A stretch of DNA of 64,000 nt from Luteimonas rhizosphaerae (GTDB lineage: Bacteria; Pseudomonadota; Gammaproteobacteria; Xanthomonadales; Xanthomonadaceae). Shown here piece by piece: positions 1 through 64,000 of this stretch. The notes under the pieces are model-generated. The model was not told where the DNA came from, ran no database searches, and saw only the letters and a list, made by a program, of their open reading frames with translations. Numbering within the stretch: position 1 is the stretch's first letter; each line of letters begins with the position of its first letter. The stretch is from positions 186,001 to 250,000 of the forward strand of contig NZ_NRQR01000013.1 of the NCBI RefSeq assembly GCF_002849595.1. The letters are read 5' to 3'. A program made the position numbers and the translations under genes.

Positions 1-2157
1 GCCATACCAGGGCAACTCGTGATCGAACGCCAGATTCGCCTTCCAAGTCGACGGCAGTTTCAGGCCCGGCTCCATGATGTCGGCCACGATCAACGGCGTG
101 CTGCCGGAACCGCTCGGGATCGTCGGTGGTAGCGTCGGATCGAATGCCGGCGCGTCATCACCGCGCAGGTTGTACTCAACAAAGTTCAAACCTGTGTTCT
201 GAAACGCACCGGCCAGCCAGACGTTCGGGCTGGCACCTTGGAACAGGCCCACACCGCCGCGCAGCTGAGTAGGACGGTCACTGTCAAAGGTGTAGTTGAA
301 GCCGAAGCGTGGTTGGAACAGGCCGTCATCCACCGTGTTGGTGTTATCGAGCCCGTACAACTCCTCGATCCGCGGGTTGTAAATCGGGCTGTCACCGAAC
401 GACGGCTTGTCGTAGCGCAAACCGAACAACAGGCTCAGATTGTATGTTGGATACCACGTGTCCTGCAGGAAGAAACCAGTGTTCTTGATCTCGTACGCAG
501 CCGGAATATCGGCCAGCGAACCGCCCGGACGCGGCGCGCGCAGCTCGTACTGCGAGGGGATTCCGGCTTCAAAATCCTCGAGACTTGCGAACGTGTAGAC
601 GCCGTTGAGATTGCGGCCGTAGAAGTTCAGGACGTCATTGGTCTCATGATCGAAGCCGAACTTGAGCGTGTGGTCCCCGATGTACCAAGTCGCCGCACCG
701 AACAAGCTCAGCTGCTCGGTCTCGATAACATTGACATGACGATTCTGCTCGGTGCCGAAACGCAGATTGCTGTTGTTACCGAAACCGTTGATACGGATAT
801 AGGGGAGGTTGGCATACGGCGCGGCGATCGCATCGTACTCGCGCTGCGAGATCTTGAACTCAGTGGAGAAGTTCTCGGTCCAATCGCTGAAGAGCTCACC
901 AACGACACTCTTGAACGTCTTGTTCTGGTCGTACCAGTGCGTGCTCAGGGACACGTTGCCACTGCCGATGCCCGGGAATTTCGGCACCACTTCTTCCATC
1001 TCGCTGTAACGGAACGTCGCACGATGATTGTCATTGATGTTCCAGTCGAGCTTGATCGCGTACTCCTCGACATCGGTCTCGTTGGCCGGCGCGCTCAGCG
1101 CGCCCGCGTCAAAGCCGTAGCCCTGCGCTGCAGCTTGCACGCGCGCGATATCTTCGTCGGTGATGTCACCGTTGCCGTAAGGAGTCGAGGCATAACTCGT
1201 GCTCGGCGCGGTTCGCTTGGTGCGCTCGTAGTTGGCGAAGAAGAACAGGCGATCCTGGATGATCGGACCACCGAAGGTCGCGCCGTACGTCTCTTCCTTA
1301 TCGAAGCCCGTGAACGGACCACCACCATTCTCTTCAAGATCGTCCGCCACCCAATCGGCATCACGCAGGTTGTAGTAGGTCGAACCGCTGAACGTATTGG
1401 TGCCCGACTTGGTCACCGCGTTGACGACCGCGCCCGTGCCGCCAGCAACTGTGACATCGTAGTTCGCGACGTCGATGCTGATTTCCTCGATCGCGTCCAT
1501 CGAGACCGGCTGCCGGTTCGTCGGGAGGTTGTTGGCTTCCAGGCCGAACGGGTCGTTCGAGCTGATGCCGTCGATACGGATGACGTTGTAGCGCGGGTTC
1601 TGACCGCCGACCGAGATGGAGCCGTCGACCTTGTCGGTCTGGGTCACGCGCGGGTCCAGACGGATGTAGTCCTGAATGTTTCGGGTCGCCGAGGGCAGGC
1701 GTTCAATCGCGCCGCGGTCGACATTGGTGCCAGTGCCCATCTTGGTCGAGCTGAACAAATCGGAACCGGCAACGGCCGTGGCCGTCACGGTCTCCAGCGT
1801 CGTCATGTCGCCCGTCAGTGCAGCGTTGACGGTGTTGACCGCGTTGAGGTTCAGATAGACGTCGTCTTCGGTGCGGGTGCCCTCGCCGGCCTTGGTCACC
1901 GTGATCGTGTACGGACCACCAACGCGCAGACCGCGCGCGTTATAGCGCCCGTTTTCATCCGTGGTGACTCGGTTCACCGTGCCCGACTCGGTATGCAGAA
2001 TGGTGACTTCAGCATTGGAGACCGGCTGACCCCCTGCGCCGAGCACTTGGCCGCCGACACCGGCAGAGGTGCTCTGGGCGAACGCGGGAGCGGCGGCGAG
2101 CGCGATGATCAGGCCGAGCGACAGCTTGGAAAGCCGGGCGCGATGCGAGTGGGTCAT
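1..2157 (-). CDS. Oar-type TonB-dependent receptor (C-terminus beyond window edge)
   Basis: Outer-membrane TonB-dependent transporter. Only the first 719 codons lie in the window; the rest of the barrel is off the left edge. Translation from the ATG at 2157 gives a signal peptide ending AAAPAFAQ (about residues 1-28), then a carboxypeptidase-regulatory-like beta-sandwich (about 30-105; GQVLGAQGQP, GRYNARGLRVGG). The plug domain follows (about 130-270; DGISSNDPFG, GGTGAVVNAVTKSG), then barrel strands rich in Tyr, Asn and Gly (FFFANYERTKR, LLFGLRYDKPS). A regulatory-like domain before the plug defines the Oar family, common in Xanthomonadaceae and linked in other organisms to peptide or protein uptake. 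The substrate cannot be read here. The family call is firm and the role is inferred. Confidence 0.93.
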   Translation of the reverse strand, partial: MTHSHRARLSKLSLGLIIALAAAPAFAQSTSAGVGGQVLGAGGQPVSNAEVTILHTESGTVNRVTTDENGRYNARGLRVGGPYTITVTKAGEGTRTEDDVYLNLNAVNTVNAALTGDMTTLETVTATAVAGSDLFSSTKMGTGTNVDRGAIERLPSATRNIQDYIRLDPRVTQTDKVDGSISVGGQNPRYNVIRIDGISSNDPFGLEANNLPTNRQPVSMDAIEEISIDVANYDVTVAGGTGAVVNAVTKSGTNTFSGSTYYNLRDADWVADDLEENGGGPFTGFDKEETYGATFGGPIIQDRLFFFANYERTKRTAPSTSYASTPYGNGDITDEDIARVQAAAQGYGFDAGALSAPANETDVEEYAIKLDWNINDNHRATFRYSEMEEVVPKFPGIGSGNVSLSTHWYDQNKTFKSVVGELFSDWTENFSTEFKISQREYDAIAAPYANLPYIRINGFGNNSNLRFGTEQNRHVNVIETEQLSLFGAATWYIGDHTLKFGFDHETNDVLNFYGRNLNGVYTFASLEDFEAGIPSQYELRAPRPGGSLADIPAAYEIKNTGFFLQDTWYPTYNLSLLFGLRYDKPSFGDSPIYNPRIEELYGLDNTNTVDDGLFQPRFGFNYTFDSDRPTQLRGGVGLFQGASPNVWLAGAFQNTGLNFVEYNLRGDDAPAFDPTLPPTIPSGSGSTPLIVADIMEPGLKLPSTWKANLAFDHELPWYG

Positions 2158-2410
2158 TTGAATAGCCTCGGTGCGTGGGTATTTGGGCGCGTGCACCAGC
2201 GTGTGCACGGCAGATGCGGAAACAGAGAAGGGGGAGCCCCACGGGGCGGCGCTGGCGGCCCCGGTTAACAACAGATTAACACGGTAACCAATCCCCATGA
2301 CAGTACCGTGACACGCGATCTGCTTCGCAACTCACTGAACGGACTCGTTTTATGCCGGACCTGAGCAAGCACGCTAAGTGCTTGTCTCATCACGGTCACG
2401 TAACGATTGT
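2158..2410. other. Intergenic region between marC and the Oar-type receptor
   Basis: No gene seen. It must hold the 3' end of the marC transcript and the promoter of the receptor gene, both read on the minus strand. A perfect 7-bp inverted repeat with a 5-nt loop lies at 2366-2384 (CAAGCAC / GTGCTTG). It lacks a T-run, so it could be a weak terminator or an operator. An AT-rich patch (GTTAACAACAGATTAAC, about 2264-2280) stands out against the high GC and may be part of the receptor promoter. Confidence 0.4.
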
Positions 2411-3010
2411 TCAGCCGGCCAGGCCGGCGCGAAGGTAGCTGACCAAGCCGTCGAGCAGCATCTGTACTGAGATCGCCACCAGCAGCATGCCCATCAGTCG
2501 CTCGATCGCGGTCAAGGCCCGGGCACCGAGCAACTTGTACAGATAGGTCGCCGAGAACAGGATCGCCGCCGTCGCGCCCCAGGCGATCATCAGCGCCAGG
2601 CTCCATTCGCCGAGGCGGTCGGGCTCGTTGCTGCCCATCAGCATCACCGCGGCCATGCCGGACGGGCCGGCGACCAGCGGAATCGCCATCGGCACGATGA
2701 AGGGCTCGCCGTCCGGGATCTCGCCCATCAGGCCTTCGGGCGGCGGAAAGATCATGCGGATGCCGATCAGGAACAGCACGATGCCCCCGGCGATCGCCAC
2801 CGACTCCTGCCGCAGGTGCATGACCTCGAGCGCGTATTTGCCGGCCCACAGGAACGCCATCAGCACCAGCAGGGCGATCAGCAGCTCGCGCGCGAGCACG
2901 ATGCGCTGCCGCTCCGGCGTCAGGCGACGCAGCATGCTCAGGAACACCGGGATGTTGCCCAGCGGATCGAGGATCAGGAACAGCAACAGCGCGGCCGACG
3001 CAATCGTCAT
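2411..3010 (-). CDS. MarC family integral membrane protein
   Basis: Inner-membrane protein of the MarC/NAAT family, 199 residues, close to the family norm of about 200-220. About six hydrophobic segments are visible. The two family signatures are DPLGNIPVFL near residue 18 and PMAIPLVAGPSGMA near the middle. Physiological function is unsettled; the original link to multiple antibiotic resistance was withdrawn for E. coli MarC. The ATG at 3010 overlaps the stop of the upstream SDR-like gene by 4 nt (ATGA), so it is the last gene of a grxD-SDR-marC operon. Longer open frames upstream of this ATG run into the SDR gene and were discarded. Confidence 0.88.
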   Translation of the reverse strand: MTIASAALLLFLILDPLGNIPVFLSMLRRLTPERQRIVLARELLIALLVLMAFLWAGKYALEVMHLRQESVAIAGGIVLFLIGIRMIFPPPEGLMGEIPDGEPFIVPMAIPLVAGPSGMAAVMLMGSNEPDRLGEWSLALMIAWGATAAILFSATYLYKLLGARALTAIERLMGMLLVAISVQMLLDGLVSYLRAGLAG

Positions 3011-3804
3011 GCGCGTGCGCCCGCAGGAACAGCGGCCCCATCCGGCGATGGCGACGCCACTGCCGGCGCCCACAGCTGGCCGCGGTGCACCGCGCCCTCC
3101 GCGGCGAGCAGGGTCACGCAGTCGCGGGCGCTGTCCGCCGGATCGCGTGCCAGCGTCTCGTCCTCTTCCACATGCGCGCGGGCGCGCAAGGGCGTGCGCA
3201 TCGGCGGTGGGCACAGGCCGCTGACCCGGACCGGGGTGGCGGCGAGTTCGGCATGCAGCATCGTCACCAGAGAGGCGAGACCGGCCTGCGCGATGCCGTA
3301 TCCGCCCCAGTACGCGCGCGCGGTCCGCGACGGTGCGTCGATGGCGAACACCACCGCGCTGTCGGCCGCCTGGCGCAACAGCGGCAGGCAGGCCTGGGTC
3401 AGCCACCAGCGGGCGGTGAGGTTCACATGGATGGCGCGCGCGAAGGCGGCCGGATCGGTGTGCTCGAGCGGCGTCAGCGCCGTGAACTGGGCCGCGCAGT
3501 GCAGCACCCCATCGAGCCGACCGATCGACGATTCGATGCGCGCGGCGAGCTCGGCGTAGTCGTCGGCGGACGCACCTTCCAGATCCAGCGGATACAGCAC
3601 GCTCGTCGCGCCGCGCGCGGCGAGTTCGTCGTAGAGACGATTGAGCCGCGGCACCTTGCGGCCGAGCAGCACCAGCGCCGCGCCGGCATCGGCGCAGGCG
3701 AGCGCAGCTTCGCGGCCCAGGCCGCCGTGCGCTCCGACGATCAGCACCACGCGGCCCGACAGGCCGTCGGCGCGTCGCGGCACGGCGAACACGGGGCCGC
3801 TCAC
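3007..3804 (-). CDS. SDR-fold protein, YciK-like, with altered catalytic residues
   Basis: Short-chain dehydrogenase/reductase-fold protein of 265 residues, starting at a GTG that overlaps the grxD stop (GTGA). The dinucleotide-binding glycine motif GAHGGLG (about residue 20) and an NAG-like segment (LHCAAQF) are present, so NAD(P) binding is likely. The catalytic YxxxK motif reads YGIAQ, with Gln for Lys, and the usual serine stretch before it reads FAIDAPS. The normal SDR Ser-Tyr-Lys set is therefore incomplete. Closest overall resemblance is to YciK-type SDRs. It may be a non-catalytic nucleotide-binding protein or use an altered mechanism; substrate unknown. It is coupled to grxD and marC by 4-nt overlaps. 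Confidence 0.82.
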   Translation of the reverse strand: MSGPVFAVPRRADGLSGRVVLIVGAHGGLGREAALACADAGAALVLLGRKVPRLNRLYDELAARGATSVLYPLDLEGASADDYAELAARIESSIGRLDGVLHCAAQFTALTPLEHTDPAAFARAIHVNLTARWWLTQACLPLLRQAADSAVVFAIDAPSRTARAYWGGYGIAQAGLASLVTMLHAELAATPVRVSGLCPPPMRTPLRARAHVEEDETLARDPADSARDCVTLLAAEGAVHRGQLWAPAVASPSPDGAAVPAGARA

Positions 3805-4121
3805 GCCTTCTGCACCTCGGCGATCATCCGGGCCAGCTCGCCCGACTCGTGCAGCTCGAGGGCGATGTCGCAGCCGCCGATCAGTTCGCCGTGCAGGAAG
3901 AGCTGCGGGAACGTCGGCCAGTTGGAGAAGCGCGGCAGGTTCGCGCGGATCTCCGGCTCGCCGAGCACGTTGACGACATGGAAATCCGACGCGCCCGCCG
4001 CCTGCAGGGCCTCGACGGTCCGGCTGGAAAATCCGCACATCGGATACTCCGGCGTGCCCTTCATGAACAGCACGATGGCATGCCCGTCGATCTGGGCCTG
4101 GATGCGTTCGAGGATCGTCAC
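3801..4121 (-). CDS. grxD: Monothiol glutaredoxin, Grx4 family
   Basis: Monothiol CGFS glutaredoxin that binds and transfers [2Fe-2S] clusters with glutathione. The product is 106 residues. The active site MCGFSSRTV follows the MKGTPEYP strand, and the glutathione-binding TFPQLFLHGELIGGCDIA segment is intact. The start is a GTG at 4121 with an AGGAG Shine-Dalgarno about eight bases upstream; the frame stays open further upstream but has no such site. It heads a minus-strand operon with the SDR-like gene and marC, and is divergent from the sodB-like gene across a shared promoter region. Confidence in the family is very high. Confidence 0.95.
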   Translation of the reverse strand: MTILERIQAQIDGHAIVLFMKGTPEYPMCGFSSRTVEALQAAGASDFHVVNVLGEPEIRANLPRFSNWPTFPQLFLHGELIGGCDIALELHESGELARMIAEVQKA

Positions 4122-4177
4122 GGTGGAGCTCCTGCAACTGCCATCGCCGGCGCGCCGGGATGCCGGGGCAATGGGGT

Positions 4178-4197
4178 TTAGAATCCGCACATTCTAA
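4178..4197. promoter_or_regulatory. Inverted repeat with back-to-back -10-like hexamers between grxD and the sodB-like gene
   Basis: Perfect inverted repeat TTAGAAT-N6-ATTCTAA. Each arm contains TAGAAT, a good sigma70 -10 hexamer, one facing each divergent gene. It could be overlapping divergent promoters or a dimeric operator. No convincing -35 is visible on either side. The call rests on position and symmetry only. Confidence 0.45.
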
Positions 4198-4265
4198 CGC
4201 GTCGCCGTCCGCGCGAGCCGCGGGTGCGCCGCCGCCTCCATGCGTTGTCCAGGATGCCGCCGCCC

Positions 4266-4853
4266 ATGCCTCTCGACCTGTCCGCCCTGCCCTACGACCA
4301 CACCGCACTCGAGCCGCATCTGTCGGGCGAGACAATGGCGCAGCACCACGGGCGCCACCAGCGCGCGCACATCGACCGGTTGAACACGTTGCTGGCGGGC
4401 ACGGACCTGGCGGATGCGCCGCTCGACACCATCGTCCGCAAGGCGCACGGCGAAGTGTTCGACCACGCCGCGCAGGCTTGGAACAACACCTTCTACTGGC
4501 ACTCGCTGAAGCCCGCGGCGGGCGGTGGGGGCGGCATGCCCGGTGGCCGGCTGGCCGACGCCATCAGCAAGCACTTCGGCGATGTCGAGACCCTGCGCGC
4601 ACGTTTCGATGCGCTGGCCTTGCGCCTGTTCGGCGCAGGCTGGGTGTGGCTGGTGCAGCGCCAGGACGGGCGCCTCGCGCTGGTGGCGACGGCGAATGCT
4701 TCGACACCGGTGACCGGCGACGACGTGCCGCTGCTCGCGGCCTGTCTGTGGGAACACGCGTGGTATCTCGACTACCGCGAGAACCGCACGCGCTATCTCG
4801 ATGCGTTCTGGCATCTGGTGCATTGGGACAGCGTCGCCGCACGTCTGAAGTAA
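4266..4853 (+). CDS. Iron/manganese superoxide dismutase family protein lacking two metal ligands
   Basis: A 196-residue protein of the Fe/Mn superoxide dismutase family, with both the N-terminal helical hairpin domain (ALPYDHTALEPHLSGET) and the C-terminal alpha/beta domain (GAGWVWLV, WEHAWYLDYREN). Aligned by eye with E. coli SodB, the four metal ligands His26, His73, Asp156 and His160 correspond to His27, Asn74, Cys160 and His164 here. Two of four are replaced: AWNNTFYW for VWNHTFYW, and CLWEH for DVWEH. The active-site Tyr34 position is His35. The fold is kept but the standard metal site is not, so superoxide dismutase activity is doubtful. A second ATG at 4254 would add four residues. 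It is divergent from grxD. Confidence 0.85.
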   Translation: MPLDLSALPYDHTALEPHLSGETMAQHHGRHQRAHIDRLNTLLAGTDLADAPLDTIVRKAHGEVFDHAAQAWNNTFYWHSLKPAAGGGGGMPGGRLADAISKHFGDVETLRARFDALALRLFGAGWVWLVQRQDGRLALVATANASTPVTGDDVPLLAACLWEHAWYLDYRENRTRYLDAFWHLVHWDSVAARLK

Positions 4854-5105
4854 GGGGCTGCCCAGGTTCGGAGCGCCAGCAGGATTTCTCGAACCGTCAG
4901 GGTGGGCCGATCGCGCTGCTTCGAAGTCGCGCGAAAACGTCGAGGGGATCTGTTGGCGTTTCGTCGGGAGCCGCCTGCATGCGGACTCACCCTCGACGAC
5001 TGGGCGCATTCGCGCTACGCGGATTGGGAATCACCGAAACGTGTGCGCCCCGAGCATCGGCGCTGACGGATCGGCCGACTGGCGCCATCGTCCGCGCGCC
5101 GGATC

Positions 5106-6260
5106 TCAGGCGCGCGCCTCGCGTAGACGCGCCACCACTGGGGCAACCTGGGTCACCCGGTCCAGCGCCGCCCCCACCGCGGCGAGTCGATCCGCGAGCG
5201 CAGGCGCATCGTCGGCCCGCAGCGTCGCATGGCCGACCTTGCGCCCGGTCCGCGCCGACTTGCCGTAGTCGTGCCAGTGGCCGCCTGCGGTGTCGAGGAC
5301 GGCGCGCGCGTCGGGCATGGTGCCGATCCAGTTGAGCATGCAGGCCACGCCGCGCGCCGACGTGTCGCCGAGCGGCAGGCCGAGCACCGCGCGGAGGTGG
5401 TTCTGGAACTGCGACGTCTCGGCGCCCTCGATGGTCCAGTGCCCGGAGTTGTGCACCCGTGGCGCCAGCTCGTTGGCCAGCAACTCGCCGTCGCGGCAGA
5501 ACAGCTCCAGCGCGAACACGCCGACATAGTCCAGCCGCGTCGCGATCGCCTGTGCGTAGTCGATCGCGGTCTTCGCGAGCGACGGGGCGACCGTCGCGGG
5601 CGCCAGGCTCGCCGACAGCACGCCGTCGACATGCCAGTTCTCGGTCAGCGGCCACGCCCGGAACTCGCCGTCGCGGCCGCGCACGGCCACCACGCTGAGC
5701 TCGCGTTCGAAAGCGACGAACCCTTCGAGGATCAGGCCGACGCTCTGCGCCTGCGCGCCCAGCGCGTCCCATGCCGCAGCGACGTCGGTCGGCGCCTTGA
5801 TCCGGAACTGCCCCTTGCCGTCGTAGCCCAGGCGCCGCGTCTTGAGGATGCAGGGCGTGCCGATCGCGGCGACCGCGGCGTCCAGCGCTTCGCGCGTCGC
5901 GACATCGGCGAACGGCGGCACCGGGATGCCGAGCGTGCCGAACAGGGTCTTTTCCGCCAGGCGGTCCTGGGTCACCGCCAAGGCGTCCGGATTCGGGAAG
6001 ACCGGAATGCGCGACGCCAGCAGCCGGGCGCTGTCCGCCGGCACGTTCTCGAAATCGAAGGTCGCCACGTCGACGTCGCCGGCGAAGCGCTGCAGTGCGT
6101 CCTCGTCGCGATAGTCGCCGACCAGCAGCGGCGCGAACTGGCCGGCGCAGGCCTCGTTCGAGGTGTCCATCACCAGGAACCGAAGGCCCAGCGGCGCGCC
6201 CGACAGCGCGAGCATGCGGGCCAGCTGGCCGCCGCCGAGAATGCCGACCGTCGTGGTCAT
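5106..6260 (-). CDS. purK: N5-carboxyaminoimidazole ribonucleotide synthase
   Basis: PurK, an ATP-grasp enzyme of purine biosynthesis that makes N5-CAIR from AIR, bicarbonate and ATP; PurE then rearranges the product. The product is 384 residues. The N-terminal GILGGGQLARML motif begins at residue 5, the ATP-grasp core includes TRRLGYDGKGQ, and the C-terminal part has NELAPRVHNSGHWTIEGAETSQF, all characteristic. The start is the ATG at 6260; earlier codons in the same frame have no similarity. purE lies 34 nt upstream on the same strand, so the pair is an operon (purE-purK). Confidence 0.97.
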   Translation of the reverse strand: MTTTVGILGGGQLARMLALSGAPLGLRFLVMDTSNEACAGQFAPLLVGDYRDEDALQRFAGDVDVATFDFENVPADSARLLASRIPVFPNPDALAVTQDRLAEKTLFGTLGIPVPPFADVATREALDAAVAAIGTPCILKTRRLGYDGKGQFRIKAPTDVAAAWDALGAQAQSVGLILEGFVAFERELSVVAVRGRDGEFRAWPLTENWHVDGVLSASLAPATVAPSLAKTAIDYAQAIATRLDYVGVFALELFCRDGELLANELAPRVHNSGHWTIEGAETSQFQNHLRAVLGLPLGDTSARGVACMLNWIGTMPDARAVLDTAGGHWHDYGKSARTGRKVGHATLRADDAPALADRLAAVGAALDRVTQVAPVVARLREARA

Positions 6261-6294
6261 GCGTGTATTCCGTCGAGCCGCATGCCAGTGCAGC

Positions 6295-6798
6295 TCATCG
6301 GCGCGGATCGTCGTTGCCGGCGACCTCGTCGGTCTGGTGCTGCCGGAACGCGGCCAGCGCCTGCGCGACGGCAGCGTCCTCGGCCGCGAGCATCGCGGCG
6401 GCGAACAATGCCGCATTCGCCGCGCCCGCGTTGCCGATCGCGAACGTCGCCACCGGAATGCCGGCCGGCATCTGCACGATCGACAGCAGCGAATCCATGC
6501 CATTGAGCGCTTTCGACTGCACCGGCACGCCGAGCACCGGCACCAGCGTCTTGGATGCGAGCATGCCCGGCAGATGCGCCGCCCCGCCGGCGCCGGCGAT
6601 GATCGCGCGCAAGCCGCGCGCCTGCGCGCCAGCGGCGTAGTCGAACAACACGTCGGGCGTGCGATGCGCCGAAACGACCCGCACCTCGTGCGCGACGCCC
6701 AGCTGCTCGAGCTTCTGCACGGCGTGCTGCATCGTGTCCCAGTCGGATCGCGAACCCATCACGACCCCGACCAGCGGGCTTGCGGAATTGGCGGACAT
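6295..6798 (-). CDS. purE: 5-(carboxyamino)imidazole ribonucleotide mutase
   Basis: PurE class I mutase converting N5-CAIR to CAIR in the purine pathway, 167 residues. The N-terminal [13 protein letters not shown], the VVSAHRTPD motif with the catalytic His, and [14 protein letters not shown] are all present. A TAGAAT hexamer on the minus strand about 25 nt upstream of the ATG (6823-6828) is a plausible -10 element. It is followed by purK and divergent from the Trm112-like gene, leaving about 58 nt for both promoters. Confidence 0.97.
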
Positions 6799-6856
6799 GG
6801 CCGGCCCCGTGGCGAAACGCGTATTCTACCGGTTCGATTTCGCGACGCGACCTGCC

Positions 6857-7126
6857 ATGGACCGAAAGCTGCTCGACATCCTCGTCTGCCCCGCCAGCCG
6901 TCAGCCACTGGCGCTGCTCGACCAGGCCGGCCTCGACGCTCTGAACGCGGCGATCGCCGCCGGCACGTTGACCCGCGTCGACGACGCCGTGCAGTCGGCG
7001 CCGCTGCGCGAAGCGCTGGTGACGCACGACCGCAAGCTCGTCTACCGCGTCGACGACGGCATTCCGGTGCTGCTCGTCGAGGACGGCATCGCCACCGGTC
7101 AGATCGCGGACTTCCCGAAGGCATGA
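6857..7126 (+). CDS. Trm112-like small protein (YcaR family)
   Basis: An 89-residue protein of the Trm112/YcaR family. It begins MDRKLLDILVCPASRQPL, the usual N-terminal signature, and ends with a conserved LVYRVDDGIPVLL strand. Eukaryotic Trm112 activates methyltransferases; the bacterial homologues are largely uncharacterised. Only one cysteine (Cys11) is left in the segment where many homologues have a CxxC zinc site, so metal binding is unlikely. Its stop overlaps the nadC start by 4 nt (ATGA), so the two are translationally coupled. Why it is linked to NAD synthesis is not evident. Confidence 0.85.
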   Translation: MDRKLLDILVCPASRQPLALLDQAGLDALNAAIAAGTLTRVDDAVQSAPLREALVTHDRKLVYRVDDGIPVLLVEDGIATGQIADFPKA

Positions 7127-8001
7127 GTGGACCGGCCGCCGACCGGTTCGGCGTGCCGCACGCGGCGGTCGCCGCCAATGTCGCCGCGGCGCTGGCCGAG
7201 GACATCGGCAGCGGTGATGTCACGGCGGCGCTGTTGCCGGACACGGACGACGTCGCCTATCTGCTGTGCAAACAGGATGCGGTGATCTGTGGCCGCCCGT
7301 GGTTCGATGCCTGTCACCGCGCGCTGGATCCGGACGTCGCCATCCACTGGCGCGTCGACGAAGGCCAGCACGTCGCGGCCGGGACCGTGCTCGCGACGCT
7401 GTCCGGCCGGGCGCGCGCCCTTGTCAGCGCCGAACGTGCGTCGCTGAATTTCATGCAGACGCTGAGCGCGACCGCCACGGTGACCGCGCGGTTCGTCGTC
7501 GCCCTGGCGGGCACATCGACCCGGGTGCTGGACACGCGCAAGACGCTGCCCGGCCTGCGCCTCGCGCAGAAGTACGCGGTCCGTGTCGGCGGTGGCGACA
7601 ACCATCGCCTCGGCCTCTACGACACGGTGATGCTGAAGGAGAACCACGTGCGCGCGGCCGGTTCGATCACCGCGGCGATCGCCGCCGCGCGCGCCCATGC
7701 GCCGGCGCTGCCGCTGGTGGTCGAGGTGGAATCGCTCGCGCAGCTGAGGGACGCACTGACCGCGGGCTGCACGCGCGTGCTGATCGACGATTTCGACGCC
7801 GAGCTGCGCCGTGAGGCCGTGGCGATTGCGCGGGCTGCGCCGTTCGACGGCCGGATTCCGCTGGAAGTCTCGGGCAGCGTCGATTTCGACGGCTTGCGGG
7901 CGATCGCCGCCGATGGCGTGGACATGGTGTCGATCGGCGCGCTGACCAAGCACGTCCAGGCGATCGACCTGTCGCTGAAGCTCGGTCCACCGCCCGCCTG
8001 A
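7123..8001 (+). CDS. nadC: Nicotinate-nucleotide pyrophosphorylase (carboxylating)
   Basis: Quinolinate phosphoribosyltransferase of de novo NAD synthesis: quinolinate plus PRPP gives nicotinate mononucleotide, CO2 and PPi. The product is 292 residues, normal for the family. Visible motifs are the N-terminal LAEDIGSGDVT, the ERASLNFMQTLS helix, DTRKTLPGLR with the substrate-binding Arg/Lys, and KYAVRVGGGDNHRLGLYD. The C-terminal barrel strands LPLVVEVES, VLIDDF and LEVSGSVDFDGL complete the alpha/beta barrel. The start ATG overlaps the end of the Trm112-like gene. Confidence 0.97.
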   Translation: MSGPAADRFGVPHAAVAANVAAALAEDIGSGDVTAALLPDTDDVAYLLCKQDAVICGRPWFDACHRALDPDVAIHWRVDEGQHVAAGTVLATLSGRARALVSAERASLNFMQTLSATATVTARFVVALAGTSTRVLDTRKTLPGLRLAQKYAVRVGGGDNHRLGLYDTVMLKENHVRAAGSITAAIAAARAHAPALPLVVEVESLAQLRDALTAGCTRVLIDDFDAELRREAVAIARAAPFDGRIPLEVSGSVDFDGLRAIAADGVDMVSIGALTKHVQAIDLSLKLGPPPA

Positions 8002-8067
8002 TCGCACGCGCATGCGACGGCGCCAGCGCCGCTTGCAACCCGGCCGCCGGGCCGCCACATTGCGCGC

Positions 8068-8400
8068 ATGCTCGATTTCCCGACGATGATCTTCATGATG
8101 CTGGCCGGCGGCGCCGCGTTCGCCTGGTGGAGCGCCTCGCGCGCCGCTGCCGAACGCGCGGGACAGCTGGGCCGCGACGCCTGCGAGCGCGCAGGCGTGC
8201 AATGGCTGGACCAGGCAGTGCATGCGCATTCGATGCGCTTCCGTCGTGGCGACGATGGCCGGCTGGGGGTGGAGCGCAGTTTCCGGTTCGAATATTCCGA
8301 CGACGGAATCCAGCGCCATATCGGCCATCTGATCCTGCGTGGTCAGCGGCTGGTCGCGTTCAGCGGTCCGACGCGGCCCGACGCCGCAGCCCTGTACTGA
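8068..8400 (+). CDS. DUF3301 family protein
   Basis: A 110-residue protein with one N-terminal transmembrane helix (MIFMMLAGGAAFAWW, residues 7-21) followed by a cytoplasmic or periplasmic domain containing RSFRFEYSDDG and GHLILRGQRLVAF. This pattern matches the DUF3301 family, small uncharacterised proteins of gammaproteobacteria. It follows nadC by 66 nt on the same strand and may share its transcript. No function can be proposed from sequence. Confidence 0.75.
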   Translation: MLDFPTMIFMMLAGGAAFAWWSASRAAAERAGQLGRDACERAGVQWLDQAVHAHSMRFRRGDDGRLGVERSFRFEYSDDGIQRHIGHLILRGQRLVAFSGPTRPDAAALY

Positions 8401-8497
8401 CGAGGCGACTTGGCGCGCCGCGGTGACGCGATCGCGCACGTTCGAATCGAAACCAGGACAAGGAACGACCGGCGCCGCACCGGCTGCGAACCGCGAC

Positions 8498-8959
8498 CTA
8501 CTTGACGACGCGCAGATGGCCGCGGCGCGGCTCGGTCGGTGGCGCGCCCTCGGGCGGATCGTCCGGCGTCTGATCGTCGTCGCCTGTATCGGCCATGCCG
8601 TCCTCGGCATCGTCGCTGGCGCCGGCGCCCATGTCGTCGGGCAGCGCCATACCCTGGCCGGTCTCGCGGGCGTAGATCGCCAGCACGGCGCCCACCGGTA
8701 CCAGGACCGACTGGCTCACGCCGCCGAAACGCGCCGAGAACCGCACGCTGTCGTTGTCCATCTCGAGCTTTCCGACCGCACGATCGGCGATGTTGAGCAC
8801 GACGCGTCCATCCTTGACCACGTGCGCAGGCACGCGCACGCCCGGATGCCTGGCGTCGACGAGGATGTGCGGTGTGGCGCCGTTGTCGGCGATCCACTCG
8901 TAAAGCGCCCGCAACAGGTACGGGCGGTGGCTGGTCATGGGGGGCGGGCGGTCCGACAT
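8498..8959 (-). CDS. sspB: ClpXP protease specificity-enhancing factor SspB
   Basis: SspB, the adaptor that delivers ssrA-tagged peptides to ClpXP, 153 residues. The N-terminal peptide-binding domain is typical (SHRPYLLRALYEWI, THILVDARHPGVRVP), followed by an acidic, low-complexity linker (about 110-140). A short basic and hydrophobic C-terminal tail, RGHLRVVK, is the ClpX-docking peptide. An alternative start at 8938 (MTSHRP) would remove seven residues; no Shine-Dalgarno decides between them. It follows sspA on the same strand, the conserved sspA-sspB order. Confidence 0.95.
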   Translation of the reverse strand: MSDRPPPMTSHRPYLLRALYEWIADNGATPHILVDARHPGVRVPAHVVKDGRVVLNIADRAVGKLEMDNDSVRFSARFGGVSQSVLVPVGAVLAIYARETGQGMALPDDMGAGASDDAEDGMADTGDDDQTPDDPPEGAPPTEPRRGHLRVVK

Positions 8960-9057
8960 GGCGACAGTTTAGCGACTCGTCCCGCGGCGTCACGCGTCAG
9001 ACTGAACGAGAACCCGCCGCACGCACGCGCGCCCCGGATTCGTCCAACGGAAGCGGC

Positions 9058-9696
9058 TTATTCCGGCAGCGGCCGGAGTCCGCGTTCCTGGTGCGTCAGG
9101 CTGCGCACGAAGCCGGGGCTGCGGAAGATGCGGTTGCCGTAATCCTCGATCGCCTTCGCGCCGTCCTTGGGCAGGGGAATCTCGAGCGCCTGCAGGCGCC
9201 AGATGATCGGCGCCATCGCGCAATCGGCGAGGCTCATCTCGGGATTGAGGAAGAACTTGCTGGCCTTGAACAGCGGCACCGACGAGGTCAGCAGTTCCTT
9301 GAGGCGCTTGCGTGCGGCGTCGGCCTGGGTCTTGGCGCCGAACTGGATCGCCTGCACCTGCGGCACCCAGTCGTGCTCGATGCGTAACATCGCCAGCCGC
9401 AGGCGCGCCCGCGACAGCGGATCGACGGGCATCAGTGGCGGATGCGGATAGCGCTCGTCGAGGTATTCGCTGACGACACTGGCGGCATAGAGCACCAGTT
9501 CGCGCTCGACCAGGGTCGGCACCGAGTGGTACGGATTGAGGTCGATCAGATCCTCGGAGGGATTCTGCGGATCGACCACAACCATGTCGTAGGTCACGCC
9601 CTTGGCGGCAAGCACCAGGCGCGCACGGTGGCAGAGGACATCATCAACCGAGGAAAACAGTGTCAGGACGTTACGCATACGTGCACTCGCGGCCAT
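9058..9696 (-). CDS. sspA: Stringent starvation protein A (GST-like, RNA polymerase-associated)
   Basis: SspA, a glutathione-S-transferase-fold protein that binds RNA polymerase and acts in stationary-phase and stress gene expression. The product is 212 residues with a thioredoxin-like N-terminal domain (LTLFSSVDDVLCHRARLVLAAKG, NPYHSVPTLVERELVLYAA) and an all-helical C-terminal domain (SLADCAMAPIIWRL). It lies between petC and sspB, the usual Xanthomonadaceae order, about 160 nt downstream of petC. The start at 9696 includes a short leader before MRNVLTLF; the ATG at 9678 is also possible. Confidence 0.95.
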   Translation of the reverse strand: MAASARMRNVLTLFSSVDDVLCHRARLVLAAKGVTYDMVVVDPQNPSEDLIDLNPYHSVPTLVERELVLYAASVVSEYLDERYPHPPLMPVDPLSRARLRLAMLRIEHDWVPQVQAIQFGAKTQADAARKRLKELLTSSVPLFKASKFFLNPEMSLADCAMAPIIWRLQALEIPLPKDGAKAIEDYGNRIFRSPGFVRSLTHQERGLRPLPE

Positions 9697-9860
9697 CGTG
9701 GGCCTCTCCCGAGCCCGGAATCCGCCGGCCTCGTAAACGCCGTCTGCCCCTCGCAGCCGGTCGTCGCGGTTCCCGAGTCTCGCATTCCATCGGCCCGCCC
9801 GGCAACGGGGGCCGTCTCACGCGGAGCGCCCGACGCCTCCGCGACGGCGATCCGCGCGGA

Positions 9861-10607
9861 TCAATGCTTCACGTCCCGCCAGTACTCCTGCTTCAGCAGC
9901 CAGGCCAGCAGGGTGAGCACGATCAGGAACAGCAGCACCCACACGCCCAGCTGCTGCCGCTTGAGGGCCGCCGGCTCGCCGGCGTACTCGAGAAATGCCG
10001 TGATGTCGCGCACCGTCTGATCGAACTGCTGGGCGTTCTGGCTGCCCGGCGAACCGAGCTCGAGATGCGCGACGGTGGGCTCGCCGGTGTCGTCGACTTC
10101 CCCGTGCACCGGACGCTGCAGGCCCTGCATCTCCCACAGCGGGTTGGGCATCGATGCGTTCGGGAACAGCGTGTTGTTCCAGCCGAGCGGACGGGTCTCG
10201 TCGAGGTAGAACGACTTCAGATAGGTGTAGACCCAGTCGGGGCCGCGCACGCGCGTGATCAGGCTCAGATCGGGCGGCGCCTGGCCGAACCAGCGCGCCG
10301 ACTGTTCGGCGGGCATCGACGACAGGATGTGCTCGCCGTACGCGGCGCCGGTGAGGTTGAGATTGTTCATGACCTCGTCCTCGGTCAGGCCGAGGTCGTC
10401 GGCCATCCGCGAATAGCGGAGGAACTTCAGCGAATGGCAGCCGGCGCAGTAGTTCATGTACAGCTGCGCGCCGCGCTGCAGCGACGCGCGGTCGCCGATG
10501 TCGGTCCCCGACTGCTCGACGGGGCCACCGGCTGCGGCCAGCGCACCGAAGGACAGCAGCAGTCCGCCCGCGAAGACGGCGAGGCGGGCAATGAGTCGGT
10601 TAGTCAT
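9861..10607 (-). CDS. petC: Cytochrome c1 of the bc1 complex
   Basis: Membrane-anchored cytochrome c1 subunit of ubiquinol:cytochrome c oxidoreductase, 248 residues. It has a Sec signal (LLLSFGALAAAG), a single haem c site CAGCH near residue 55, and the axial Met in ASMPNPLWEMQG. A C-terminal membrane anchor (LGVWVLLFLIVLTLLAWLL) ends in basic residues. The start overlaps the petB stop by 8 nt, so the subunits are translationally coupled. It is the third gene of petA-petB-petC. Confidence 0.97.
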   Translation of the reverse strand: MTNRLIARLAVFAGGLLLSFGALAAAGGPVEQSGTDIGDRASLQRGAQLYMNYCAGCHSLKFLRYSRMADDLGLTEDEVMNNLNLTGAAYGEHILSSMPAEQSARWFGQAPPDLSLITRVRGPDWVYTYLKSFYLDETRPLGWNNTLFPNASMPNPLWEMQGLQRPVHGEVDDTGEPTVAHLELGSPGSQNAQQFDQTVRDITAFLEYAGEPAALKRQQLGVWVLLFLIVLTLLAWLLKQEYWRDVKH

Positions 10608-11859
10608 GCATCGTCACCCGTTCCGGCACGGCCTTGGTGCTGTCGATTTTCGTCCACAGCGGCATGGTGATGAAGAAAGCGAAGTAGAGGAATGTCAGCA
10701 CGCGGCCGATGATCGTTTCGACCGGATCCGTACCCGGACCCGCGCCGATCTTGCCCAGCCAGATGAAGCAGACCACGAGCAGCGCCAGCATCACCTTGGT
10801 GATCGGCCCGCGGTAGCGATGCGAGCGCACCTTGCAGCGGTCCAGCCACGGCACCAGGAACAGGATGGCGATCGCCGCGAACATCACGATGACGCCGCTG
10901 AGCTTGTGCGGCACCACGCGCAACATCGCGTAGTACGGCGTGTAGTACCAGACCGGCTTGATGTGTTCCGGCGTGACCAGGTGGTTGGCCGCGGTGAAGT
11001 TGTCGTGCTCGAGGAACCAGCCGCCGAACGCCGGGGCGAAGAAGATGATGAACGCCGCGAGGATCAGGAAGCAGCAGACGTAGAAGCCGTCCTTGACCGT
11101 GTAGTACGGGTGGAACGGGATGCCGTCGGCGGGCGCGGTCTTGGACCACGCATTGCCCTTCGGCCCCTTCTTGATCTCGACACCGTCGGGATTGTTCGAG
11201 CCCACTTCGTGCAGCGCGCCCAGATGCAGCACGACCAGCAGCAGCAGCACCAGCGGCAGCGCGATCACGTGCAGGGCGAAGAAGCGGTTGAGCGTGGCGT
11301 CGCTGGGCAGGTAGTCGCCCATGATCCATTCGGTGAGACCGTTGCCGATGACCGGAATCGCGCCGAACAGCGAGATGATGACCTTCGCGCCCCAGAACGA
11401 CATCTGGCCCCACGGCAGCACGTAGCCGAGGAAGGCTTCGGCCATCAGCACCAGGTAGATCAGCATGCCGAGGATCCACACCAGTTCGCGCGGCTTCTTG
11501 TAGCTGCCGTACATCAGGCCGCGGAACATGTGGATGTAGACCACGATGAAGAACAGCGACGCACCGGTGGAGTGCATGTAGCGGATCAGCCAGCCCCACT
11601 CCACGTCGCGCATGATGTATTCGACCGACGCGAAGGCCTCCGCCGCGCTCGGCTTGTAGTGCATCGTCAGGAAGATGCCGGTCAGGATCTGGTTGACCAG
11701 CACGACCAGCGACAGCACGCCGAAGATGTACCAGATGTTGAAGTTCTTCGGCGCGTAGTACTCGGTCATGTGCTTGCGGTACATCGGCATCAAGGCCGGT
11801 GCACGCTCGGTGACCCAGTTGAAGACGCCGTTGGCGCCGCGGACGAACACGTTGGCCAT
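10600..11859 (-). CDS. petB: Cytochrome b of the bc1 complex
   Basis: Cytochrome b, the haem-carrying integral membrane subunit of the bc1 complex with the Qo and Qi sites. The product is 419 residues with about eight membrane helices. The haem-ligand His residues sit in the helices around YMHSTGASLFF and FFALHVIALPLVLL, and GYVLPWGQMSFWGA is the conserved Qo-side loop. The cd1 loop and C-terminal subunit IV-like portion (HPYYTVKD, PEHIKPVWYYTPYYAMLR) are fused in one protein, as in proteobacteria. The start is the ATG at 11859, 2 nt after the petA stop; the open frame continues upstream into petA but is not part of this gene. Confidence 0.98.
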   Translation of the reverse strand: MANVFVRGANGVFNWVTERAPALMPMYRKHMTEYYAPKNFNIWYIFGVLSLVVLVNQILTGIFLTMHYKPSAAEAFASVEYIMRDVEWGWLIRYMHSTGASLFFIVVYIHMFRGLMYGSYKKPRELVWILGMLIYLVLMAEAFLGYVLPWGQMSFWGAKVIISLFGAIPVIGNGLTEWIMGDYLPSDATLNRFFALHVIALPLVLLLLVVLHLGALHEVGSNNPDGVEIKKGPKGNAWSKTAPADGIPFHPYYTVKDGFYVCCFLILAAFIIFFAPAFGGWFLEHDNFTAANHLVTPEHIKPVWYYTPYYAMLRVVPHKLSGVIVMFAAIAILFLVPWLDRCKVRSHRYRGPITKVMLALLVVCFIWLGKIGAGPGTDPVETIIGRVLTFLYFAFFITMPLWTKIDSTKAVPERVTMHD

Positions 11860-11861
11860 GG

Positions 11862-12497
11862 TCAGGCGGCTCCCTGCGGATCGACGCCGATGACGAGCGT
11901 GTTGTCGTCGGCATAGTAGTGCGGCGGCACCACGAGGTTGGTCGGCGCCGGGACGCCGTCGTAGACGCGGCCGGCCATGTCGAATTTCGACTTGTGGCAG
12001 GGGCAGAAATAGCCGCCCTTCCAGTTGGCGTCGAACGGCGCAGGCCGGATCTCGGCCACCATCTCCGGCGAACAGCCCAGATGCGTGCACAGGCCGACGA
12101 GCACCGAGATGTCGGGCTTCAGCGAGCGCAGTTCCGGGTTCGCCTCACGGATGTACGCGGGCTGCTGGTCGACGTTCTCCGACTCGGGATCCTTGAGCTG
12201 GCCGTCGAGCGTCGGCAGCGCATCGAGGATCGCCTGCGACCGCTTGACGATCCAGATCGGCTGGCCGCGCCATTCGGCGACCAGGCGCTGCCCTTCCTCG
12301 AGCGCGCTGATGTCGACCGTGACCGGGGCGCCCGCGAGCTTGGCGCGCGCGCTGGGATTCCAGGACTTGATGAACGGGACCGCCGCGACGCCCGCCCCCA
12401 CCGCGCCGACGACCAGCGTGGTCGCGGTCAGGAACCTGCGGCGTCCTTCGTTGACGGAACCCTGATCCCCAGGCCCGATCGCTGCTTCATCGACCAT
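11862..12497 (-). CDS. petA: Rieske iron-sulfur subunit of the bc1 complex
   Basis: Rieske [2Fe-2S] protein of the cytochrome bc1 complex, 211 residues. A Tat-type N-terminus (EGRRRFLTATT) leads into one transmembrane helix (LVVGAVGAGVAAVPF). The cluster-binding boxes CTHLGCSP and CPCHKSKFD are complete. The ATG at 12497 has a GGAG-like ribosome-binding site just upstream; the longer frame starting at 12620 would add a stretch unlike any Rieske protein. First gene of petABC, read from the promoter at 12591-12620. Confidence 0.97.
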   Translation of the reverse strand: MVDEAAIGPGDQGSVNEGRRRFLTATTLVVGAVGAGVAAVPFIKSWNPSARAKLAGAPVTVDISALEEGQRLVAEWRGQPIWIVKRSQAILDALPTLDGQLKDPESENVDQQPAYIREANPELRSLKPDISVLVGLCTHLGCSPEMVAEIRPAPFDANWKGGYFCPCHKSKFDMAGRVYDGVPAPTNLVVPPHYYADDNTLVIGVDPQGAA

Positions 12498-12590
12498 CCG
12501 GTACTCCGTATCTCTTTGTCGGTAGCTGTAAGTGTGCTTGGCTGCCACGGCACACCCATCATTGCGGGTGACGGCCGTAAAAGACGTCCG

Positions 12591-12620
12591 AGTGTAACGG
12601 AAGCCTGAATCCAGCGACAA
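12591..12620 (-). promoter_or_regulatory. Predicted sigma70-type promoter of petABC
   Basis: On the minus strand, TTGTCG (-35, 12615-12620) and TACACT (-10, 12591-12596) are separated by 18 nt. The predicted transcript starts near 12584, giving an untranslated leader of about 87 nt before petA. The match is by eye and the role is inferred. Confidence 0.5.
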
Positions 12621-12653
12621 TCTGTCGCACCCCGAATCCGTCGGATTGCGGGC

Positions 12654-13604
12654 TCAGCGGCTCGCCAGCTGGCCGCGATAGCGCTCGGCGAGCGTGCCGA
12701 CCCGCACCACGTAGCGCTGGGTTTCGTTGTACGGGGGCACGCCCTTGTGCCGGTCCACCGCGCCTTCGCCGGCGTTGTAGCCGGCCGCGGCCAACGTCAG
12801 GTCGCCGTTGAACCGCTTCAGCAGCCACGCGAGATACTCCACGCCGCCGCGGATGTTCTGCTCCGGATCGAAGGCATTGACCACCCCGAACCGCTTCGCG
12901 GTGCCCGGCATCAACTGCATCAGGCCCTGGGCCCCGGCGCGCGACAGCGCGTTGGGGTTGAACGCCGACTCGGCATGCATGATCGCCCGCACGATCGCCT
13001 CCTCGACGCCGAAGTCGCGCGCCGCGCGTGCGACCTCGTCGCGGTAGGCGTCGTTGTTGAGCCGCACGTTGCCGAAATTGACGCCCGGCGCCGCGCCGCA
13101 GGCGTAGCAGGTCTCGAAGAAGCTGTAGTTGATCGTCCGCACCGCGGCCACGTCGGCGCCGCGCGGCCGGGCGCTGGTGTAGTGGCGCACGCCGTCCTTG
13201 ACGTAGGAGTAGACCTGGCCCTGCTGCAGCCGGCGCTGGCCCGAGCCCGATGTGCGCGGCGTGGGAGCGGGCGTCGCCGCGCGGGGCGTCGGCGCCGCCT
13301 GCACGGTGGGCGTCGCCGATGCGATGGCCGTGCCGCCCATGAACGTGGCCGGCGCGTTGCTGTCGATGTTCGCCGGCGCCGCACGCGGCGTGGATGCGGC
13401 CGACGACGCGGCCCGCGGCGTCGGGGCGCGGCTGCCGCCGCCGGTGCCGCCGCGGCTCACCACGGCGCAGGTCGCGCCCGAGATCCGCTTGCTCACGTAC
13501 TGCGGGATGCCGTCGCCGGTGTCGCAACGGTAGAGGGTGCCGGATACGGCCGGAAAGGCCGCCAGCACACCCAACGCCGCAATGAGTCCCCATCCCCGTT
13601 TCAC
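12654..13604 (-). CDS. Lytic transglycosylase with N-terminal DUF4124-like segment
   Basis: Periplasmic peptidoglycan lytic transglycosylase of the Slt/MltE-like SLT family, 316 residues. The signal peptide ends about residue 22. A DUF4124-like segment with CDTGDGIPQYVSKR follows, then a low-complexity Ala/Pro/Thr/Ser-rich linker of about 90 residues with repeated APTPRAA-type units. The catalytic SLT domain occupies about residues 185-310: AIMHAESAFNPNALSRAGAQGLMQL contains the catalytic Glu, and AAAGYNAGEGAV and PPYNETQRYV are the other two conserved motifs. It is divergent from miaB. The linker may let the enzyme span part of the periplasm. Confidence 0.92.
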   Translation of the reverse strand: MKRGWGLIAALGVLAAFPAVSGTLYRCDTGDGIPQYVSKRISGATCAVVSRGGTGGGSRAPTPRAASSAASTPRAAPANIDSNAPATFMGGTAIASATPTVQAAPTPRAATPAPTPRTSGSGQRRLQQGQVYSYVKDGVRHYTSARPRGADVAAVRTINYSFFETCYACGAAPGVNFGNVRLNNDAYRDEVARAARDFGVEEAIVRAIMHAESAFNPNALSRAGAQGLMQLMPGTAKRFGVVNAFDPEQNIRGGVEYLAWLLKRFNGDLTLAAAGYNAGEGAVDRHKGVPPYNETQRYVVRVGTLAERYRGQLASR

Positions 13605-13746
13605 GGCGGCAGTGTCCCGCGTTCGATGGCGCTTGCCAAGTCCTTGATTGCGCTCCCGGAAGCCGGCGGCCGCCCGCGCCCCGGTTTACACTTCCCGCCC
13701 ATTCCAGCCATCCGGCCCGGCCTAAACGCCGCGCCCCGGAGTCGCC

Positions 13747-15171
13747 ATGCACGACACGCCCGTTCCCGCCGGCCCTGCGCCGGCCCGCCCGTCCCCTGTG
13801 GCCCCGCCCGCGCCGGGCACCCTGCCGCCCCGCGGCAAGCTTTTCATCCAGACCCACGGCTGCCAGATGAACGAGTACGACTCGGCCAAGATGGCCGACG
13901 TGCTCGCCGCCAGCGACGGTCTGGAACTGACCGACAACGTCGAGGAAGCGGACGTCGTGCTGGTCAATACCTGCTCGATCCGCGAGAAGGCGCAGGAGAA
14001 GGTCTTCAGCCAGCTGGGCCGCTGGAAGGCGCTCAAGCAGGGCGGCAAGCCGGTGCTGATCGGCGTCGGCGGCTGCGTCGCGTCGCAGGAAGGCGAGGCG
14101 ATCGTCAAACGCGCGCCCTACGTGGACCTGGTGTTCGGCCCGCAGACGCTGCACCGCCTGCCCGAGCTGATCCGCGCCAAGCGCGAGAGCGGCCTGCCGC
14201 AGGTCGACATCAGCTTCCCGGAGATCGAGAAGTTCGACCGCCTGCCCGAGCCGCGCGCCGACGGGCCCAGCGCCTTCGTGTCGATCATGGAAGGTTGCTC
14301 GAAGTACTGCTCGTTCTGCGTCGTGCCCTACACCCGAGGCGAGGAAGTCAGCCGGCCCTTCGAAGACGTGCTGGTCGAGGTCGTGCAGCTCGCCGGCCAG
14401 GGCGTGCGCGAGATCAACCTGCTGGGCCAGAACGTCAACGCCTATCGCGGGCCGATGGGCGAAGCCAGCGATGCGCCCGCGGATCTAGGCCTGCTGATCC
14501 GCACGATCGCCGAGATCGACGGCATCGACCGCATCCGCTTCACGACCTCGCATCCGCTGGAGTTCTCCGACTCGCTGGTCGACGCCTATCGCGACGTGCC
14601 GCAGCTGGCGAACTACCTGCACCTGCCGGTGCAGTCGGGCAGCGACCGCATCCTGTCGGCGATGAAGCGCGGCTACACCGCACTCGAGTTCAAGCAGAAA
14701 ATCCGCAAACTGCGTGCGGTGCGGCCGGACATCTCGATCAGCTCGGATTTCATCGTCGGCTTCCCCGGCGAGACCGAGGCCGACTTCGAGAAGACGATGA
14801 AGCTGATCGAGGACGTCGGCTTCGACCAGTCGTTCTCCTTCATCTATTCGCGTCGCCCGGGCACGCCGGCATCGGACCTCGAGGATTCGGTCACGCAGGA
14901 CGAGAAGCACGCCCGCCTGTCGCGCCTGCAGGCGCACATCAACGACCATGCCGCCGGCATTTCCGAGCGCATGGTCGGCAGCGTGCAGACCGTGCTCGTC
15001 GAAGGGCCGTCGCGCAAGGATCCGAACGAGCTGACCGGCAAGACCGAGAACATGCGTTCGGTGAATTTCGCCGGCGATCCGCGGCTGGTAGGCCAGTTCG
15101 TCGACGTGGTGATCACCGACGCGCTGCGCAATTCGCTGCGCGGCCGGGTCGTGGTGCGCGACGCGGCCTGA
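13747..15171 (+). CDS. miaB: tRNA-2-methylthio-N6-dimethylallyladenosine synthase
   Basis: MiaB, a radical SAM methylthiotransferase that converts i6A37 to ms2i6A37 in tRNAs reading UNN codons. The product is 474 residues. The N-terminal UPF0004 domain carries cluster cysteines in [10 protein letters not shown] (Cys39), [11 protein letters not shown] and GCVASQEGE. The radical SAM motif CSKYCSFC is at residues 184-191, and the C-terminal TRAM domain ends about residue 470. It starts a plus-strand cluster miaB-phoH-ybeY-ybeX, a conserved gammaproteobacterial order. The Pro/Ala-rich first 28 residues extend beyond typical MiaB, so an internal start near residue 29 cannot be excluded. Confidence 0.97.
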
Positions 15172-15284
15172 GCCGGGACGCGCAACATCGTGCACCGCGC
15201 GCGTCAGTGGTGCCGCTCGGACGCTGCGGTTGCGCCGCGCGCCGATAACGCCGCCTTTCGGTTCCAGCGCATAGAATCCGCCGC

Positions 15285-16265
15285 ATGACGACCCCCCACG
15301 AACGCACGTTCCTGCTCGAGCCCGCCGATACCGAGCGGCTCGCCAACCTCGCCGGCCCCTTCGATGCCCATCTGCGCCAGATCGAGCTGCGTCTGGGCGT
15401 CGAGATCGCCAACCGCGGCAACATCTTCCGCGTGACCGGACCCGATGCGGCGCTGCTGTCGCGCACCGAGCGCCTGCTGCAGGCGCTGTATGGCGAAGCC
15501 GAAACCGAGGTCTTCGACAGCCACGCGATCAACCTGCGCCTGAGCAATGCGAACGTCGAGCCGGTCGACGATTACGCGCCCCAGGACGTGGCGGTCAAGG
15601 TCAAGCGCGGCACCGTGCGCGGCCGCGGCGCGAACCAGGCGAAGTACCTGCACCGGATCACCGGCCACGACATCAACTTCGGCATCGGCCCGGCCGGCAC
15701 CGGCAAGACCTTCCTCGCGGTTGCGATGGCGGTCGATGCGCTCAACGAATCGCGCGTGCAGCGGCTGATCCTCGTGCGGCCGGCGGTCGAGGCCGGCGAG
15801 AAGCTCGGCTTCCTGCCGGGCGATCTGAGCCAGAAGGTCGACCCCTACCTGCGCCCGCTGTACGACGCGCTGTACGAGATGCTGGGCGTGGAGAAGGTCG
15901 CCAAGCTGCTGGAACGCAACGTCATCGAGATCGCGCCGCTGGCCTACATGCGCGGCCGCACGCTCAACGATGCCTTCGTGATCCTCGACGAGGCCCAGAA
16001 CACCACGATCGAACAGATGAAGATGTTCCTGACCCGCCTCGGCTTCGGCTCGACCGCGGTGGTCACCGGCGACCTGACCCAGATCGACCTGCCCAAGCAC
16101 CTGAAGTCCGGCCTGCGCGACGCGATCGACGTGCTGCACGAGGTCGAAGGCGTCAGCTTCACCTTCTTCGAGGCGCGCGACGTCGTGCGCCATCCGCTGG
16201 TCGCCCGCATCGTCAGCGCCTACGAGCGCCGCGACGCCAGCGACAGCGCGACCGGCCCGGCCTGA
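15285..16265 (+). CDS. ybeZ: PhoH family ATPase (YbeZ)
   Basis: PhoH-like P-loop ATPase of 326 residues, equivalent to E. coli YbeZ. It has an N-terminal KH-like region, the Walker A motif GPAGTGKTF at about 135-143 and the Walker B motif ILDEAQN at about 232-238. YbeZ is associated with YbeY and rRNA processing; that is family knowledge. TAGAAT at 15272-15277 may be a -10 element placing transcription start close to the ATG. It precedes ybeY by 10 nt. Confidence 0.95.
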
Positions 16266-16275
16266 TGGAGACGCG

Positions 16276-16758
16276 ATGACACAGGGACCCGTCCGCCTCG
16301 ATGTCGCCGTCGGTTACGCGATCCCGCGCAAGGGCGTTCCGGCGGCGGCGAGTTTCCGGCGCTGGGCCGCGGTCGCGCTCGACGGCCGGATCCGCGACGC
16401 CGACCTCGCGATCCGGCTGGTCGGCGAGGACGAGGGCCGGGCGTTGAACCGGCATTACCGCGGCAAGGACTACGCGACCAACGTGCTGAGCTTTCCTGCC
16501 GAGCTGCCGGAAGGCCTGCCGCCCGGCATCCACCTGCCGCTGCTCGGCGATCTGGTGATCTGCGCCCCGGTCGTCGCCCGCGAGGCCGCCGAACAGGCCA
16601 AGCCCTTGACGGCCCATTACGCCCATCTGACCGTCCATGGCGTGCTGCACCTGCTGGGCTGGGACCACGAGGACGACAAGGAGGCCGAGGCGATGGAGCA
16701 GCTGGAGCGCGAGATCCTGGCCAGCCTCGGCATCACCGACCCCTACCGGATCGCCTGA
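16276..16758 (+). CDS. ybeY: Endoribonuclease YbeY
   Basis: YbeY, a single-strand endoribonuclease needed for 16S rRNA 3' maturation and ribosome quality control, 160 residues. The zinc-binding signature [11 protein letters not shown] near residue 120 is complete, and the [27 protein letters not shown] region with its conserved Arg is intact. It sits between ybeZ and ybeX in the usual order, starting 10 nt after ybeZ. Confidence 0.97.
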
Positions 16759-16879
16759 CGCCGCGCGTTGCGTGCGCCCGCTGCGCATCGCCTAGGACCC
16801 GCCTGCACGGGCGTTTACGCCACCCTGATAGACTTCTCCCGCGACCCGTGTGGGCGCTTATCGATCAAACACTTGCACC

Positions 16880-17749
16880 ATGTCCGAGGACGATAGTAGT
16901 ACCCCCCCGAGTTCCGATCCCCAGGATCGCCGTCGCAGCTGGCTCGAACGCCTGAGCTCCGCGATTTCCGGCGAGCCCAGCAACCGCGAAGACCTCGTCG
17001 AGTTGCTGCGCGACACCCACGCCGATGGCCTGATCGATGCCGATACCCTGCGCATGTTCGAAGGCGCGCTCGGCATTTCCAGCAAGACCGTCGGCGACGT
17101 CATGGTGCCGCGCGCGCAGATGGTGGCGCTGCATGCCGACACGCCCTTTCTCGAGCTGATGAAGCAGGTCGTCGAATCCGGCCATTCGCGCTTCCCCGTG
17201 CACGGCGAGGACAAGGACGAGATCCTCGGCATCCTGCTGGCCAAGGACCTGCTGCGTGGCGTCGTCGCCGACAACGGGCCCGGCACGGTGCACGCGCTGC
17301 TGCGTCCCGCGGTGCTGATTCCCGAATCCAAGAAACTCAACGTGCTGCTGCGCGAGTTCCGCCTGTCGCGCAACCACATGGCCGTGGTCATCGACGAATA
17401 CGGCGGTGTCGGCGGCCTGGTGACGATCGAGGATCTGCTCGAAGAGATCGTCGGCGAGATCGACGACGAACACGACGACGCCGAAGACCCGAACGCCTTG
17501 ATCGCCGCGCAGGCGGACGGCCAGTTCGCGGTCAGCGCGCTGACGCCGATCAGCGACTTCAACCAGCGCTTCGGCACCGATTTCGACGACGACGAGTACG
17601 ACACCATCGGCGGCGTGATCATCGGCGCGATCGGCCACCTGCCCGAGATCGGCGAGGAGCTGACCCTGGGCCGGTTCTCGTTCCGGGTCACCGATGCCGA
17701 TTCGAGGCGCCTGCACGCGCTGCACGTCAGCGTGCATGCCGACGCCTGA
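16880..17749 (+). CDS. ybeX: CorC/HlyC family transporter-associated CBS protein (YbeX)
   Basis: Soluble CorC/YbeX protein, 289 residues, historically tied to CorA-dependent Mg/Co efflux and, in E. coli, to ribosome metabolism together with ybeY and ybeZ. An acidic N-terminus precedes two CBS domains (about 60-180: DVMVPRAQMVAL, VVESGHSRFPVHGED, HMAVVIDEYGGVGGLVTIEDLLEEIVGEI). A C-terminal CorC/HlyC transporter-associated domain follows (about 205-285). The start chosen is the ATG at 16880; the frame is open 30 nt further but has no better start. It overlaps the next gene by 14 nt. Confidence 0.95.
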   Translation: MSEDDSSTPPSSDPQDRRRSWLERLSSAISGEPSNREDLVELLRDTHADGLIDADTLRMFEGALGISSKTVGDVMVPRAQMVALHADTPFLELMKQVVESGHSRFPVHGEDKDEILGILLAKDLLRGVVADNGPGTVHALLRPAVLIPESKKLNVLLREFRLSRNHMAVVIDEYGGVGGLVTIEDLLEEIVGEIDDEHDDAEDPNALIAAQADGQFAVSALTPISDFNQRFGTDFDDDEYDTIGGVIIGAIGHLPEIGEELTLGRFSFRVTDADSRRLHALHVSVHADA

Positions 17750-18974
17750 TCGCCGGTCCCGCGCCGCGGCCTCTCGCGCCGTGGCGTCCTGGATCACTGC
17801 CCTGCTCTGCCTGCTGGCACTGTGCGCCGCGCCCGTCGCGGCGCAATCGCCGTCGGCAGCGGAAACCGGCCTGCGGATCGGCGTGGCGACGATGCAGCCC
17901 GGCGAGGTGTTCTTCGAGCGTTTCGGCCACAACGCGGTGGTCGTCGTCGATCCGGCGCTGCCCGAGCCGATGTCTTACAACTTCGGCTTCTTCGATCCGG
18001 CCGAACCCGATTTCGTCGGCCGCTTCATCCGCGGCGACATGCGCTACCGGCTCGTCGCGCTGCCGCTGGCCGAGGACCTGGCGTATTACCGCCAGGTCGG
18101 ACGCGGCGTCAATCTGCAATGGCTCGATCTGACGCCGGACCAGGCCCGGCACATCGCCGATGCGCTGGCCGAGAACGCGCGGCCCGAGAACGCGCAGTAC
18201 CGCTACGACTACTTCACCGACAACTGCTCGACGCGCGTGCGCGACGTCATCGACAGCGCGCTCGATGGCGCCCTGCGTCGCCAGCTGCAGGGACGCTCGC
18301 GCGGCAACACCTACCGCAGCGATGCGGTGCGGCTGGCATCGCCCGCGCCGTGGATGTGGCTGGGCTTCGACGTCGGCCTGGGGCCGGCGGCCGACCGGCC
18401 CAATGCGCTGTGGGAAGACAGTTTCGTGCCGATGCGGCTGGCCGATGCGCTGCGCGGTACGCGCAATGTCGACGGCACGCCGCTGGTCGCCGACGAGATC
18501 GTGCTGATCGAACACCGGCAGGCGCCCGAACCGGTCGAGCAGGCGCGGCGCCTGTGGCCGTGGCTGCTGGCCGGGCTGTTGCTCGCCGCTGCGCTGCTGG
18601 CCGCGGCCCGGTCCGCGCCGGCCCGGGTCGCGGCCGTCGCCCTGCCGTTCTGGCTCGCATGCGGCCTGCTCGGCGGCGTGATGCTGTTCCTGTGGTTCGG
18701 CACGGCCCACGGGTTCGCGTGGCGCAACCACAACCTGTTGCTGTTCAACCCGCTGTGCCTGCTACTGCTGCCCGGCGGCTGGCGCATCGCGCAGGGACGC
18801 GCCGCGGGCCGGCTGTTCGTCGCGACGTTGTGGGCGCTCGTCGCCTGCGGGATCGCCGCGCTGTTCCTGCACTGGCTGCCGGTGCTGCCGCAGCGCAACG
18901 CCGCGTGGCTGGCGCTGCTGCTGCCGGTGCATGTCGCGCTGCTGCTGGCATTCCGGATGCGACGCCTGCGCTGA
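17736..18974 (+). CDS. DUF4105 (Lnb N-terminal domain-like) membrane protein
   Basis: A 412-residue protein with a signal peptide or N-terminal helix (WITALLCLLALCAAPVAAQ), then a periplasmic DUF4105 domain (about 45-270). Four or five membrane helices follow in the C-terminal 140 residues (WPWLLAGLLLAAALL, LPFWLACGLLGGVMLFLW, and others). Within the domain FFERFGHNAVVV and YFTDNCSTRVRDVID hold the conserved His and Cys that are catalytic in enterococcal Lnb, a lipoprotein acyl-transfer enzyme. The start overlaps ybeX by 14 nt. In many gammaproteobacteria the gene after ybeX is lnt, so an Lnb-like protein here is suggestive, but acyltransferase activity is an inference. Confidence 0.8.
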   Translation: MPTPDRRSRAAASRAVASWITALLCLLALCAAPVAAQSPSAAETGLRIGVATMQPGEVFFERFGHNAVVVVDPALPEPMSYNFGFFDPAEPDFVGRFIRGDMRYRLVALPLAEDLAYYRQVGRGVNLQWLDLTPDQARHIADALAENARPENAQYRYDYFTDNCSTRVRDVIDSALDGALRRQLQGRSRGNTYRSDAVRLASPAPWMWLGFDVGLGPAADRPNALWEDSFVPMRLADALRGTRNVDGTPLVADEIVLIEHRQAPEPVEQARRLWPWLLAGLLLAAALLAAARSAPARVAAVALPFWLACGLLGGVMLFLWFGTAHGFAWRNHNLLLFNPLCLLLLPGGWRIAQGRAAGRLFVATLWALVACGIAALFLHWLPVLPQRNAAWLALLLPVHVALLLAFRMRRLR

Positions 18975-19024
18975 CGCGTCGCCGGGCCTTTCGGCTTGGG
19001 CAAACGACGCGCCTCCGCGCCCCT

Positions 19025-19036
19025 GCATACGTATGC
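19025..19036. promoter_or_regulatory. 12-bp perfect palindrome upstream of the GH97 gene
   Basis: GCATACGTATGC, a perfect palindrome about 77 nt before the GH97 start in the 138-nt gap after the DUF4105 gene. LacI-family operators have this form, and carbohydrate enzymes are often under such control. No regulator gene is nearby, so the role is a guess. Confidence 0.3.
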
Positions 19037-19112
19037 GCCCGCAGCGCGTGGAATCCGCGTGCAAGAATCCGGACGAACGCACGACAGACCGCGTCTGGGA
19101 GGGCGCCGCATC

Positions 19113-21152
19113 ATGTCGAACCGTCTTGCCGGACTCCTGGCCGCCCTGCTGCCGCTCGCCACCCTCGCCGCGTCCGCTGCCGAGCCGCGCACTAGCGCGC
19201 GCATCGCATCGCCCGATGCGCGCATCACCGTCGAGGTCGCGACCGACAACGAAGGCCGCGCGAGCTACGCCGTCCGTCGCGACGGACGCCCGGTCATCGC
19301 GCCGTCGCGCCTGGGCCTGATGTTCACCGATACGCGCAAGTTCGAACGCAACCTGGCGATCGTCGACCAGGCCACGCAGGCGCACGACGAACGCTGGGAG
19401 CAGCCCTGGGGCGAGCGTCGGCAGATGCGCGACCACCACAACGAGCTCCGCGTCACGCTGGCCGAAACCGCGGGACCGAAGCGCCGCTTCGACGTGGTGT
19501 TCCGCGTGTTCGACGACGGCGTCGGCTTTCGTTACGACGTGCCGACGCAGCCGGGGCTGGAGCGCCTGTCGATCGCCGAGGAGCTGACCGAATTCGACAT
19601 CGCCGATGCGGCCAACGCGTGGTGGATTCCCGCATTCGAATGGAACCGAGAGGAATACATCTACCATCGCACCCCGGTCGAGGAAGTCGGCCTGGCGCAG
19701 ACGCCGATCACGCTGCGAACCGGTGACGGCCTGCACCTGTCGATCCACGAGGCGGCGCTGGTCGACTACGCGGGTATGAATCTCACGCGCGCGGAAGGCC
19801 GGCGCTTCAAAGCCGCGCTGACGCCCGGCATCGGCGCGGCCAAGGCCGAGGTCGCCACGCCGTTCGCGACGCCCTGGCGCACGATCCAGATCAGTGACCG
19901 CGCCGGCGGCCTGGTCGAATCGGGCCTGATCCTCCACCTCAACGCGCCCAACGCGCTCGGCGACGTGTCGTGGGTGCGGCCGATGAAGTACGTCGGCATC
20001 TGGTGGGAAATGCACCTCGACCGCAAGACCTGGGCGTCCGGCCCGAAGCACGGCGCGACCACCGCGCACGCGCTCCGGCACATCGCCTTCGCCGCGGCGA
20101 ACGGCATCGGCGGCGTGCTGGTCGAAGGCTGGAACGTCGGCTGGGACGGCGACTGGTTCGGCAACGGCGAGACCTTCAGCTTCACCCGGCCCTACCCCGA
20201 TTTCGACATCGAAGCGGTCACCCGCCACGCGCGCGAGAAAGGCGTGACCCTGATCGGCCATCACGAAACCTCGGGCCATGCGGCGCATTACGAAGCGCAG
20301 CTCGACGACGCGATGGCGCTCTACGGCCGCCTCGGCGTGCAGGCGGTCAAGACCGGTTACGTCGCCGACGCCGGTCAGGCCAAGGTGCGGGGCGATGACG
20401 GCGTGCTGCACTACGCCTGGCACGAAGGCCAGGCGATGGTGCGTCACCACCAGAAAGTGGTTGAGACCGCGGCGGCGCAGCACATCAGCGTCAATCCGCA
20501 CGAGCCGGTCAAGGACACCGGCCTGCGCCGCACGTACCCGAACCTGGTCACCCGCGAAGGCGCGCGCGGCATGGAATACAACGCCTGGGGCCAACCGGGC
20601 AATCCGCCGGAACACGAGGCGACGCTGGTCTACACGCGCCTGCTCGCCGGGCCGATGGACTTCACCCCCGGTATCTTCGGCATGGACACCAAGTCCGGCA
20701 CCCCGATGGCGACGACGCTGGCCAAGCAGCTGGCGCTGTACGTGGTGATCTACAGCCCGCTGCAGATGGCGGCCGATCTGCTCGAACACTACGAATCGCG
20801 GCCCGAGGCGTTCCAGTTCGTCCGCGACGTGCCGGTGGACTGGGAAGAAACGCGCGCGCTCGACGGCGCGATCGGCGAGTTCGCGGTGATCGCGCGGCGC
20901 GAACGTGGCGGCGACGACTGGTTCCTGGGCGCGGTGACGGACGACACTCCGCGCACAGTCGCCCTGCCGCTGGACTTCCTCGAACCCGGCCGCCGCTACA
21001 CCGCGCAGATCTACCGCGACGGCGACGGCGCGGGCTGGCGCACGGATCCGCATGCGATCGCGATCGAATCGCGTGAGGTCGGCTCCAGCGACACGCTGTC
21101 GATCGCGATGGCCTCGGGCGGCGGACACGCAGTGCGTTTCGTCGCGCATTGA
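19113..21152 (+). CDS. Glycoside hydrolase family 97 alpha-glucosidase
   Basis: Secreted or periplasmic GH97 enzyme of 679 residues, acting on alpha-glucosides or related sugars. The signal peptide ends LAASAAEP (about residue 22). The N-terminal beta-super-sandwich (about 25-280) and catalytic TIM barrel (about 290-580; KYVGIWWEMHL, VLVEGWNVGWDGDW, IGHHETSGH, NPHEPVKDTG, TREGARGMEYNAW) are both complete. Glu464, Glu482 and Glu488 are spaced 18 and 6 apart, which matches my recollection of the calcium-site and acid glutamates of the inverting enzyme SusB. That suggests an inverting alpha-glucosidase. The ATG at 19113 gives a proper signal peptide; upstream codons do not. Confidence 0.9.
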   Translation: MSNRLAGLLAALLPLATLAASAAEPRTSARIASPDARITVEVATDNEGRASYAVRRDGRPVIAPSRLGLMFTDTRKFERNLAIVDQATQAHDERWEQPWGERRQMRDHHNELRVTLAETAGPKRRFDVVFRVFDDGVGFRYDVPTQPGLERLSIAEELTEFDIADAANAWWIPAFEWNREEYIYHRTPVEEVGLAQTPITLRTGDGLHLSIHEAALVDYAGMNLTRAEGRRFKAALTPGIGAAKAEVATPFATPWRTIQISDRAGGLVESGLILHLNAPNALGDVSWVRPMKYVGIWWEMHLDRKTWASGPKHGATTAHALRHIAFAAANGIGGVLVEGWNVGWDGDWFGNGETFSFTRPYPDFDIEAVTRHAREKGVTLIGHHETSGHAAHYEAQLDDAMALYGRLGVQAVKTGYVADAGQAKVRGDDGVLHYAWHEGQAMVRHHQKVVETAAAQHISVNPHEPVKDTGLRRTYPNLVTREGARGMEYNAWGQPGNPPEHEATLVYTRLLAGPMDFTPGIFGMDTKSGTPMATTLAKQLALYVVIYSPLQMAADLLEHYESRPEAFQFVRDVPVDWEETRALDGAIGEFAVIARRERGGDDWFLGAVTDDTPRTVALPLDFLEPGRRYTAQIYRDGDGAGWRTDPHAIAIESREVGSSDTLSIAMASGGGHAVRFVAH

Positions 21153-21158
21153 CCTGTC

Positions 21159-21220
21159 GGCGCGCGCTCGCGCGCGACGCGGCGTTTCTGCTGCAGCCCC
21201 ATGGCGCGCGAGCGCGCGCC
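21159..21220. repeat. REP-like palindromic element, copy 1
   Basis: A GC-alternating hairpin (gcgcgcgctcgcgcgcgac, 21160-21178) is followed by ggcgtttctgctgcag and a second inverted GC hairpin (21204-21220). The first hairpin plus the ggcgtttct...cag tail recurs at 39881-39923. The layout resembles the short 'gagcgcgc..gcgcgcgac' palindromic repeats scattered in Lysobacter-type genomes. It lies just after the GH97 stop and upstream of corA. Confidence 0.6.
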
Positions 21221-21271
21221 TGGCAGACGTCGGTGCTTGTCCGAGCGCGTCCGCTGGCGGACGATGACGTG

Positions 21272-22288
21272 ATGCAGACCTCTCCCGATTCCGTGCCCGC
21301 CGCCGATACCGCCAATCCCACCTGCGTGGTCAACTGCGCGGTCTACGGCCCCGAGGGCAAGCGCGACATCCTGCTCGACGACATCAGCGACGTGCTCGCC
21401 GTCGACGACGGCAGCTTCGTCTGGATCGGCCTGTTCGAGCCCGCCGCCGACGTGCTGGCGCAACTGCAGGGCGAGTTCTGCCTGCACGATCTGGCGATCG
21501 AGGATGCGGGCAAGGCGCACCAGCGGCCGAAGATCGAGGCCTACGGCGATTCGCTGTTCATCGTCGCCAATACCGCGCAGGCGATCGACGAGCGCATCGC
21601 CTACGGCGAGACCCATATCTTCCTCGGCGCACGCTATCTGGTGACCGTGCGTCACGGCGCGTCGCTGTCGTACGCGCCGGCGCGCCAGCGCGTCGAACGC
21701 GAAGCGGAACTGCTGGACATGGGCGCGCCTGCGGCGCTGTACGCGGTGCTCGACGCGATCGTCGACAACTACCTGCCGATCGTCGACGACTTCAAGGCGA
21801 CGCTCAATGCGCTCGAACAAGACATCATCAGCGAGCAGTTCCACCGCGGCATCGTGATCCGGCTCTACCAGCTCAAGCGCGAACTGACCTACATGCGCGT
21901 CGCGGTGACGCCGCTGCAGGACGTGCTGTCGCAACTGGTGCGCAGCAGCAGCCCGCTGATTCCGGCCGAGGCCAAGCTCTACATCCGCGACGTGCTCGAC
22001 CACTCGGTGCGCATCAACGAGACCATCGATGCGATCCGCGACATCCTCGGCACCGCGCTGGGCGTCAACCAGGCGCTGGTGACGCTGACCCAGGGCGAGA
22101 TCGTCAAGAAACTCGGCGCCTGGGCCGCCCTGCTGGCCGCGCCGACGCTGATCACCAGCTGGTACGGCATGAATTTCCACGACATGCCCGAGCTCGACGA
22201 CCGTTACGCGTACCCGCTGCTGATCGGCGGCGTGGGCGTGGTCATGGTCCTGCTCTACCGGATGTTCAAGCGCGCACGCTGGCTCTGA
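21272..22288 (+). CDS. corA: CorA family magnesium/cobalt transporter
   Basis: CorA divalent-cation channel, 338 residues, forming a pentamer in the inner membrane. There is a large N-terminal cytoplasmic alpha/beta domain, a long stalk helix (about 180-280), and two C-terminal membrane helices. The family signature YGMNFHDMPEL lies in the periplasmic loop between them. The C-terminal tail is basic (RMFKRARWL). The ATG at 21272 was chosen; the frame is open back to 21149 but that part is the REP-like repeat. ybeX (CorC-type) is encoded 3.5 kb away, not in the same operon. It converges with the ArsA-like gene, 12 nt apart. Confidence 0.95.
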   Translation: MQTSPDSVPAADTANPTCVVNCAVYGPEGKRDILLDDISDVLAVDDGSFVWIGLFEPAADVLAQLQGEFCLHDLAIEDAGKAHQRPKIEAYGDSLFIVANTAQAIDERIAYGETHIFLGARYLVTVRHGASLSYAPARQRVEREAELLDMGAPAALYAVLDAIVDNYLPIVDDFKATLNALEQDIISEQFHRGIVIRLYQLKRELTYMRVAVTPLQDVLSQLVRSSSPLIPAEAKLYIRDVLDHSVRINETIDAIRDILGTALGVNQALVTLTQGEIVKKLGAWAALLAAPTLITSWYGMNFHDMPELDDRYAYPLLIGGVGVVMVLLYRMFKRARWL

Positions 22289-22300
22289 GCGGCGGCACGG

Positions 22301-23287
22301 TCACAGCAGGGCGGCGAAGCGCGACAGCGCCGCGTGCCCGGTGACCTCCACCGCCTGCAGCGGAATTTCCTGCACGGGAATGCCGGGCAATGCGTCGCCG
22401 AGCATGCGCAGGTAGTCGTCCTCCTGCTGGCGACGCCGCGCGAGGAACTCGCCCGCATCGCCGGGCGCCCGCTTGTTGACGACGAGGCCCGCGACGACGA
22501 TGCCCGCGCGTCGCAGCTGCGTTTCGAGCTCGATGGTCTCGAGCACCGGCAGCCGCTCGGCGGCGAGCACGGCGACGAAGGCTGTCGTGGCGGCATCCGA
22601 CAGCACGCTGCGCAGGTGTTCGAAGCGGTGCCGGCGGCGATGCAGCAGCTGGCGGATGCGCTGGTCGCGCTCGCCCGCCGAATCGGTCCGCGCCTCACCG
22701 CCCAGCGCACGCTGGGCGACGCCGTCGTCACCGCCCAGTCCCTGCAGCAGACCGCCGAAGCGCTCGCTACGCGCCTGCCGGTGCAGCAGGCCTTCGGTCC
22801 ACGCCGACATCATTTCCGGCAACGCCATCAGGCGCGCGGTGTGGCCGGACGGCGCGGTGTCGAAGACCACCAGATCGTGCGCCTGCAGGCCGGTGTCGAC
22901 GAGTTCGGCGATCCGCTCCAGCAGGGCGGCTTCGTGCATGCCGGGCGCGTCGCGAGACAGCGCCATGTGCTTGTCGACCTCGCCGGCCAGGTGCGGCGGC
23001 ATCATCCGCCGCAGCGCGCCGCCGACTTCGGCCAGATGCGCGTCGACGGTCGCGTCGGGATCCAGCTCCAGCGCATCGAGGTTGGGCGCGACGCGGACCG
23101 GCGTCGCGCCCACCGGCCGCGCCCACAGATGGCCGAGGTTGTGGGCGGGATCGGTCGAGACCAGCAACACCCGGCGGCCGGCTTCCGCCTGCGCCAGCGC
23201 GACCGCCGAGGCCATCGTGGTCTTGCCGACGCCACCCTTGCCGCCGAAGAACAGCACCCGGCGCGCGGCGGCGAGCGTCAGCAGCAC
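22301..23287 (-). CDS. ArsA/Get3-like ATPase linked to cstA
   Basis: A 328-residue P-loop ATPase of the ArsA/Get3 family (SIMIBI class), a single ATPase domain. The deviant Walker A GGKGGVGKTT is at residues 15-24, the switch regions are STDPAHNLG and FDTAPSGHTARLM, and the guanine/adenine-contact segment is VVNKRAP. There is no cysteine anywhere, so it has neither the arsenite-binding cysteines of ArsA nor the zinc CxxC of Get3, and no arsB or arsR is near. The GTG start overlaps the end of the small Cys-Cys gene by 10 nt, which in turn overlaps cstA. A role with the CstA transporter is inferred from this tight coupling; the exact function is unknown. Confidence 0.85.
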   Translation of the reverse strand: MLLTLAAARRVLFFGGKGGVGKTTMASAVALAQAEAGRRVLLVSTDPAHNLGHLWARPVGATPVRVAPNLDALELDPDATVDAHLAEVGGALRRMMPPHLAGEVDKHMALSRDAPGMHEAALLERIAELVDTGLQAHDLVVFDTAPSGHTARLMALPEMMSAWTEGLLHRQARSERFGGLLQGLGGDDGVAQRALGGEARTDSAGERDQRIRQLLHRRRHRFEHLRSVLSDAATTAFVAVLAAERLPVLETIELETQLRRAGIVVAGLVVNKRAPGDAGEFLARRRQQEDDYLRMLGDALPGIPVQEIPLQAVEVTGHAALSRFAALL

Positions 23288-23559
23288 CCGATGTGGTCCA
23301 GCGGCGAGCGCTCCATGCCCATGCGCCGGTGCCAGGCGTGGAAGCGGTCGTACATCGCCGGCATCAGCTCCAGCGTGTAATAGGTCGCCGGGTTCGGCAC
23401 GCCCAGCGATTCGGAGAAGACCATCAGCATGAACAGGTCTTCCTCGTCGCGCTGGGCGCGGGCGAAGGTGCGCCGGTACGGCGCCATGTAGAACTCGCGC
23501 AGGCCCGCCGACAGGCGGGCGAGCACGCCGGGCGCCACGGGTGCGCCCGGCCCGGTCAC
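23278..23559 (-). CDS. Small protein ending in Cys-Cys, between cstA and the ArsA-like gene (cory-CC-star type)
   Basis: A 93-residue protein starting at a GTG that overlaps the cstA stop by 4 nt (GTGA). It has no membrane segment. Recognisable parts are an amphipathic REFYMAPYRRTFARAQRDEEDLFML segment (about 23-47), then SESLGVPNPATYYTLEL, and it ends HIGCC-stop. The terminal Cys-Cys and the position between a carbon-starvation transporter and an ArsA-like ATPase match the family I recall as 'cory-CC-star'; that name is from memory. Function unknown. The paired terminal cysteines could be a metal-binding, redox or lipid-attachment site. Confidence 0.75.
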   Translation of the reverse strand: MTGPGAPVAPGVLARLSAGLREFYMAPYRRTFARAQRDEEDLFMLMVFSESLGVPNPATYYTLELMPAMYDRFHAWHRRMGMERSPLDHIGCC

Positions 23560-25226
23560 TTCTCTTCGACCAGGTCGCGGCCCTCGCGGCCCTGGCGCAT
23601 CGCGACCGCGGCCTCGAAGGCGACCCACACCGCGGCGACCAGGATGACGATGTCCATACCCAGCAGCAGCCACTTGCCGTCGTTGTAGAACGTGCCCAGC
23701 TGCACGACCAGCGCGTAGACCGACATGATCATCAGGAACACCATCGGGATGCCGGTCAGCCAGGGATTGCGGCCCTTGCGGATCAGGATGACGGTGATGA
23801 TCGCCAGGGTCAGCGCCGCCAGCAGCTGGTTGGTGGTGCCGAACAGCGGCCAGATCACCATGCCACCGCTACCGCCGCTGCCGGCGCCGAAGGCCAGTGC
23901 CAGGCAGACGGCCAGCGCGATCACGGTGCCGAGGATCGTGCCGACCTTGAAGCCGGCCAGCTCGGCCGCTTCCTGCACGACGAAGCGCTGCAGACGCAGG
24001 CCGGTGTCCATCGTGGTGGCGGCGAACAGGATCGCCATCGTCGCCAGCAACGTGGAGCCGAGGTTCTGCGGCAGGCCCAGCCCGGCCGAGATCAGCGCTT
24101 CACCGCCGTTGACGAACGCGGTGACGTTGCCGCTGCCGAAGCTGCTGTAGACCATTTCCCAGTCGACCAGCGTGGCGAAGCCTGCGGTGCAGCAGATGAT
24201 CGCCGCCAGCGACAGCATGCCCTCGCCGACCGCGCCGAAGTAGCCGACGAAGCGTGCGTCGGTTTCCTTGTCGAGCTGCTTGGACGTGGTGCCGGAGGCG
24301 ACCATGCCGTGGAAGCCGGAGATCGCGCCGCAGGCGATGGTGACAAACAGCAGCGGCACGATGCTCGGGGTGCCCGCCGGCACCGCCGTGTTGAAGGCCG
24401 GCGCGACGATGGTCGGCGAGGCGATCAGCACCGCGGCGTAGAGGATGCCCAGGCCGACGAACAGCTGCAGGCCGTTGATGTAGTCGCGCGGCTGCAGCAG
24501 CACCCACACCGGCAACAGCGAGGCGATGCCGGCGTAGAGGAACAGCAGCACGATCCACGTGGAATTCGCGCTCATGCCCAGCACCGTCTCGGGCAGCACG
24601 ATCGGATACAGGCTGCCGAGCCAGATCAGCGCGTACAGCACGGCGACGCCGATGATCGACGGCCACAGCAGGCCCATCTTGAAGCGGTAGATCGCCTGGC
24701 CGATGAGCAGCGCGACCACGATCGCGCCCCAGACCGGGATCACGGAGGTCGGCGTGGAGACCAGCAGGTTCGAGATCACGACCGCGAACGCGGCGTTGAC
24801 CATCAGCAGCAGCAGGAAGATCACCACCAGGAACAGGTTGCGCCCGCGGCGGCCGATGTAGCTGCCGCTGAGCATGCCCATCGACTGGCCCTTGTTGCGG
24901 ACGCTGGCCCACAGGGCGCCGAAGTCGTGCATGCCGGCGAAGAACACCGTGCCGAACACCACCCAGAGGAATGCGGGGCCCCAGCCCCAGATGACCGCGA
25001 TCGCAGGTCCGACGATCGGCGCCGCGCCGGCGACCGACGTGAAGTGGTGGCCCCACAGGACGAACTTGTTGGTCGGCACGTAGTCCACGCCGTCGCGCAG
25101 CGTGTGCGCCGGAGTCCGGAACTCGGCGTCGAGCCGGTAGATCTTCTCGGCGATGAACTTCGAGTAGAAGAAATAACCGAGCGCCATGATCGTCAGACCG
25201 ACGACGAGCAAAATGATCGCATTCAT
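23556..25226 (-). CDS. CstA family carbon starvation transporter (556 aa)
   Basis: Integral membrane transporter of the CstA family with about 15-16 helices. It has the family's FVLWGHHFTSVAGAAPIVGP motif near residue 55 and CGAISGFHGMVASGTTSKQL in the centre. CstA-type proteins import peptides and pyruvate under carbon limitation. The start is the ATG at 25226, placed about 8 nt after a GGGGAGG Shine-Dalgarno; a GTG three codons upstream overlaps that site and was rejected. It is the first gene of an operon with the Cys-Cys protein and the ArsA-like ATPase, and divergent from a second, longer CstA paralogue. Confidence 0.93.
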   Translation of the reverse strand: MNAIILLVVGLTIMALGYFFYSKFIAEKIYRLDAEFRTPAHTLRDGVDYVPTNKFVLWGHHFTSVAGAAPIVGPAIAVIWGWGPAFLWVVFGTVFFAGMHDFGALWASVRNKGQSMGMLSGSYIGRRGRNLFLVVIFLLLLMVNAAFAVVISNLLVSTPTSVIPVWGAIVVALLIGQAIYRFKMGLLWPSIIGVAVLYALIWLGSLYPIVLPETVLGMSANSTWIVLLFLYAGIASLLPVWVLLQPRDYINGLQLFVGLGILYAAVLIASPTIVAPAFNTAVPAGTPSIVPLLFVTIACGAISGFHGMVASGTTSKQLDKETDARFVGYFGAVGEGMLSLAAIICCTAGFATLVDWEMVYSSFGSGNVTAFVNGGEALISAGLGLPQNLGSTLLATMAILFAATTMDTGLRLQRFVVQEAAELAGFKVGTILGTVIALAVCLALAFGAGSGGSGGMVIWPLFGTTNQLLAALTLAIITVILIRKGRNPWLTGIPMVFLMIMSVYALVVQLGTFYNDGKWLLLGMDIVILVAAVWVAFEAAVAMRQGREGRDLVEEK

Positions 25227-25513
25227 CTGTCGCACCTCCCCTGCACTTGCCGCGGTGGGAACACCGCCATGCAGGAAGGATCGCCGCTGGGGGACAGGGA
25301 GGGAACCCCTGCGGGGACGATAAGTCCCCCGGCTACGACTAAAGTCTGATCCGCGCGCGAACGTCGCGCGCGTGCGCGCATGTACTTGTTTTTATGGGTA
25401 TCCCTGCGAGGGCTCGCTATATAACAAGCGTCGTTCGACGCGGCATGCGAAAAATCCCGTTGACGGTGTCGGGCGACGGCGCGACGCTTCGCGCCATCAA
25501 CGAGGGCTGAGCT
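25227..25513. promoter_or_regulatory. Shared upstream region of two divergent cstA-family operons
   Basis: No gene seen. The 287-nt gap must hold promoters for both operons. A GC palindrome lies at about 25352-25373 (CGCGCGCGAACGTCGCGCGCG), and an AT-rich stretch with TATATAA at 25418-25424 is a good -10 for the rightward gene, though no clear -35 is placed before it. G-run and C-run blocks (about 25288-25332) can pair with each other. Growth-phase or carbon-source control is expected from the genes but no known operator was recognised. Confidence 0.4.
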
Positions 25514-27604
25514 ATGAACGGTGTTGCAAAACATGCCCTCTGGGGCGCGGTGGCGCTGCTGGGCGCGACCTGTCTGGGCGTGATCGCCCTGCGCCAGGGC
25601 GAGCAGATCAGCGCGCTGTGGATCGTCGTCGCGGCGGTGTCGATCTACCTGGTGGCCTACCGCTACTACAGCCTCTTCATCGCCGACAAGGTGATGGGCC
25701 TCGACCCGCGCCGGGCCACGCCCGCGCACGTCAACAACGACGGTCTGGACTACGTGCCGACCAACAAGAACGTGCTGTTCGGCCACCATTTCGCCGCGAT
25801 CGCCGGCGCCGGTCCGCTGGTCGGTCCGGTGCTCGCCGCGCAGATGGGCTACCTGCCCGGCATGCTGTGGCTGATCGTCGGCGTGGTGCTGGCGGGCGCG
25901 GTGCAGGACTTCATGGTCCTGTTCGTGTCGACGCGCCGCAACGGCCGTTCGCTCGGCGATCTGGTGCGCGAGGAGATGGGACCGGTCGCCGGCACGATTG
26001 CGCTGTTCGGCGCCTTCATGATCATGATCATCATCCTGGCGGTGCTGGCGATGATCGTCGTCAAGGCGCTGGCGGAAAGCCCCTGGGGCATGTTCACGGT
26101 GATCGCGACGATGCCCATCGCGATCTTCATGGGCGTGTACATGCGCTACATCCGGCCCGGCAAGATCGGCGAGATCTCGGGCGTCGGCATCGCCCTGCTG
26201 CTGTTCGCGATCTGGTTCGGCGGCAAGGTCGGCGCGGATCCCTACTGGGGTCCGGCCTTCACCTTCACCGGTATCCAGATCACCTGGATGCTGATCGGCT
26301 ACGGCTTCGTCGCCGCGGTGCTGCCGGTGTGGCTGCTGCTCGCGCCGCGCGACTACCTGTCGACGTTCCTGAAGATCGGCGTGATCGTCGCGCTGGCCAT
26401 CGGCATCGTCATCGCCAGCCCGGAAGTCACGTCGCTGAAGATGCCGGCGTTCACCGAGTTCGCCAGCAGCGGCGACGGTCCGGTGTGGAAGGGCGGCCTG
26501 TTCCCGTTCCTCTTCATCACCATCGCCTGCGGCGCGGTCTCCGGCTTCCACGCGCTGATCGCGTCGGGCACCACGCCCAAGCTGCTCGCCAACGAAGGCC
26601 ATGCCCGCTACATCGGCTACGGCGGCATGCTGATGGAATCGTTCGTGGCGATCATGGCGCTGGTCGCGGCCTCGATTCTCGATCCGGGCATCTACTTCGC
26701 GATGAACAGCCCGGCCGCCGTGCTCGGCACCGACGTGCAGAGCGCGGCCGCGGCCGTCAGCCAGATGGGCTTCGTGATCACGCCCGAAGTGCTGGCACAG
26801 ACCGCGCGCGACATCGGCGAAGGCTCGATCATCTCGCGCGCCGGTGGCGCACCGACGCTGGCCGTCGGCATCGCGGTGATCCTGCATGACGCGATTCCCG
26901 GCGGCGACGGCATGATGGCGTTCTGGTACCACTTCGCCATCCTGTTCGAAGCGCTGTTCATCCTGACCGCCGTCGATGCGGGCACGCGCGCCGGCCGTTT
27001 CATGCTGCAGGACCTGCTCGGCAACTTCGTGCCGGTGCTGCGCAAGACCGAGTCGTGGACCGCCAACTTCATCGGCACCGCCGGTTGCGTCGCGCTGTGG
27101 GGCTACTTTCTCTACCAGGGCGTGGTGGATCCGCTCGGCGGCATCAACACGCTGTGGCCGCTGTTCGGCATCGCCAACCAGATGCTCGCGGGCATCGCGC
27201 TGATGCTGTGCACGGTGGTGCTGTTCAAGATGAAGAAGGGCCGCTACGCGTGGGTGACCGTCGTGCCGGCGGTCTGGCTGCTGATCTGCACGACCTACGC
27301 CGGCCTGATCAAGCTGTTCGACCCCAAGCCGGCGCTGGGCTTCCTCGCCCAGTCGCGCCACTACCAGGCGGCGATCGCGAACGGCGAACTGCTCGGTGCG
27401 GCCAAGAGCGGCGGCCAGATGCGCCAGCTGGTGATCAACGGCTACGTCAACGCCGGCCGGACGGGCCTGTTCCTGTTCGTGGTCTTCAGCACGCTGTTCT
27501 TCGCGGTCCGCGCGATCCTGCGCGCCCGCCGCAGCGCGCAGCCGACGGTCCGCGAATCGCCCTACGTCGAACTGACGCCCGAACAGCAGCAGGCGTGGCT
27601 GTGA
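25514..27604 (+). CDS. CstA/BtsT family pyruvate/carbon starvation transporter (696 aa)
   Basis: Second CstA-family membrane transporter, 696 residues, the length of E. coli CstA and BtsT. It has about 16-18 helices, the NVLFGHHFAAIAGAGPLVGP motif near residue 88, CGAVSGFHALIASGTTPKLL in the middle, and FILTAVDAGTRAGRFMLQDLLG near residue 490. Family members import pyruvate or peptides. It is followed 28 nt later by a YbdD/YjiX protein, the same pairing as E. coli cstA-ybdD and btsT-yjiX. Compared with the divergent 556-residue paralogue it has extra residues in the C-terminal half. Confidence 0.93.
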   Translation: MNGVAKHALWGAVALLGATCLGVIALRQGEQISALWIVVAAVSIYLVAYRYYSLFIADKVMGLDPRRATPAHVNNDGLDYVPTNKNVLFGHHFAAIAGAGPLVGPVLAAQMGYLPGMLWLIVGVVLAGAVQDFMVLFVSTRRNGRSLGDLVREEMGPVAGTIALFGAFMIMIIILAVLAMIVVKALAESPWGMFTVIATMPIAIFMGVYMRYIRPGKIGEISGVGIALLLFAIWFGGKVGADPYWGPAFTFTGIQITWMLIGYGFVAAVLPVWLLLAPRDYLSTFLKIGVIVALAIGIVIASPEVTSLKMPAFTEFASSGDGPVWKGGLFPFLFITIACGAVSGFHALIASGTTPKLLANEGHARYIGYGGMLMESFVAIMALVAASILDPGIYFAMNSPAAVLGTDVQSAAAAVSQMGFVITPEVLAQTARDIGEGSIISRAGGAPTLAVGIAVILHDAIPGGDGMMAFWYHFAILFEALFILTAVDAGTRAGRFMLQDLLGNFVPVLRKTESWTANFIGTAGCVALWGYFLYQGVVDPLGGINTLWPLFGIANQMLAGIALMLCTVVLFKMKKGRYAWVTVVPAVWLLICTTYAGLIKLFDPKPALGFLAQSRHYQAAIANGELLGAAKSGGQMRQLVINGYVNAGRTGLFLFVVFSTLFFAVRAILRARRSAQPTVRESPYVELTPEQQQAWL

Positions 27605-27632
27605 GCCGCGTCGCTGCCGGAGGGCGACGCTG

Positions 27633-27857
27633 ATGGCCGGGGCGCTCGTCCCGGTCGCCTACTTCGCCACGCACAAGCGGGTGTGGCGCCGGGTCGTGCA
27701 GACCGCGCGCCTGTGCTGCGGCGTGCCGGATTACGACAACTACGTCCGGCACGTGCTCGAGAAACATCCCGACCGCGAACCGATGGACTACAAGACGTTC
27801 TTCCGCGAACGCCAGGAAGCCCGCTTCGGCGGACGCAGCGGATTCCGCTGCTGCTGA
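27633..27857 (+). CDS. YbdD/YjiX family small protein
   Basis: A 74-residue protein of the YbdD/YjiX family. VPDYDNYVRHVLEKHPD and YKTFFRERQEARFGG are the family core, and it ends GFRCC-stop. In E. coli YbdD and YjiX are encoded with CstA and BtsT and are needed for, or enhance, pyruvate uptake; that is established knowledge. The terminal Cys-Cys parallels the unrelated Cys-Cys protein in the divergent operon. Last gene before a strong terminator. Confidence 0.93.
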   Translation: MAGALVPVAYFATHKRVWRRVVQTARLCCGVPDYDNYVRHVLEKHPDREPMDYKTFFRERQEARFGGRSGFRCC

Positions 27858-27880
27858 GCGGACGGCTGGACCAGAAACGA

Positions 27881-27907
27881 AAACGCGCCCTGGTGGCGCG
27901 TTTTTTT
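27881..27907 (+). terminator. Rho-independent terminator after the cstA-ybdD operon
   Basis: Hairpin AACGCGCC-N5-GGCGCGTT followed directly by seven T residues, 23 nt after the ybdD stop. Canonical structure. Confidence 0.9.
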
Positions 27908-28028
27908 CCGGGTGGGTCCGCGCCGCCCGCGACGGGATCGCGATGGGCATGGGACATGCGCGGCGGACCGGGAGGCGTCGCTGGATCGGCATCCCCTGCA
28001 GCATCCGCAGGCCGTTGACGCCCGCGGG

Positions 28029-28551
28029 TCAGGGCGTCGGGGCGAGCCCTTCCGCGTACTGGTACGACAGCAGCGCCTTGACCAGGAAGTCGACCTGGGC
28101 CGGCTGCCGCGCATCGACCCGCAGCACGGGAATCTTCCAGCCGCGCGCGAGCAGCGCGTCGCGGAATACCGACAGGGTGAAATCGCCGGTCAGGTCGGTC
28201 CGCGTCACGCCGACGGCGAAGCAGGCCTGCGGCGCGAGTTCGCGGAAGCGCCGCAACAGCACGTCGGCGCTCTCGATGCGATCGGGCGTCTGCGCGTTGA
28301 CCAGCACGATGATCCCCATCGCCCCTTCGGCGACCACCGGGCACGCCGTAGACGTGCAGCAGCTCGCCGCTGTCGAGTTCGATCGAGCTGTAGTCGAGCG
28401 CGACCGTCGTGTGCGTCTTCTCCGACGTGGCGTCGTCGCTCAGCGGCATTTCGGTGCTGATGGGCTCCTGGTCCGAGATGGCGCGGATCGCGGTCGTCTT
28501 GCCCGCCCCCATGTCGCCGACGAACACCAGCTTGGTAGTGACATTAGCCAC
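28029..28551 (-). pseudogene. MglA-like small GTPase of the roadblock cassette, frameshifted
   Basis: Ras-like GTPase of the bacterial MglA/roadblock-associated type, in two frames. From the GTG at 28551 one frame gives KLVFVGDMGAGKTTAIRAIS (P-loop at residues 11-18), a T-rich switch I region and LLHVYGVPG. At about 28338 the frame breaks, and the protein resumes in another frame as VVAEGAMGIIVLVNAQ with the TRTD base-contact motif, to a stop at 28029. The nine or so residues that normally follow VPG (a Q-x-R-F-x-F-M-W-P-like segment) are missing, so about 29 nt is absent rather than one base. An intact gene would give about 183 residues. The start overlaps the 330-aa gene by 8 nt. Real deletion or assembly error cannot be told from this sequence. 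Confidence 0.75.
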
Positions 28552-29533
28552 GGCTTCCTCCGAATTGCATTCCGAACCGGCGCGCGACGCGCGCCAGGAA
28601 CCCGCGTGCGGGCGCAGCCGCGATCTCCGCCGGACGCGGGACCGCGACCGGGGCGACGGGCCGGGTATCGATGACGGCGAGCCCGCTGCACTTCGCCGCG
28701 GCGAGGATGCGCGTCGCGTCCTCCAGGCCGAGCCCGGTGGCCCGGGCGAGCGACTGCCGCGTCCAGCTGTGCTGCAGCAGGCAGGCGATCGGCAGCAGCC
28801 ACGGCAAAGGCAGCGTCGCCACGTCGACATCGGGCCAAGCCCGCAGCGCGAGCCGCTGGGCGGCCGGCACCCGGGTCAAGGCAGGACCGCTCGCGATCGC
28901 CGCGCGCCAGACGAAGGCGTCCAGCGGGACGCCGGCACCCAGGCCGAGCGCGGCGGGATCGAACGTCCCCGACAGCATCGCCACGGGTTGCCAGCCCGGC
29001 TGCGCGCCGGCGCGCGCGAGCACGGACGGGGCGTCGTCCGTCGTCGGCGGGTACAGCAGGCCCGCGCGGGGATCGATCGCGACGCGCACGCCGTCGCGTT
29101 CCAGCAGCATGGACGCGTCGCGCGCGGCGAGGTGATCGAACAGCGTCGCCTCCACCGGGGCCGCGACCGGCGCAGGCGCGACGGCCGCCACCGCGTCGGT
29201 GACCGGCGCCACGTCCAGCAGCGTGTCGCGCAGGCGTTCGAACAGTTCCTTGACCGTGGCGCCGTGACGCAGCCCGTCGCGGTCGTCGTCGAGCTGCCGG
29301 GCGATGCGCACCACGGCGATGCCGGCGTCGCGCCCCTCGGCCGCGGCGGCGTGGCCGTGGGCGTCGTCGACGTTGGCGATCAGCAGGCGGACGTCGGAAT
29401 CCGGCCAGGTCAGCAGGTCGGCCGAGACCCGCTCGGCCATCAGCAGCGAGCAGGCGACCTTCAGGCGGGTCATGTGCAACAGGTCGAGCCCCGCCGAGGC
29501 GATCCGTGCTTGGAGAAATCTGGGCGTGGTCAT
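28544..29533 (-). CDS. Uncharacterised 329-aa protein of the roadblock/GTPase cassette
   Basis: Function not recognised. The N-terminal 110 residues alternate strands and helices (DLLTWPDSDVRLLIANVDDAHGH, DAGIAVVRIA) in a way reminiscent of a degenerate receiver or other alpha/beta fold. A Val/Ala/Pro linker follows (about 118-135), then a central region and a C-terminal helix-rich part (ACLLQHSWTRQSLARATGLGLEDATRIL) that looks like a winged-helix module. The tail is basic. No membrane segment or signal peptide. The start chosen is the ATG at 29533; a TTG five codons upstream is possible. It sits between the roadblock genes and the GTPase, overlapping the latter by 8 nt, so it is probably a regulator or effector of that GTPase switch. 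Confidence 0.65.
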   Translation of the reverse strand: MTTPRFLQARIASAGLDLLHMTRLKVACSLLMAERVSADLLTWPDSDVRLLIANVDDAHGHAAAAEGRDAGIAVVRIARQLDDDRDGLRHGATVKELFERLRDTLLDVAPVTDAVAAVAPAPVAAPVEATLFDHLAARDASMLLERDGVRVAIDPRAGLLYPPTTDDAPSVLARAGAQPGWQPVAMLSGTFDPAALGLGAGVPLDAFVWRAAIASGPALTRVPAAQRLALRAWPDVDVATLPLPWLLPIACLLQHSWTRQSLARATGLGLEDATRILAAAKCSGLAVIDTRPVAPVAVPRPAEIAAAPARGFLARVARRFGMQFGGSRG

Positions 29534-29603
29534 CGGGACGGGAGCCAACGAGACGATCCCCGCCGATGACGGCGGAGACCGGAGCCGCGTGCAGCGGGCG
29601 GGG

Positions 29604-29966
29604 TTACTTGAAGTCGAGCGTGCGCTCGAACGACTTCAGCTCGTGCCGGGCCATCGCGAGGTTGGACTTGGCGCGGTCGAGGACGACGTAGAGGAACAGC
29701 GCCTCGTTGCTCTCGAGCGGGCGGATCATGTGGTACTGGTGGTCGAGCGTGATCAGGATGTCCTCGATCCGGTCGGTCATGCCCAGCATCTTGGCCACGT
29801 TGCGCTTGGCGCGCACGACTTCGGTGTTGCCGGCCGCCGCCACGTCCAGATCGAGGCTGCCGCCGCCGAGCGTGCCGAGTGCCATGCCGCTGTCGCTGTC
29901 GACCAGGGCCGCGCCGATGAAACCGGTGATGCCGTTGAGCTGATCGAGACTGAAATTGCCGGCCAT
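29604..29966 (-). CDS. Roadblock/LC7-like small protein (120 aa)
   Basis: A 120-residue soluble protein whose pattern fits the roadblock/LC7 (longin-like) fold: a first strand pair [19 protein letters not shown], a helix containing [16 protein letters not shown], then strands [16 protein letters not shown] and [18 protein letters not shown] with a final helix. Bacterial roadblock proteins such as MglB act as partners or GAPs for MglA-type GTPases. It is the second gene of a four-gene minus-strand cassette and is followed by the 329-aa gene after 70 nt. The family assignment is by pattern. Confidence 0.75.
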
Positions 29967-30061
29967 GTGATGTCCTTGTCTATCGAGTGGGTGGAGGGAG
30001 CGCGGATGCGGACGCGTCGCCGGGAAGGCGGCACGCCTGCGGAAACGGGGTGGAGCGGCGC

Positions 30062-30496
30062 TCAGAGCAGCGCGCGGATCCGGGTGGCGCATTCGCGCGC
30101 CGCGAACAGCAGCACGGCGAGCGTTGCTTCCTGGCCGCCCATCGCGGCGAGCGTGTAGGCGCGGGCGCCGTGGATCCGGATCACGACGAGACTGCCGTGG
30201 ACGGTCGAGATCGTCGCGTGGTCGGCCGACGTCATGCCGATTTCCTTGGCCAGCGTCTCGCCCAGGGTCAGGAAGGAATTGGTCATCGCCGCGACGCGGC
30301 GCGGATCGAGGCGCGCGTGCGACCACTCGGTCACCGCGCGGCCGTCGGCCGTCGACAGCAGCAGCATCGTGACGCCGCGGGCGCGGCCCTGGACGCGTTC
30401 GAACTCCTGCCGGATCGTGTCGACGTCGATACGCGCGGCGGTCTCCTGCCCACGCTCGCCCATGCGGACGACCTGCTCCATGGTTCCCTGCTGCAC
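30062..30496 (-). CDS. Roadblock/LC7 domain protein (144 aa)
   Basis: A 144-residue protein with a roadblock/LC7 domain (about 38-140; [79 protein letters not shown]). A short charged N-terminal helix precedes it. It is the first gene of the cassette roadblock-roadblock-329 aa-GTPase. This recalls the CvnB/MglB components of bacterial GTPase switches. The GTPase partner at the end of the operon is frameshifted in this sequence. Confidence 0.85.
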
Positions 30497-30736
30497 GATC
30501 GGTGGCCTCTGTCAGAACGGCACACCATTCCGCAATTCGCGTGCCAGCATCGCCAGTCGCGTCGTGACGGGATTCTCATTCCATCGGCGCAGACAAGGCC
30601 GACACCCCGCGTCAGAAAGCGACGCGACGCGCCGCTGCGCGTCGCATCGGCGACGCGGTCCGGGTTGAAGGATCGCCCCGACGCTGTGTGACGCCGCCGG
30701 ATGGGCGGCGCGCACATGGCCGCAAAGGCCGGCGCG

Positions 30737-31996
30737 TTACTGCCCCGCCATGACCCGCAGGATCTGCCCGACGAAATACGCGATCAGCGTGCCGGTCGCA
30801 TAGCCCACCGTGCCCAGCAGCACGCCCACCGGCGCCAGCGACGGGTGGAAAGCCGCGGCGATCACCGGCGCGGACGCGGCGGCGCCGACATTGCCCATCG
30901 AGCCGACGCCGACGTAGAACATCGGCGCGCGTACCAGCCGCGCCGCGCCCCAGATCACCAGCACGTGCACGCCCATCCAGATCACGCCGATGGCGAGCAG
31001 TTCGGGGCGGTCGGCCAGCTTGAGGAAATCCATCTGCATGCCGATGCAGGCGATCAGGAAGTACAGGAACACCGTGCCGATCTTCGAGGCACCCGCGCTC
31101 TCGAGCCGGCGCGCGCGGGTGAAGCTCAGCAGCAGGCCGGCCAGCGTCGAGATCACGACGACCCAGACGAAGGCCGAGTCGAGGCTGAAACGCGCCGACC
31201 AGGCGTAGCGCGCGAACCATGCCGCCAGCGGGTTGGAGATCGCATGCGCCAGGGCGACGAGGCCGAAGGCCACCGCGATGATGACCATCAGGTCGGTCAG
31301 CGTCGGGATGCGCGCGTTCTGGGCCTCGTAGGCGGCGATCCGCGCCTTCATCTCGTCGATCGCGCGGGTGTCGGCGCCCGAGCGCGCGTCGATCTGCGCC
31401 GAGCGGTTGGCGAGGAACAGGAGCGTCGCCATCAGCGCGCTGGCCATTGCCACGTCGACGACGGCGAACTGGCCGAACAGTGTGGCGTCGACCTCGTAGA
31501 CCTCGCGCATCGCGACCATGTTGGCGCCGCCGCCGATCCAGCTGCCGGCGAGCGCTGCCATGCCCTTCCAGGTATCGCCGGCCACGGCCGGCGGGTGCAC
31601 CCACTCCATGACCTGGAAGGAGACGATCGCGCCCAGCACGATGCCGACGGTGCCGGCGACGAACACGAACAGCAGCTTCGGCCCGAGCCTGACGATGCCC
31701 TTGAGATCGATCGACAACGTCAGCAGCACCAGCGCCGCCGGCAGCAGCACGCGGCTGGCGATCGGGTTGTAGAGGCTGTTGTTCTCGCCGTCGATCAGGC
31801 CGACGGTGTTGTAGAACGCCGGCACGAAGTAGCACAGCAGCAGCGCCGGCACCCAGGTGAAGAACTTCTTCCAGAACGGCGTCGGCCCGCTGGCCAGCCA
31901 GAAGATCGCGCCCAGCGTCGCGGCCAGCAGGCCGAACATCACGATGTCACTGGTGATCAGCGCGGTGGAGGTGTCGAGGGTTTCGGGCGCCATCAT
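30737..31996 (-). CDS. DUF819 family integral membrane protein
   Basis: A 419-residue inner-membrane protein with about 10-11 helices in two similar halves. GSWIGGGANMVAMREVY (about 150) and GSMGNVGAAASAPVIAAAF (near the C-terminus) are the inverted-repeat glycine motifs of the DUF819 (YjcL) family. Members are uncharacterised and distantly resemble other secondary transporters. A charged cytoplasmic loop separates the halves (about 198-235). Position upstream of two S9 peptidases on the same strand suggests, but does not show, a link with peptide or amino-acid metabolism. Confidence 0.88.
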   Translation of the reverse strand: MMAPETLDTSTALITSDIVMFGLLAATLGAIFWLASGPTPFWKKFFTWVPALLLCYFVPAFYNTVGLIDGENNSLYNPIASRVLLPAALVLLTLSIDLKGIVRLGPKLLFVFVAGTVGIVLGAIVSFQVMEWVHPPAVAGDTWKGMAALAGSWIGGGANMVAMREVYEVDATLFGQFAVVDVAMASALMATLLFLANRSAQIDARSGADTRAIDEMKARIAAYEAQNARIPTLTDLMVIIAVAFGLVALAHAISNPLAAWFARYAWSARFSLDSAFVWVVVISTLAGLLLSFTRARRLESAGASKIGTVFLYFLIACIGMQMDFLKLADRPELLAIGVIWMGVHVLVIWGAARLVRAPMFYVGVGSMGNVGAAASAPVIAAAFHPSLAPVGVLLGTVGYATGTLIAYFVGQILRVMAGQ

Positions 31997-32033
31997 GGCG
32001 GTACTCCGGTTGGATGCCTGGATGCAACGCAGA

Positions 32034-32055
32034 ACGGCCGGCTTGCGCCGGCCGT
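32034..32055 (-). terminator. Putative terminator hairpin after the first S9 peptidase
   Basis: A 9-bp perfect stem with a TTGC loop (ACGGCCGGC / GCCGGCCGT), 14 nt after the stop of the minus-strand S9 peptidase. Only a weak T-rich tail follows on the minus strand, so termination efficiency is uncertain. Confidence 0.55.
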
Positions 32056-32069
32056 CCGCTCAGTGCCGT

Positions 32070-34175
32070 TTACTCGCCAATGTGCTGCTTGAGCCAGGCG
32101 TTGACGGTGTCGTGCCACAGCACGCTGTTGTGCGGCTGCAGGACCCAGTGGTTCTCGTCCGGGAAGTACAGCAGCTTCGACTCGATGCCCTTGCGCTGCA
32201 GCGCAGTGAACGTCGACAGGCCCTGGTCCACAGGCACGCGGTAGTCCTTCTCGCCCTGCACGACCAGCATCGGCACCTTCCAGTTCGCGACGTGGTCGAC
32301 CGGGTTCCAGCGCTCGTAGTTTTTCGGCTGGTCGAACGGCGTGCCCTTGTTCTCCCATTCGGTGAACCAGAGTTCCTCGGTCACGTAGCCCATCGAGCGC
32401 GTGTCGAACACGCCGTCGTGATTGACCAGGCACTTGAACGGCGCGTTGCCGCGACGATCGAACCAGTTGCCGGCGATCCAGTTGATCATGTAGCCGCCGT
32501 AGCTCGCGCCGAGCGCGCAGGCGCGGTCGCCGTCGAGGAACGCGTACCTGTCCTGCGCGGCGGCCCAGCCCTTCTGCAGATCCTCGAGCGGCTTGCCGCC
32601 CCAGTCGCCGCTGATGGCATCGGTGAAGGCCTGGCCGTAGCCGGTCGAGCCGTGGAAATCGACCATCACCACCGCATAGCCCTGCCCCGCATACGTCTGC
32701 GGATTCCATCGGTAGCTCCAGCCGTTGCCGAAGCTGCCCTGCGGGCCGCCGTGGATCAGGAACGCGACCGGATAGGTCTGGCCTTCCTGGTAGTTCCACG
32801 GCTTGACCACGTAGCCGTAGACAGTCTCGTTGCCGGCGCCCTTGAACGAGAACTGCTCGTAGTCGCCGAACGCGACATCGGGCAGGCGCTCGGCCGCGGT
32901 CGGCGTGATCTGGCGCAGCTGCGCATCGGCGCCCAGCGACTGCAGCGAACCGGTGTAGAGCGTGTCGCCGCTCTGGATCGAGTTGCGGGTCAGCGCGACG
33001 GTGTCGCCCGCGATCGCGAACGAGGAGATCGAGCCATCCGCTATGAGCTTCGTGACTTCGCCGTTGGCGACGTCGACGCGGAACAGCGGGTACTCGCCGG
33101 TGTCCTGCGCGGCGACGTACAGCACGCGGCCGTCGGCGGACGGCGTGACGCTGCTCGGCGAACGGTCCCACTGCGGCGCGATTTCGCGGGCCTGGCCGCT
33201 GGCGACGTCCATCGCCATCAGCGCGTAGCGGTCTGCCTCGAAGCCGGGGCGTTTCATCGCGCGATAGAACAGCGTCGCGCCGTCCTCGCTGAAGACCGGG
33301 CCGGTATCCCATGCGGGGTTGGCGCTGGTGAGATTCACCGGCGCCGCCTCGCCCACCGCATCGATGCGGTAGAGGTCGAAGTTGGTCGACCACGGCGCCT
33401 CGCGCCCGGCCACCTTGACGCTGGCGACGACCGAGCGGCCGTCCGGCGCCCAGGTGTAGTCCTCGGCGCCGCCGAAGGGCTTGGACGGGATGTCGCCGTC
33501 GAGCGTGTGGCCCAGCGCGCGCACCGTCGTGACCGCGCGGCCCCGTGCGGCCGGGAGGTCGGCGACAAACAGACGGCTCATCGTGCCGTCCTTCCAGGTA
33601 TCCCAGTGGCGTACGAAGAGCTGGTCGTAGACCACGCCGCTGGCCTTGGCGTCCTTGCGTTCGGCGTGACGCTGCTTCGTGCATGCGAGATCGGCCGCGC
33701 AGTCACCGAAGGTGTCGGCGCTGAAGGCCACGCGCGCGCCCTCGGGCGAGAGCTGGTAGCTGGTGATGTCGATCGCCAGATCCGTCAGCTGGCGCGGGGC
33801 GCCGCCGGCGATCGGCATCGCATAGAGCTGCGCCGTGCCGTTCTTGCCGCTGAGGAAATACACCGTCTGGCCGTCCGGCGACAGCGCCGGTGCGCTGACG
33901 TTCCAGCCGGCCGGCGTGATCCGCTTCGGCGGCGCCATGTCGCGCGTCAGCAGGTTGCGTGCATAGAGCGCGGTCTCCGCCTTGCCGGACTCGAAGTCCA
34001 GGGCCCGCTGGGCGAACACCAGCTGGCGACCATCTGCGGTCAGCAGCGGTGAGGACACGCGGTCCAGCTTGACCAGATCGCGAACGTCGAGCCCGCGCGC
34101 GGCCTCACGGTCCTGGGCGACGGCCGGCAATGCGGCGAGCAGGCACAACGGCAACAGCGCAAGGCGCAGGGACAT
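32070..34175 (-). CDS. S9 family peptidase (prolyl oligopeptidase/acylaminoacyl peptidase-like), 701 aa
   Basis: Exported serine peptidase of the S9 family. The signal peptide ends LPAVAQ (about 21), a beta-propeller occupies about 35-420, and the C-terminal alpha/beta-hydrolase domain is about 440-701. The catalytic triad is readable: Ser558 in GASYGGYM, Asp644 in GEKDYRVP and His676 in DENHWVL. Such enzymes cleave short peptides, often dipeptides from the N-terminus or acyl-amino acids. A second S9 peptidase precedes it and a POT peptide symporter is divergent from that, so the cluster looks like a peptide-utilisation module. Confidence 0.94.
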   Translation of the reverse strand: MSLRLALLPLCLLAALPAVAQDREAARGLDVRDLVKLDRVSSPLLTADGRQLVFAQRALDFESGKAETALYARNLLTRDMAPPKRITPAGWNVSAPALSPDGQTVYFLSGKNGTAQLYAMPIAGGAPRQLTDLAIDITSYQLSPEGARVAFSADTFGDCAADLACTKQRHAERKDAKASGVVYDQLFVRHWDTWKDGTMSRLFVADLPAARGRAVTTVRALGHTLDGDIPSKPFGGAEDYTWAPDGRSVVASVKVAGREAPWSTNFDLYRIDAVGEAAPVNLTSANPAWDTGPVFSEDGATLFYRAMKRPGFEADRYALMAMDVASGQAREIAPQWDRSPSSVTPSADGRVLYVAAQDTGEYPLFRVDVANGEVTKLIADGSISSFAIAGDTVALTRNSIQSGDTLYTGSLQSLGADAQLRQITPTAAERLPDVAFGDYEQFSFKGAGNETVYGYVVKPWNYQEGQTYPVAFLIHGGPQGSFGNGWSYRWNPQTYAGQGYAVVMVDFHGSTGYGQAFTDAISGDWGGKPLEDLQKGWAAAQDRYAFLDGDRACALGASYGGYMINWIAGNWFDRRGNAPFKCLVNHDGVFDTRSMGYVTEELWFTEWENKGTPFDQPKNYERWNPVDHVANWKVPMLVVQGEKDYRVPVDQGLSTFTALQRKGIESKLLYFPDENHWVLQPHNSVLWHDTVNAWLKQHIGE

Positions 34176-34247
34176 GGCAGGGCTCCGTACAAAGAGCCCG
34201 AATGGTAGGCCGGCGCCGCGATGCTGGCAAAGCGGCGCCGGCGTCCC

Positions 34248-36215
34248 TCACTGCGCGGCGCGTTCACCGCCCAGGTGCGTGGCGAGGAAGTCGAGCAGCT
34301 TGGTGTAATAGGCCCGCTTGTTCTCGGGCTGGTAGAAGCCGTGGCCCTCGTTCTTGACGTACATGGTCTCGACCGGCACGCCGGCGCTGCGCAATGCACG
34401 CTCCATGCGCTGAGTGTGCTCGACCGGCGCGACTTCGTCCTCGCCGCCCGCGACCAGCAGCACCGGCGCCTTGATCCGGTCGGCGATCCGGTTCGGCGAC
34501 GCGTCGGCGAGCTGCTGCGTGTCATCGCCGACCCACTCGTCGGACCAGGTACGCGTCCACCGCGCGACGCGGCCGTTGTCGCTGCGCATCATCTGCAGAT
34601 CGTAGACGCCCACGTAGCCCACGGCGCACCGGTAGAGGTCGGGTTCCTTGGCGACGCCCATCAATGCGGCATAACCGCCGTAACTGCCGCCGTAGATGCA
34701 GATCCGCTGCGGATCCGCATGGCCCTGCGCGATCGCCCAGCGGGTCGCGTCGGTCAGATCGTCCTGCATCGTGCCGCCCCACTGCCGCGCGCCCGCCTGC
34801 TGGAAGCTGCGCCCATAGCCGCCCGAGCCGCGAAAGTTGAGCCGCAGCACCGCATAGCCCGCCTGCGCGAGCAGCTGGGTGTCGCTGTCGAAGTCCCATT
34901 CGTCGACGATGCCGAACGGACCGCCGTGGGGCAGCAAGACCAGCGGCAGCGCCTGTCCTGCCGCCGCATCCTTCGGTCGGGTCAGCCAGCCGTGCAGTTG
35001 CAGACCGTCGCGCGCCGGCAGCGCGATCGGCTGCATCGTCGCCATGCGCTCGGGATCGACCTGGTCGCGACGGCCCAGCACGAAATCGGCGCTCTTCAGC
35101 CCGGCGTCGTAGGTATAAAAGCTGCCGGGATCGACGTCGCTGGTCGCGAGCAGCAGCTTGTTGCCGGCATCGCGCGTCGCCGATGCCACCTCGACGGCGT
35201 GCCCCGGAAACGCCTCGGCCAGCATGCGCTGGAACCTGGCGTCCTCGGAGGTCTCGTCGAACATCACCGTGCGCGGTGGCGCGCCGGGGAAGCGCGCGCC
35301 GACCGGGATGGAGGTGCCGGGGCGATACAGCACTTCGGGATCACGGACCGCGTCGCGCAGCACGTCGCGCTTTTCGCCGGAGGCCACGTCGAACGCGACG
35401 ATCGCATCGGGACCCGTGGGTTGGGTGGCCTGCAGATACGCGGTCGTGCCGTCCTCCGAGAATCCGAGCGGCGTCTCGACCCGTCCGGAGTCGCTTTCGC
35501 GGTTGATCAACCGCCAGTCGCTGCCGCGTGCGTCCCGGTAGTAGAGCTCGCTCAGATTGTCGCCGCGCGAGCCTCGGGCGAAGCGTACTTCGCCGCTGTT
35601 GTCGGTGACGAAGTCGGCGCGCGGCACCGGCACCGTCGCCACGGTCGAGCGTCGACCTGACTGGATGTCCATCCGGTCCACGCGGGTGAACGCATCGCCG
35701 CTGAACGGCGAGATGCCGACGAGGATATGCCGGGGGTCGTCGCGCAGCATGTCGATCGGCCACGCGAAGACCCGCTCTTCCTTCGGGCCGGTGCGGATGT
35801 TGGTGCCCAATGTTTCGGTACGTACGCGCTGGCCGACCAGCAACTGTGCGCGGCTGCCATCGACGTTCATTGCATACAGCTCGCCGGTCGGTTGCGGAAA
35901 ATCACGCGCACCCCACTGTTCGCTCAGACTGAACAGCAGGCGGTCATCCGCGGCCCACCAGAAATCCGCGATATGGGTGTTCTTGGGCAAGGCAAAGCTG
36001 CCGACCACCTTGCGATCGGACCGACCGAGTACCGCAATGACGGTACGTCCCTCATTCGGCAATGTCGCCGCAAGATAGGCCCCGGTCGGCGAAATCTTGA
36101 TGTTCTGGATATTGTCTTCCGCGACGAACGGCGCCAGGTCGACCTGCGCGCGTACGTCCATGCCCACGGCGCACGTCAGCGCCACACAAATGCCAAGCAG
36201 TCCCTTGCGGACCAT
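34248..36215 (-). CDS. S9 family peptidase (prolyl oligopeptidase-like), 655 aa
   Basis: Second exported S9 serine peptidase, with signal peptide VALTCAVGMDVRAQ ending about residue 24. The N-terminal part is propeller-like, with repeating TxxxAYLQATQ and VASGEKRDVL-type blades. The catalytic domain carries Ser511 in GGSYGGYA, Asp593 in GGEDEVAP and His625 in NEGHGF. It is only distantly similar to the 701-aa enzyme downstream (72 nt apart), so this is not a recent duplication. Divergent from the POT symporter across a 160-nt gap. Confidence 0.94.
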   Translation of the reverse strand: MVRKGLLGICVALTCAVGMDVRAQVDLAPFVAEDNIQNIKISPTGAYLAATLPNEGRTVIAVLGRSDRKVVGSFALPKNTHIADFWWAADDRLLFSLSEQWGARDFPQPTGELYAMNVDGSRAQLLVGQRVRTETLGTNIRTGPKEERVFAWPIDMLRDDPRHILVGISPFSGDAFTRVDRMDIQSGRRSTVATVPVPRADFVTDNSGEVRFARGSRGDNLSELYYRDARGSDWRLINRESDSGRVETPLGFSEDGTTAYLQATQPTGPDAIVAFDVASGEKRDVLRDAVRDPEVLYRPGTSIPVGARFPGAPPRTVMFDETSEDARFQRMLAEAFPGHAVEVASATRDAGNKLLLATSDVDPGSFYTYDAGLKSADFVLGRRDQVDPERMATMQPIALPARDGLQLHGWLTRPKDAAAGQALPLVLLPHGGPFGIVDEWDFDSDTQLLAQAGYAVLRLNFRGSGGYGRSFQQAGARQWGGTMQDDLTDATRWAIAQGHADPQRICIYGGSYGGYAALMGVAKEPDLYRCAVGYVGVYDLQMMRSDNGRVARWTRTWSDEWVGDDTQQLADASPNRIADRIKAPVLLVAGGEDEVAPVEHTQRMERALRSAGVPVETMYVKNEGHGFYQPENKRAYYTKLLDFLATHLGGERAAQ

Positions 36216-36375
36216 CGTCGTCTCCCCTGTCGAGTAGTGGTCACCCGATCGTCAAGGCACACACCGGCGCAGCGATCCTAGCCGCGAAACGGACCCTGCG
36301 TCACCCGCGCGCATCGCGATCCCCCGATCGCATCACGCGCCTATACTCGCGCCTTCGCCACCGGGACGCCCGGCC

Positions 36376-38103
36376 ATGCCCGCCGCCATCGCACGTGCCG
36401 CCGCGCCACACGCGGATTTCCTCGGCCATCCCAAGGGCGTTTTCGTCTGCTTCTTCACCGAGATGTGGGAGCGCTTCTCGTTCTACGGCATGAAGGCGCT
36501 GCTGCTGCTCTACATCCTCAAGTACCACCTGTTCGGCGACGATGCGGGCTTCGATCTGCTCGGCGCGTATGGCGGCCTGGTGTACGCGGTGCCGGTGATC
36601 GGTGGACTGCTGGCCGATCGCTATCTGGGCATGCGCAAGGCGGTCGTGCTCGGCGGCGTGCTGCTGGTGCTCGGACATCTGGGCATGGCCTACGAGGGCG
36701 AGCAGGCGCGCATCGTCGATGGCGCCGTCATCCGCGATGCAGCCGCGCTGCAGGTGTTCTACCTGTCGCTGGCCCTGATCATCATGGGTGTCGGATTCTT
36801 GAAGCCGAACATCTCGACGATCGTCGGCAAGCTCTATGCGCCGGACGATCCGCGGCGCGATTCGGGGTTCACGCTGTTCTATGCCGGCATCAACGTCGGC
36901 GCGCTGTTCGCGAGCCTGGTCTGCGCGTTTCTGGGCGAGACCTACGGCTGGAAGTACGGCTTCGGCGCGGCCGGTATCGGCATGATCGCCGGGCTGATCG
37001 TCTTCATCTGGGGCCAGAAGTATCTCTACGGCCTCGCCGAGCCCAACGACCCGGCGAAGCTGCGCGAACGCGTCGGCCCGCTGTCGCGCGAATGGTGGAT
37101 CTACATCGGCAGTTTCGCCGGGGCCGCACTGGTCTGGCAGCTGATCCAGCGTACCTGGACCGTGCACGGCGCGATGCATCTGATCGCCGCCGCGCTCGCG
37201 GTGTGGTTCGTCTGGTTCCTCGTGCGCCACTGCACCAAGGTCGAGCGCCAGCAGATGCTGGCGCTGGTGCTGCTGATCGTCGGCGTGCTGATCTTCTTCA
37301 CCCTCTACGAGCAGACCTACGGCGCCTGGGTCACGTTCACCGACCGCATGCTGACCAAGGACCTGTTCGGCCTGACGCCTGCCGATTACCAGCCCGGCAT
37401 TCCGTGGGCGATGTTCGCGCTCGGGGCCAGTCCGATCCTCATGGTCACCGCGTTGCGCGCCAGCGACCGCGGCCATGGCGGGCTGGCGAAAACGGCCGTC
37501 ATCGCGATGGTGGTCGGCCTGGCGATCGCACTGGTCCACGACGTGGTGCTGGTGCCGCAGACCGCCGGCTCGCTGACCTTCCACGGCGCGTTCTTCATCG
37601 TCGTGCTGGCGCCGATCTTCTCGTGGCTGTGGCCGTGGCTGGACCGTCGCGGCCTCAACCCGAGCAAGCCGGCGAAGATGGCGATCGGCCTGGTGTTCGC
37701 CGGCCTCGCCTTCGTGCCGCTGATGCTGGCCGCGCAATCGGCCGGCACCGGCGTGCTCGCCAGCGTGTGGTGGCTGGTGCTGGCGTATTTCCTGCTGGAA
37801 CTGGGCGAAATGTGCCTGTCGCCGATCGGCCTGTCCGCGGTGACCCAGTTGTCGGTCGCGCGCGTCGTCGGCCTGATGATGGGCGCATTCTGGCTCGCGA
37901 CCGCGTACTCGGAAGTGCTGGCCGCGCAGTTCGGCAAGCTGACCTCGATGGACGTTCCCGCGGGCGAGGCCTTCGACATGGCGGCGGCTGCGGCCAAGTA
38001 CGGCGAACTCTTCCAGCTGATGCTGTGGCTCGGCGTCGGGTCAGGCGTTGCCTACTTCGTGCTGGCGCCGCTGGTCCGGCGCTGGATGCACGGCGTGCGT
38101 TGA
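36376..38103 (+). CDS. POT/PTR family proton-dependent oligopeptide symporter
   Basis: Proton-coupled di-/tripeptide importer of 575 residues with about 14 helices. Family signatures are EMWERFSFYG (ExxERFxYY-type motif, about residue 33) and FTLFYAGINVGA (the FYxxINxG motif, about residue 170). It is divergent from the S9 peptidase gene, and together they would import and hydrolyse small peptides. TATACT at 36342-36347 is a likely -10 element about 30 nt before the ATG. Transcription probably ends at the shared hairpin at 38131-38150. Confidence 0.95.
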   Translation: MPAAIARAAAPHADFLGHPKGVFVCFFTEMWERFSFYGMKALLLLYILKYHLFGDDAGFDLLGAYGGLVYAVPVIGGLLADRYLGMRKAVVLGGVLLVLGHLGMAYEGEQARIVDGAVIRDAAALQVFYLSLALIIMGVGFLKPNISTIVGKLYAPDDPRRDSGFTLFYAGINVGALFASLVCAFLGETYGWKYGFGAAGIGMIAGLIVFIWGQKYLYGLAEPNDPAKLRERVGPLSREWWIYIGSFAGAALVWQLIQRTWTVHGAMHLIAAALAVWFVWFLVRHCTKVERQQMLALVLLIVGVLIFFTLYEQTYGAWVTFTDRMLTKDLFGLTPADYQPGIPWAMFALGASPILMVTALRASDRGHGGLAKTAVIAMVVGLAIALVHDVVLVPQTAGSLTFHGAFFIVVLAPIFSWLWPWLDRRGLNPSKPAKMAIGLVFAGLAFVPLMLAAQSAGTGVLASVWWLVLAYFLLELGEMCLSPIGLSAVTQLSVARVVGLMMGAFWLATAYSEVLAAQFGKLTSMDVPAGEAFDMAAAAAKYGELFQLMLWLGVGSGVAYFVLAPLVRRWMHGVR

Positions 38104-38130
38104 GACGTCGCGCAGCCGTGTACACAAAAA

Positions 38131-38150
38131 AGGCCCGCTTCCGCGGGCCT
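38131..38150. terminator. Bidirectional Rho-independent terminator between the POT gene and ssb
   Basis: AGGCCCGC-N4-GCGGGCCT hairpin flanked by six A residues on the left and CTTATT on the right. For minus-strand ssb it is a canonical terminator with a T-run. For the plus-strand POT gene the tail is weaker. Confidence 0.88.
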
Positions 38151-38172
38151 CTTATTGCCGCCGGATTGACGG

Positions 38173-38676
38173 TCAGAACGGGATGTCGTCGTCCGAGAAA
38201 TCGTCCATCGGCGCAGGCTGCTGCTGCGGCGCCGGGCGACGCTGCTGCTGCGGCGGGGAATCCGGGCGGTCCTGGCGCTGCGGCCGGCTGCTGCGCTCGT
38301 AATTTCCACCACCACCACCACCGCCGCCACCACCACCTTCACCGCGGCCACCGAGCATCTGCATCTCGTCGGCGATGATGTCGGTCGAGTACTTCTCCAC
38401 GCCGTCCTGTCCGGTGTACTTGTCGTAGCGGATCGAGCCTTCGACGTAGACCGAGCTGCCCTTGCGCAGGTACTCGCCGGCGATCTCGCCGAGCTTGCCG
38501 AAGAACACCACGCGGTGCCATTCGGTGCGCTCCTGCTGGTTGCCTTCCTTGTCCTTGCGCACGCTGGTCGTGGCCAGGCTGATGCGCGTGACGGCCATGC
38601 CGCCCTGCGTGTACTTGGTGTCGGGATCGTTGCCGAGGTTGCCGACCAGGATCACTTTGTTGATGCCACGGGCCAT
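38173..38676 (-). CDS. ssb: Single-stranded DNA-binding protein
   Basis: SSB, 167 residues. It binds single-stranded DNA as a tetramer in replication, repair and recombination. The OB-fold ([43 protein letters not shown], about 1-112) is standard. A run of about a dozen glycines (about 114-126), then a Gln/Pro/Arg-rich linker, leads to the acidic tip DFSDDDIPF that recruits partner proteins. The start is the ATG at 38676 with an AAGGA site upstream. TATACT on the minus strand at 38739-38744 is a possible -10. Confidence 0.97.
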
Positions 38677-38804
38677 GAAGATGCGTTCCTTGGATGGGCG
38701 CCGGCGCGGAATCCGGCGTGGGGCGACATTGGCCGTGAAGTATACCGTCCGCCCCGCCGGGGTTCCGGCCCGGGATCCGCCGCGCGGCGGCGTCGGCAGT
38801 CTCC

Positions 38805-38810
38805 TATAAT
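38805..38810 (+). promoter_or_regulatory. Predicted -10 element of ispB
   Basis: Consensus TATAAT 29 nt before the ispB ATG, standing out in very GC-rich surroundings. No recognisable -35 hexamer 17 nt upstream. Confidence 0.5.
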
Positions 38811-38838
38811 TCCGGGCCTGCACCGCCCCGGACCCCGC

Positions 38839-39837
38839 ATGAATCCCGCCGCCGCCACGCCCGCAGGGCTCGACCTGCCGGCGATCCAGTCACTCGCCGC
38901 TCCGGACATGGCCGCGATCGACGCGCTGATCCGCGACCGGCTGGCGTCCGACGTGGTGCTGATCAACCAGGTCGCCGAACACATCGTCTCGGCCGGCGGC
39001 AAGCGCCTGCGTCCGATGCTGGTTGCGCTGGCGGGCCATGCGACCGGGCGCGTCGGCGCTGATCACCACCAGCTGGCGGCGATCGTCGAATTCATCCACA
39101 CCTCGACCCTGCTGCACGACGACGTCGTCGACGAATCCGACCTGCGCCGCGGCCGGCGCACCGCGAACGCGATCTGGGGCAACGCGGCCAGCGTGCTGGT
39201 CGGCGATTTCCTGTATTCGCGCAGCTTCCAGCTGATGGTCGAGCTCGACCGCATGGACGTGATGCGGATCCTCGCCGACACCACCAACCGCATCGCCGAG
39301 GGCGAGGTGCTGCAGCTGCTGCACGTGCGCAATCCCGACACCGACGAAGCCGCGTACCTCGACGTCATCGAGCGGAAGACGGCGGTGCTGTTCGCCGCCG
39401 GCACCCAGCTCGGCGCGCTCGCCTCGGGCGCGGACGCAGCGACGGTCCAGCGCCTGTCCGACTACGGCATGCAGCTGGGCTACGCGTTCCAGATCGCCGA
39501 CGACGTGCTCGACTATTCGGGCGACGCCGACGCACTGGGCAAGAACCTCGGCGACGATCTGGCCGAGGGCAAGATGACGCTGCCGCTGATCCACGCGATG
39601 GCGCATGCCGCGCCGGAGCGCCGCGCGCGCCTGCGCAGCATCGTCGAGCAGGGCGAGGTCGATGCCCTGCCCGAGGCGCTGGCGGCGATCGATGCGGCGG
39701 GCAGCATCGACTACAGCCGCGCGCGGGCAACGGGCTATGCCGAGGCCGCGGAACGTGCCCTCGACGGATTGCCCGAGAATCCGGCACTCGCCGCGCTGCG
39801 CGGCTTGGCGCGTTACGCGGTCGATCGCGGGCACTGA
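38839..39837 (+). CDS. ispB: Octaprenyl diphosphate synthase
   Basis: Trans-isoprenyl diphosphate synthase of 332 residues making the ubiquinone side chain. Both aspartate-rich motifs are present: [15 protein letters not shown] (first DDxxD, about residue 92) and [12 protein letters not shown] (second, about 220). GGKRLRPML (about 53) and a basic Arg after the first motif bind diphosphate. The ATG at 38839 follows the TATAAT at 38805; the frame is open back to 38515 over the ssb region but that is antisense noise. It converges with murD2 across a REP-like pair. Confidence 0.95.
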
Positions 39838-39880
39838 CGGGTCCCGCACCGCGCGAAGTCGTCCAACAGGGACGCATCTC

Positions 39881-39992
39881 CTGCAGGAGCGCGCTGGCGC
39901 GCGACCAGGCGTTTCTTCCAGACCATGTGCGATCGCGTGTGACAGCTTTTTTGCCGAGAAGCGCGGTCGCGCGCGAGCGCGCTCCTGCAAGC
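39881..39992. repeat. REP-like inverted pair between ispB and murD2
   Basis: Two related palindromic units face each other: ctgcaggagcgcgctggcgc at the start (39881-39900, continuing gcgaccaggcgtttcttccag) and its inverted relative ending gagcgcgctcctgcaag (39953-39992). Each unit has a GCGCGC hairpin and a GAC-type boundary. The left unit shares the ggcgtttct..cag tail with the copy at 21159-21220. It lies between convergent genes, the usual place for bacterial REP/BIME elements. Confidence 0.7.
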
Positions 39993-40041
39993 GGGCTGAC
40001 GCGAAGGCGGTCGTCGATTGCAGTGATCGCCCCCGGCCGAC

Positions 40042-41454
40042 TCAGGCGATACCGATGCCCGGAATCGCCGTGATCGCGTCGGGATCGAAGCCGCCCAGCG
40101 CGGCGAAGTGGCGGCCGCGCGCGGTGTAGTCGCGATACGCGCCGAAGCTCGGCGCGCCGGGCGACAGCAGCAGCACGCCCTCGCCGTCCAGCGCCGCGCG
40201 CGCCTGCCCGATCGCCGATTCGAGATCGTCGGCTGCCGACAGTGGGAAGCCGGCGTCGCGTGCGATCGGCGCGAGCAGGTCGAAGATGCGCGGGCCGTTC
40301 TGGCCCATGGTCACGATCGCGTGCGGCGCGCCGCTGCGCATCGCGTCGGCGAACGCCTGCCAGTCCAGCCCGCGGTCATGCCCGCCGACCAGCAGCGCGA
40401 CACGCCGGTCGCGATAGACATCCAGCGCGGCGAGGCTCGCGTGCGGCGTCGTGCTGATCGAATCGTTGACCCACAGCAGACCGTCGTGCGTGCCCAGCGG
40501 CTGCAGGCGATGCGGCAGTGGCACGAAACCCGCGGCGGCCGGGGCCAACGGCACGGCGTCGAGCCCGAGCGCCTCGATCGCCGTCAGGACGCCGCAGAGA
40601 TTGCCGCGGTTGTGACGCCCCGGCAGCGGCAGGCCGGCGGTGTCCATGACGGCCGCATCGCCGCGATGCAGGACGTCGCCGCGCAGGTGCCAGCCCTCGG
40701 GCGTGCCGAACCAGCGGATCTCGCTGTCGGGCAACACCAGCGCGACGAGCCGCGGGTCGGCCGCATTGAGCACGGCGATGCGCGGGCGCGCGGCCGTCAA
40801 CAGGGCGAGCTTGTCGTCGATGTAGCGCTGTTCGCTGCCGTGCCAGTCCAGGTGCTCGGGGAACACGTTGGTGACGACGGCAATCGCGGGGCGCACACCG
40901 CTGCAGGCGACGTCGCGCGTCTGGTAGCTCGACAGCTCGATCGCCCAGGCCTCGGCTTCGACGTCGAGCAGTTCCAGCAACGGCAGGCCGATGTTGCCCG
41001 CCAGCGCCGTGCGCAGGCCGTGCGCGCGCAGCAGATGCGCGAGCAGTGCGGTCGTCGTGCTCTTGCCCTTGGTGCCGGTGACGCAGACCGTGCCGGACGC
41101 GACGCCGCCGGGGGCGGCGCGCTCGGCGAACCACAGCGCGGTGCCGCCGATGAAGCGCGTGCCCTGCGCGGTGGCCGACCGCGCGTCGGGCGCATACGGG
41201 CTGATGCCCGGCGACTTGATCACGACGGCGCAGGCGGACAGCTGCGTGGCATCGACCGTGGTCGCGATCCGCAGCCGCGGATCGCCGAGCGACGCCGCAT
41301 CGGCGACTTCATCCGCGCTGCAGAACAGCGTCAGCGGCAGCGCCGGCACCCGCGCGCGGATCGCCCGCCACGCCGCGCGGCCTTCGCGGCCCCAGCCCCA
41401 CAGCGCGATGCGGCCGCCGCCGGCCGCGATCGCCTCAAGCTGCGAGATGCGCAC
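40042..41454 (-). CDS. murD2: UDP-N-acetylmuramoyl-L-alanine--L-glutamate ligase (MurD2)
   Basis: Mur ligase of 470 residues, the MurD2 form that adds L-glutamate, rather than D-glutamate, to UDP-MurNAc-L-Ala. The ATP-binding motif [18 protein letters not shown] is at about 110-127, [20 protein letters not shown] follows, and [16 protein letters not shown] and [18 protein letters not shown] are later conserved blocks. The start is a GTG at 41454 inside the end of murL (20-nt overlap); no other start is in frame nearby. The L-Glu assignment rests on its partner MurL and on the known Xanthomonas pathway, not on a residue I can point to. Confidence 0.9.
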
Positions 41455-42805
41455 GCAGACCGTCCCACAGCGCGGGCGGAATCCGGTGCTCGTCGTCGAC
41501 GACCAGCAACGACGCGATGTCGGCCACGTCGTCGCCGAGCTGCGGCAGGATGTCGCGCGCGAAGCGGACGACGACGGCGTCCTCGCGCCACTCCGGCCGC
41601 TGGGCGAGCGCGGCCAGCGCCGCGCGCGATTCGCGCCCTTCGCCGACGCACTCGAACGGCTTGTGGTCGCGGTATTCCAGCAGCGCATCGAACCCCGGGA
41701 TCTGCGCCGGATCGTCGAGCAGGTTGCGGCCGAAGATCGCCACCAGGCGCGGCTTGGGCATGAACGGCGCCAGCGCCAGGAACACGAAATGGCACTTCGG
41801 GCAGATGCCGCACCAGCGGTTCACCGGCCGCTCGCCGAGCAGATGGAAATTGCGGTTGCAGCTGGAGAAATACGCGTCGTAGCGGTCGGTCTTCGCGAAC
41901 TGGCGGGCCACCGCGAGTTCCGACAGCGGCCGCAGCAGCGAGTAGTAGTGCAGGTCCGCGGCGACGTGTCGCTGCACGTGATCGCCGAACGCCCGCTCGA
42001 ACGCCCAGCCCTTGGACCACTGGTGGTTGACCTCGCGCGTCGTTGCGCCGTCGGCATCGACGATCAGGCTGCCGTAGCTGGCCGAACGTTCGTTGGAGAA
42101 CACCACCTGGTCCACGCCGTGCAGCACAGCGGCCAGCACGAGGATCGCCGAATTGATCGCGGTCACCGGGATGTGCCCGTTCCACGCGCCCTGGCGGTTG
42201 TAGTCGAACAGCTCCGGCGCCAGCTGGCGGCCGATGTTCAGCGTCGGAAACCCGGTGCGCTCCGCGCAGACGCGGATCAGCTGCGAGCCGCCGATCCAGC
42301 TGACGGTCTGCTCGATGCCCAGCGCGCGCAGCGCCTCGATCGAGACCAGCGAATCCTTGCCGCCGCCGATCGCGACCAGCGCATGCGTGCGAAGACCGAG
42401 CGCGGTTGCTTCTGCATCCGCAGGTGCGTCATGCGGAAAGCGGATCTTGCCGTGGAGATCCAGGCCGTTGCGGTACGCGAACTCGCCGAGTCCGTGCACG
42501 TACACGTCCTCGAGCAGCGCCGCGGTGTCCGCATCGATCGCGTAGTCGTCGATCCGGATGTCCGCCGGCACCGCCGCCTTGTAGTAGCTGACGCCGGCGA
42601 TCAGATGCAGCAGGCGCAGCGCGCGGGTCACCGCGGCCCCGCGCGGCGCGTCGAGCGCGAACGGCGCTCCGGGCACCGTGACGGTCTCGACGAGCTCGGC
42701 GCCGTCGTCGAAGGCGTAGACGAGTTGCGCGATGCCGGTGGCGGCATCGAAGCCGCACCGGACGAAATGGAAAACGCGCACCGAATGCTTGTCGAAAGTG
42801 GTCAT
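41435..42805 (-). CDS. murL: UDP-N-acetyl-alpha-D-muramoyl-L-alanyl-L-glutamate epimerase (MurL)
   Basis: MurL, 456 residues, which epimerises the terminal L-glutamate of UDP-MurNAc-L-Ala-L-Glu to D-glutamate. With MurD2 it replaces the MurI/MurD route for putting D-Glu into peptidoglycan, as shown in Xanthomonas oryzae. Sequence marks are an ATP-pyrophosphatase-like loop [17 protein letters not shown] (about 145-162), [10 protein letters not shown], and a cysteine motif [17 protein letters not shown] (about 330-346). Its start overlaps the preceding membrane-protein gene by 4 nt (ATGA) and its end overlaps murD2 by 20 nt. Confidence 0.92.
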
Positions 42806-43332
42806 GCCCGGCCTGCAGCTGTGTCGCCCGCGCGCCGCAGATGGCGACGGCAGGCGACGTAGTGAAGGAGCAGCGCGGGCACGAGCCCGACGCCGATCGA
42901 AATGAGGGCGACGTACGCCATGACGAAGGCGACGTTGCCCAAGGGCGGCGCCGACAGGAACACGTCGCCCGCGAGCGGCGCGCCGCGGAAGGCCTGGTCG
43001 AGGGTCACCAGCACCACGGCGACGCCGAGGAACAGCAGATAGGCGATGCCGACGACCCGCAGGGCCATGCCGAATGGCCGTCCACCCGACCGCGTCGTGT
43101 CGTCGCGGCGTGCCACCCGGGCAGCCGAGAACGCCGCCACCGTCACCGCGGCGAGTGCCAGACCCGCCCAGGTCAGCGGCCAGTCGATGACGTCGCCGTC
43201 CGACGCGACCGCGAAGCCGATCGCGGTCGGCACCGCGAGCGTGGCGGCGATCGCCGCGCTTTCCAGCACGAAACGCCGATCGGCGCGCATCGCGCCTCCG
43301 CCCGCCTGCCGCTGGCGCTCCGGATCAGACAT
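42802..43332 (-). CDS. Uncharacterised four-helix membrane protein between lysA-type gene and murL
   Basis: A 176-residue protein with about four transmembrane helices (VLESAAIAATLAVPTAIGFAV, LTWAGLALAAVTVAAFSAA, VVGIAYLLFLGVAVVLV, MAYVALISIGVGLVPALLL) and a basic C-terminus. No family recognised. The ATG at 43332 overlaps the stop of the aspartate kinase/DAP decarboxylase by 8 nt, and its own stop overlaps murL by 4 nt. It is therefore translated within an operon making meso-DAP precursor functions and D-Glu-containing muropeptide precursors. A role in cell-envelope precursor metabolism is inference from position only. Confidence 0.75.
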   Translation of the reverse strand: MSDPERQRQAGGGAMRADRRFVLESAAIAATLAVPTAIGFAVASDGDVIDWPLTWAGLALAAVTVAAFSAARVARRDDTTRSGGRPFGMALRVVGIAYLLFLGVAVVLVTLDQAFRGAPLAGDVFLSAPPLGNVAFVMAYVALISIGVGLVPALLLHYVACRRHLRRAGDTAAGRA

Positions 43333-45912
43333 CCAGCACGTCTTCCTGCGGCAATCCGCGCAGGTTGTAGTTGTTCGCGATGACGTAGCCGTAGGCGCCG
43401 GCATCCGCGACCAGCATCGCGTCGCCTTCCGCCGTGGCCTCGGGCAGCAGGCGTCCGTGGCCGAAGACGTCGCTCGATTCGCAGATCGGACCGACGATCT
43501 CGAACGCGGAGTCGGCGGGCGACGCCCAGCGCGCCAGGTTGTGGATGCCGTGCCAGGCGTCGTACAGCGCGGGGCGCATCAGCGAATGCATGCCGGCATC
43601 CAACCCGACGCGGCGCACGCCCTGCTTTTCCACCACCTGGGTCACCTCGGCCAGCAGGACACCGGCTTCGGCCACGAGGTAGCGACCCGGCTCGATCGCC
43701 AGCCGGTAACGCGGCCACGCCGCCTTGATCTCGGCCAGTCCCTCGGCCCAGGCGTCGAGGTCGAACGGCGCATCGTCCGGCCGGTACGGAATCGTCAGGC
43801 CGCCACCGATGTCGATGGTGTCGACGGTGCCGATGCCGTCGGCGACCGCCGCGAGTTCCGCATACACCTCGCGCCAGTGCCGCGGCTGGCTGATGCCGCT
43901 GCCCAGGTGCGCGTGGATGCCGGTGATGCGCACGCCGAGATCGTGCGCGGCCGCGACGAAGGTCTCGACCGCTGCCACCGGGAAGCCGAACTTCGACGCG
44001 GTGCCGCCCGTGATCACCTTGGCGTGATGGCCGTCGCCGCGCCCGAGATCGATGCGCAGCCACAGGTCGCGACCGCGGAAGGTCGCCGGCCAGTTGCGCA
44101 GCGCCTCCACGTTATCGAGCGTCACCGTCGCACCGCGTGCATAGGCCGCCTCGTACTCGCGGCGCGGCGCGAAGCTGGGCGTGAACAGCACGCGCGACGG
44201 GTCGAGGTCCGGCAGGGTCGCGAACACGTGCTCGAGTTCGCCCTGCGACACGCATTCCAGCCCGAAGCCTTCGGCGTCCAGCGCGCGCAGGATCGCCGGG
44301 TGCGGATTCGCCTTGATCGCGAAGAAGCGGCGATCGATCGGCGCGACCGCCTGCAACGCACGCGCACGCTCGCGCACCGTGGGCAGGTGGTAGACGTAGC
44401 GCGGCGTGCCCTCGCCCGCCAACGCCAGCAGGCGCGTGCGTTCGGCCTCGGCCTCCCACCATCGGGCGACGCGCGCCGGCTTGCCGAACTGGATCTCGTG
44501 CCAGCTCGGGCCGAACACGCTGGCATCGCCGACCGGCATCGCGCCGCTGTCGATCAGCTCGGCGTGCAGCACCGGCAGCAGGCCGTCGGCGTCGGCCTCG
44601 TCGATGACGAATGTCAGGTTGAGATCGTTCGACGACTGCGAGATCAGATGCACGCGTTCGCGGCCGAAGGTGGCCCAGACGTCCGACAGCTTGTGCAGCA
44701 GCGAGCGCATGCCGCGACCGACCAGGGTGATCGCCGCGCACGGCGCGATGACCTTGACCCGGCAGATCTCGGCCAGATCGTCCGACAACCGCGCCAGCAC
44801 GTCGGTACTGACGAGGTTCTCGCTCGGATCCAGCGACACGGTGACGTTGGTCTCCGAGGAGCCGATCAGGTCGACCGACAGGCCATGCCGCTTGAAGCGC
44901 TCGAACACGTCTGCGAGGAAACCAACCTGCTGCCACATGCCGATGCCTTCCATCGACACCAGCACGATGCCGTTGCGGCGGCTGATCGCCTTGACCCCCG
45001 GGACCGGCTCGGCGCTGCCGTCGATCGTCGTGCCCGGCAGGTCCGGGCGTTCGGTATCGAGGATCGCCATCGGCACGCCGCCATCGCGGCAGGGCTTGAT
45101 CGACCGCGGGTGCAGCACCTTCGCGCCGGTGGTCGCCGCGTGAGCAGGCGCGCATCCGGCACGTCGCGCGGGTTGGCGCTGAACATGCCGGGCACGTCGG
45201 TCCAGATCTCGACGCGACGCGCGCCGAGCAGCGCACCGAAGTAGGCGGCCGAGGTGTCCGAGCCGCCCCGGCCGAGGATCGCGGTGCCGCCGTCGCCGTG
45301 CCGGGCGATGAAGCCCTGGGTCAGCAGCATCCGAGGCGCCTGCGCGTCGAAGCGCGCGCGCCAGCCGGCGTCGGGTTCGCGCTCGCAGTTGACCGACAGG
45401 CGCGTCGCCCAGTCGCTCTGGTTGGGCAGCGCGATCGCATCGAGGAAGTCGCGCGCGTCGCACCAGCCGAAATCCAGGCCCTGCGCGTGCAGGTACGCGG
45501 CGCCGAGCGTCGACGACAGGAGTTCGCCCTGCCCCAGCACTTCGGCCTGCCAGTCGAGCGGCCGCGTCGCCGCGCGTGCATCGACGCGCAGCGCCTGCAA
45601 CGCGGCCAGGCGCGCACCGAGCACGGCGTCGACGTCGAGTTCGAGTTCTTCGGCGAACGCGCGATGGCGCGCGACCAGCGCAGCGACCCGCGCCGCGCTG
45701 TCGCCCGCGCCATCGGCGATCGCGGTCAGTTCGTTGGTCACGCCCGACAGCGCCGACACCACCACCAGCACGCGCGCCTCGCGCGACGCGTCCGAATGCT
45801 CCTGCGCCCGGCGTTTCGCCAGCCGGCCGATGGTGTCCCAGCGGTGGCGGCGCGACACGGAGGTGCCGCCGAACTTGAGTACGATCCAGCGATCGTCGGA
45901 GGAAGAGGACAT
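43325..45912 (-). pseudogene. lysA: Bifunctional aspartate kinase/diaminopimelate decarboxylase, frameshifted in the kinase part
   Basis: Fusion enzyme of the lysine/DAP pathway. The N-terminal aspartate kinase starts MSSSSDDRWIVLKFGGTSVS at 45912 and has LGRGGSDTSAAYFG and DVPGMFSANPRDVPDARLL. The frame then breaks near 45135. In another frame it resumes ATTGAKVLHPRSIKP, followed by ACT-type regulatory repeats (VSMEGIGMWQQVGF) and a complete PLP-type III decarboxylase: FFAIKANPHPAIL (the PLP Lys), HLGSGISQ, IEPGRYLVAEAG, and the C-terminal CESSDVFGHG. The segment normally between DARLL and TTGAKV is missing, about 28 nt. An intact gene would give about 870 residues. The product should be essential for DAP, so an assembly error is likely. 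Confidence 0.85.
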
Positions 45913-46031
45913 CGGACGTGGGGTCTCGGGCGGAAGTCGGTCGGGGCGCACGCTCACCGGCCCCCGGCGGAACCCGACGTCTTTCCGGCCTCCCGCCCGG
46001 TGCCGGATGGATCCGCGCGTCGGGACCGACG

Positions 46032-46037
46032 ATTCTA
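46032..46037 (-). promoter_or_regulatory. Possible -10 element of the aspartate kinase/DAP decarboxylase operon
   Basis: TAGAAT on the minus strand, about 120 nt upstream of the kinase start, in the gap to the divergent phzF gene. No clear -35. Confidence 0.35.
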
Positions 46038-46066
46038 AAGCAAGCCCACCATCGCCGAGACCCGCC

Positions 46067-46939
46067 ATGCCGACCCGCCGCTACCTGCAGCTCGATGTCT
46101 TCGCCGACCGGCCGGGCGCCGGCAATCCGCTGGCGGTGATCGTCGACGCGGACGGACTCGACGCCGCCGCGATGCAGTCGATCGCGGCCTGGACCAACCT
46201 GTCGGAAACGATCTTCCTGCTGCCGCCGACGGACGCGGCCGATTACCGCGTGCGCATCTTCACCCCGAGGCAGGAGCTGCCCTTCGCCGGCCATCCCAGT
46301 GTCGGTGCGGCCTGGGCGGCGCTCGACCAGGCGCTGGCGACGCCGACCGGCGACCGTCTGGTCCAGCAGTGCGCGGCGGGCCTGCTGCCGGTCCGGATCG
46401 CAGGCGACGCGGCGCATCGCACGACATCGGTGCGCGCCCCGCGCGGGGTCGAGCGCAGCGCGCCCGGGTCCGCCTCGCCGCTGCGCGCGCAGGTTCTCGC
46501 CGGATTCGGCGCGTCCGAGGCGCCCTGTGCCCTGATCGACAACGGACCACGCTGGTGGTGCATCGCACTGACCGATGAAGCCGCGGTGCGCGACGCCCGG
46601 CCACCGTTGGACGCGATCGCCGCGTGGTGCCTGGCGACCGGCGCGGTCGGCGTCGCGATCTTCGCGCCGACCGGCGACACGGCCCTGCCGCTGGTGGTGC
46701 GCGCGTTCTGCCCCGCCGACGGGATTCCCGAAGATCCGGTGACCGGCAGCGCGAATGCGGCAATCGGTGCGTGGCTCGCGGCGACCGGCGGACTCGACGC
46801 CATCGGCCCGCGCTACGTCGCCAGCCAGGGCCGCGAAGTCGGTCGCGACGGCCGGGTCACGGTCGAAGTCGACGCCGAGGGCGAGGTCTGGAACGGCGGC
46901 ACGGTGCAGGCGGTGGTCCGCGGCCGCTTCGACTGGTGA
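46067..46939 (+). CDS. PhzF family isomerase-like protein, copy 1
   Basis: PhzF/YddE family protein of 290 residues (diaminopimelate-epimerase-like fold in two halves). It begins YLQLDVFADRPGAGNPLAV; the conserved Glu aligned to PhzF Glu45 is in NLSETIFLL (about residue 47). FAGHPSVGAAWA and the C-terminal EDPVTGSANAAIG are intact. Family members isomerise small acids, but most, including this one, have no known substrate. It is divergent from the aspartate kinase/DAP decarboxylase gene and followed 38 nt later by a paralogue. Confidence 0.92.
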   Translation: MPTRRYLQLDVFADRPGAGNPLAVIVDADGLDAAAMQSIAAWTNLSETIFLLPPTDAADYRVRIFTPRQELPFAGHPSVGAAWAALDQALATPTGDRLVQQCAAGLLPVRIAGDAAHRTTSVRAPRGVERSAPGSASPLRAQVLAGFGASEAPCALIDNGPRWWCIALTDEAAVRDARPPLDAIAAWCLATGAVGVAIFAPTGDTALPLVVRAFCPADGIPEDPVTGSANAAIGAWLAATGGLDAIGPRYVASQGREVGRDGRVTVEVDAEGEVWNGGTVQAVVRGRFDW

Positions 46940-46977
46940 GCGGATTGGTAAGCTGTCGCGCCGCGCGGTCCCCTGCC

Positions 46978-47853
46978 ATGACTTCACGCCGTTTCGTCCA
47001 GCTGGACGTGTTTGCCGACCGGCCCGGTGCCGGCAATCCGCTGGCCGTGGTGCTCGATGCCGACGGTCTCGACGACGCCACGATGCAGGCGATCGCCCGC
47101 TGGACGCGTCTGCCAGAGACCACCTTCGTGTTCCCGGCGATCGACGCCGACAGCAGCTACCGCATCCGCATGTTCAGTCCGCGCCGCGAGGTGCCGTTCG
47201 CCGGTCACCCGAGCGTCGGCACCGCGCACGCCGTGCTCGAGGCCGGACTGGCGACGCCGCGCGACGGCCGCCTGGTGCAGGACGGCATCGCCGGCAAGCT
47301 GCCGCTGGAGATCGTCGGCGACGGCGCGACCCGCACCATCGCCGTCCGCACGCCGCGCGCACGCGTGGTCGAAGTCGCCGATGCCGGCGATCCGCGGCTT
47401 CGCGCCGCGGTCGCGGGCCTGCCGCTCGGCGTGCTGCCGCCGGCGCTGATGGATGGCGGCCGGCGCTGGTGGATCGCGGAACTGGCCGACGAAGCCGCGC
47501 TGCGCGGCGCGACGCCCGACTGGACCGCGATCGGCGCGCTGGCCGAGGCAACCGAGAGCATGGGCCTGTGCGTGTTCGCGCGCTCGGACGATCCGGTGCA
47601 CCACCTCGCGGTGCGCGCCTTCGTCGGTGCGACCGGACCGTTCGAGGACGCCGCCTCCGGCGCGGCGAACGCGACGCTCGCGGCGTGGCTGGCCTCCCGC
47701 GACGCGCTGCCGGGCGCGGACGGCCGTTACCGCATCAGCCAGGGCCGCGAGGTCGGCTACGACGCGATCATCGAACTGCATGTCGACGGCGACGGCGACG
47801 TCTGGTCGGGTGGCCGCGTGCAGACCGTGGTGCGCGGCACGATCGACTGGTAG
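46978..47853 (+). CDS. PhzF family isomerase-like protein, copy 2
   Basis: Second PhzF-fold protein, 291 residues, starting FVQLDVFADRPGAGNPLAVV like copy 1; the Glu45 equivalent is in LPETTFVF. The N-terminal GHPSVGTAHA is conserved, but the C-terminal motif reads EDAASGAANATLA where copy 1 has EDPVTGSANAAIG. The second substrate-binding edge has therefore changed. The pair is a tandem duplication that has diverged. Substrate unknown. Confidence 0.92.
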   Translation: MTSRRFVQLDVFADRPGAGNPLAVVLDADGLDDATMQAIARWTRLPETTFVFPAIDADSSYRIRMFSPRREVPFAGHPSVGTAHAVLEAGLATPRDGRLVQDGIAGKLPLEIVGDGATRTIAVRTPRARVVEVADAGDPRLRAAVAGLPLGVLPPALMDGGRRWWIAELADEAALRGATPDWTAIGALAEATESMGLCVFARSDDPVHHLAVRAFVGATGPFEDAASGAANATLAAWLASRDALPGADGRYRISQGREVGYDAIIELHVDGDGDVWSGGRVQTVVRGTIDW

Positions 47854-47869
47854 TCCGCGCCGCGCTGGA

Positions 47870-48583
47870 TCAGCGTGCGGCTTCGCCGGCGTCGCCCGTT
47901 TCGAGGCCATCGAGCCATGCCGACGCCGCGGCGGCGGTCCGCGCTGCCGCGTTTCCGAGCAGCGGCCCGACGTGGCTGGTCGCCGGCGACACCCACACCG
48001 TGGCCTGCCAGGCGTGTGCCCACGCGCGCGTGACCGCGGGCGGCACGTCGTCGTCGCGCGTCGACACCACGCACAGCACCGGGCACGCGGGACGCGCGAC
48101 GGCGAGACCCGCGCCGGCATCGCGCAGCACCCGTCCGCTCTCGTCGCGCCAGCCCTGCATCGCCCGGCGCGCGGTGGCGGCATCGGCATCCGGCAGCGCG
48201 CGACGTGTCGATGCCAGCCGCGCATGCCGTCCCCACGGCACGACGTCCGGCCAGTGCCGCAATGGAAGATCCGCATGCCATGGCGCGGGCGGCAGCGGAT
48301 TGACCAGGACCAGCGCATCCACCGCGTCCGCGCAGGCCGCGGCCAGCAGACCGCCGAGACTCGCGCCGACCAGGACGCGCGGCCGCGTCGACGGCATCGC
48401 CAGCGCCGCGTCCACCTGCCGCCGGTAGTCGTCGAAGCGCGTCGCGGCGAGTCCGGCCGCGACGGGGCGCAGATCGGGCGTGGCGACGCGACAGCCGCGC
48501 GCTTCGAACACCGCGCGCCACAGGTCCCATTCCCAGCCGCCGCCGCCGGCGCCATGGAGCATCAGCACGTCGCACCGGCTCAT
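47870..48583 (-). CDS. Alpha/beta hydrolase
   Basis: A 237-residue alpha/beta-hydrolase-fold protein. It starts RCDVLMLHGAGGGGWEWDLW (oxyanion HG motif); the nucleophile elbow is LVGASLGGLLAA (Ser in GASLG, about residue 94), Asp lies in STRDDDVPPA and a late His in PATSHVGPLL. The triad is thus complete. No signal peptide, so cytoplasmic. The substrate cannot be inferred. It ends 16 nt from the convergent phzF copy 2. Confidence 0.85.
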   Translation of the reverse strand: MSRCDVLMLHGAGGGGWEWDLWRAVFEARGCRVATPDLRPVAAGLAATRFDDYRRQVDAALAMPSTRPRVLVGASLGGLLAAACADAVDALVLVNPLPPAPWHADLPLRHWPDVVPWGRHARLASTRRALPDADAATARRAMQGWRDESGRVLRDAGAGLAVARPACPVLCVVSTRDDDVPPAVTRAWAHAWQATVWVSPATSHVGPLLGNAAARTAAAASAWLDGLETGDAGEAAR

Positions 48584-48688
48584 CCCTCACACCCGCGACG
48601 CGTGGCGCCGCCATGCCGCCGGTCGTCGACACGACGCGCTTGCGGCCGCGCCTTCGCATCCGCAGGGCGCGCGTTGCGCACACACGAA

Positions 48689-48718
48689 GACGCCGCGCCG
48701 GAAGCCCGGCACGGCGTC
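48689..48718 (-). terminator. Putative terminator after osmC
   Basis: Long, nearly perfect hairpin GACGCCG-C-GCCGG-N4-CCGGC-A-CGGCGTC, 27 nt after the osmC stop. It lacks a strong T-run, so the function is moderately supported. Confidence 0.5.
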
Positions 48719-48745
48719 GCGATTCCGCAGGCAAGGGCCAAGCGG

Positions 48746-49180
48746 TCAGCCCAGCAGTTCGGCTTCCAGGCTGATCGGCACGGCCGACAGCGCCTTCGAC
48801 ACCGGGCAGTGCTGCTTGGCATCGTCGGCGAGTTCGCGGAACTTCACCGCATCGATGCCGGGCACCTTGGCCGTCGTCTTCAGCCGGATCGCGCTGAGCG
48901 TCGGGCCGCCTTCCATCGACAGGTCGACGTCGGCGCGCGTGTCGAGCGATTCCGGCGGAAACCCCGCGTCGCTGAGCTTGGCCGACAGCGCCATCGTGAA
49001 GCAGCCCGCGTGCGCGGCCGCGATCAGCTCTTCGGGGTTCGTGCCCTTCTCATCGCCGAAGCGGCTGCTGAAGGCATAACGGGTGTTGTCGAGCAGGCCG
49101 CTCTGCGGCGTCGACAGCGCGCCCTTGCCGGTCTTCAGATCGCCTGCCCAATGGGCGGTCGCGTGACGGGAAATTCCCAT
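48746..49180 (-). CDS. osmC: OsmC family peroxidase
   Basis: OsmC-type thiol peroxidase of 144 residues that reduces organic hydroperoxides. The two active-site cysteines are in AAHAGCFTMALS (about residue 59) and KQHCPVSKALSAV (about 125), with the conserved Arg in NTRYAFSSRFG and the Glu in NPEELIAAAH. MGISRHATAHW at the start and the pattern DVDLSMEG fit OsmC rather than Ohr. The ATG at 49180 was chosen; an upstream extension to 49216 has no homology. It is transcribed alone, divergent from the DUF2784 gene. Confidence 0.93.
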   Translation of the reverse strand: MGISRHATAHWAGDLKTGKGALSTPQSGLLDNTRYAFSSRFGDEKGTNPEELIAAAHAGCFTMALSAKLSDAGFPPESLDTRADVDLSMEGGPTLSAIRLKTTAKVPGIDAVKFRELADDAKQHCPVSKALSAVPISLEAELLG

Positions 49181-49312
49181 GGTCGTGCTCCTGTTCGGGT
49201 GGAAGGCGCCGAGCATACGCCGGCCTTCGTGACGCGCGCGTCCGGGATCGGGCGTGCACCTGCGCCCGGCATGCCGCGGCGTTAGGCTGGTTGCGTCCTT
49301 TCCGGAATCGCC

Positions 49313-49744
49313 ATGACCGCCTCCGTTGCCGCGCTGCTCGCCGATCTGATGCTGACCCTACACGTCGCGCTGGCCGGCTTCGTCGTGGTCGTCGCCCTGG
49401 CGGTCGTGATCGGCGGACCACTCGGTTGGCGCTGGGTGCGTCGCCGCAGGTTGCGCATCACCCATCTGGCGCTGGTCGGGGTGATCGCGGCGCAGGCGTG
49501 GCTGGGCCTGCTGTGTCCGCTGACGGTATGGGAACGCGACCTGCGCCGGGTGGCCGGCCAGCCCGTCTACGCCGAATCCTTCGTCGAGCACTGGCTGTCG
49601 CGGGTGCTGTATTTCGAGGCGCCGTGGTGGGTGTTCGTCGCGGCCTATTCGCTGCTGGCCCTGCTGGTGTTGCTCGGCTGGTGGCGCTGGCCGCCGGCGT
49701 CCGCCGGCGATTCCGCTTCGAGGGACGGCAAGCGCACCCCGTAA
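49313..49744 (+). CDS. DUF2784 family membrane protein
   Basis: A 143-residue protein with four likely membrane helices (LHVALAGFVVVVALAVVIGG, ITHLALVGVIAAQAWLGLL, and a C-terminal pair). The conserved cysteine-containing LLCPLTVWERDLRR and an HWLSRVLYFEAPWWVF segment are typical of DUF2784. Members are uncharacterised, and the Cys/His placement has led to speculation about haem or thiol chemistry. Monocistronic between osmC and the HU gene. Confidence 0.85.
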   Translation: MTASVAALLADLMLTLHVALAGFVVVVALAVVIGGPLGWRWVRRRRLRITHLALVGVIAAQAWLGLLCPLTVWERDLRRVAGQPVYAESFVEHWLSRVLYFEAPWWVFVAAYSLLALLVLLGWWRWPPASAGDSASRDGKRTP

Positions 49745-49779
49745 TCCGCCAAAAGACCCTGTTTTTTTGCGGTTTCCTA

Positions 49780-49808
49780 TTGGCGCGGGTGTCGGGATGC
49801 CCTACATT
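49780..49808 (+). promoter_or_regulatory. Predicted sigma70 promoter of the HU-family gene
   Basis: TTGGCG (-35, 49780-49785) and TACATT (-10, 49803-49808) with a 17-nt spacer, 62 nt upstream of the ATG. It is preceded by a TTTTTTT run at 49762-49768. Spacing and sequence are good; usage is inferred. Confidence 0.6.
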
Positions 49809-49869
49809 CCGCTTGCCGGCACGTTTCGGCCAGGACACACACTCCATTTCTCGAGGGAACAAGACACTC

Positions 49870-50271
49870 ATGGCAACGAAGAAGGCCACCACCAAGAAAG
49901 CAGCGCCGAAGAAGGCAGCGCCGAAGAAGGCCGCCGCCGCGAAGCCGGCAGCGCCGAAGCCGATCAAGGAAACCCTGAGCAAGTCGGCTCTGGTTGCCCA
50001 CATCGCCGATGGCACCGGTGTTGCAGCGAAGGACGTGCGCGCCGTGATGGCCGCGCTCGAAGGCGCCGTGCACGGCTCGATCAGCAAGAAGGGCGCGGGT
50101 TCGTTCACCCTCCCCGGCCTGCTGAAGATCACGTCGGTCAGCGTGCCGGCCAAGCCGAAGCGCAAGGGCATCAACCCCTTCACCAAGGAAGAGCAGTGGT
50201 TCGCCGCCAAGCCGGCCTCGGTCAAGGTGAAGGTGCGCCCGCTGAAGAAGCTCAAGGACGCCGCCGCCTGA
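49870..50271 (+). CDS. HU family DNA-binding protein with histone H1-like N-terminal tail
   Basis: A 133-residue nucleoid-associated protein. Residues 1-37 form a Lys/Ala/Pro-rich tail with repeated APKKAA units, like the C-terminal tails of histone H1. An HU/IHF domain (about 38-128) follows: LSKSALVAHIADGTGVAAKDVRAVMAAL for the helices and SFTLPGLLKITSVSVPAKPKRKGINPFT for the DNA-binding arms. The C-terminus is again basic. Similar tailed HU proteins occur in Xanthomonadaceae and other GC-rich bacteria. Strongly expressed context: consensus-like promoter and its own terminator. Confidence 0.92.
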   Translation: MATKKATTKKAAPKKAAPKKAAAAKPAAPKPIKETLSKSALVAHIADGTGVAAKDVRAVMAALEGAVHGSISKKGAGSFTLPGLLKITSVSVPAKPKRKGINPFTKEEQWFAAKPASVKVKVRPLKKLKDAAA

Positions 50272-50300
50272 TTCCGGGCGCGACATCCTGCGACACCGAT

Positions 50301-50330
50301 CGGGACGGCTTGCGCCGTCCCGATTTCGTT
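50301..50330 (+). terminator. Terminator after the HU-family gene
   Basis: Hairpin CGGGACGGC-N4-GCCGTCCCG followed by ATTTCGTTT, 29 nt after the stop. Confidence 0.75.
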
Positions 50331-50422
50331 TGGGCCTACGGGTGATGGTGGTCGCCTAACATCCGGCAAACGCCCCGACGGGCAAGATCGCACGCCTTCC
50401 TTCACCAACACGGAACGACCAG

Positions 50423-51067
50423 ATGAGCTTCCAGGGTTTCCTCAATCACCTCCTGTCCTTGCAGGCCGGCGGCAAGTCCGCGTCCGGCGGTGGCGGCAGC
50501 CTGCTCAATGCCGACTTCGGCAAGGGCGCGATCAGCGGCGGTGCGCTCGGCCTGCTGCTGGGCAAGAACAAGTCGACGCGCAAGGTCGCGACCTATGGCG
50601 GACTCGCGGCGATCGGCGTGATGGCCTACAAGGCCTACGGCGATTACCAGAAGCAGCAGGCCGGCGCGGCCGCGGCGCCGCCGCAGACCGTCGATCGCCT
50701 GCCGCCGCCGCAGGCCGACCTGCACAGCCAGGCGATCCTCAAGGCGCTGGTCGCCGCCGCCAAGGCCGACGGCCACATGGACGCGCGCGAACGTGCGGTC
50801 ATCGAAGGCGAGTTCGCGCGCATCGACGAGGGCGCCGATGTCCAGCGCTGGCTGCATGCCGAACTGGAGAAGCCGCTGGATCCGGCCGAAGTCGCCAGCG
50901 TCGCCACCACGCCGGAAATCGCGTCTGAAATGTATCTCGCCAGCCTGCTGGTCGCCGACGAGCAGAACTTCATGGAGCGCAGCTATCTCGACGAGCTCGC
51001 CCGCCAGCTGAAGATCGACGAGGCGCTGAAGCAGCGGCTCGCGCAGGAACTGCGCGACGCGCAGTAA
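50423..51067 (+). CDS. DUF533/TerB-like membrane-associated protein
   Basis: A 214-residue protein. A glycine-rich N-terminal half with a hydrophobic segment (GGALGLLLGKNKSTRKVATYGGLAAIGVMAYKAY, about 40-73) is typical of the DUF533 family. A TerB-like all-helical domain follows (about 100-210; LVAAAKADGHMDARERAVIEGEF, ASLLVADEQNFMERSYLDELARQLK). These proteins are often membrane-anchored and of unknown function. TerB relatives bind metal through the acidic DGHMDxxE-type loop seen here. Own terminator at 51092-51123. Confidence 0.85.
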   Translation: MSFQGFLNHLLSLQAGGKSASGGGGSLLNADFGKGAISGGALGLLLGKNKSTRKVATYGGLAAIGVMAYKAYGDYQKQQAGAAAAPPQTVDRLPPPQADLHSQAILKALVAAAKADGHMDARERAVIEGEFARIDEGADVQRWLHAELEKPLDPAEVASVATTPEIASEMYLASLLVADEQNFMERSYLDELARQLKIDEALKQRLAQELRDAQ

Positions 51068-51091
51068 GCACGAGGTCCGCGTCACGACATC

Positions 51092-51123
51092 GACCCCGCG
51101 CCGTCCGGCCGGGGTCTTTTTTT
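51092..51123 (+). terminator. Rho-independent terminator after the DUF533 gene
   Basis: Hairpin GACCCCG...CGGGGTC with an internal GCC/GGC pair, followed by a run of T residues (51117-51123). Canonical. Confidence 0.88.
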
Positions 51124-51226
51124 GCGCGCGTTGTCCGCCGACTCGACGATGCATCGACGCCCTGGCGCGCGGCAGCGCGCCGTGCATCTCACATGGCGTC
51201 ACGGCCGCGGCCGGTAGCGTGCCGGC

Positions 51227-51868
51227 ATGTCCGATCCCGTCGCATCCCCCTCTTCCCCGCGCGCCAGGCGCGATTACGGTCCGCAGCTGCGGCGCACCTT
51301 GCGGTTCGTGTTCACCCTCGCGCTGCTCGCTGCGGCCGGCCACTGGGCCTGGCACCAACCGTTCATGGCCAAGCCCCGCGCGATCTCGGCGCTGGCGACG
51401 ATGCCCGCGCCCGTCAGCCTGGCGATGCCGGTCGAAGGCGTCGACGCGAGCCGCGTCGCCGACACCTACGGCGCACCCCGCGGCAGCGACCGCCAGCACG
51501 AGGGCGTCGACATTTTCGCCCCGCGCGGCACGCCGGTGCGTAGCGCTACGCAAGGCCTGGTGACCTCGGTGCGCGAAGGCGGCCTCGGCGGGCGTCAGGT
51601 CTGGGTCATGGGGCCGGGCCGGCAGCGCCATTACTACGCGCATCTCGACGACTGGGCGCCGCTGCTGGAACCCGGCGATCTGGTGCAGGCCGGCGACATG
51701 CTCGGCACCGTCGGCGACACCGGCAATGCGCGCGGCACGCCGCCGCACCTGCATTACGGCGTCTACGCCAGCGATGGCGCTTACGACCCGCTGCCGCTGC
51801 TGCTCGCGGCCTCGACCGACGCGACGGACGCGCCCGACACCGAGACCGACGCGGGCACATCGCGCTAG
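51227..51868 (+). CDS. M23 family metallopeptidase
   Basis: Envelope M23 (LytM-like) zinc endopeptidase of 213 residues, probably cutting peptidoglycan cross-links. One N-terminal membrane helix (about 27-43) anchors it with the domain in the periplasm. The zinc motif HEGVDIFAPRGTPV (HxxxD, about residue 90) and the second motif HLHYGVY (HxH, about 175) are intact, so it is likely active. A short Asp/Thr-rich tail ends the protein. It leads a run of small envelope genes. Confidence 0.92.
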   Translation: MSDPVASPSSPRARRDYGPQLRRTLRFVFTLALLAAAGHWAWHQPFMAKPRAISALATMPAPVSLAMPVEGVDASRVADTYGAPRGSDRQHEGVDIFAPRGTPVRSATQGLVTSVREGGLGGRQVWVMGPGRQRHYYAHLDDWAPLLEPGDLVQAGDMLGTVGDTGNARGTPPHLHYGVYASDGAYDPLPLLLAASTDATDAPDTETDAGTSR

Positions 51869-51906
51869 CATCGGCGGGCGCCGCGCCGGCGCGCCCGGAT
51901 ATCGCC

Positions 51907-52467
51907 ATGTCCACCCGCTCGCGCTGGATCGCCGCCGTCGTGCTCGCCGTGGTTCTCGTCGGCTTTGGGGTGCAGCGCTGCACCCGGAACGCGCTCGACG
52001 ATGCGTCCGCTGACGCGCCGATGGCCGGATCGACGCACCCGCCTGCGGTAGCGCCGGACGCCGCGTCCGCAGCCGTCGAGGCCGAGGCGGCGCGCGCTGC
52101 GCGCGCGGCGCACGACGCTGCGATGTCCGCCGCCGTGTCCGAACTCCACGCCTATCTCGCGGTGCTGTTCAAACCCGATCGCAGCGAGGCCGACGCGTAC
52201 TGGGTCGACGGCGCACCCGACGCTCGCGGCGAAGCCGACCTGCGCGCGCTCGATGCGGTGCGCAGCGTGCGGACCGAGAACGGCCGCCCGGTGCCGATGA
52301 CCGGCGTGAGCCCACCCGAGTCGCTCGAGATTCCGGTGCGGCTGCGTGTCGCGACCGATGCCGGCGTGCGCCAGTACACCGGCTATTACCGGCTGCGCCG
52401 CGTCGTCGCCGGCAACAGATGGCGCATCACGTCGGCCTCGATCACGGCTTCACCGTCGCGGAATTAA
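51907..52467 (+). CDS. Hypothetical membrane-anchored protein sharing a C-terminal domain with the lipoprotein at 53567
   Basis: A 186-residue protein with one N-terminal helix (WIAAVVLAVVLVGFGV, 7-22) and an Ala-rich, probably coiled segment (about 50-85). Its C-terminal domain contains LEIPVRLRVATDAG, YTGYYRLRRVVAG and WRITSASI. That end resembles the C-terminus of the lipoprotein encoded at 53567-54295 (IEIPVTLR, FAGHYVLRRAVV, WRIASADL), suggesting a shared NTF2-like or SnoaL-like fold. No function can be assigned. It starts 38 nt after the M23 gene. Confidence 0.7.
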   Translation: MSTRSRWIAAVVLAVVLVGFGVQRCTRNALDDASADAPMAGSTHPPAVAPDAASAAVEAEAARAARAAHDAAMSAAVSELHAYLAVLFKPDRSEADAYWVDGAPDARGEADLRALDAVRSVRTENGRPVPMTGVSPPESLEIPVRLRVATDAGVRQYTGYYRLRRVVAGNRWRITSASITASPSRN

Positions 52468-52508
52468 GCTGCCACCCGACGCCGGGGCGTCGCTTCGAAG
52501 AGAATCTC

Positions 52509-52943
52509 ATGGACAAGCGTTTCTGGATCTGCGGCGTCACGCTCTCGGCCACCGCGCTGGTTCTGGGCTTTCTCGTGCACGGGGTGCTGCTGCGCGCCGA
52601 CTATCTCGCGCTGGCGCCGTTGTTCCGCGCCCAGGCCGACGCGAACGCCAACGTCGGCTGGATCCTGCTCGCATATCTGTCGCTCGGCCTGGCGATGACC
52701 TGGCTCTACCGCTGGCTGCCGCAGCCACAGCGCAGCAAGCGCTGGCACGGCGCGCGCTTCGGTCTGGCGATCGCGCTGGTGTCGTTCGTGCCCTGGCATC
52801 TGCTGGCGCATGCGGGGCAGCCGTTCCCGCTGGCGCTGTCGCTGATGCAGATCGTGTTCGACGTGATCGCGATGCTGTTGCTGGGCCTGTTGCTGGCGTG
52901 GCTGCAGCCGCATCGCCGCGCCCTGCGCGACGCGCCGGAATGA
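52509..52943 (+). CDS. Hypothetical four-helix membrane protein
   Basis: A 144-residue protein with about four membrane helices (FWICGVTLSATALVLGFLV, VGWILLAYLSLGLAMTWLY, FGLAIALVSFVPWHLLAH, FDVIAMLLLGLLLAWL). No family recognised with confidence; the helix pattern and size resemble DUF1761-like small integral membrane proteins. The start at 52509 follows an AAGAGAA site; the frame is open upstream to 52419 but overlaps the preceding gene without a better start. Confidence 0.7.
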   Translation: MDKRFWICGVTLSATALVLGFLVHGVLLRADYLALAPLFRAQADANANVGWILLAYLSLGLAMTWLYRWLPQPQRSKRWHGARFGLAIALVSFVPWHLLAHAGQPFPLALSLMQIVFDVIAMLLLGLLLAWLQPHRRALRDAPE

Positions 52944-53019
52944 TGCGCGCGGGCCGTTGCTAATCCCGCATTCACGGCCGCTGCGTAGCGTAGCGCCATC
53001 GTCCGATCGAGCCCGCCGC

Positions 53020-53577
53020 ATGCGCTACGTCTCCCGCATCTCCCTCGTCGTGCTGCTCCTGGGCGTCGCCGCGTGCACATCGCTTGGCGTGGTGTCGGCG
53101 TGGCTCAACGACCAGGTCGCCTTCACCGCGCCGCAGTTGCAGCGCCAGCTCGACAACCGCTTTCCACGCAGCTTCGAACAGCTCGGCGGGCTGGTGTCCG
53201 TGACCCTCGACAATCCGCGCCTGCAGATCCCGGCGAATGGCGAACGGTTGCAGCTGGACTTCGACCTCGGCATCGACGGCGTCGGCAGTGCCGACCGTCC
53301 CGGCCACCTGTCGCTGGTCAGCGGCCTGCGCTACGACCCGGCGACCCGGGGTCTGCATCTGGAGAACCCGGAGCTGCTGCAGTTCGACCTGCCGGGTTCC
53401 AACGCGCTGCTGCGCGGCGGTGCGCGGGGCGTGGTCAATTCCCTGCTCGCGGAATATGCACGGACCGAACCGGTCTACCGCCTCGATGACGACCTGCTGT
53501 CGAAGCTGCCGGCCGGCAAGCGGATCGGCACCGTGTCGATCGAGGACGCCCGCGTGGTGGTGCACCTTGCGCGTTGA
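53020..53577 (+). CDS. DUF1439 family lipoprotein
   Basis: A 185-residue predicted lipoprotein with lipobox LLGVAAC (Cys19). The body has the DUF1439 pattern: FTAPQLQRQLDNRFPRSFEQLGG, then alternating strands (VTLDNPRLQI, LQLDFDLGIDG) and VSIEDARVVVHL at the end. Such BON/LEA-like lipid-binding-fold lipoproteins (YceB family) are uncharacterised periplasmic proteins. It is followed with an 11-nt overlap by another lipoprotein gene. Confidence 0.85.
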   Translation: MRYVSRISLVVLLLGVAACTSLGVVSAWLNDQVAFTAPQLQRQLDNRFPRSFEQLGGLVSVTLDNPRLQIPANGERLQLDFDLGIDGVGSADRPGHLSLVSGLRYDPATRGLHLENPELLQFDLPGSNALLRGGARGVVNSLLAEYARTEPVYRLDDDLLSKLPAGKRIGTVSIEDARVVVHLAR

Positions 53578-54295
53578 CCGGCCTCGTCGCGTGGGCCTGG
53601 CCGGCGCATGCGTCGCGTCGTTGCTGCTGCTCGCGGCCTGCGCACGCGAGGACGCCGCGCCGACCGTCGAGGCCAGCCAGCAGGCGCCGTTGCCACAGCC
53701 GCAACAACCGGGTGGCCCGCTGACCGCGATGCCGGGCGCGCCCGGACCCGGCGACGTGCCGCTGGGCGGCAGCCCACCCGCGCCCGCGCCCGCGCCCGCT
53801 CCGGTCGATCCGTTGGCCGAAGGCGGACTGCTGCCGCTGGAAGACAATCCCGAAACCGGTCTGGCGCCGACGGCCGAGTCGATCGCCGGCGACGCCGCGG
53901 CCGCGGCGCCCGAACCCGGCCCGGAAGCAGCGGCCGCCGTCATCCGCACCTATTACGCTGCGATCAACGCGCTGGACTTCAGCCGCGCCTACACCCTGTG
54001 GTCGGACGGCGGGCGCGCGAGCGGACAGACGCCCGAGCAGTTCGCGGAAGGCTTCGCTGACACGGCCGCGGTACTCGTCGATCTGGGCGCGCCGCGCAAT
54101 CCGGGCGCGGCCACCGGCTCGCGCTTCATCGAGATTCCAGTGACGCTGCGCGCGCAGCAGCGCGACGGCAGCAGCCGGCGCTTCGCTGGACACTACGTCC
54201 TGCGCCGCGCGGTCGTCGACGGCGCCAGCAGCGAACAGCGCGGCTGGCGGATCGCGTCGGCGGACCTCCAGGAAGCGCCGCCGGCCACGCCGTGA
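53567..54295 (+). CDS. Predicted lipoprotein with Pro/Ala-rich linker and NTF2-like C-terminal domain
   Basis: A 242-residue predicted lipoprotein: basic n-region, hydrophobic core and lipobox SLLLLAAC near residue 25. A Pro/Gly/Ala/Gln linker (about 30-115, including PAPAPAPAPV) follows. The folded domain begins AAVIRTYYAAINALDFSRAYTLWSDGG, the usual start of SnoaL/NTF2-like domains, and ends WRIASADLQ. The TTG at 53567 gives the full n-region and overlaps the previous gene; a GTG at 53591 is an alternative. The C-terminal part is paralogous to the protein at 51907-52467. Confidence 0.72.
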   Translation: MRVDRPRRVGLAGACVASLLLLAACAREDAAPTVEASQQAPLPQPQQPGGPLTAMPGAPGPGDVPLGGSPPAPAPAPAPVDPLAEGGLLPLEDNPETGLAPTAESIAGDAAAAAPEPGPEAAAAVIRTYYAAINALDFSRAYTLWSDGGRASGQTPEQFAEGFADTAAVLVDLGAPRNPGAATGSRFIEIPVTLRAQQRDGSSRRFAGHYVLRRAVVDGASSEQRGWRIASADLQEAPPATP

Positions 54296-54314
54296 CCGGC
54301 ACGGCGCGCGCGGC

Positions 54315-54791
54315 TCAGCGCTTGGGCTGCAGCATCGTGCCGGTGCAGGACTTCGCGCCGCAGCGGCAGGCCCAGAGCTTCTTCAGGGCCGGAGTCTGCC
54401 GCTCGGCCAGGGTGATGCCGTAGTTGTACGTCAGTTCCTCACCGGCGCGGATCGGGCGGATCGCCTCGATGAAGACCTTGTCCTTGTGCCGCTTTCCGTT
54501 CTGGTTCTCTTCGACGACGGCCTCGCAGTTCGGCGCGCAGCTGTGGTTGATCCAGCGTGCGATGTTGCCGTCCTCGTTCGCATCGATGACGTACTCGTCG
54601 TTGAGCGTGAACAGGAAGGTGTGGCCGTCCTCGTCGATGTCGCCGTATTCGGCGTCGACATCGGCGTGGGTCCGCAGCCGGCCCTTGTAACGCACGATGC
54701 GCTCGCCCTTGGCCAGCGCATCGATGGCGAACACGCCATTGCCGTGGATGTCCGACAGGCGGGCTTCGATCTTCTTGGTCTTCTTCGGCAT
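54315..54791 (-). CDS. SET domain-containing protein-lysine methyltransferase-like protein
   Basis: A 158-residue SET-domain protein. Motifs in order: DIHGNGVFAIDALAKGERIVRYKG (pre-core), RWINHSCAPNCEAVV (the NHSCxPN SAM/active-site knot), GEELTYNYG (catalytic Tyr), and a post-SET cysteine cluster WACRCGAKSCTGTM that should bind zinc with the NHSC cysteine. All motifs are intact, so SAM-dependent protein-lysine methylation is expected. Substrate unknown. Found widely in Xanthomonadaceae. The ATG at 54791 gives MPKKTKKIEAR; upstream codons in the frame look non-coding. Confidence 0.9.
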   Translation of the reverse strand: MPKKTKKIEARLSDIHGNGVFAIDALAKGERIVRYKGRLRTHADVDAEYGDIDEDGHTFLFTLNDEYVIDANEDGNIARWINHSCAPNCEAVVEENQNGKRHKDKVFIEAIRPIRAGEELTYNYGITLAERQTPALKKLWACRCGAKSCTGTMLQPKR

Positions 54792-55133
54792 CGTGCGCTC
54801 TGCACCGGGCGGGATGCCGGCATTGTCGCCAACATCCGCGCGCGACGCCATCGCACCCCGTCGCTTGCGCGATCGCGCAGTTACCTCATCGTCGGCGCGG
54901 TGCCCACGTCGCTGGCCCGGGGAAGAGTCATCGGGGATCGGCACCGGTCGCGTCGCATGTCACCGACGCGGCCCCCCTGACGAGCCGGCGTCGACGGCTG
55001 TGTCCGCAGGCCGTATTCGTCACCTCACGGGCGCGCACCGCTGCGCACGGCGGCCCGGCTCCCGTCACCGGCATCTGTGGGCCGCAGCGCAGCGCGACGC
55101 AGGCCGATCCGCTGAACCGCACGCGCCACCGGT
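54792..55133. other. Gene-free stretch between the SET gene and the SUF operon
   Basis: I see no coding region on either strand that resembles a protein. The high-GC frames that stay open here are antisense or out-of-phase noise. It should contain the SET gene promoter near its left end and any distal regulatory sites of the suf operon; none was recognised. Confidence 0.5.
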
Positions 55134-55162
55134 TTGAGCGTCGGGACGCAAAAGCGTACAAT
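55134..55162 (+). promoter_or_regulatory. Predicted sigma70 promoter of the suf operon
   Basis: TTGAGC (-35, 55134-55139) and TACAAT (-10, 55157-55162), 17-nt spacer. Predicted start about 55169, giving a 28-nt leader before sufR. Rrf2-type autoregulation would require an operator overlapping this region; none was identified with confidence. Confidence 0.65.
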
Positions 55163-55196
55163 TTTGGTCCCCTTTGACACCCTGCAGTCGTCCAGC

Positions 55197-55667
55197 ATGT
55201 TGCGCGTCACCAAATTGACCGATTACGCCACCGTCGTGCTGACGGTCCTGGCGGCGCGGCCCGAGGCGGTCATGAGCGCGACCGAGCTGGCCGAGCAGTC
55301 GGGCCTCGAACCGCCGACCGTCAGCAAGCTGCTCAAGCCGCTCGCCCAGGCCGGCCTGGTCGAGGGGTTCCGCGGCGCGAACGGCGGTTACCGCCTGGCA
55401 CGCGATGCGAGCCGGATCAGCCTCGTCGAGATCGTCGAGGCGATGGAAGGCCCGCTGGCGATGACCGAGTGCAGCCTGCACGACGGCCAGTGCGGGATTT
55501 CCGCCAAATGCGGCGTGCGCACCAACTGGCTGCGCATCAACGACGTCGTCGCCGATGCGCTCCGCCGCGTGACGCTGGCGCAGATGCTCGGCGACGCCGC
55601 GCGCCCCGTTCCCCATTCCACCGCAGGCGACGCGAAGCGCATCGACGCCCGCCTCGCTTCCGCATAG
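55197..55667 (+). CDS. sufR: SUF system Fe-S assembly regulator, Rrf2 family
   Basis: Rrf2-family transcription regulator of 156 residues that heads the suf operon in Xanthomonadaceae. The winged-helix DNA-binding domain ([58 protein letters not shown]) is complete. Three cysteines in the sensor loop ([16 protein letters not shown]) are positioned to bind an Fe-S cluster, so it should sense cluster status. Fourteen nt separate it from sufB. The name follows the gammaproteobacterial usage; it is not the cyanobacterial SufR. Confidence 0.92.
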
Positions 55668-55681
55668 ACAGTAGGCAGCCC

Positions 55682-57139
<1,458 letters not shown>

Positions 57140-57285
57140 CGCGTCGGGCCTGACTCCCGCATGCGGGAGAAACCGCACGAACGGCGAACGAAGCCGGGCC
57201 AACCACGCCCTCGCGCCACGCATTCCTTCTCGCGCGTCCGCGCGAGGATTCGATGAATCCCCCTACATTCCAGAACTCCATTCCC

Positions 57286-58049
<764 letters not shown>

Positions 58050-58050
<1 letters not shown>

Positions 58051-59294
58051 TGACCGCACTGCTCGATTCCCTCGCCGCCGGCTTCACCGGCGATGCGGCC
58101 CGGCGCGCGGCCCTCGATGCGGCGCTGCATGGCGGCCTGCCCGGCCCGCGCAGCGAAGCGTGGAAGTACACCTCGCTGCGCGCGCTCGAGCGCCGCACGT
58201 TCGTGCGGTCCGATGCGCCGACCCGGGTCGATGCTGCCGCGCTCGCCCACATTCCGGCGCCGCGCGTGGTGTTCGTCAACGGACGCGCGGACGCGACGCT
58301 TAGCGATCTCGGCGGCCTGCCGTCCGGCATCGGCGTGCGCGATCGCGATGCCGACGATCTCGCCTTCCCCGCACTGACCGATGGCCGTCCCGGCGACGCG
58401 GTGTTCCGGCATCTGAACGTCGCGCTGGCGACCGACGGTGTCGTCGTCCATGCGCACGCCGGTGCGCAGGACGCCGTGCTGCACCTGGTGTTCGTCGGTG
58501 CGCCGGCGGATTCGGATCTCGCCTGGCATCTGCGCCACGAGATCGTCGTCGATGCCGGCGCCGCGTTGTCGCTGGTCGAACATCACCTCGATACCGACGC
58601 GCACCGCCACCTCGACAACACCACGACGACGCTGCGCGTCGCCGAGGGTGCGCGACTCGACCATGTCCGGCTGCAGCACAAGGCAGGTGGCACGACGTCG
58701 TTCCTGCACACCGATGGCGAGCTGCGCGCGGATGCGCGCTACACGCGCGTCGATGTCGAACTCGGCGGCGGCCTGACCCGCCACGAGCTGGACATCCGGT
58801 TGACCGGCAACGGTGCCCAGCTGACCGCCAATGGCGTCCTGCTGGCCGGCGGCCGCGCGCACGTCGAAACCCGCCTGGGCATCCGTCACAGCGCGCGCGA
58901 CACCAATTGCCAGCTGATGTGGCGCGGCATCGGCGCAGGCCGGGGTCGGGTCGTGTTCCACGGCGGCATCACCATCGATGCCGGCGCCGACGGCACGGAT
59001 GCGCGTCTGTCGAACAAGAACCTGCTGCTGTCGAACACCGCAGAGATCGACACCCAGCCGGTGCTGGTGATCCATGCCGACGAGGTCCAGGCCGCGCACG
59101 GCGCGACCGTCGGGCAGCTGGATGCGAACGCGATGTTCTACCTGCGCTCGCGTGGCCTGCCGGCGCCCGAAGCGCAGCAGCTGCTGACCGCCGCGTTCGT
59201 CCGCGAGCCGCTGGCGCCGATCACGACGCCTGCGCTGCGCGACGCGGTCCAGGCGCGGCTCGACGACGCGCTGGCCGGCGCGTCGCCGGCATGA
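58050..59294 (+). CDS. sufD: Fe-S cluster assembly protein SufD
   Basis: SufD, 414 residues, partner of SufB in the scaffold complex. N-terminal GPRSEAWKYTSLRALERRTF is the usual opening. The beta-helix region includes NTTTTLRVAEGARLDHVRLQ, and near the C-terminus HGATVGQLDANAMFYLRSRGLP holds the conserved His and the interface to SufB. Start overlaps the sufC stop by one base; the stop overlaps the sufS start by 4 nt (ATGA). Confidence 0.96.
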
Positions 59295-60551
59295 GCGCCC
59301 TGCCCCCGGTGCAGGCGACGTTCGACGGCCCGAGCGCGCCGACGTCGCCCCCGGGCGCGGCCGTCGACTGGGCGGCGGTCCGCGCGGACTTTCCGCTGCT
59401 GCTGCGCGAGGTCCACGGCAAGCCGCTGATCTATTTCGACAATGCGAACACGGGGCAGAAGCCTGCGTCGGTGATCGATGCGGTCGACGGTTTCTACCGC
59501 CGCCAGAACGCGAACGTCAGCCGCGCCGTGCACCAGCTCGGCACCGAAGCGACCGAGGCCTACGAGGCGACGCGCGGCAAGCTGGCGCGCTTCCTCAACG
59601 TGCGCGCCGATGAACTGGTGCTGTGCAGCGGCACCACGTTCGCGATCAACCTCGTCGCCTATTCCTGGGCGCTGCCGCGGTTGGGGCCGGGCGACACGAT
59701 CCTCGTCTCGCGCATGGAACACCACGCCAACATCGTGCCGTGGCAGCTGGTCGCCGAGCGCACGGGCGCGACGATCCGCGTCGCCGAGATCGCGCCCGAC
59801 GGCACGCTGGATCTCGATGCGCTGCAGCGCGCGATGACGGCGGACGTTCTCCAACGTGCTCGGCACCGTGAACCCGGTGCGCGAGATCTGCCGCGACGCA
59901 CGCCGGCGCGGCATCGTGACCGTCATCGACGGGTCGCAGGCGCTGCCGCACCGCCAGGTCGACATCGCCGCCATCGGCTGCGATTTCTACGCCTTCACCG
60001 GCCACAAGATGTGTGGGCCGACCGGCACCGGCGCGTTGTGGGCGCGCCGCGAACACCTGCAGGCGATGCCGCCGTTCCTCGGTGGCGGCGAGATGATCAA
60101 GGAAGTCAGTTTCGACGGCACCGTGTTCAACGACCCGCCGCACCGCTTCGAGGCGGGCACGCCGAACATCGCGGGCTTCGTCGGCCTGGGCGCCGCGGTC
60201 GACTACCTCGACCGGCTCGGCATGGCGCATGTGGAGGCGCGCGAAGCCGATCTGCTGGCGCACCTCACCGAAGCGCTGGCGTCGGTCGACGGCCTGCGGA
60301 TGTTCGGTACCGCGCCGCACAAGGCGGCCGTGGTGTCGTTCCTCGTCGAAGGCGCGCATGCGCACGATCTGGCGACGCTGCTGGATCTCGAAGGCGTCGC
60401 GATCCGCTCCGGCCAGCATTGCGCGCATCCGCTGCTGCAGTTCTACGGTGTCGCGGCGATCTGCCGTGCGTCGCCGGCGTTCTACAACACGCACGAGGAG
60501 ATCGACGCCTTCGTCGCCGCCCTGCGCAAGGTCCGTACGCTGCTGGCCTGA
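59291..60551 (+). pseudogene. sufS: Cysteine desulfurase SufS, frameshifted
   Basis: SufS supplies sulfur from cysteine to the Suf scaffold. From 59291 the N-terminal frame reads VRADFPLLLREVHGKPLIYFDN, NANVSRAVHQLGTEATEAY, SRMEHHANIVPWQ and up to QRAMTADV. The frame breaks near 59848 and resumes in another frame as SNVLGTVNPVREI. It continues with AFTGHKMCGPTG (PLP Lys), PNIAGFVGLGAAV and RSGQHCAHPLLQ (active-site Cys), to a stop at 60551. The strand before SNVLGT (an x-L-A-x-T-H-like segment) is missing, about 26-29 nt. An intact gene would give about 428 residues. All active-site residues lie in the second frame. Since the suf operon is otherwise intact, an assembly error is likely. Confidence 0.85.
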
Positions 60552-60605
60552 CGCGTTCGCGCCTCGGCGCTGTCTCACCGGAGAGCGCGGCGATACCATG
60601 GGCGC

Positions 60606-61178
60606 ATGACGCACTCCGCCCCTGAAACTGCCGACGGCCGGATCGCCCCGGTGTTCCGCGACGCGACGCCCGCCGATGTGCCCGCGCTCGTCGCGCTGGT
60701 CACATCCGCCTATCGCGGCGACGCCAGCCGCGACGGCTGGACGACGGAAGCCGACCTGCTTGACGGCGCGCGCATCGACGCCGACGTGCTGCACCACGAC
60801 ATCACCCGCGCCGACAGTCGCGTCGTCGTCATCGACGGCGACGACCGGCGGCCGCTGGCGTGCGCGCACGTCGCGCAGCAGGACGGCGCCGGCTATTTCG
60901 GCATGTTCGCCGTGGCGCCGACGCTGCAGGGCCGCGGCACCGGTGACGCGCTGCTGGCCGAATGCGAGCGTATCGTGCGCGACGTCTGGCGGTTGCCGTC
61001 GATGCGGATGACCGTCATCGACGTCCGCGATGCCCTGATCGCGTGGTACGAGCGTCGCGGCTACCGCCGCACCGGCGTCCACAAGCCGTTCCCGTACGGC
61101 GACACCCGGTTCGGCATTCCGCGCCGCGACGACCTGCGCTTCGAGGTGCTGGAGAAGCCCTTCGGATCCGACGCGTGA
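60606..61178 (+). CDS. GNAT family N-acetyltransferase in the suf operon
   Basis: A 190-residue GNAT acetyltransferase. The acetyl-CoA-binding motif A is FGMFAVAPTLQGRGTGDALL (Q-x-x-G-x-G type, about 95-114), followed by the late strand-helix ALIAWYERRGYRRTG. N-terminal RDATPADVPALVALVTSAYRGD is typical. Substrate unknown. It starts 55 nt after sufS, and its stop overlaps the Rieske gene start (GTGA), so it belongs to the same transcript. Whether it acts on a Suf component is not evident. Confidence 0.88.
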   Translation: MTHSAPETADGRIAPVFRDATPADVPALVALVTSAYRGDASRDGWTTEADLLDGARIDADVLHHDITRADSRVVVIDGDDRRPLACAHVAQQDGAGYFGMFAVAPTLQGRGTGDALLAECERIVRDVWRLPSMRMTVIDVRDALIAWYERRGYRRTGVHKPFPYGDTRFGIPRRDDLRFEVLEKPFGSDA

Positions 61179-61507
61179 GCGAGACCTGGACGTTCGTGTG
61201 TGCGACCAGCGAGCTGCTGCCGGGCGAGATGCGCCAGGCTTTCGACGAGATCACCGGGACGCCGATCCTCGTCTTCAATCTGGACGGCGCGCTGTATGCG
61301 CTGGAAGACCAGTGCAGCCACGAGGATTTCGGCCTGTCGAGCGGCGACTTCGATCCCGCGGAGGGATCGATCGAGTGCGTGCTGCACGGAGCCCGCTTCG
61401 ACGTGCGCGACGGCCGGCCGCTGTGCGCGCCTGCGTACGAGCCGGTGGCGAAATTTCCGACGCGGATCGAACACGACGGCGTCTGGACGCGGGACGACCG
61501 AGACTGA
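61175..61507 (+). CDS. Rieske-type [2Fe-2S] ferredoxin-like protein of the suf operon
   Basis: A 110-residue Rieske-domain protein like the ferredoxin components of non-haem iron oxygenases. Cluster ligands are CSH (CSHEDFGLSSG) and CVLH (ECVLHGARFD). A GTG start at 61175 overlaps the GNAT stop by 4 nt. Small Rieske proteins commonly close suf operons in Xanthomonadaceae, where they may be clients or electron donors; the role here is inferred from position. Confidence 0.92.
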   Translation: MSETWTFVCATSELLPGEMRQAFDEITGTPILVFNLDGALYALEDQCSHEDFGLSSGDFDPAEGSIECVLHGARFDVRDGRPLCAPAYEPVAKFPTRIEHDGVWTRDDRD

Positions 61508-61564
61508 CGCACCGGCCAGGCGCTCCGGCCGTCCGCACGCGCCAAACCAGAATGCCTATCGTTT

Positions 61565-61585
61565 GATTACGAGAACCATTCTCAA
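61565..61585. promoter_or_regulatory. Fur box
   Basis: GATTACGAGAACCATTCTCAA with a perfect GAGAA-N3-TTCTC core at 61571-61583, matching the Fur consensus (GATAATGATAATCATTATC-like) in symmetry and length. It lies 57 nt after the Rieske gene stop and 574 nt before the TonB receptor start. Iron-repressed expression of the receptor transcript is inferred. Confidence 0.75.
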
Positions 61586-61629
61586 CTAAACTCCCGCTGC
61601 GGGGCGTCCGGCCCCCCCGGGGGAATTGC

Positions 61630-62022
61630 GTGTCAGACGGTCGCCAATCGACAGCCCTGCTTCGCCGCGCCCGCGATCCGCGGTCGTCCGGCGGCGTGGG
61701 CCTGCGGCTGCTGCTGGCTATATGCACCCTGCTGCTCGCGGCTGCAGTCGCAGCAGTCCCGGCAGGCCCGCGCACGGCGGGAATCGCAGACCTGGCAGGC
61801 CTGGGTTCGACCGAGCAGGTCGCCGAGGTCGCATCTGCGCGCGCGGAGCGCTCGACGCGCCGGCCCCGGATCCGTCGTGCCGTCGCAGCGCCACCGGACG
61901 AGGTTCCTGCACGGCGTTCTCGCATGCGCGGTCGGCGCACCGCAACCGCGCGGCGCCTTCGCCTGGCCCCCCCACCAGGCGGTCCATGCCGGCAGCACCG
62001 GGGCCGCGCGCCTCCGCGCTGA
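61630..62022 (+). CDS. Uncertain ORF between the Fur box and the TonB receptor
   Basis: Possible 130-residue protein from a GTG preceded by GGGGG at suitable spacing. It has one hydrophobic segment (GLRLLLAICTLLLAAAVAAV, about 24-43), then an Arg-rich tail of low complexity. No family recognised. A different frame looks more codon-biased in the second half (after about 61860), which would fit either a non-coding leader or another frameshift. It is listed because the Fur box lies just upstream and leaves 574 nt unexplained before the receptor. Confidence 0.25.
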   Translation: MSDGRQSTALLRRARDPRSSGGVGLRLLLAICTLLLAAAVAAVPAGPRTAGIADLAGLGSTEQVAEVASARAERSTRRPRIRRAVAAPPDEVPARRSRMRGRRTATARRLRLAPPPGGPCRQHRGRAPPR

Positions 62023-62158
62023 CGGCGTCGCGATCACCGTCCCGCCAGCGGCCGCACCGGCTGCGCGGACGCCTCCGTTTCACTTCCATCGCGCCCCATC
62101 GGGCGCTCTCGCAGGCCAGCCGTCGCAAGCCGCGTCACATCCGTCCCACGAGATCTTC

Positions 62159-64000
62159 ATGCGCACCCAATTGCCGCTCCGCCGCACTTTGCTCGCCACC
62201 GTCCTGACCAGCCTGCTGGCCAACCCCGCCCTCGCCGAGACCGCGGCATTGCCGCAGGCCACCGACTTCGACACCGTCGTCGTCACCGCCGCGGGCTTCG
62301 AGCAGAAGCTCACCGACGCGCCCGCCAGCATCAGCGTCATCACCCAGGAAGACCTGACCAAGCGCCCGTACATGACCCTGCTCGACGCGGTGCGCGACAT
62401 CGAAGGCGTGGATGTCGGCGAGACCCGTGACAAGACCGGCCAGGGCACGATCTCCATGCGCGGCATGGGTTCGGACTACACGCTGATCCTGGTCGACGGC
62501 AAGCGCCAGAACAATCACGGCGACATCTACCCGAACAACTTCGGCGGCAACCAGTTCAACCACATCCCGCCGCTGGACGCGATCGAGCGGATCGAAGTGA
62601 TCCGCGGCCCGGCGTCGACGCTGTACGGCGCGGACGCGATGGGCGGCGTGATCAACATCATCACCAAGAAAGTGCTGGATGCCTGGCACGGCTCGGCGAC
62701 GCTCAGCCGCTCGTTCGAGGACAGCGAGTTCGGCGACGACACCACGGTGGACCTGTTCGTGACCGGGCCACTAGTGCCGGGCGTGCTCAATCTCAGCGCG
62801 CGCGCCAGCTGGTACGACCGCGATGCGTCCAACCCGGTCTATGCGCCGATCACCGATCCCGACGGCGTCGAGCGCACGCGCCCGCTCGGATTCGGCGGCG
62901 GCGGCAAGACCGTCGACAACACCAACAAGGCGGGCGGCCTCACGCTCGCGTGGATGCCGAGCGACAACCAGAGCGTGACGCTGGACTACGACACCTCGCG
63001 CCAGGAATACGACAACGCGATCCGGATCAACGACCAGGGCGACGAGGAATACCCGGTCGGCACCGTCGACAACATCAACAGCATCTTCAGCGCGGGCAAT
63101 TTCTGCCTCGGCGCAGCCGGCTCCAACGCCACCGCCTGCCAGTCCAACGGCGGCACCTGGTCGCGCCGCGCCAACCCGCGCGTCGGCTACAGCGCGGTTC
63201 AGGAATTCACCCGCGATGCCTGGTCCTTGACCCACGAAGGGCGTTGGGGCTTCGGCAACAGTTTCGTTTCGCTCGCGCATGTCGCGACCAACAACGACGG
63301 GCGCACGATGCCCTTCACCGTGGACGAGCGCGCGCTGCTGCTGACGATGATCGACGGGACCGGCGACTACGCGGGCCTGTCGCTCGACGAGCGGCGCGCG
63401 ATCGCCGAATCGACGTTCCTGCCGCGTCCGAAGCGCACCCTCGAAAGCGCCCAGTACACGCTGGACGCCAAGCTCGACATCCCGTTCCGGCTCGCGGGCG
63501 AGCACACGGCCGTCATCGGCGCGCAGGTCATCCAGGGCGAGCTGACGGACGGCATCTTCGGTACCGAGCGCGGCGTTTCCGGGCTCGAACAGGAGCACAA
63601 CATGTATTCGCTGTTCGCCGAAGACACCTGGACCATCGTCGAGCCGTTCGCGCTCACCGCGGGCCTGCGCTGGGACGATCACGAAGTCTTCGGCAACCAT
63701 CTGAGCCCACGGCTGTACGGCGTCTACACCGTCAGTCCGCAGTGGACGGTCAAGGGCGGCATCAGCACCGGCTTCAAGACGCCGAAGACGACCCAGCTCT
63801 ACGACGGCGTCACCGGGTTCGGCGGTCAGGGCACGTCGCCGATGTTCGGCAATCCGGACCTGCAGCCCGAGACCAGCACCAGCACCGAACTGGCGGTCTA
63901 CTGGCAGCACCCGCAGGGACACAACTTCAACCTGACCCTGTTCCGCAACGAGTTCGAGGACAAGATCGCGTCCCAGGCCTGCGGAGCCGGCACCCTGCTC
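62159..64000 (+). CDS. TonB-dependent siderophore receptor, FepA/CirA-like (C-terminus beyond window edge)
   Basis: Outer-membrane TonB-dependent receptor; the first 614 codons are present and the end is off the right edge. Signal peptide ends LLANPALAET (about 27). The TonB box region is DTVVVTAAG. The plug domain includes PASISVITQEDL, MRGMGSDYTLILVDGKRQN and IERIEVIRGPASTLYGADAMGGVINIIT. Barrel strands follow (FALTAGLRWDDHEVFGNHLSPRLYGV, STGFKTPKTTQLYDG). The order and motifs match FepA/CirA/BfrA-type ferric-catecholate receptors. The Fur box upstream supports iron control; the ligand is not decided. Confidence 0.93.
   Translation, partial: MRTQLPLRRTLLATVLTSLLANPALAETAALPQATDFDTVVVTAAGFEQKLTDAPASISVITQEDLTKRPYMTLLDAVRDIEGVDVGETRDKTGQGTISMRGMGSDYTLILVDGKRQNNHGDIYPNNFGGNQFNHIPPLDAIERIEVIRGPASTLYGADAMGGVINIITKKVLDAWHGSATLSRSFEDSEFGDDTTVDLFVTGPLVPGVLNLSARASWYDRDASNPVYAPITDPDGVERTRPLGFGGGGKTVDNTNKAGGLTLAWMPSDNQSVTLDYDTSRQEYDNAIRINDQGDEEYPVGTVDNINSIFSAGNFCLGAAGSNATACQSNGGTWSRRANPRVGYSAVQEFTRDAWSLTHEGRWGFGNSFVSLAHVATNNDGRTMPFTVDERALLLTMIDGTGDYAGLSLDERRAIAESTFLPRPKRTLESAQYTLDAKLDIPFRLAGEHTAVIGAQVIQGELTDGIFGTERGVSGLEQEHNMYSLFAEDTWTIVEPFALTAGLRWDDHEVFGNHLSPRLYGVYTVSPQWTVKGGISTGFKTPKTTQLYDGVTGFGGQGTSPMFGNPDLQPETSTSTELAVYWQHPQGHNFNLTLFRNEFEDKIASQACGAGTLL

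Follow-up and report, generated by a model that had tools for sequence, protein, structure and literature searches.

We analyzed a 64,000-nucleotide stretch of the Luteimonas rhizosphaerae genome (hereafter, the window), in which two operons are transcribed divergently (Table 1). The initial annotation had placed a CstA transporter, a small Cys-Cys-ended protein and an ATPase in the leftward operon, a second CstA and YbdD in the rightward operon, and overlaps of 4 and 10 nt between the leftward genes, and this layout proved exact to the base. The codons that end the cory gene (TGC TGC TGA) fall within the start region of the ArsA-like gene. A Pfam scan found no arsenic genes among eight neighboring ORFs, four of which matched a known non-DUF domain.

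Table 1. Features of the two divergent operons, with positions counted from the first letter of the window.
Feature	Position	Strand	Details
ArsA-like ATPase (P0001)	23287-22301	-	GTG start, 328 aa, 0 Cys
Cory (P0002)	23559-23278	-	GTG start, 93 aa, C-terminal HIGCC-stop
Short CstA (P0003)	25226-23556	-	ATG start, 556 aa
Long CstA/BtsT-type transporter (P0004)	25514-27604	+	696 aa; separate system
YbdD/YjiX family protein (P0005)	27633-27857	+	74 aa, C-terminal FRCC-stop
CstA/Cory overlap	23556-23559	-	4 nt, CstA stop with Cory start
Cory/ArsA overlap	23278-23287	-	10 nt, GTGCTGCTGA; Cory stop with ArsA start
Region separating the divergent operons	25227-25513	.	287 bp

CstA/BtsT transporters import pyruvate and peptides. 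Both transporters of the window matched PF02554, the short CstA with 451.5 bits in two stretches (gathering cut-off, 27) and the long CstA with 849.5 bits, and both stayed below the 1188 bits of the pyruvate/proton symporter CstA equivalog PRK15015/NF011590 (212.9 and 1077.6 bits, respectively). By analogy with the family, pyruvate or peptides are our guesses for the substrate of the short CstA. Alignment of CstA groups revealed no clear set of residues marking dependence on Cory; C299 and H306 do not track the partner, since they are invariant in every group aligned.

The 93-aa protein scored 139.3 bits against NF041419 (curated cut-off, 80) and hence is a member of an already curated NCBIfam family, the cory-CC-star protein (Cory), from which it departs in no respect; no Pfam domain matched it. 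The system had initially been taken to be functionally undescribed, which agrees with the literature searched, where we found no experimental or functional description of the cory-CC-star trio, but the small protein itself had already been cataloged as NF041419. All 90 Cory genes of the loci compared end in CC. We ruled out that this ending is a side effect of the overlapping ArsA start codon, because a start codon allowing the 10-nt overlap is present in 78 of the 90 loci and absent from the other 12, yet every Cory gene ends in CC. In the window, the Cory motif FHAWH (H74, H77) accompanies the C-terminal C92-C93. More specifically, the HxxH pair formed by H74 and H77 was found in all 104 CC-ended Cory proteins, and both His residues were missing from all eight CC-less ones (loci L223, L241, and L242 were left out of the His/Cys counts as repeats). 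As the CC-less group consists of few related genomes, this co-variation may represent one or two evolutionary events. The AF2 model of Cory is a helical hairpin of low overall confidence (pLDDT 74.6, pTM 0.35), and its CC tail, likewise modeled with low confidence, is probably flexible. A scan of viral contigs detected no Cory, and the archaeon Haloferax volcanii, included as a control, yielded a match under the cut-off.

The third leftward gene encodes a protein that scored 200.8 bits against PF02374 (cut-off, 24.3) and 214.3 bits against TIGR00345 (Get3/ArsA/TRC40 superfamily; cut-off, 135), placing it in both families, and the ATPase motifs GGKGGVGKT, DPAH, and DTAP are kept in at least 97% of 90 homologues. 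The claim that this ATPase is cysteine-free was upheld, 41 of the 90 homologues also lack Cys, and no Cys column exceeds 19/90; neither P0001 nor any conserved column among the homologues therefore provides a metalloid-binding Cys. One alternative that these data bear on is direct energization, whereby the ArsA-like ATPase and Cory would convert CstA into a pump powered by ATP, in the way that ArsA drives ArsB. It draws on the place of the ATPase in a family of transport-energizing ATPases (TIGR00345) and on the resemblance of an ATPase, a small CC protein, and a membrane transporter to ArsA, ArsD (which has vicinal Cys), and ArsB. We consider it improbable, given that the conserved metalloid-binding Cys is lacking, that the arsenical pump equivalog TIGR04291 was matched with 142.5 bits, far under its cut-off of 650, and that close short CstA genes occur in genomes without Cory and with no ArsA match in the flanks examined, so that CstA can probably work alone.

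Among the best matches with a solved structure, 3zq6, which is deposited as a putative arsenical pump-driving ATPase and which we take to be an archaeal Get3, aligned over residues 11-325 of P0001, with eukaryotic Get3 chains next. This similarity is consistent with an insertase or targeting role, in which the ATPase would be a bacterial Get3 that takes a hydrophobic client, be it CstA or another protein, to the membrane and Cory would be its co-chaperone. Get3/TRC40 proteins, however, carry a CxxC zinc motif at the dimer, whereas the CEFC of 3zq6 aligns to gap-EFL in P0001, so that the two Cys positions correspond to a gap and a Leu, and no CxxC was present in P0001 or in the 16 homologue rows inspected. 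A polytopic CstA would, in addition, normally be expected to reach the membrane via SRP/Sec, and we regard the targeting role as quite unlikely.

The small protein of the rightward operon scored 84.4 bits against PF04328 (gathering cut-off, 25) and, with its CC tail, is a member of the YbdD/YjiX family. Its H40, H45, and C73-C74 are conserved in 39, 40, and 39 of 40 YbdD proteins, respectively, and its AF2 model shows three helices and a low-confidence tail (pTM 0.48); the YbdD model included two YbdD loci from viral contigs. A GVP motif and the CC end, common to Cory and YbdD, prompted us to consider the two as one family, an idea we rejected on the HHalign result: the probability was 0.5, and equal or better values came from 13 of 60 controls with shuffled columns and, when the tail was preserved, from 36 of 60. 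The earlier statement that the two CC proteins otherwise differ is consistent with this comparison, in which controls did as well, although, with a Cory profile of so little depth (Neff about 2), a distant homology may exist. Because Cory and YbdD both pair two conserved His residues with a CC tail, the two may share a chemical step. A further alternative is a metal-free thiol-redox switch, in which the C-terminal Cys pair would sense oxidation or supply disulfides for CstA. The probable flexibility of the Cory tail would suit this role, as would the match of YbdD to the KCU-star selenoprotein model NF033934 (44.8 bits, under the cut-off of 85), which implies that a Sec-ended relative exists. 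Redox chemistry alone, however, needs no His residues of the kind that co-vary with CC in Cory (H74 and H77), and we judge such a switch unlikely.

The linkage of the three leftward genes is more than chance. ArsA adjoins and follows Cory on the same strand in all 90 loci compared. The 80 genome loci were the best 80 of 569 Cory relatives, and the set consequently leans to near relatives; short CstA lies immediately upstream of Cory in 34 of these best 80 of 569, in all ten further loci (L007-L016, including the window's own), and in the three plasmid records opened of the six with Cory (Alphaproteobacteria, Bacillota). On plasmids of Pseudochrobactrum, Paracoccus, and Cytobacillus, a cory-CC-star protein is annotated next to an ArsA family ATPase and a carbon starvation protein A. 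Likewise, in a phylum sample of 398 genomes, a CstA of at least 53% identity to P0003 was found in 7 of 7 Cory genomes versus 4 of 391 others, and the CC-type loci of an Actinomycetota sample had ArsA in 15 of 15 cases and CstA in 14 of 15. The conserved three-gene unit proposed in the initial annotation is hence supported, and its linkage extends beyond this genome to several bacterial groups. A fixed link to CstA held in part only, because adjacent short CstA is missing from 46 of the best 80 of 569 loci and because four genomes of a single genus carry close short CstA genes without Cory; in a tree of 118 CstA pieces, part of them partial, the latter CstAs are nested in the clade of unlinked CstAs. 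The side-by-side placement of the two divergent CstA operons is not conserved: for none of the 34 CstA-linked loci (among the best 80 of 569) was a long CstA (>400 bits to P0004) or YbdD found in the examined flanks, which upstream of CstA reach at least about 2.4 kb in 32 of the 34. Neither Cory, ArsA, nor YbdD was detected in the examined flanks of a more distant short CstA group (41-48% identity, 19 loci). Mirror-tree correlations ranged from 0.52 to 0.90 and are given little weight, since vertical inheritance accounts for them equally. One subset of loci comprised 57 of the best 80 (of 569), near-identical, other-strand, or earlier loci having been dropped.

The loci without adjacent short CstA, 46 of the best 80 of 569, favor another client, such that Cory-ArsA would act, for instance, in the handling of zinc or another metal and accompany CstA only in some lineages. 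These 46 loci contained an SNF-family transporter in 34 cases, a TonB receptor in 23, and a ratA-fur-recN neighborhood in about 30. A Pfam scan covered one member of each of four clusters; His-rich loops and a match to ZrgA below threshold (21.8 of 27.4) were seen in the TonB receptor. For 35 of the 46, the genome was checked for CstA together with five linked loci as a control, and 34 were counted (L036, with a CstA fragment at a contig edge, was not; its genome has a short CstA). Short-type CstA was present elsewhere in 29 of these 34 genomes, with type assigned by length and score in genomes of unstated completeness and 19 of the 29 also in the CstA tree; of the other five, three had no CstA and two the long type only. 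This retention of CstA speaks against another client, as do the CstA and ArsA trees, each of which groups all 19 unlinked genomes, although the Cory tree groups only 16; we assign the idea a low probability. Loci L023, L050, and L052 had first suggested that the SNF carrier replaces CstA, which we rejected because ratA and rnfH genes stand between the SNF gene and Cory in the loci listed, and because of the short-type CstA in those 29 genomes.

In four genomes, short CstA is accompanied by two Cys-free Cory-like genes and two ArsA-like genes (4/4; in one, across two contigs), the Cory-like pair sitting between CstA and the ArsA-like genes. Two of these Cys-free relatives scored 33.0 and 43.2 bits against NF041419, under its cut-off of 80, and a Cys-free Cory-like query matched nothing when plasmids were searched. 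The Cys pair is accordingly not a requirement for the association of Cory, ArsA, and CstA, and, as such Cys-free pairs exist, the association does not need metal or thiol chemistry.

Our preferred reading, which we offer tentatively and judge somewhat short of probable, is that Cory and ArsA act on short CstA as an ATP-driven adaptor or maturation pair and that most members have a probable metal or thiol site of two His and two Cys. The leftward operon would then encode the short CstA transporter together with two cytosolic proteins dedicated to its activation. Cory, as a small helical adaptor, would form one unit with the ArsA-like ATPase; adjacency and overlap of the two genes are observed, and a physical complex is what we infer from them. 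The ATPase, whose motifs are intact, would run an ATP cycle and use Cory to recognize or modify CstA, which would thereby be matured, gated, or kept active. In most Cory proteins, the HxxH and flexible CC may together bind a metal ion or thiol, either handing it over to CstA or checking it there. The rightward operon would represent a YbdD-type solution to the same need of CstA.

This reading has parallels in E. coli. One study (PMC5847655) reports that E. coli CstA needs YbdD for pyruvate uptake, which dropped to 13% when cstA was missing and to 20% when ybdD was, the reason for the YbdD requirement being left open there. E. coli also has the trio BtsT, YjiX (with a CC tail), and YjiA, the yjiA gene following btsT-yjiX; YjiA is a COG0523 GTPase with a CXCC motif (PMC2770081). 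YjiA adjoins YbdD/YjiX in 16 of 39 loci, and none was found in the examined flanks of the other 23, including all nine of L180-L188 and the window's own; the only cobW matches in the genome of the window are weak (29.5 and 22.1 bits). Two further papers report that cstA1, t4581, and yjiA drop jointly in yehU and yehT mutants (PMC3875573) and that yjiA deletion gave no chelator phenotype (PMC10763504).

From the CstA-YbdD and btsT-yjiX-yjiA parallels, two small CC proteins lacking detectable homology and two different P-loop NTPases appear to serve the CstA family. In a broader form that we hold to be rather doubtful, CstA-family transporters would generally need an NTP-driven module of a tail-bearing adaptor and a P-loop NTPase, which would have evolved at least twice (YbdD/YjiX-YjiA and Cory-ArsA) and converged on a site of two His and two Cys, the paired Cory-like/ArsA-like branch keeping the module without the site. 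That the CstA family has another partner pair, unlike the first, offers a comparative handle on why E. coli CstA needs YbdD. It would also point to what YjiA, a structurally solved GTPase that binds metal, may do, and likewise to a function for a set of bacterial ArsA-like ATPases so far annotated by family alone.

Compared with ArsA and Get3/TRC40, the ATPase of the locus belongs to the same PF02374/TIGR00345 family and has intact nucleotide motifs, but differs in being a single domain with neither conserved Cys nor CxxC. The E. coli CstA-YbdD and BtsT-YjiX-YjiA systems share with the leftward operon a CstA-family transporter and a small CC-ended protein, and in BtsT-YjiX-YjiA a P-loop NTPase gene likewise lies alongside. 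In contrast, the E. coli small protein (YbdD/YjiX) has no detectable homology to Cory, and its NTPase, YjiA, is a COG0523 GTPase, whereas that of the locus is an ArsA-type ATPase without conserved Cys.

Coordinates of the five genes, the overlaps of 4 nt (short CstA/Cory) and 10 nt (Cory/ATPase), and the Cys-Cys (CC) stop ends of both small proteins were exactly as given in the initial annotation. Because the 93-aa protein scores above the cut-off of NF041419, "cory-CC-star protein" (Cory), it belongs to a curated family and is no orphan. Literature searches, with most subscription journals outside their coverage, returned no paper under that name and none pairing CstA with "ArsA family ATPase". 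The earlier description of a functionally undescribed three-component system agrees with these searches, in which no study of the three-gene unit was found; its small protein was already named. The window also holds a small GTPase-like gene (P-loop GDMGAGKTT), seemingly split by a frameshift, with its two apparent parts in different frames.

Features discussed, with family-scan scores (window positions unless stated)
Feature	Position (strand)	Family match (bits)
ArsA/Get3-type ATPase	22301-23287 (-)	PF02374, 200.8; TIGR00345, 214.3 (cut-off 135)
Cory, 93 aa	23278-23559 (-)	NF041419 (NCBIfam), 139.3 (cut-off 80)
Short CstA, 556 aa	23556-25226 (-)	PF02554, 451.5
Long CstA	25514-27604 (+)	PF02554, 849.5
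YbdD	27633-27857 (+)	PF04328, 84.4
GTPase-like gene	28029-28830 (-)	
Cory-ArsA with long CstA, locus L080 (another genome)	6001-9511	

A genome scan for Cory confirmed 569 relatives, and we analyzed the best 80 of these plus 10 further loci. In all 90 loci, Cory ended in CC and was directly followed on the same strand by an ArsA-like gene; a start codon able to give the same 10-nt overlap was present in 78. Short CstA lay directly upstream of Cory in 34 of the best 80 of 569 and in 10/10 further loci, so that the proposed survey of other genomes did reveal linkage of the three leftward genes. Of six plasmid records with Cory, three were inspected, and all three of these annotated plasmids carried the trio (Pseudochrobactrum, Paracoccus, and Cytobacillus, the last with one additional small gene between CstA and Cory). 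The NF041419 family is sparse, i.e., 7 of 398 genomes in the window organism's phylum, and 18 of 198 (14 over the cut-off) in a second phylum sample, assigned to Actinomycetota from the Kocuria genome at its centre. CstA-Cory-ArsA is a real, conserved three-gene unit behind an ordinary-looking annotation. Neither long CstA nor YbdD occurred in the flanks of the 34 linked loci (among the best 80 of 569); thus, the divergent placement of the two operons in the window is incidental. Our best reading, drawn from gene linkage, is that short CstA would be matured or activated by Cory and ArsA, working together as an ATP-driven adaptor pair.

Among the ATPase homologues of these 90 loci (best 80 of 569 plus 10), the P-loop, DPAH, and DTAP motifs were kept in at least 97%. 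Cys was absent from 41 and occurred in at most 19 sequences at any column. In alignment with 3zq6 (deposited as a putative arsenical pump-driving ATPase; archaeal Get3), both Cys of its CEFC motif fall opposite a gap and a Leu in the window ATPase, which, together with the lack of conserved Cys, speaks against both an arsenite site of the classical kind and a Get3 zinc clasp. The Cys evidence does not argue against ATP-driven work by this putative partner. The initial annotation's cysteine-free ATPase is supported as regards conserved columns, and total Cys absence extends to 41/90 homologues.

In predicted models, both tentative, Cory forms a helical hairpin (pLDDT 74.6, pTM 0.35) and YbdD three helices (pLDDT 71.8, pTM 0.48; three sequences), each with a tail that is loose. 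Although no homology between the two was detectable, in line with their earlier description as otherwise dissimilar, each pairs a conserved His pair with a CC tail: H74 and H77 in 104/104 CC-ended Cory, and H40 (39/40), H45 (40/40), and CC (39/40) in YbdD. Most Cory members probably carry a 2His+2Cys site.

A Kocuria-centred search with follow-up class searches reached a Cys-free branch, in which Cory-like genes form tandem pairs (L243-L246, L251) in four genomes of two classes (2/27 and 2/40 genomes). In all four, the tandem pair lies between a CstA gene and two ArsA-like genes; in genome G577, these genes are spread over two contigs. The CC tail and both His are missing from all eight Cory-like members, and the two scanned scored 33.0 and 43.2 against NF041419 (under the cut-off), with no Pfam family match at E 0.01. 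In genome G722, both ArsA-like proteins lack Cys, and NPVH replaces DPAH in one and DLVP replaces DTAP in the other, suggesting, from these motifs, a possible asymmetric pair. Joint doubling of the Cory-like and ArsA-like genes argues that their products would bind each other. Since the His/Cys site is missing here, the Cory-ArsA-CstA partnership is independent of it; a chemical step common to both small proteins, as initially envisaged, may still exist, given that each joins a conserved His pair to its CC tail. The control genome, Haloferax volcanii, gave an NF041419 match under the cut-off, possibly another divergent Cory in an archaeon.

Short CstA did not adjoin Cory in 46 of the best 80 of 569 loci, ~30 of which lie in a gammaproteobacterial gene block. 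Around the 46 we found ratA (29), rnfH (23), an SNF transporter (34), and a TonB receptor (23), identified by Pfam scans of one member each; genes read by eye as smpB, bamE, fur, and recN occurred in 28-30. At L023, L028, L052, and others, Cory-ArsA sits within a ratA-rnfH-fur-recN block, with the SNF-family transporter upstream and the TonB receptor, with His-rich loops, downstream. Of 34 genomes searched from these 46 loci, 29 encoded a short-type CstA elsewhere, two a long-type CstA alone, and three no CstA. At L080, from one of the two genomes with the long type alone, a long rather than a short CstA directly follows Cory-ArsA, adjoining ArsA; the search of that genome gave no short CstA. 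In the 398-genome sample, CstA at least 53% identical to that of the window occurred in 7/7 Cory genomes versus 4/391 others, the four being of one genus. A second, more distant short-CstA group (L161-L179, 41-48% identity) had no Cory, ArsA, or YbdD match in the flanks available for its 19 loci and no NF041419 match in its genomes. These counts indicate that Cory-ArsA accompanies short CstA, yet short CstA sometimes occurs without Cory-ArsA. In the CstA tree, 19 unlinked CstAs and the four from Cory-less genomes form a clade (support 1.0), which suggests that Cory-ArsA was lost there or is dispensable. In every CstA group aligned, whether of the short or the long type, the Cys and His of the motif CGAxSGxH (C299 and H306 in the window's short CstA) are invariant.

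A comparable arrangement exists in E. coli, where btsT-yjiX is followed by yjiA; ArsA-type and YjiA-type NTPases both belong to the broad P-loop class SIMIBI. A YjiA homologue adjoined YbdD/YjiX in 16 of 39 loci (16/30 in L191-L220, 0/9 in L180-L188, the window's own included), and the window's genome gave weak cobW matches only (29.5 and 22.1 bits). According to published studies, YbdD is required by CstA in E. coli, where uptake of pyruvate dropped to 13% without cstA and 20% without ybdD (PMC5847655); the small gene t4581 drops together with cstA1 and yjiA in yehU and yehT mutants of Salmonella Typhi (PMC3875573); and YjiA, a COG0523 GTPase bearing a CXCC motif (PMC2770081), binds cobalt, nickel, and zinc, and no chelator phenotype followed from deleting yjiA (PMC10763504). 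The parallel is incomplete. BtsT-YjiX-YjiA includes a GTPase with a CXCC motif, whereas CstA-Cory-ArsA includes an ArsA-type ATPase without conserved Cys.
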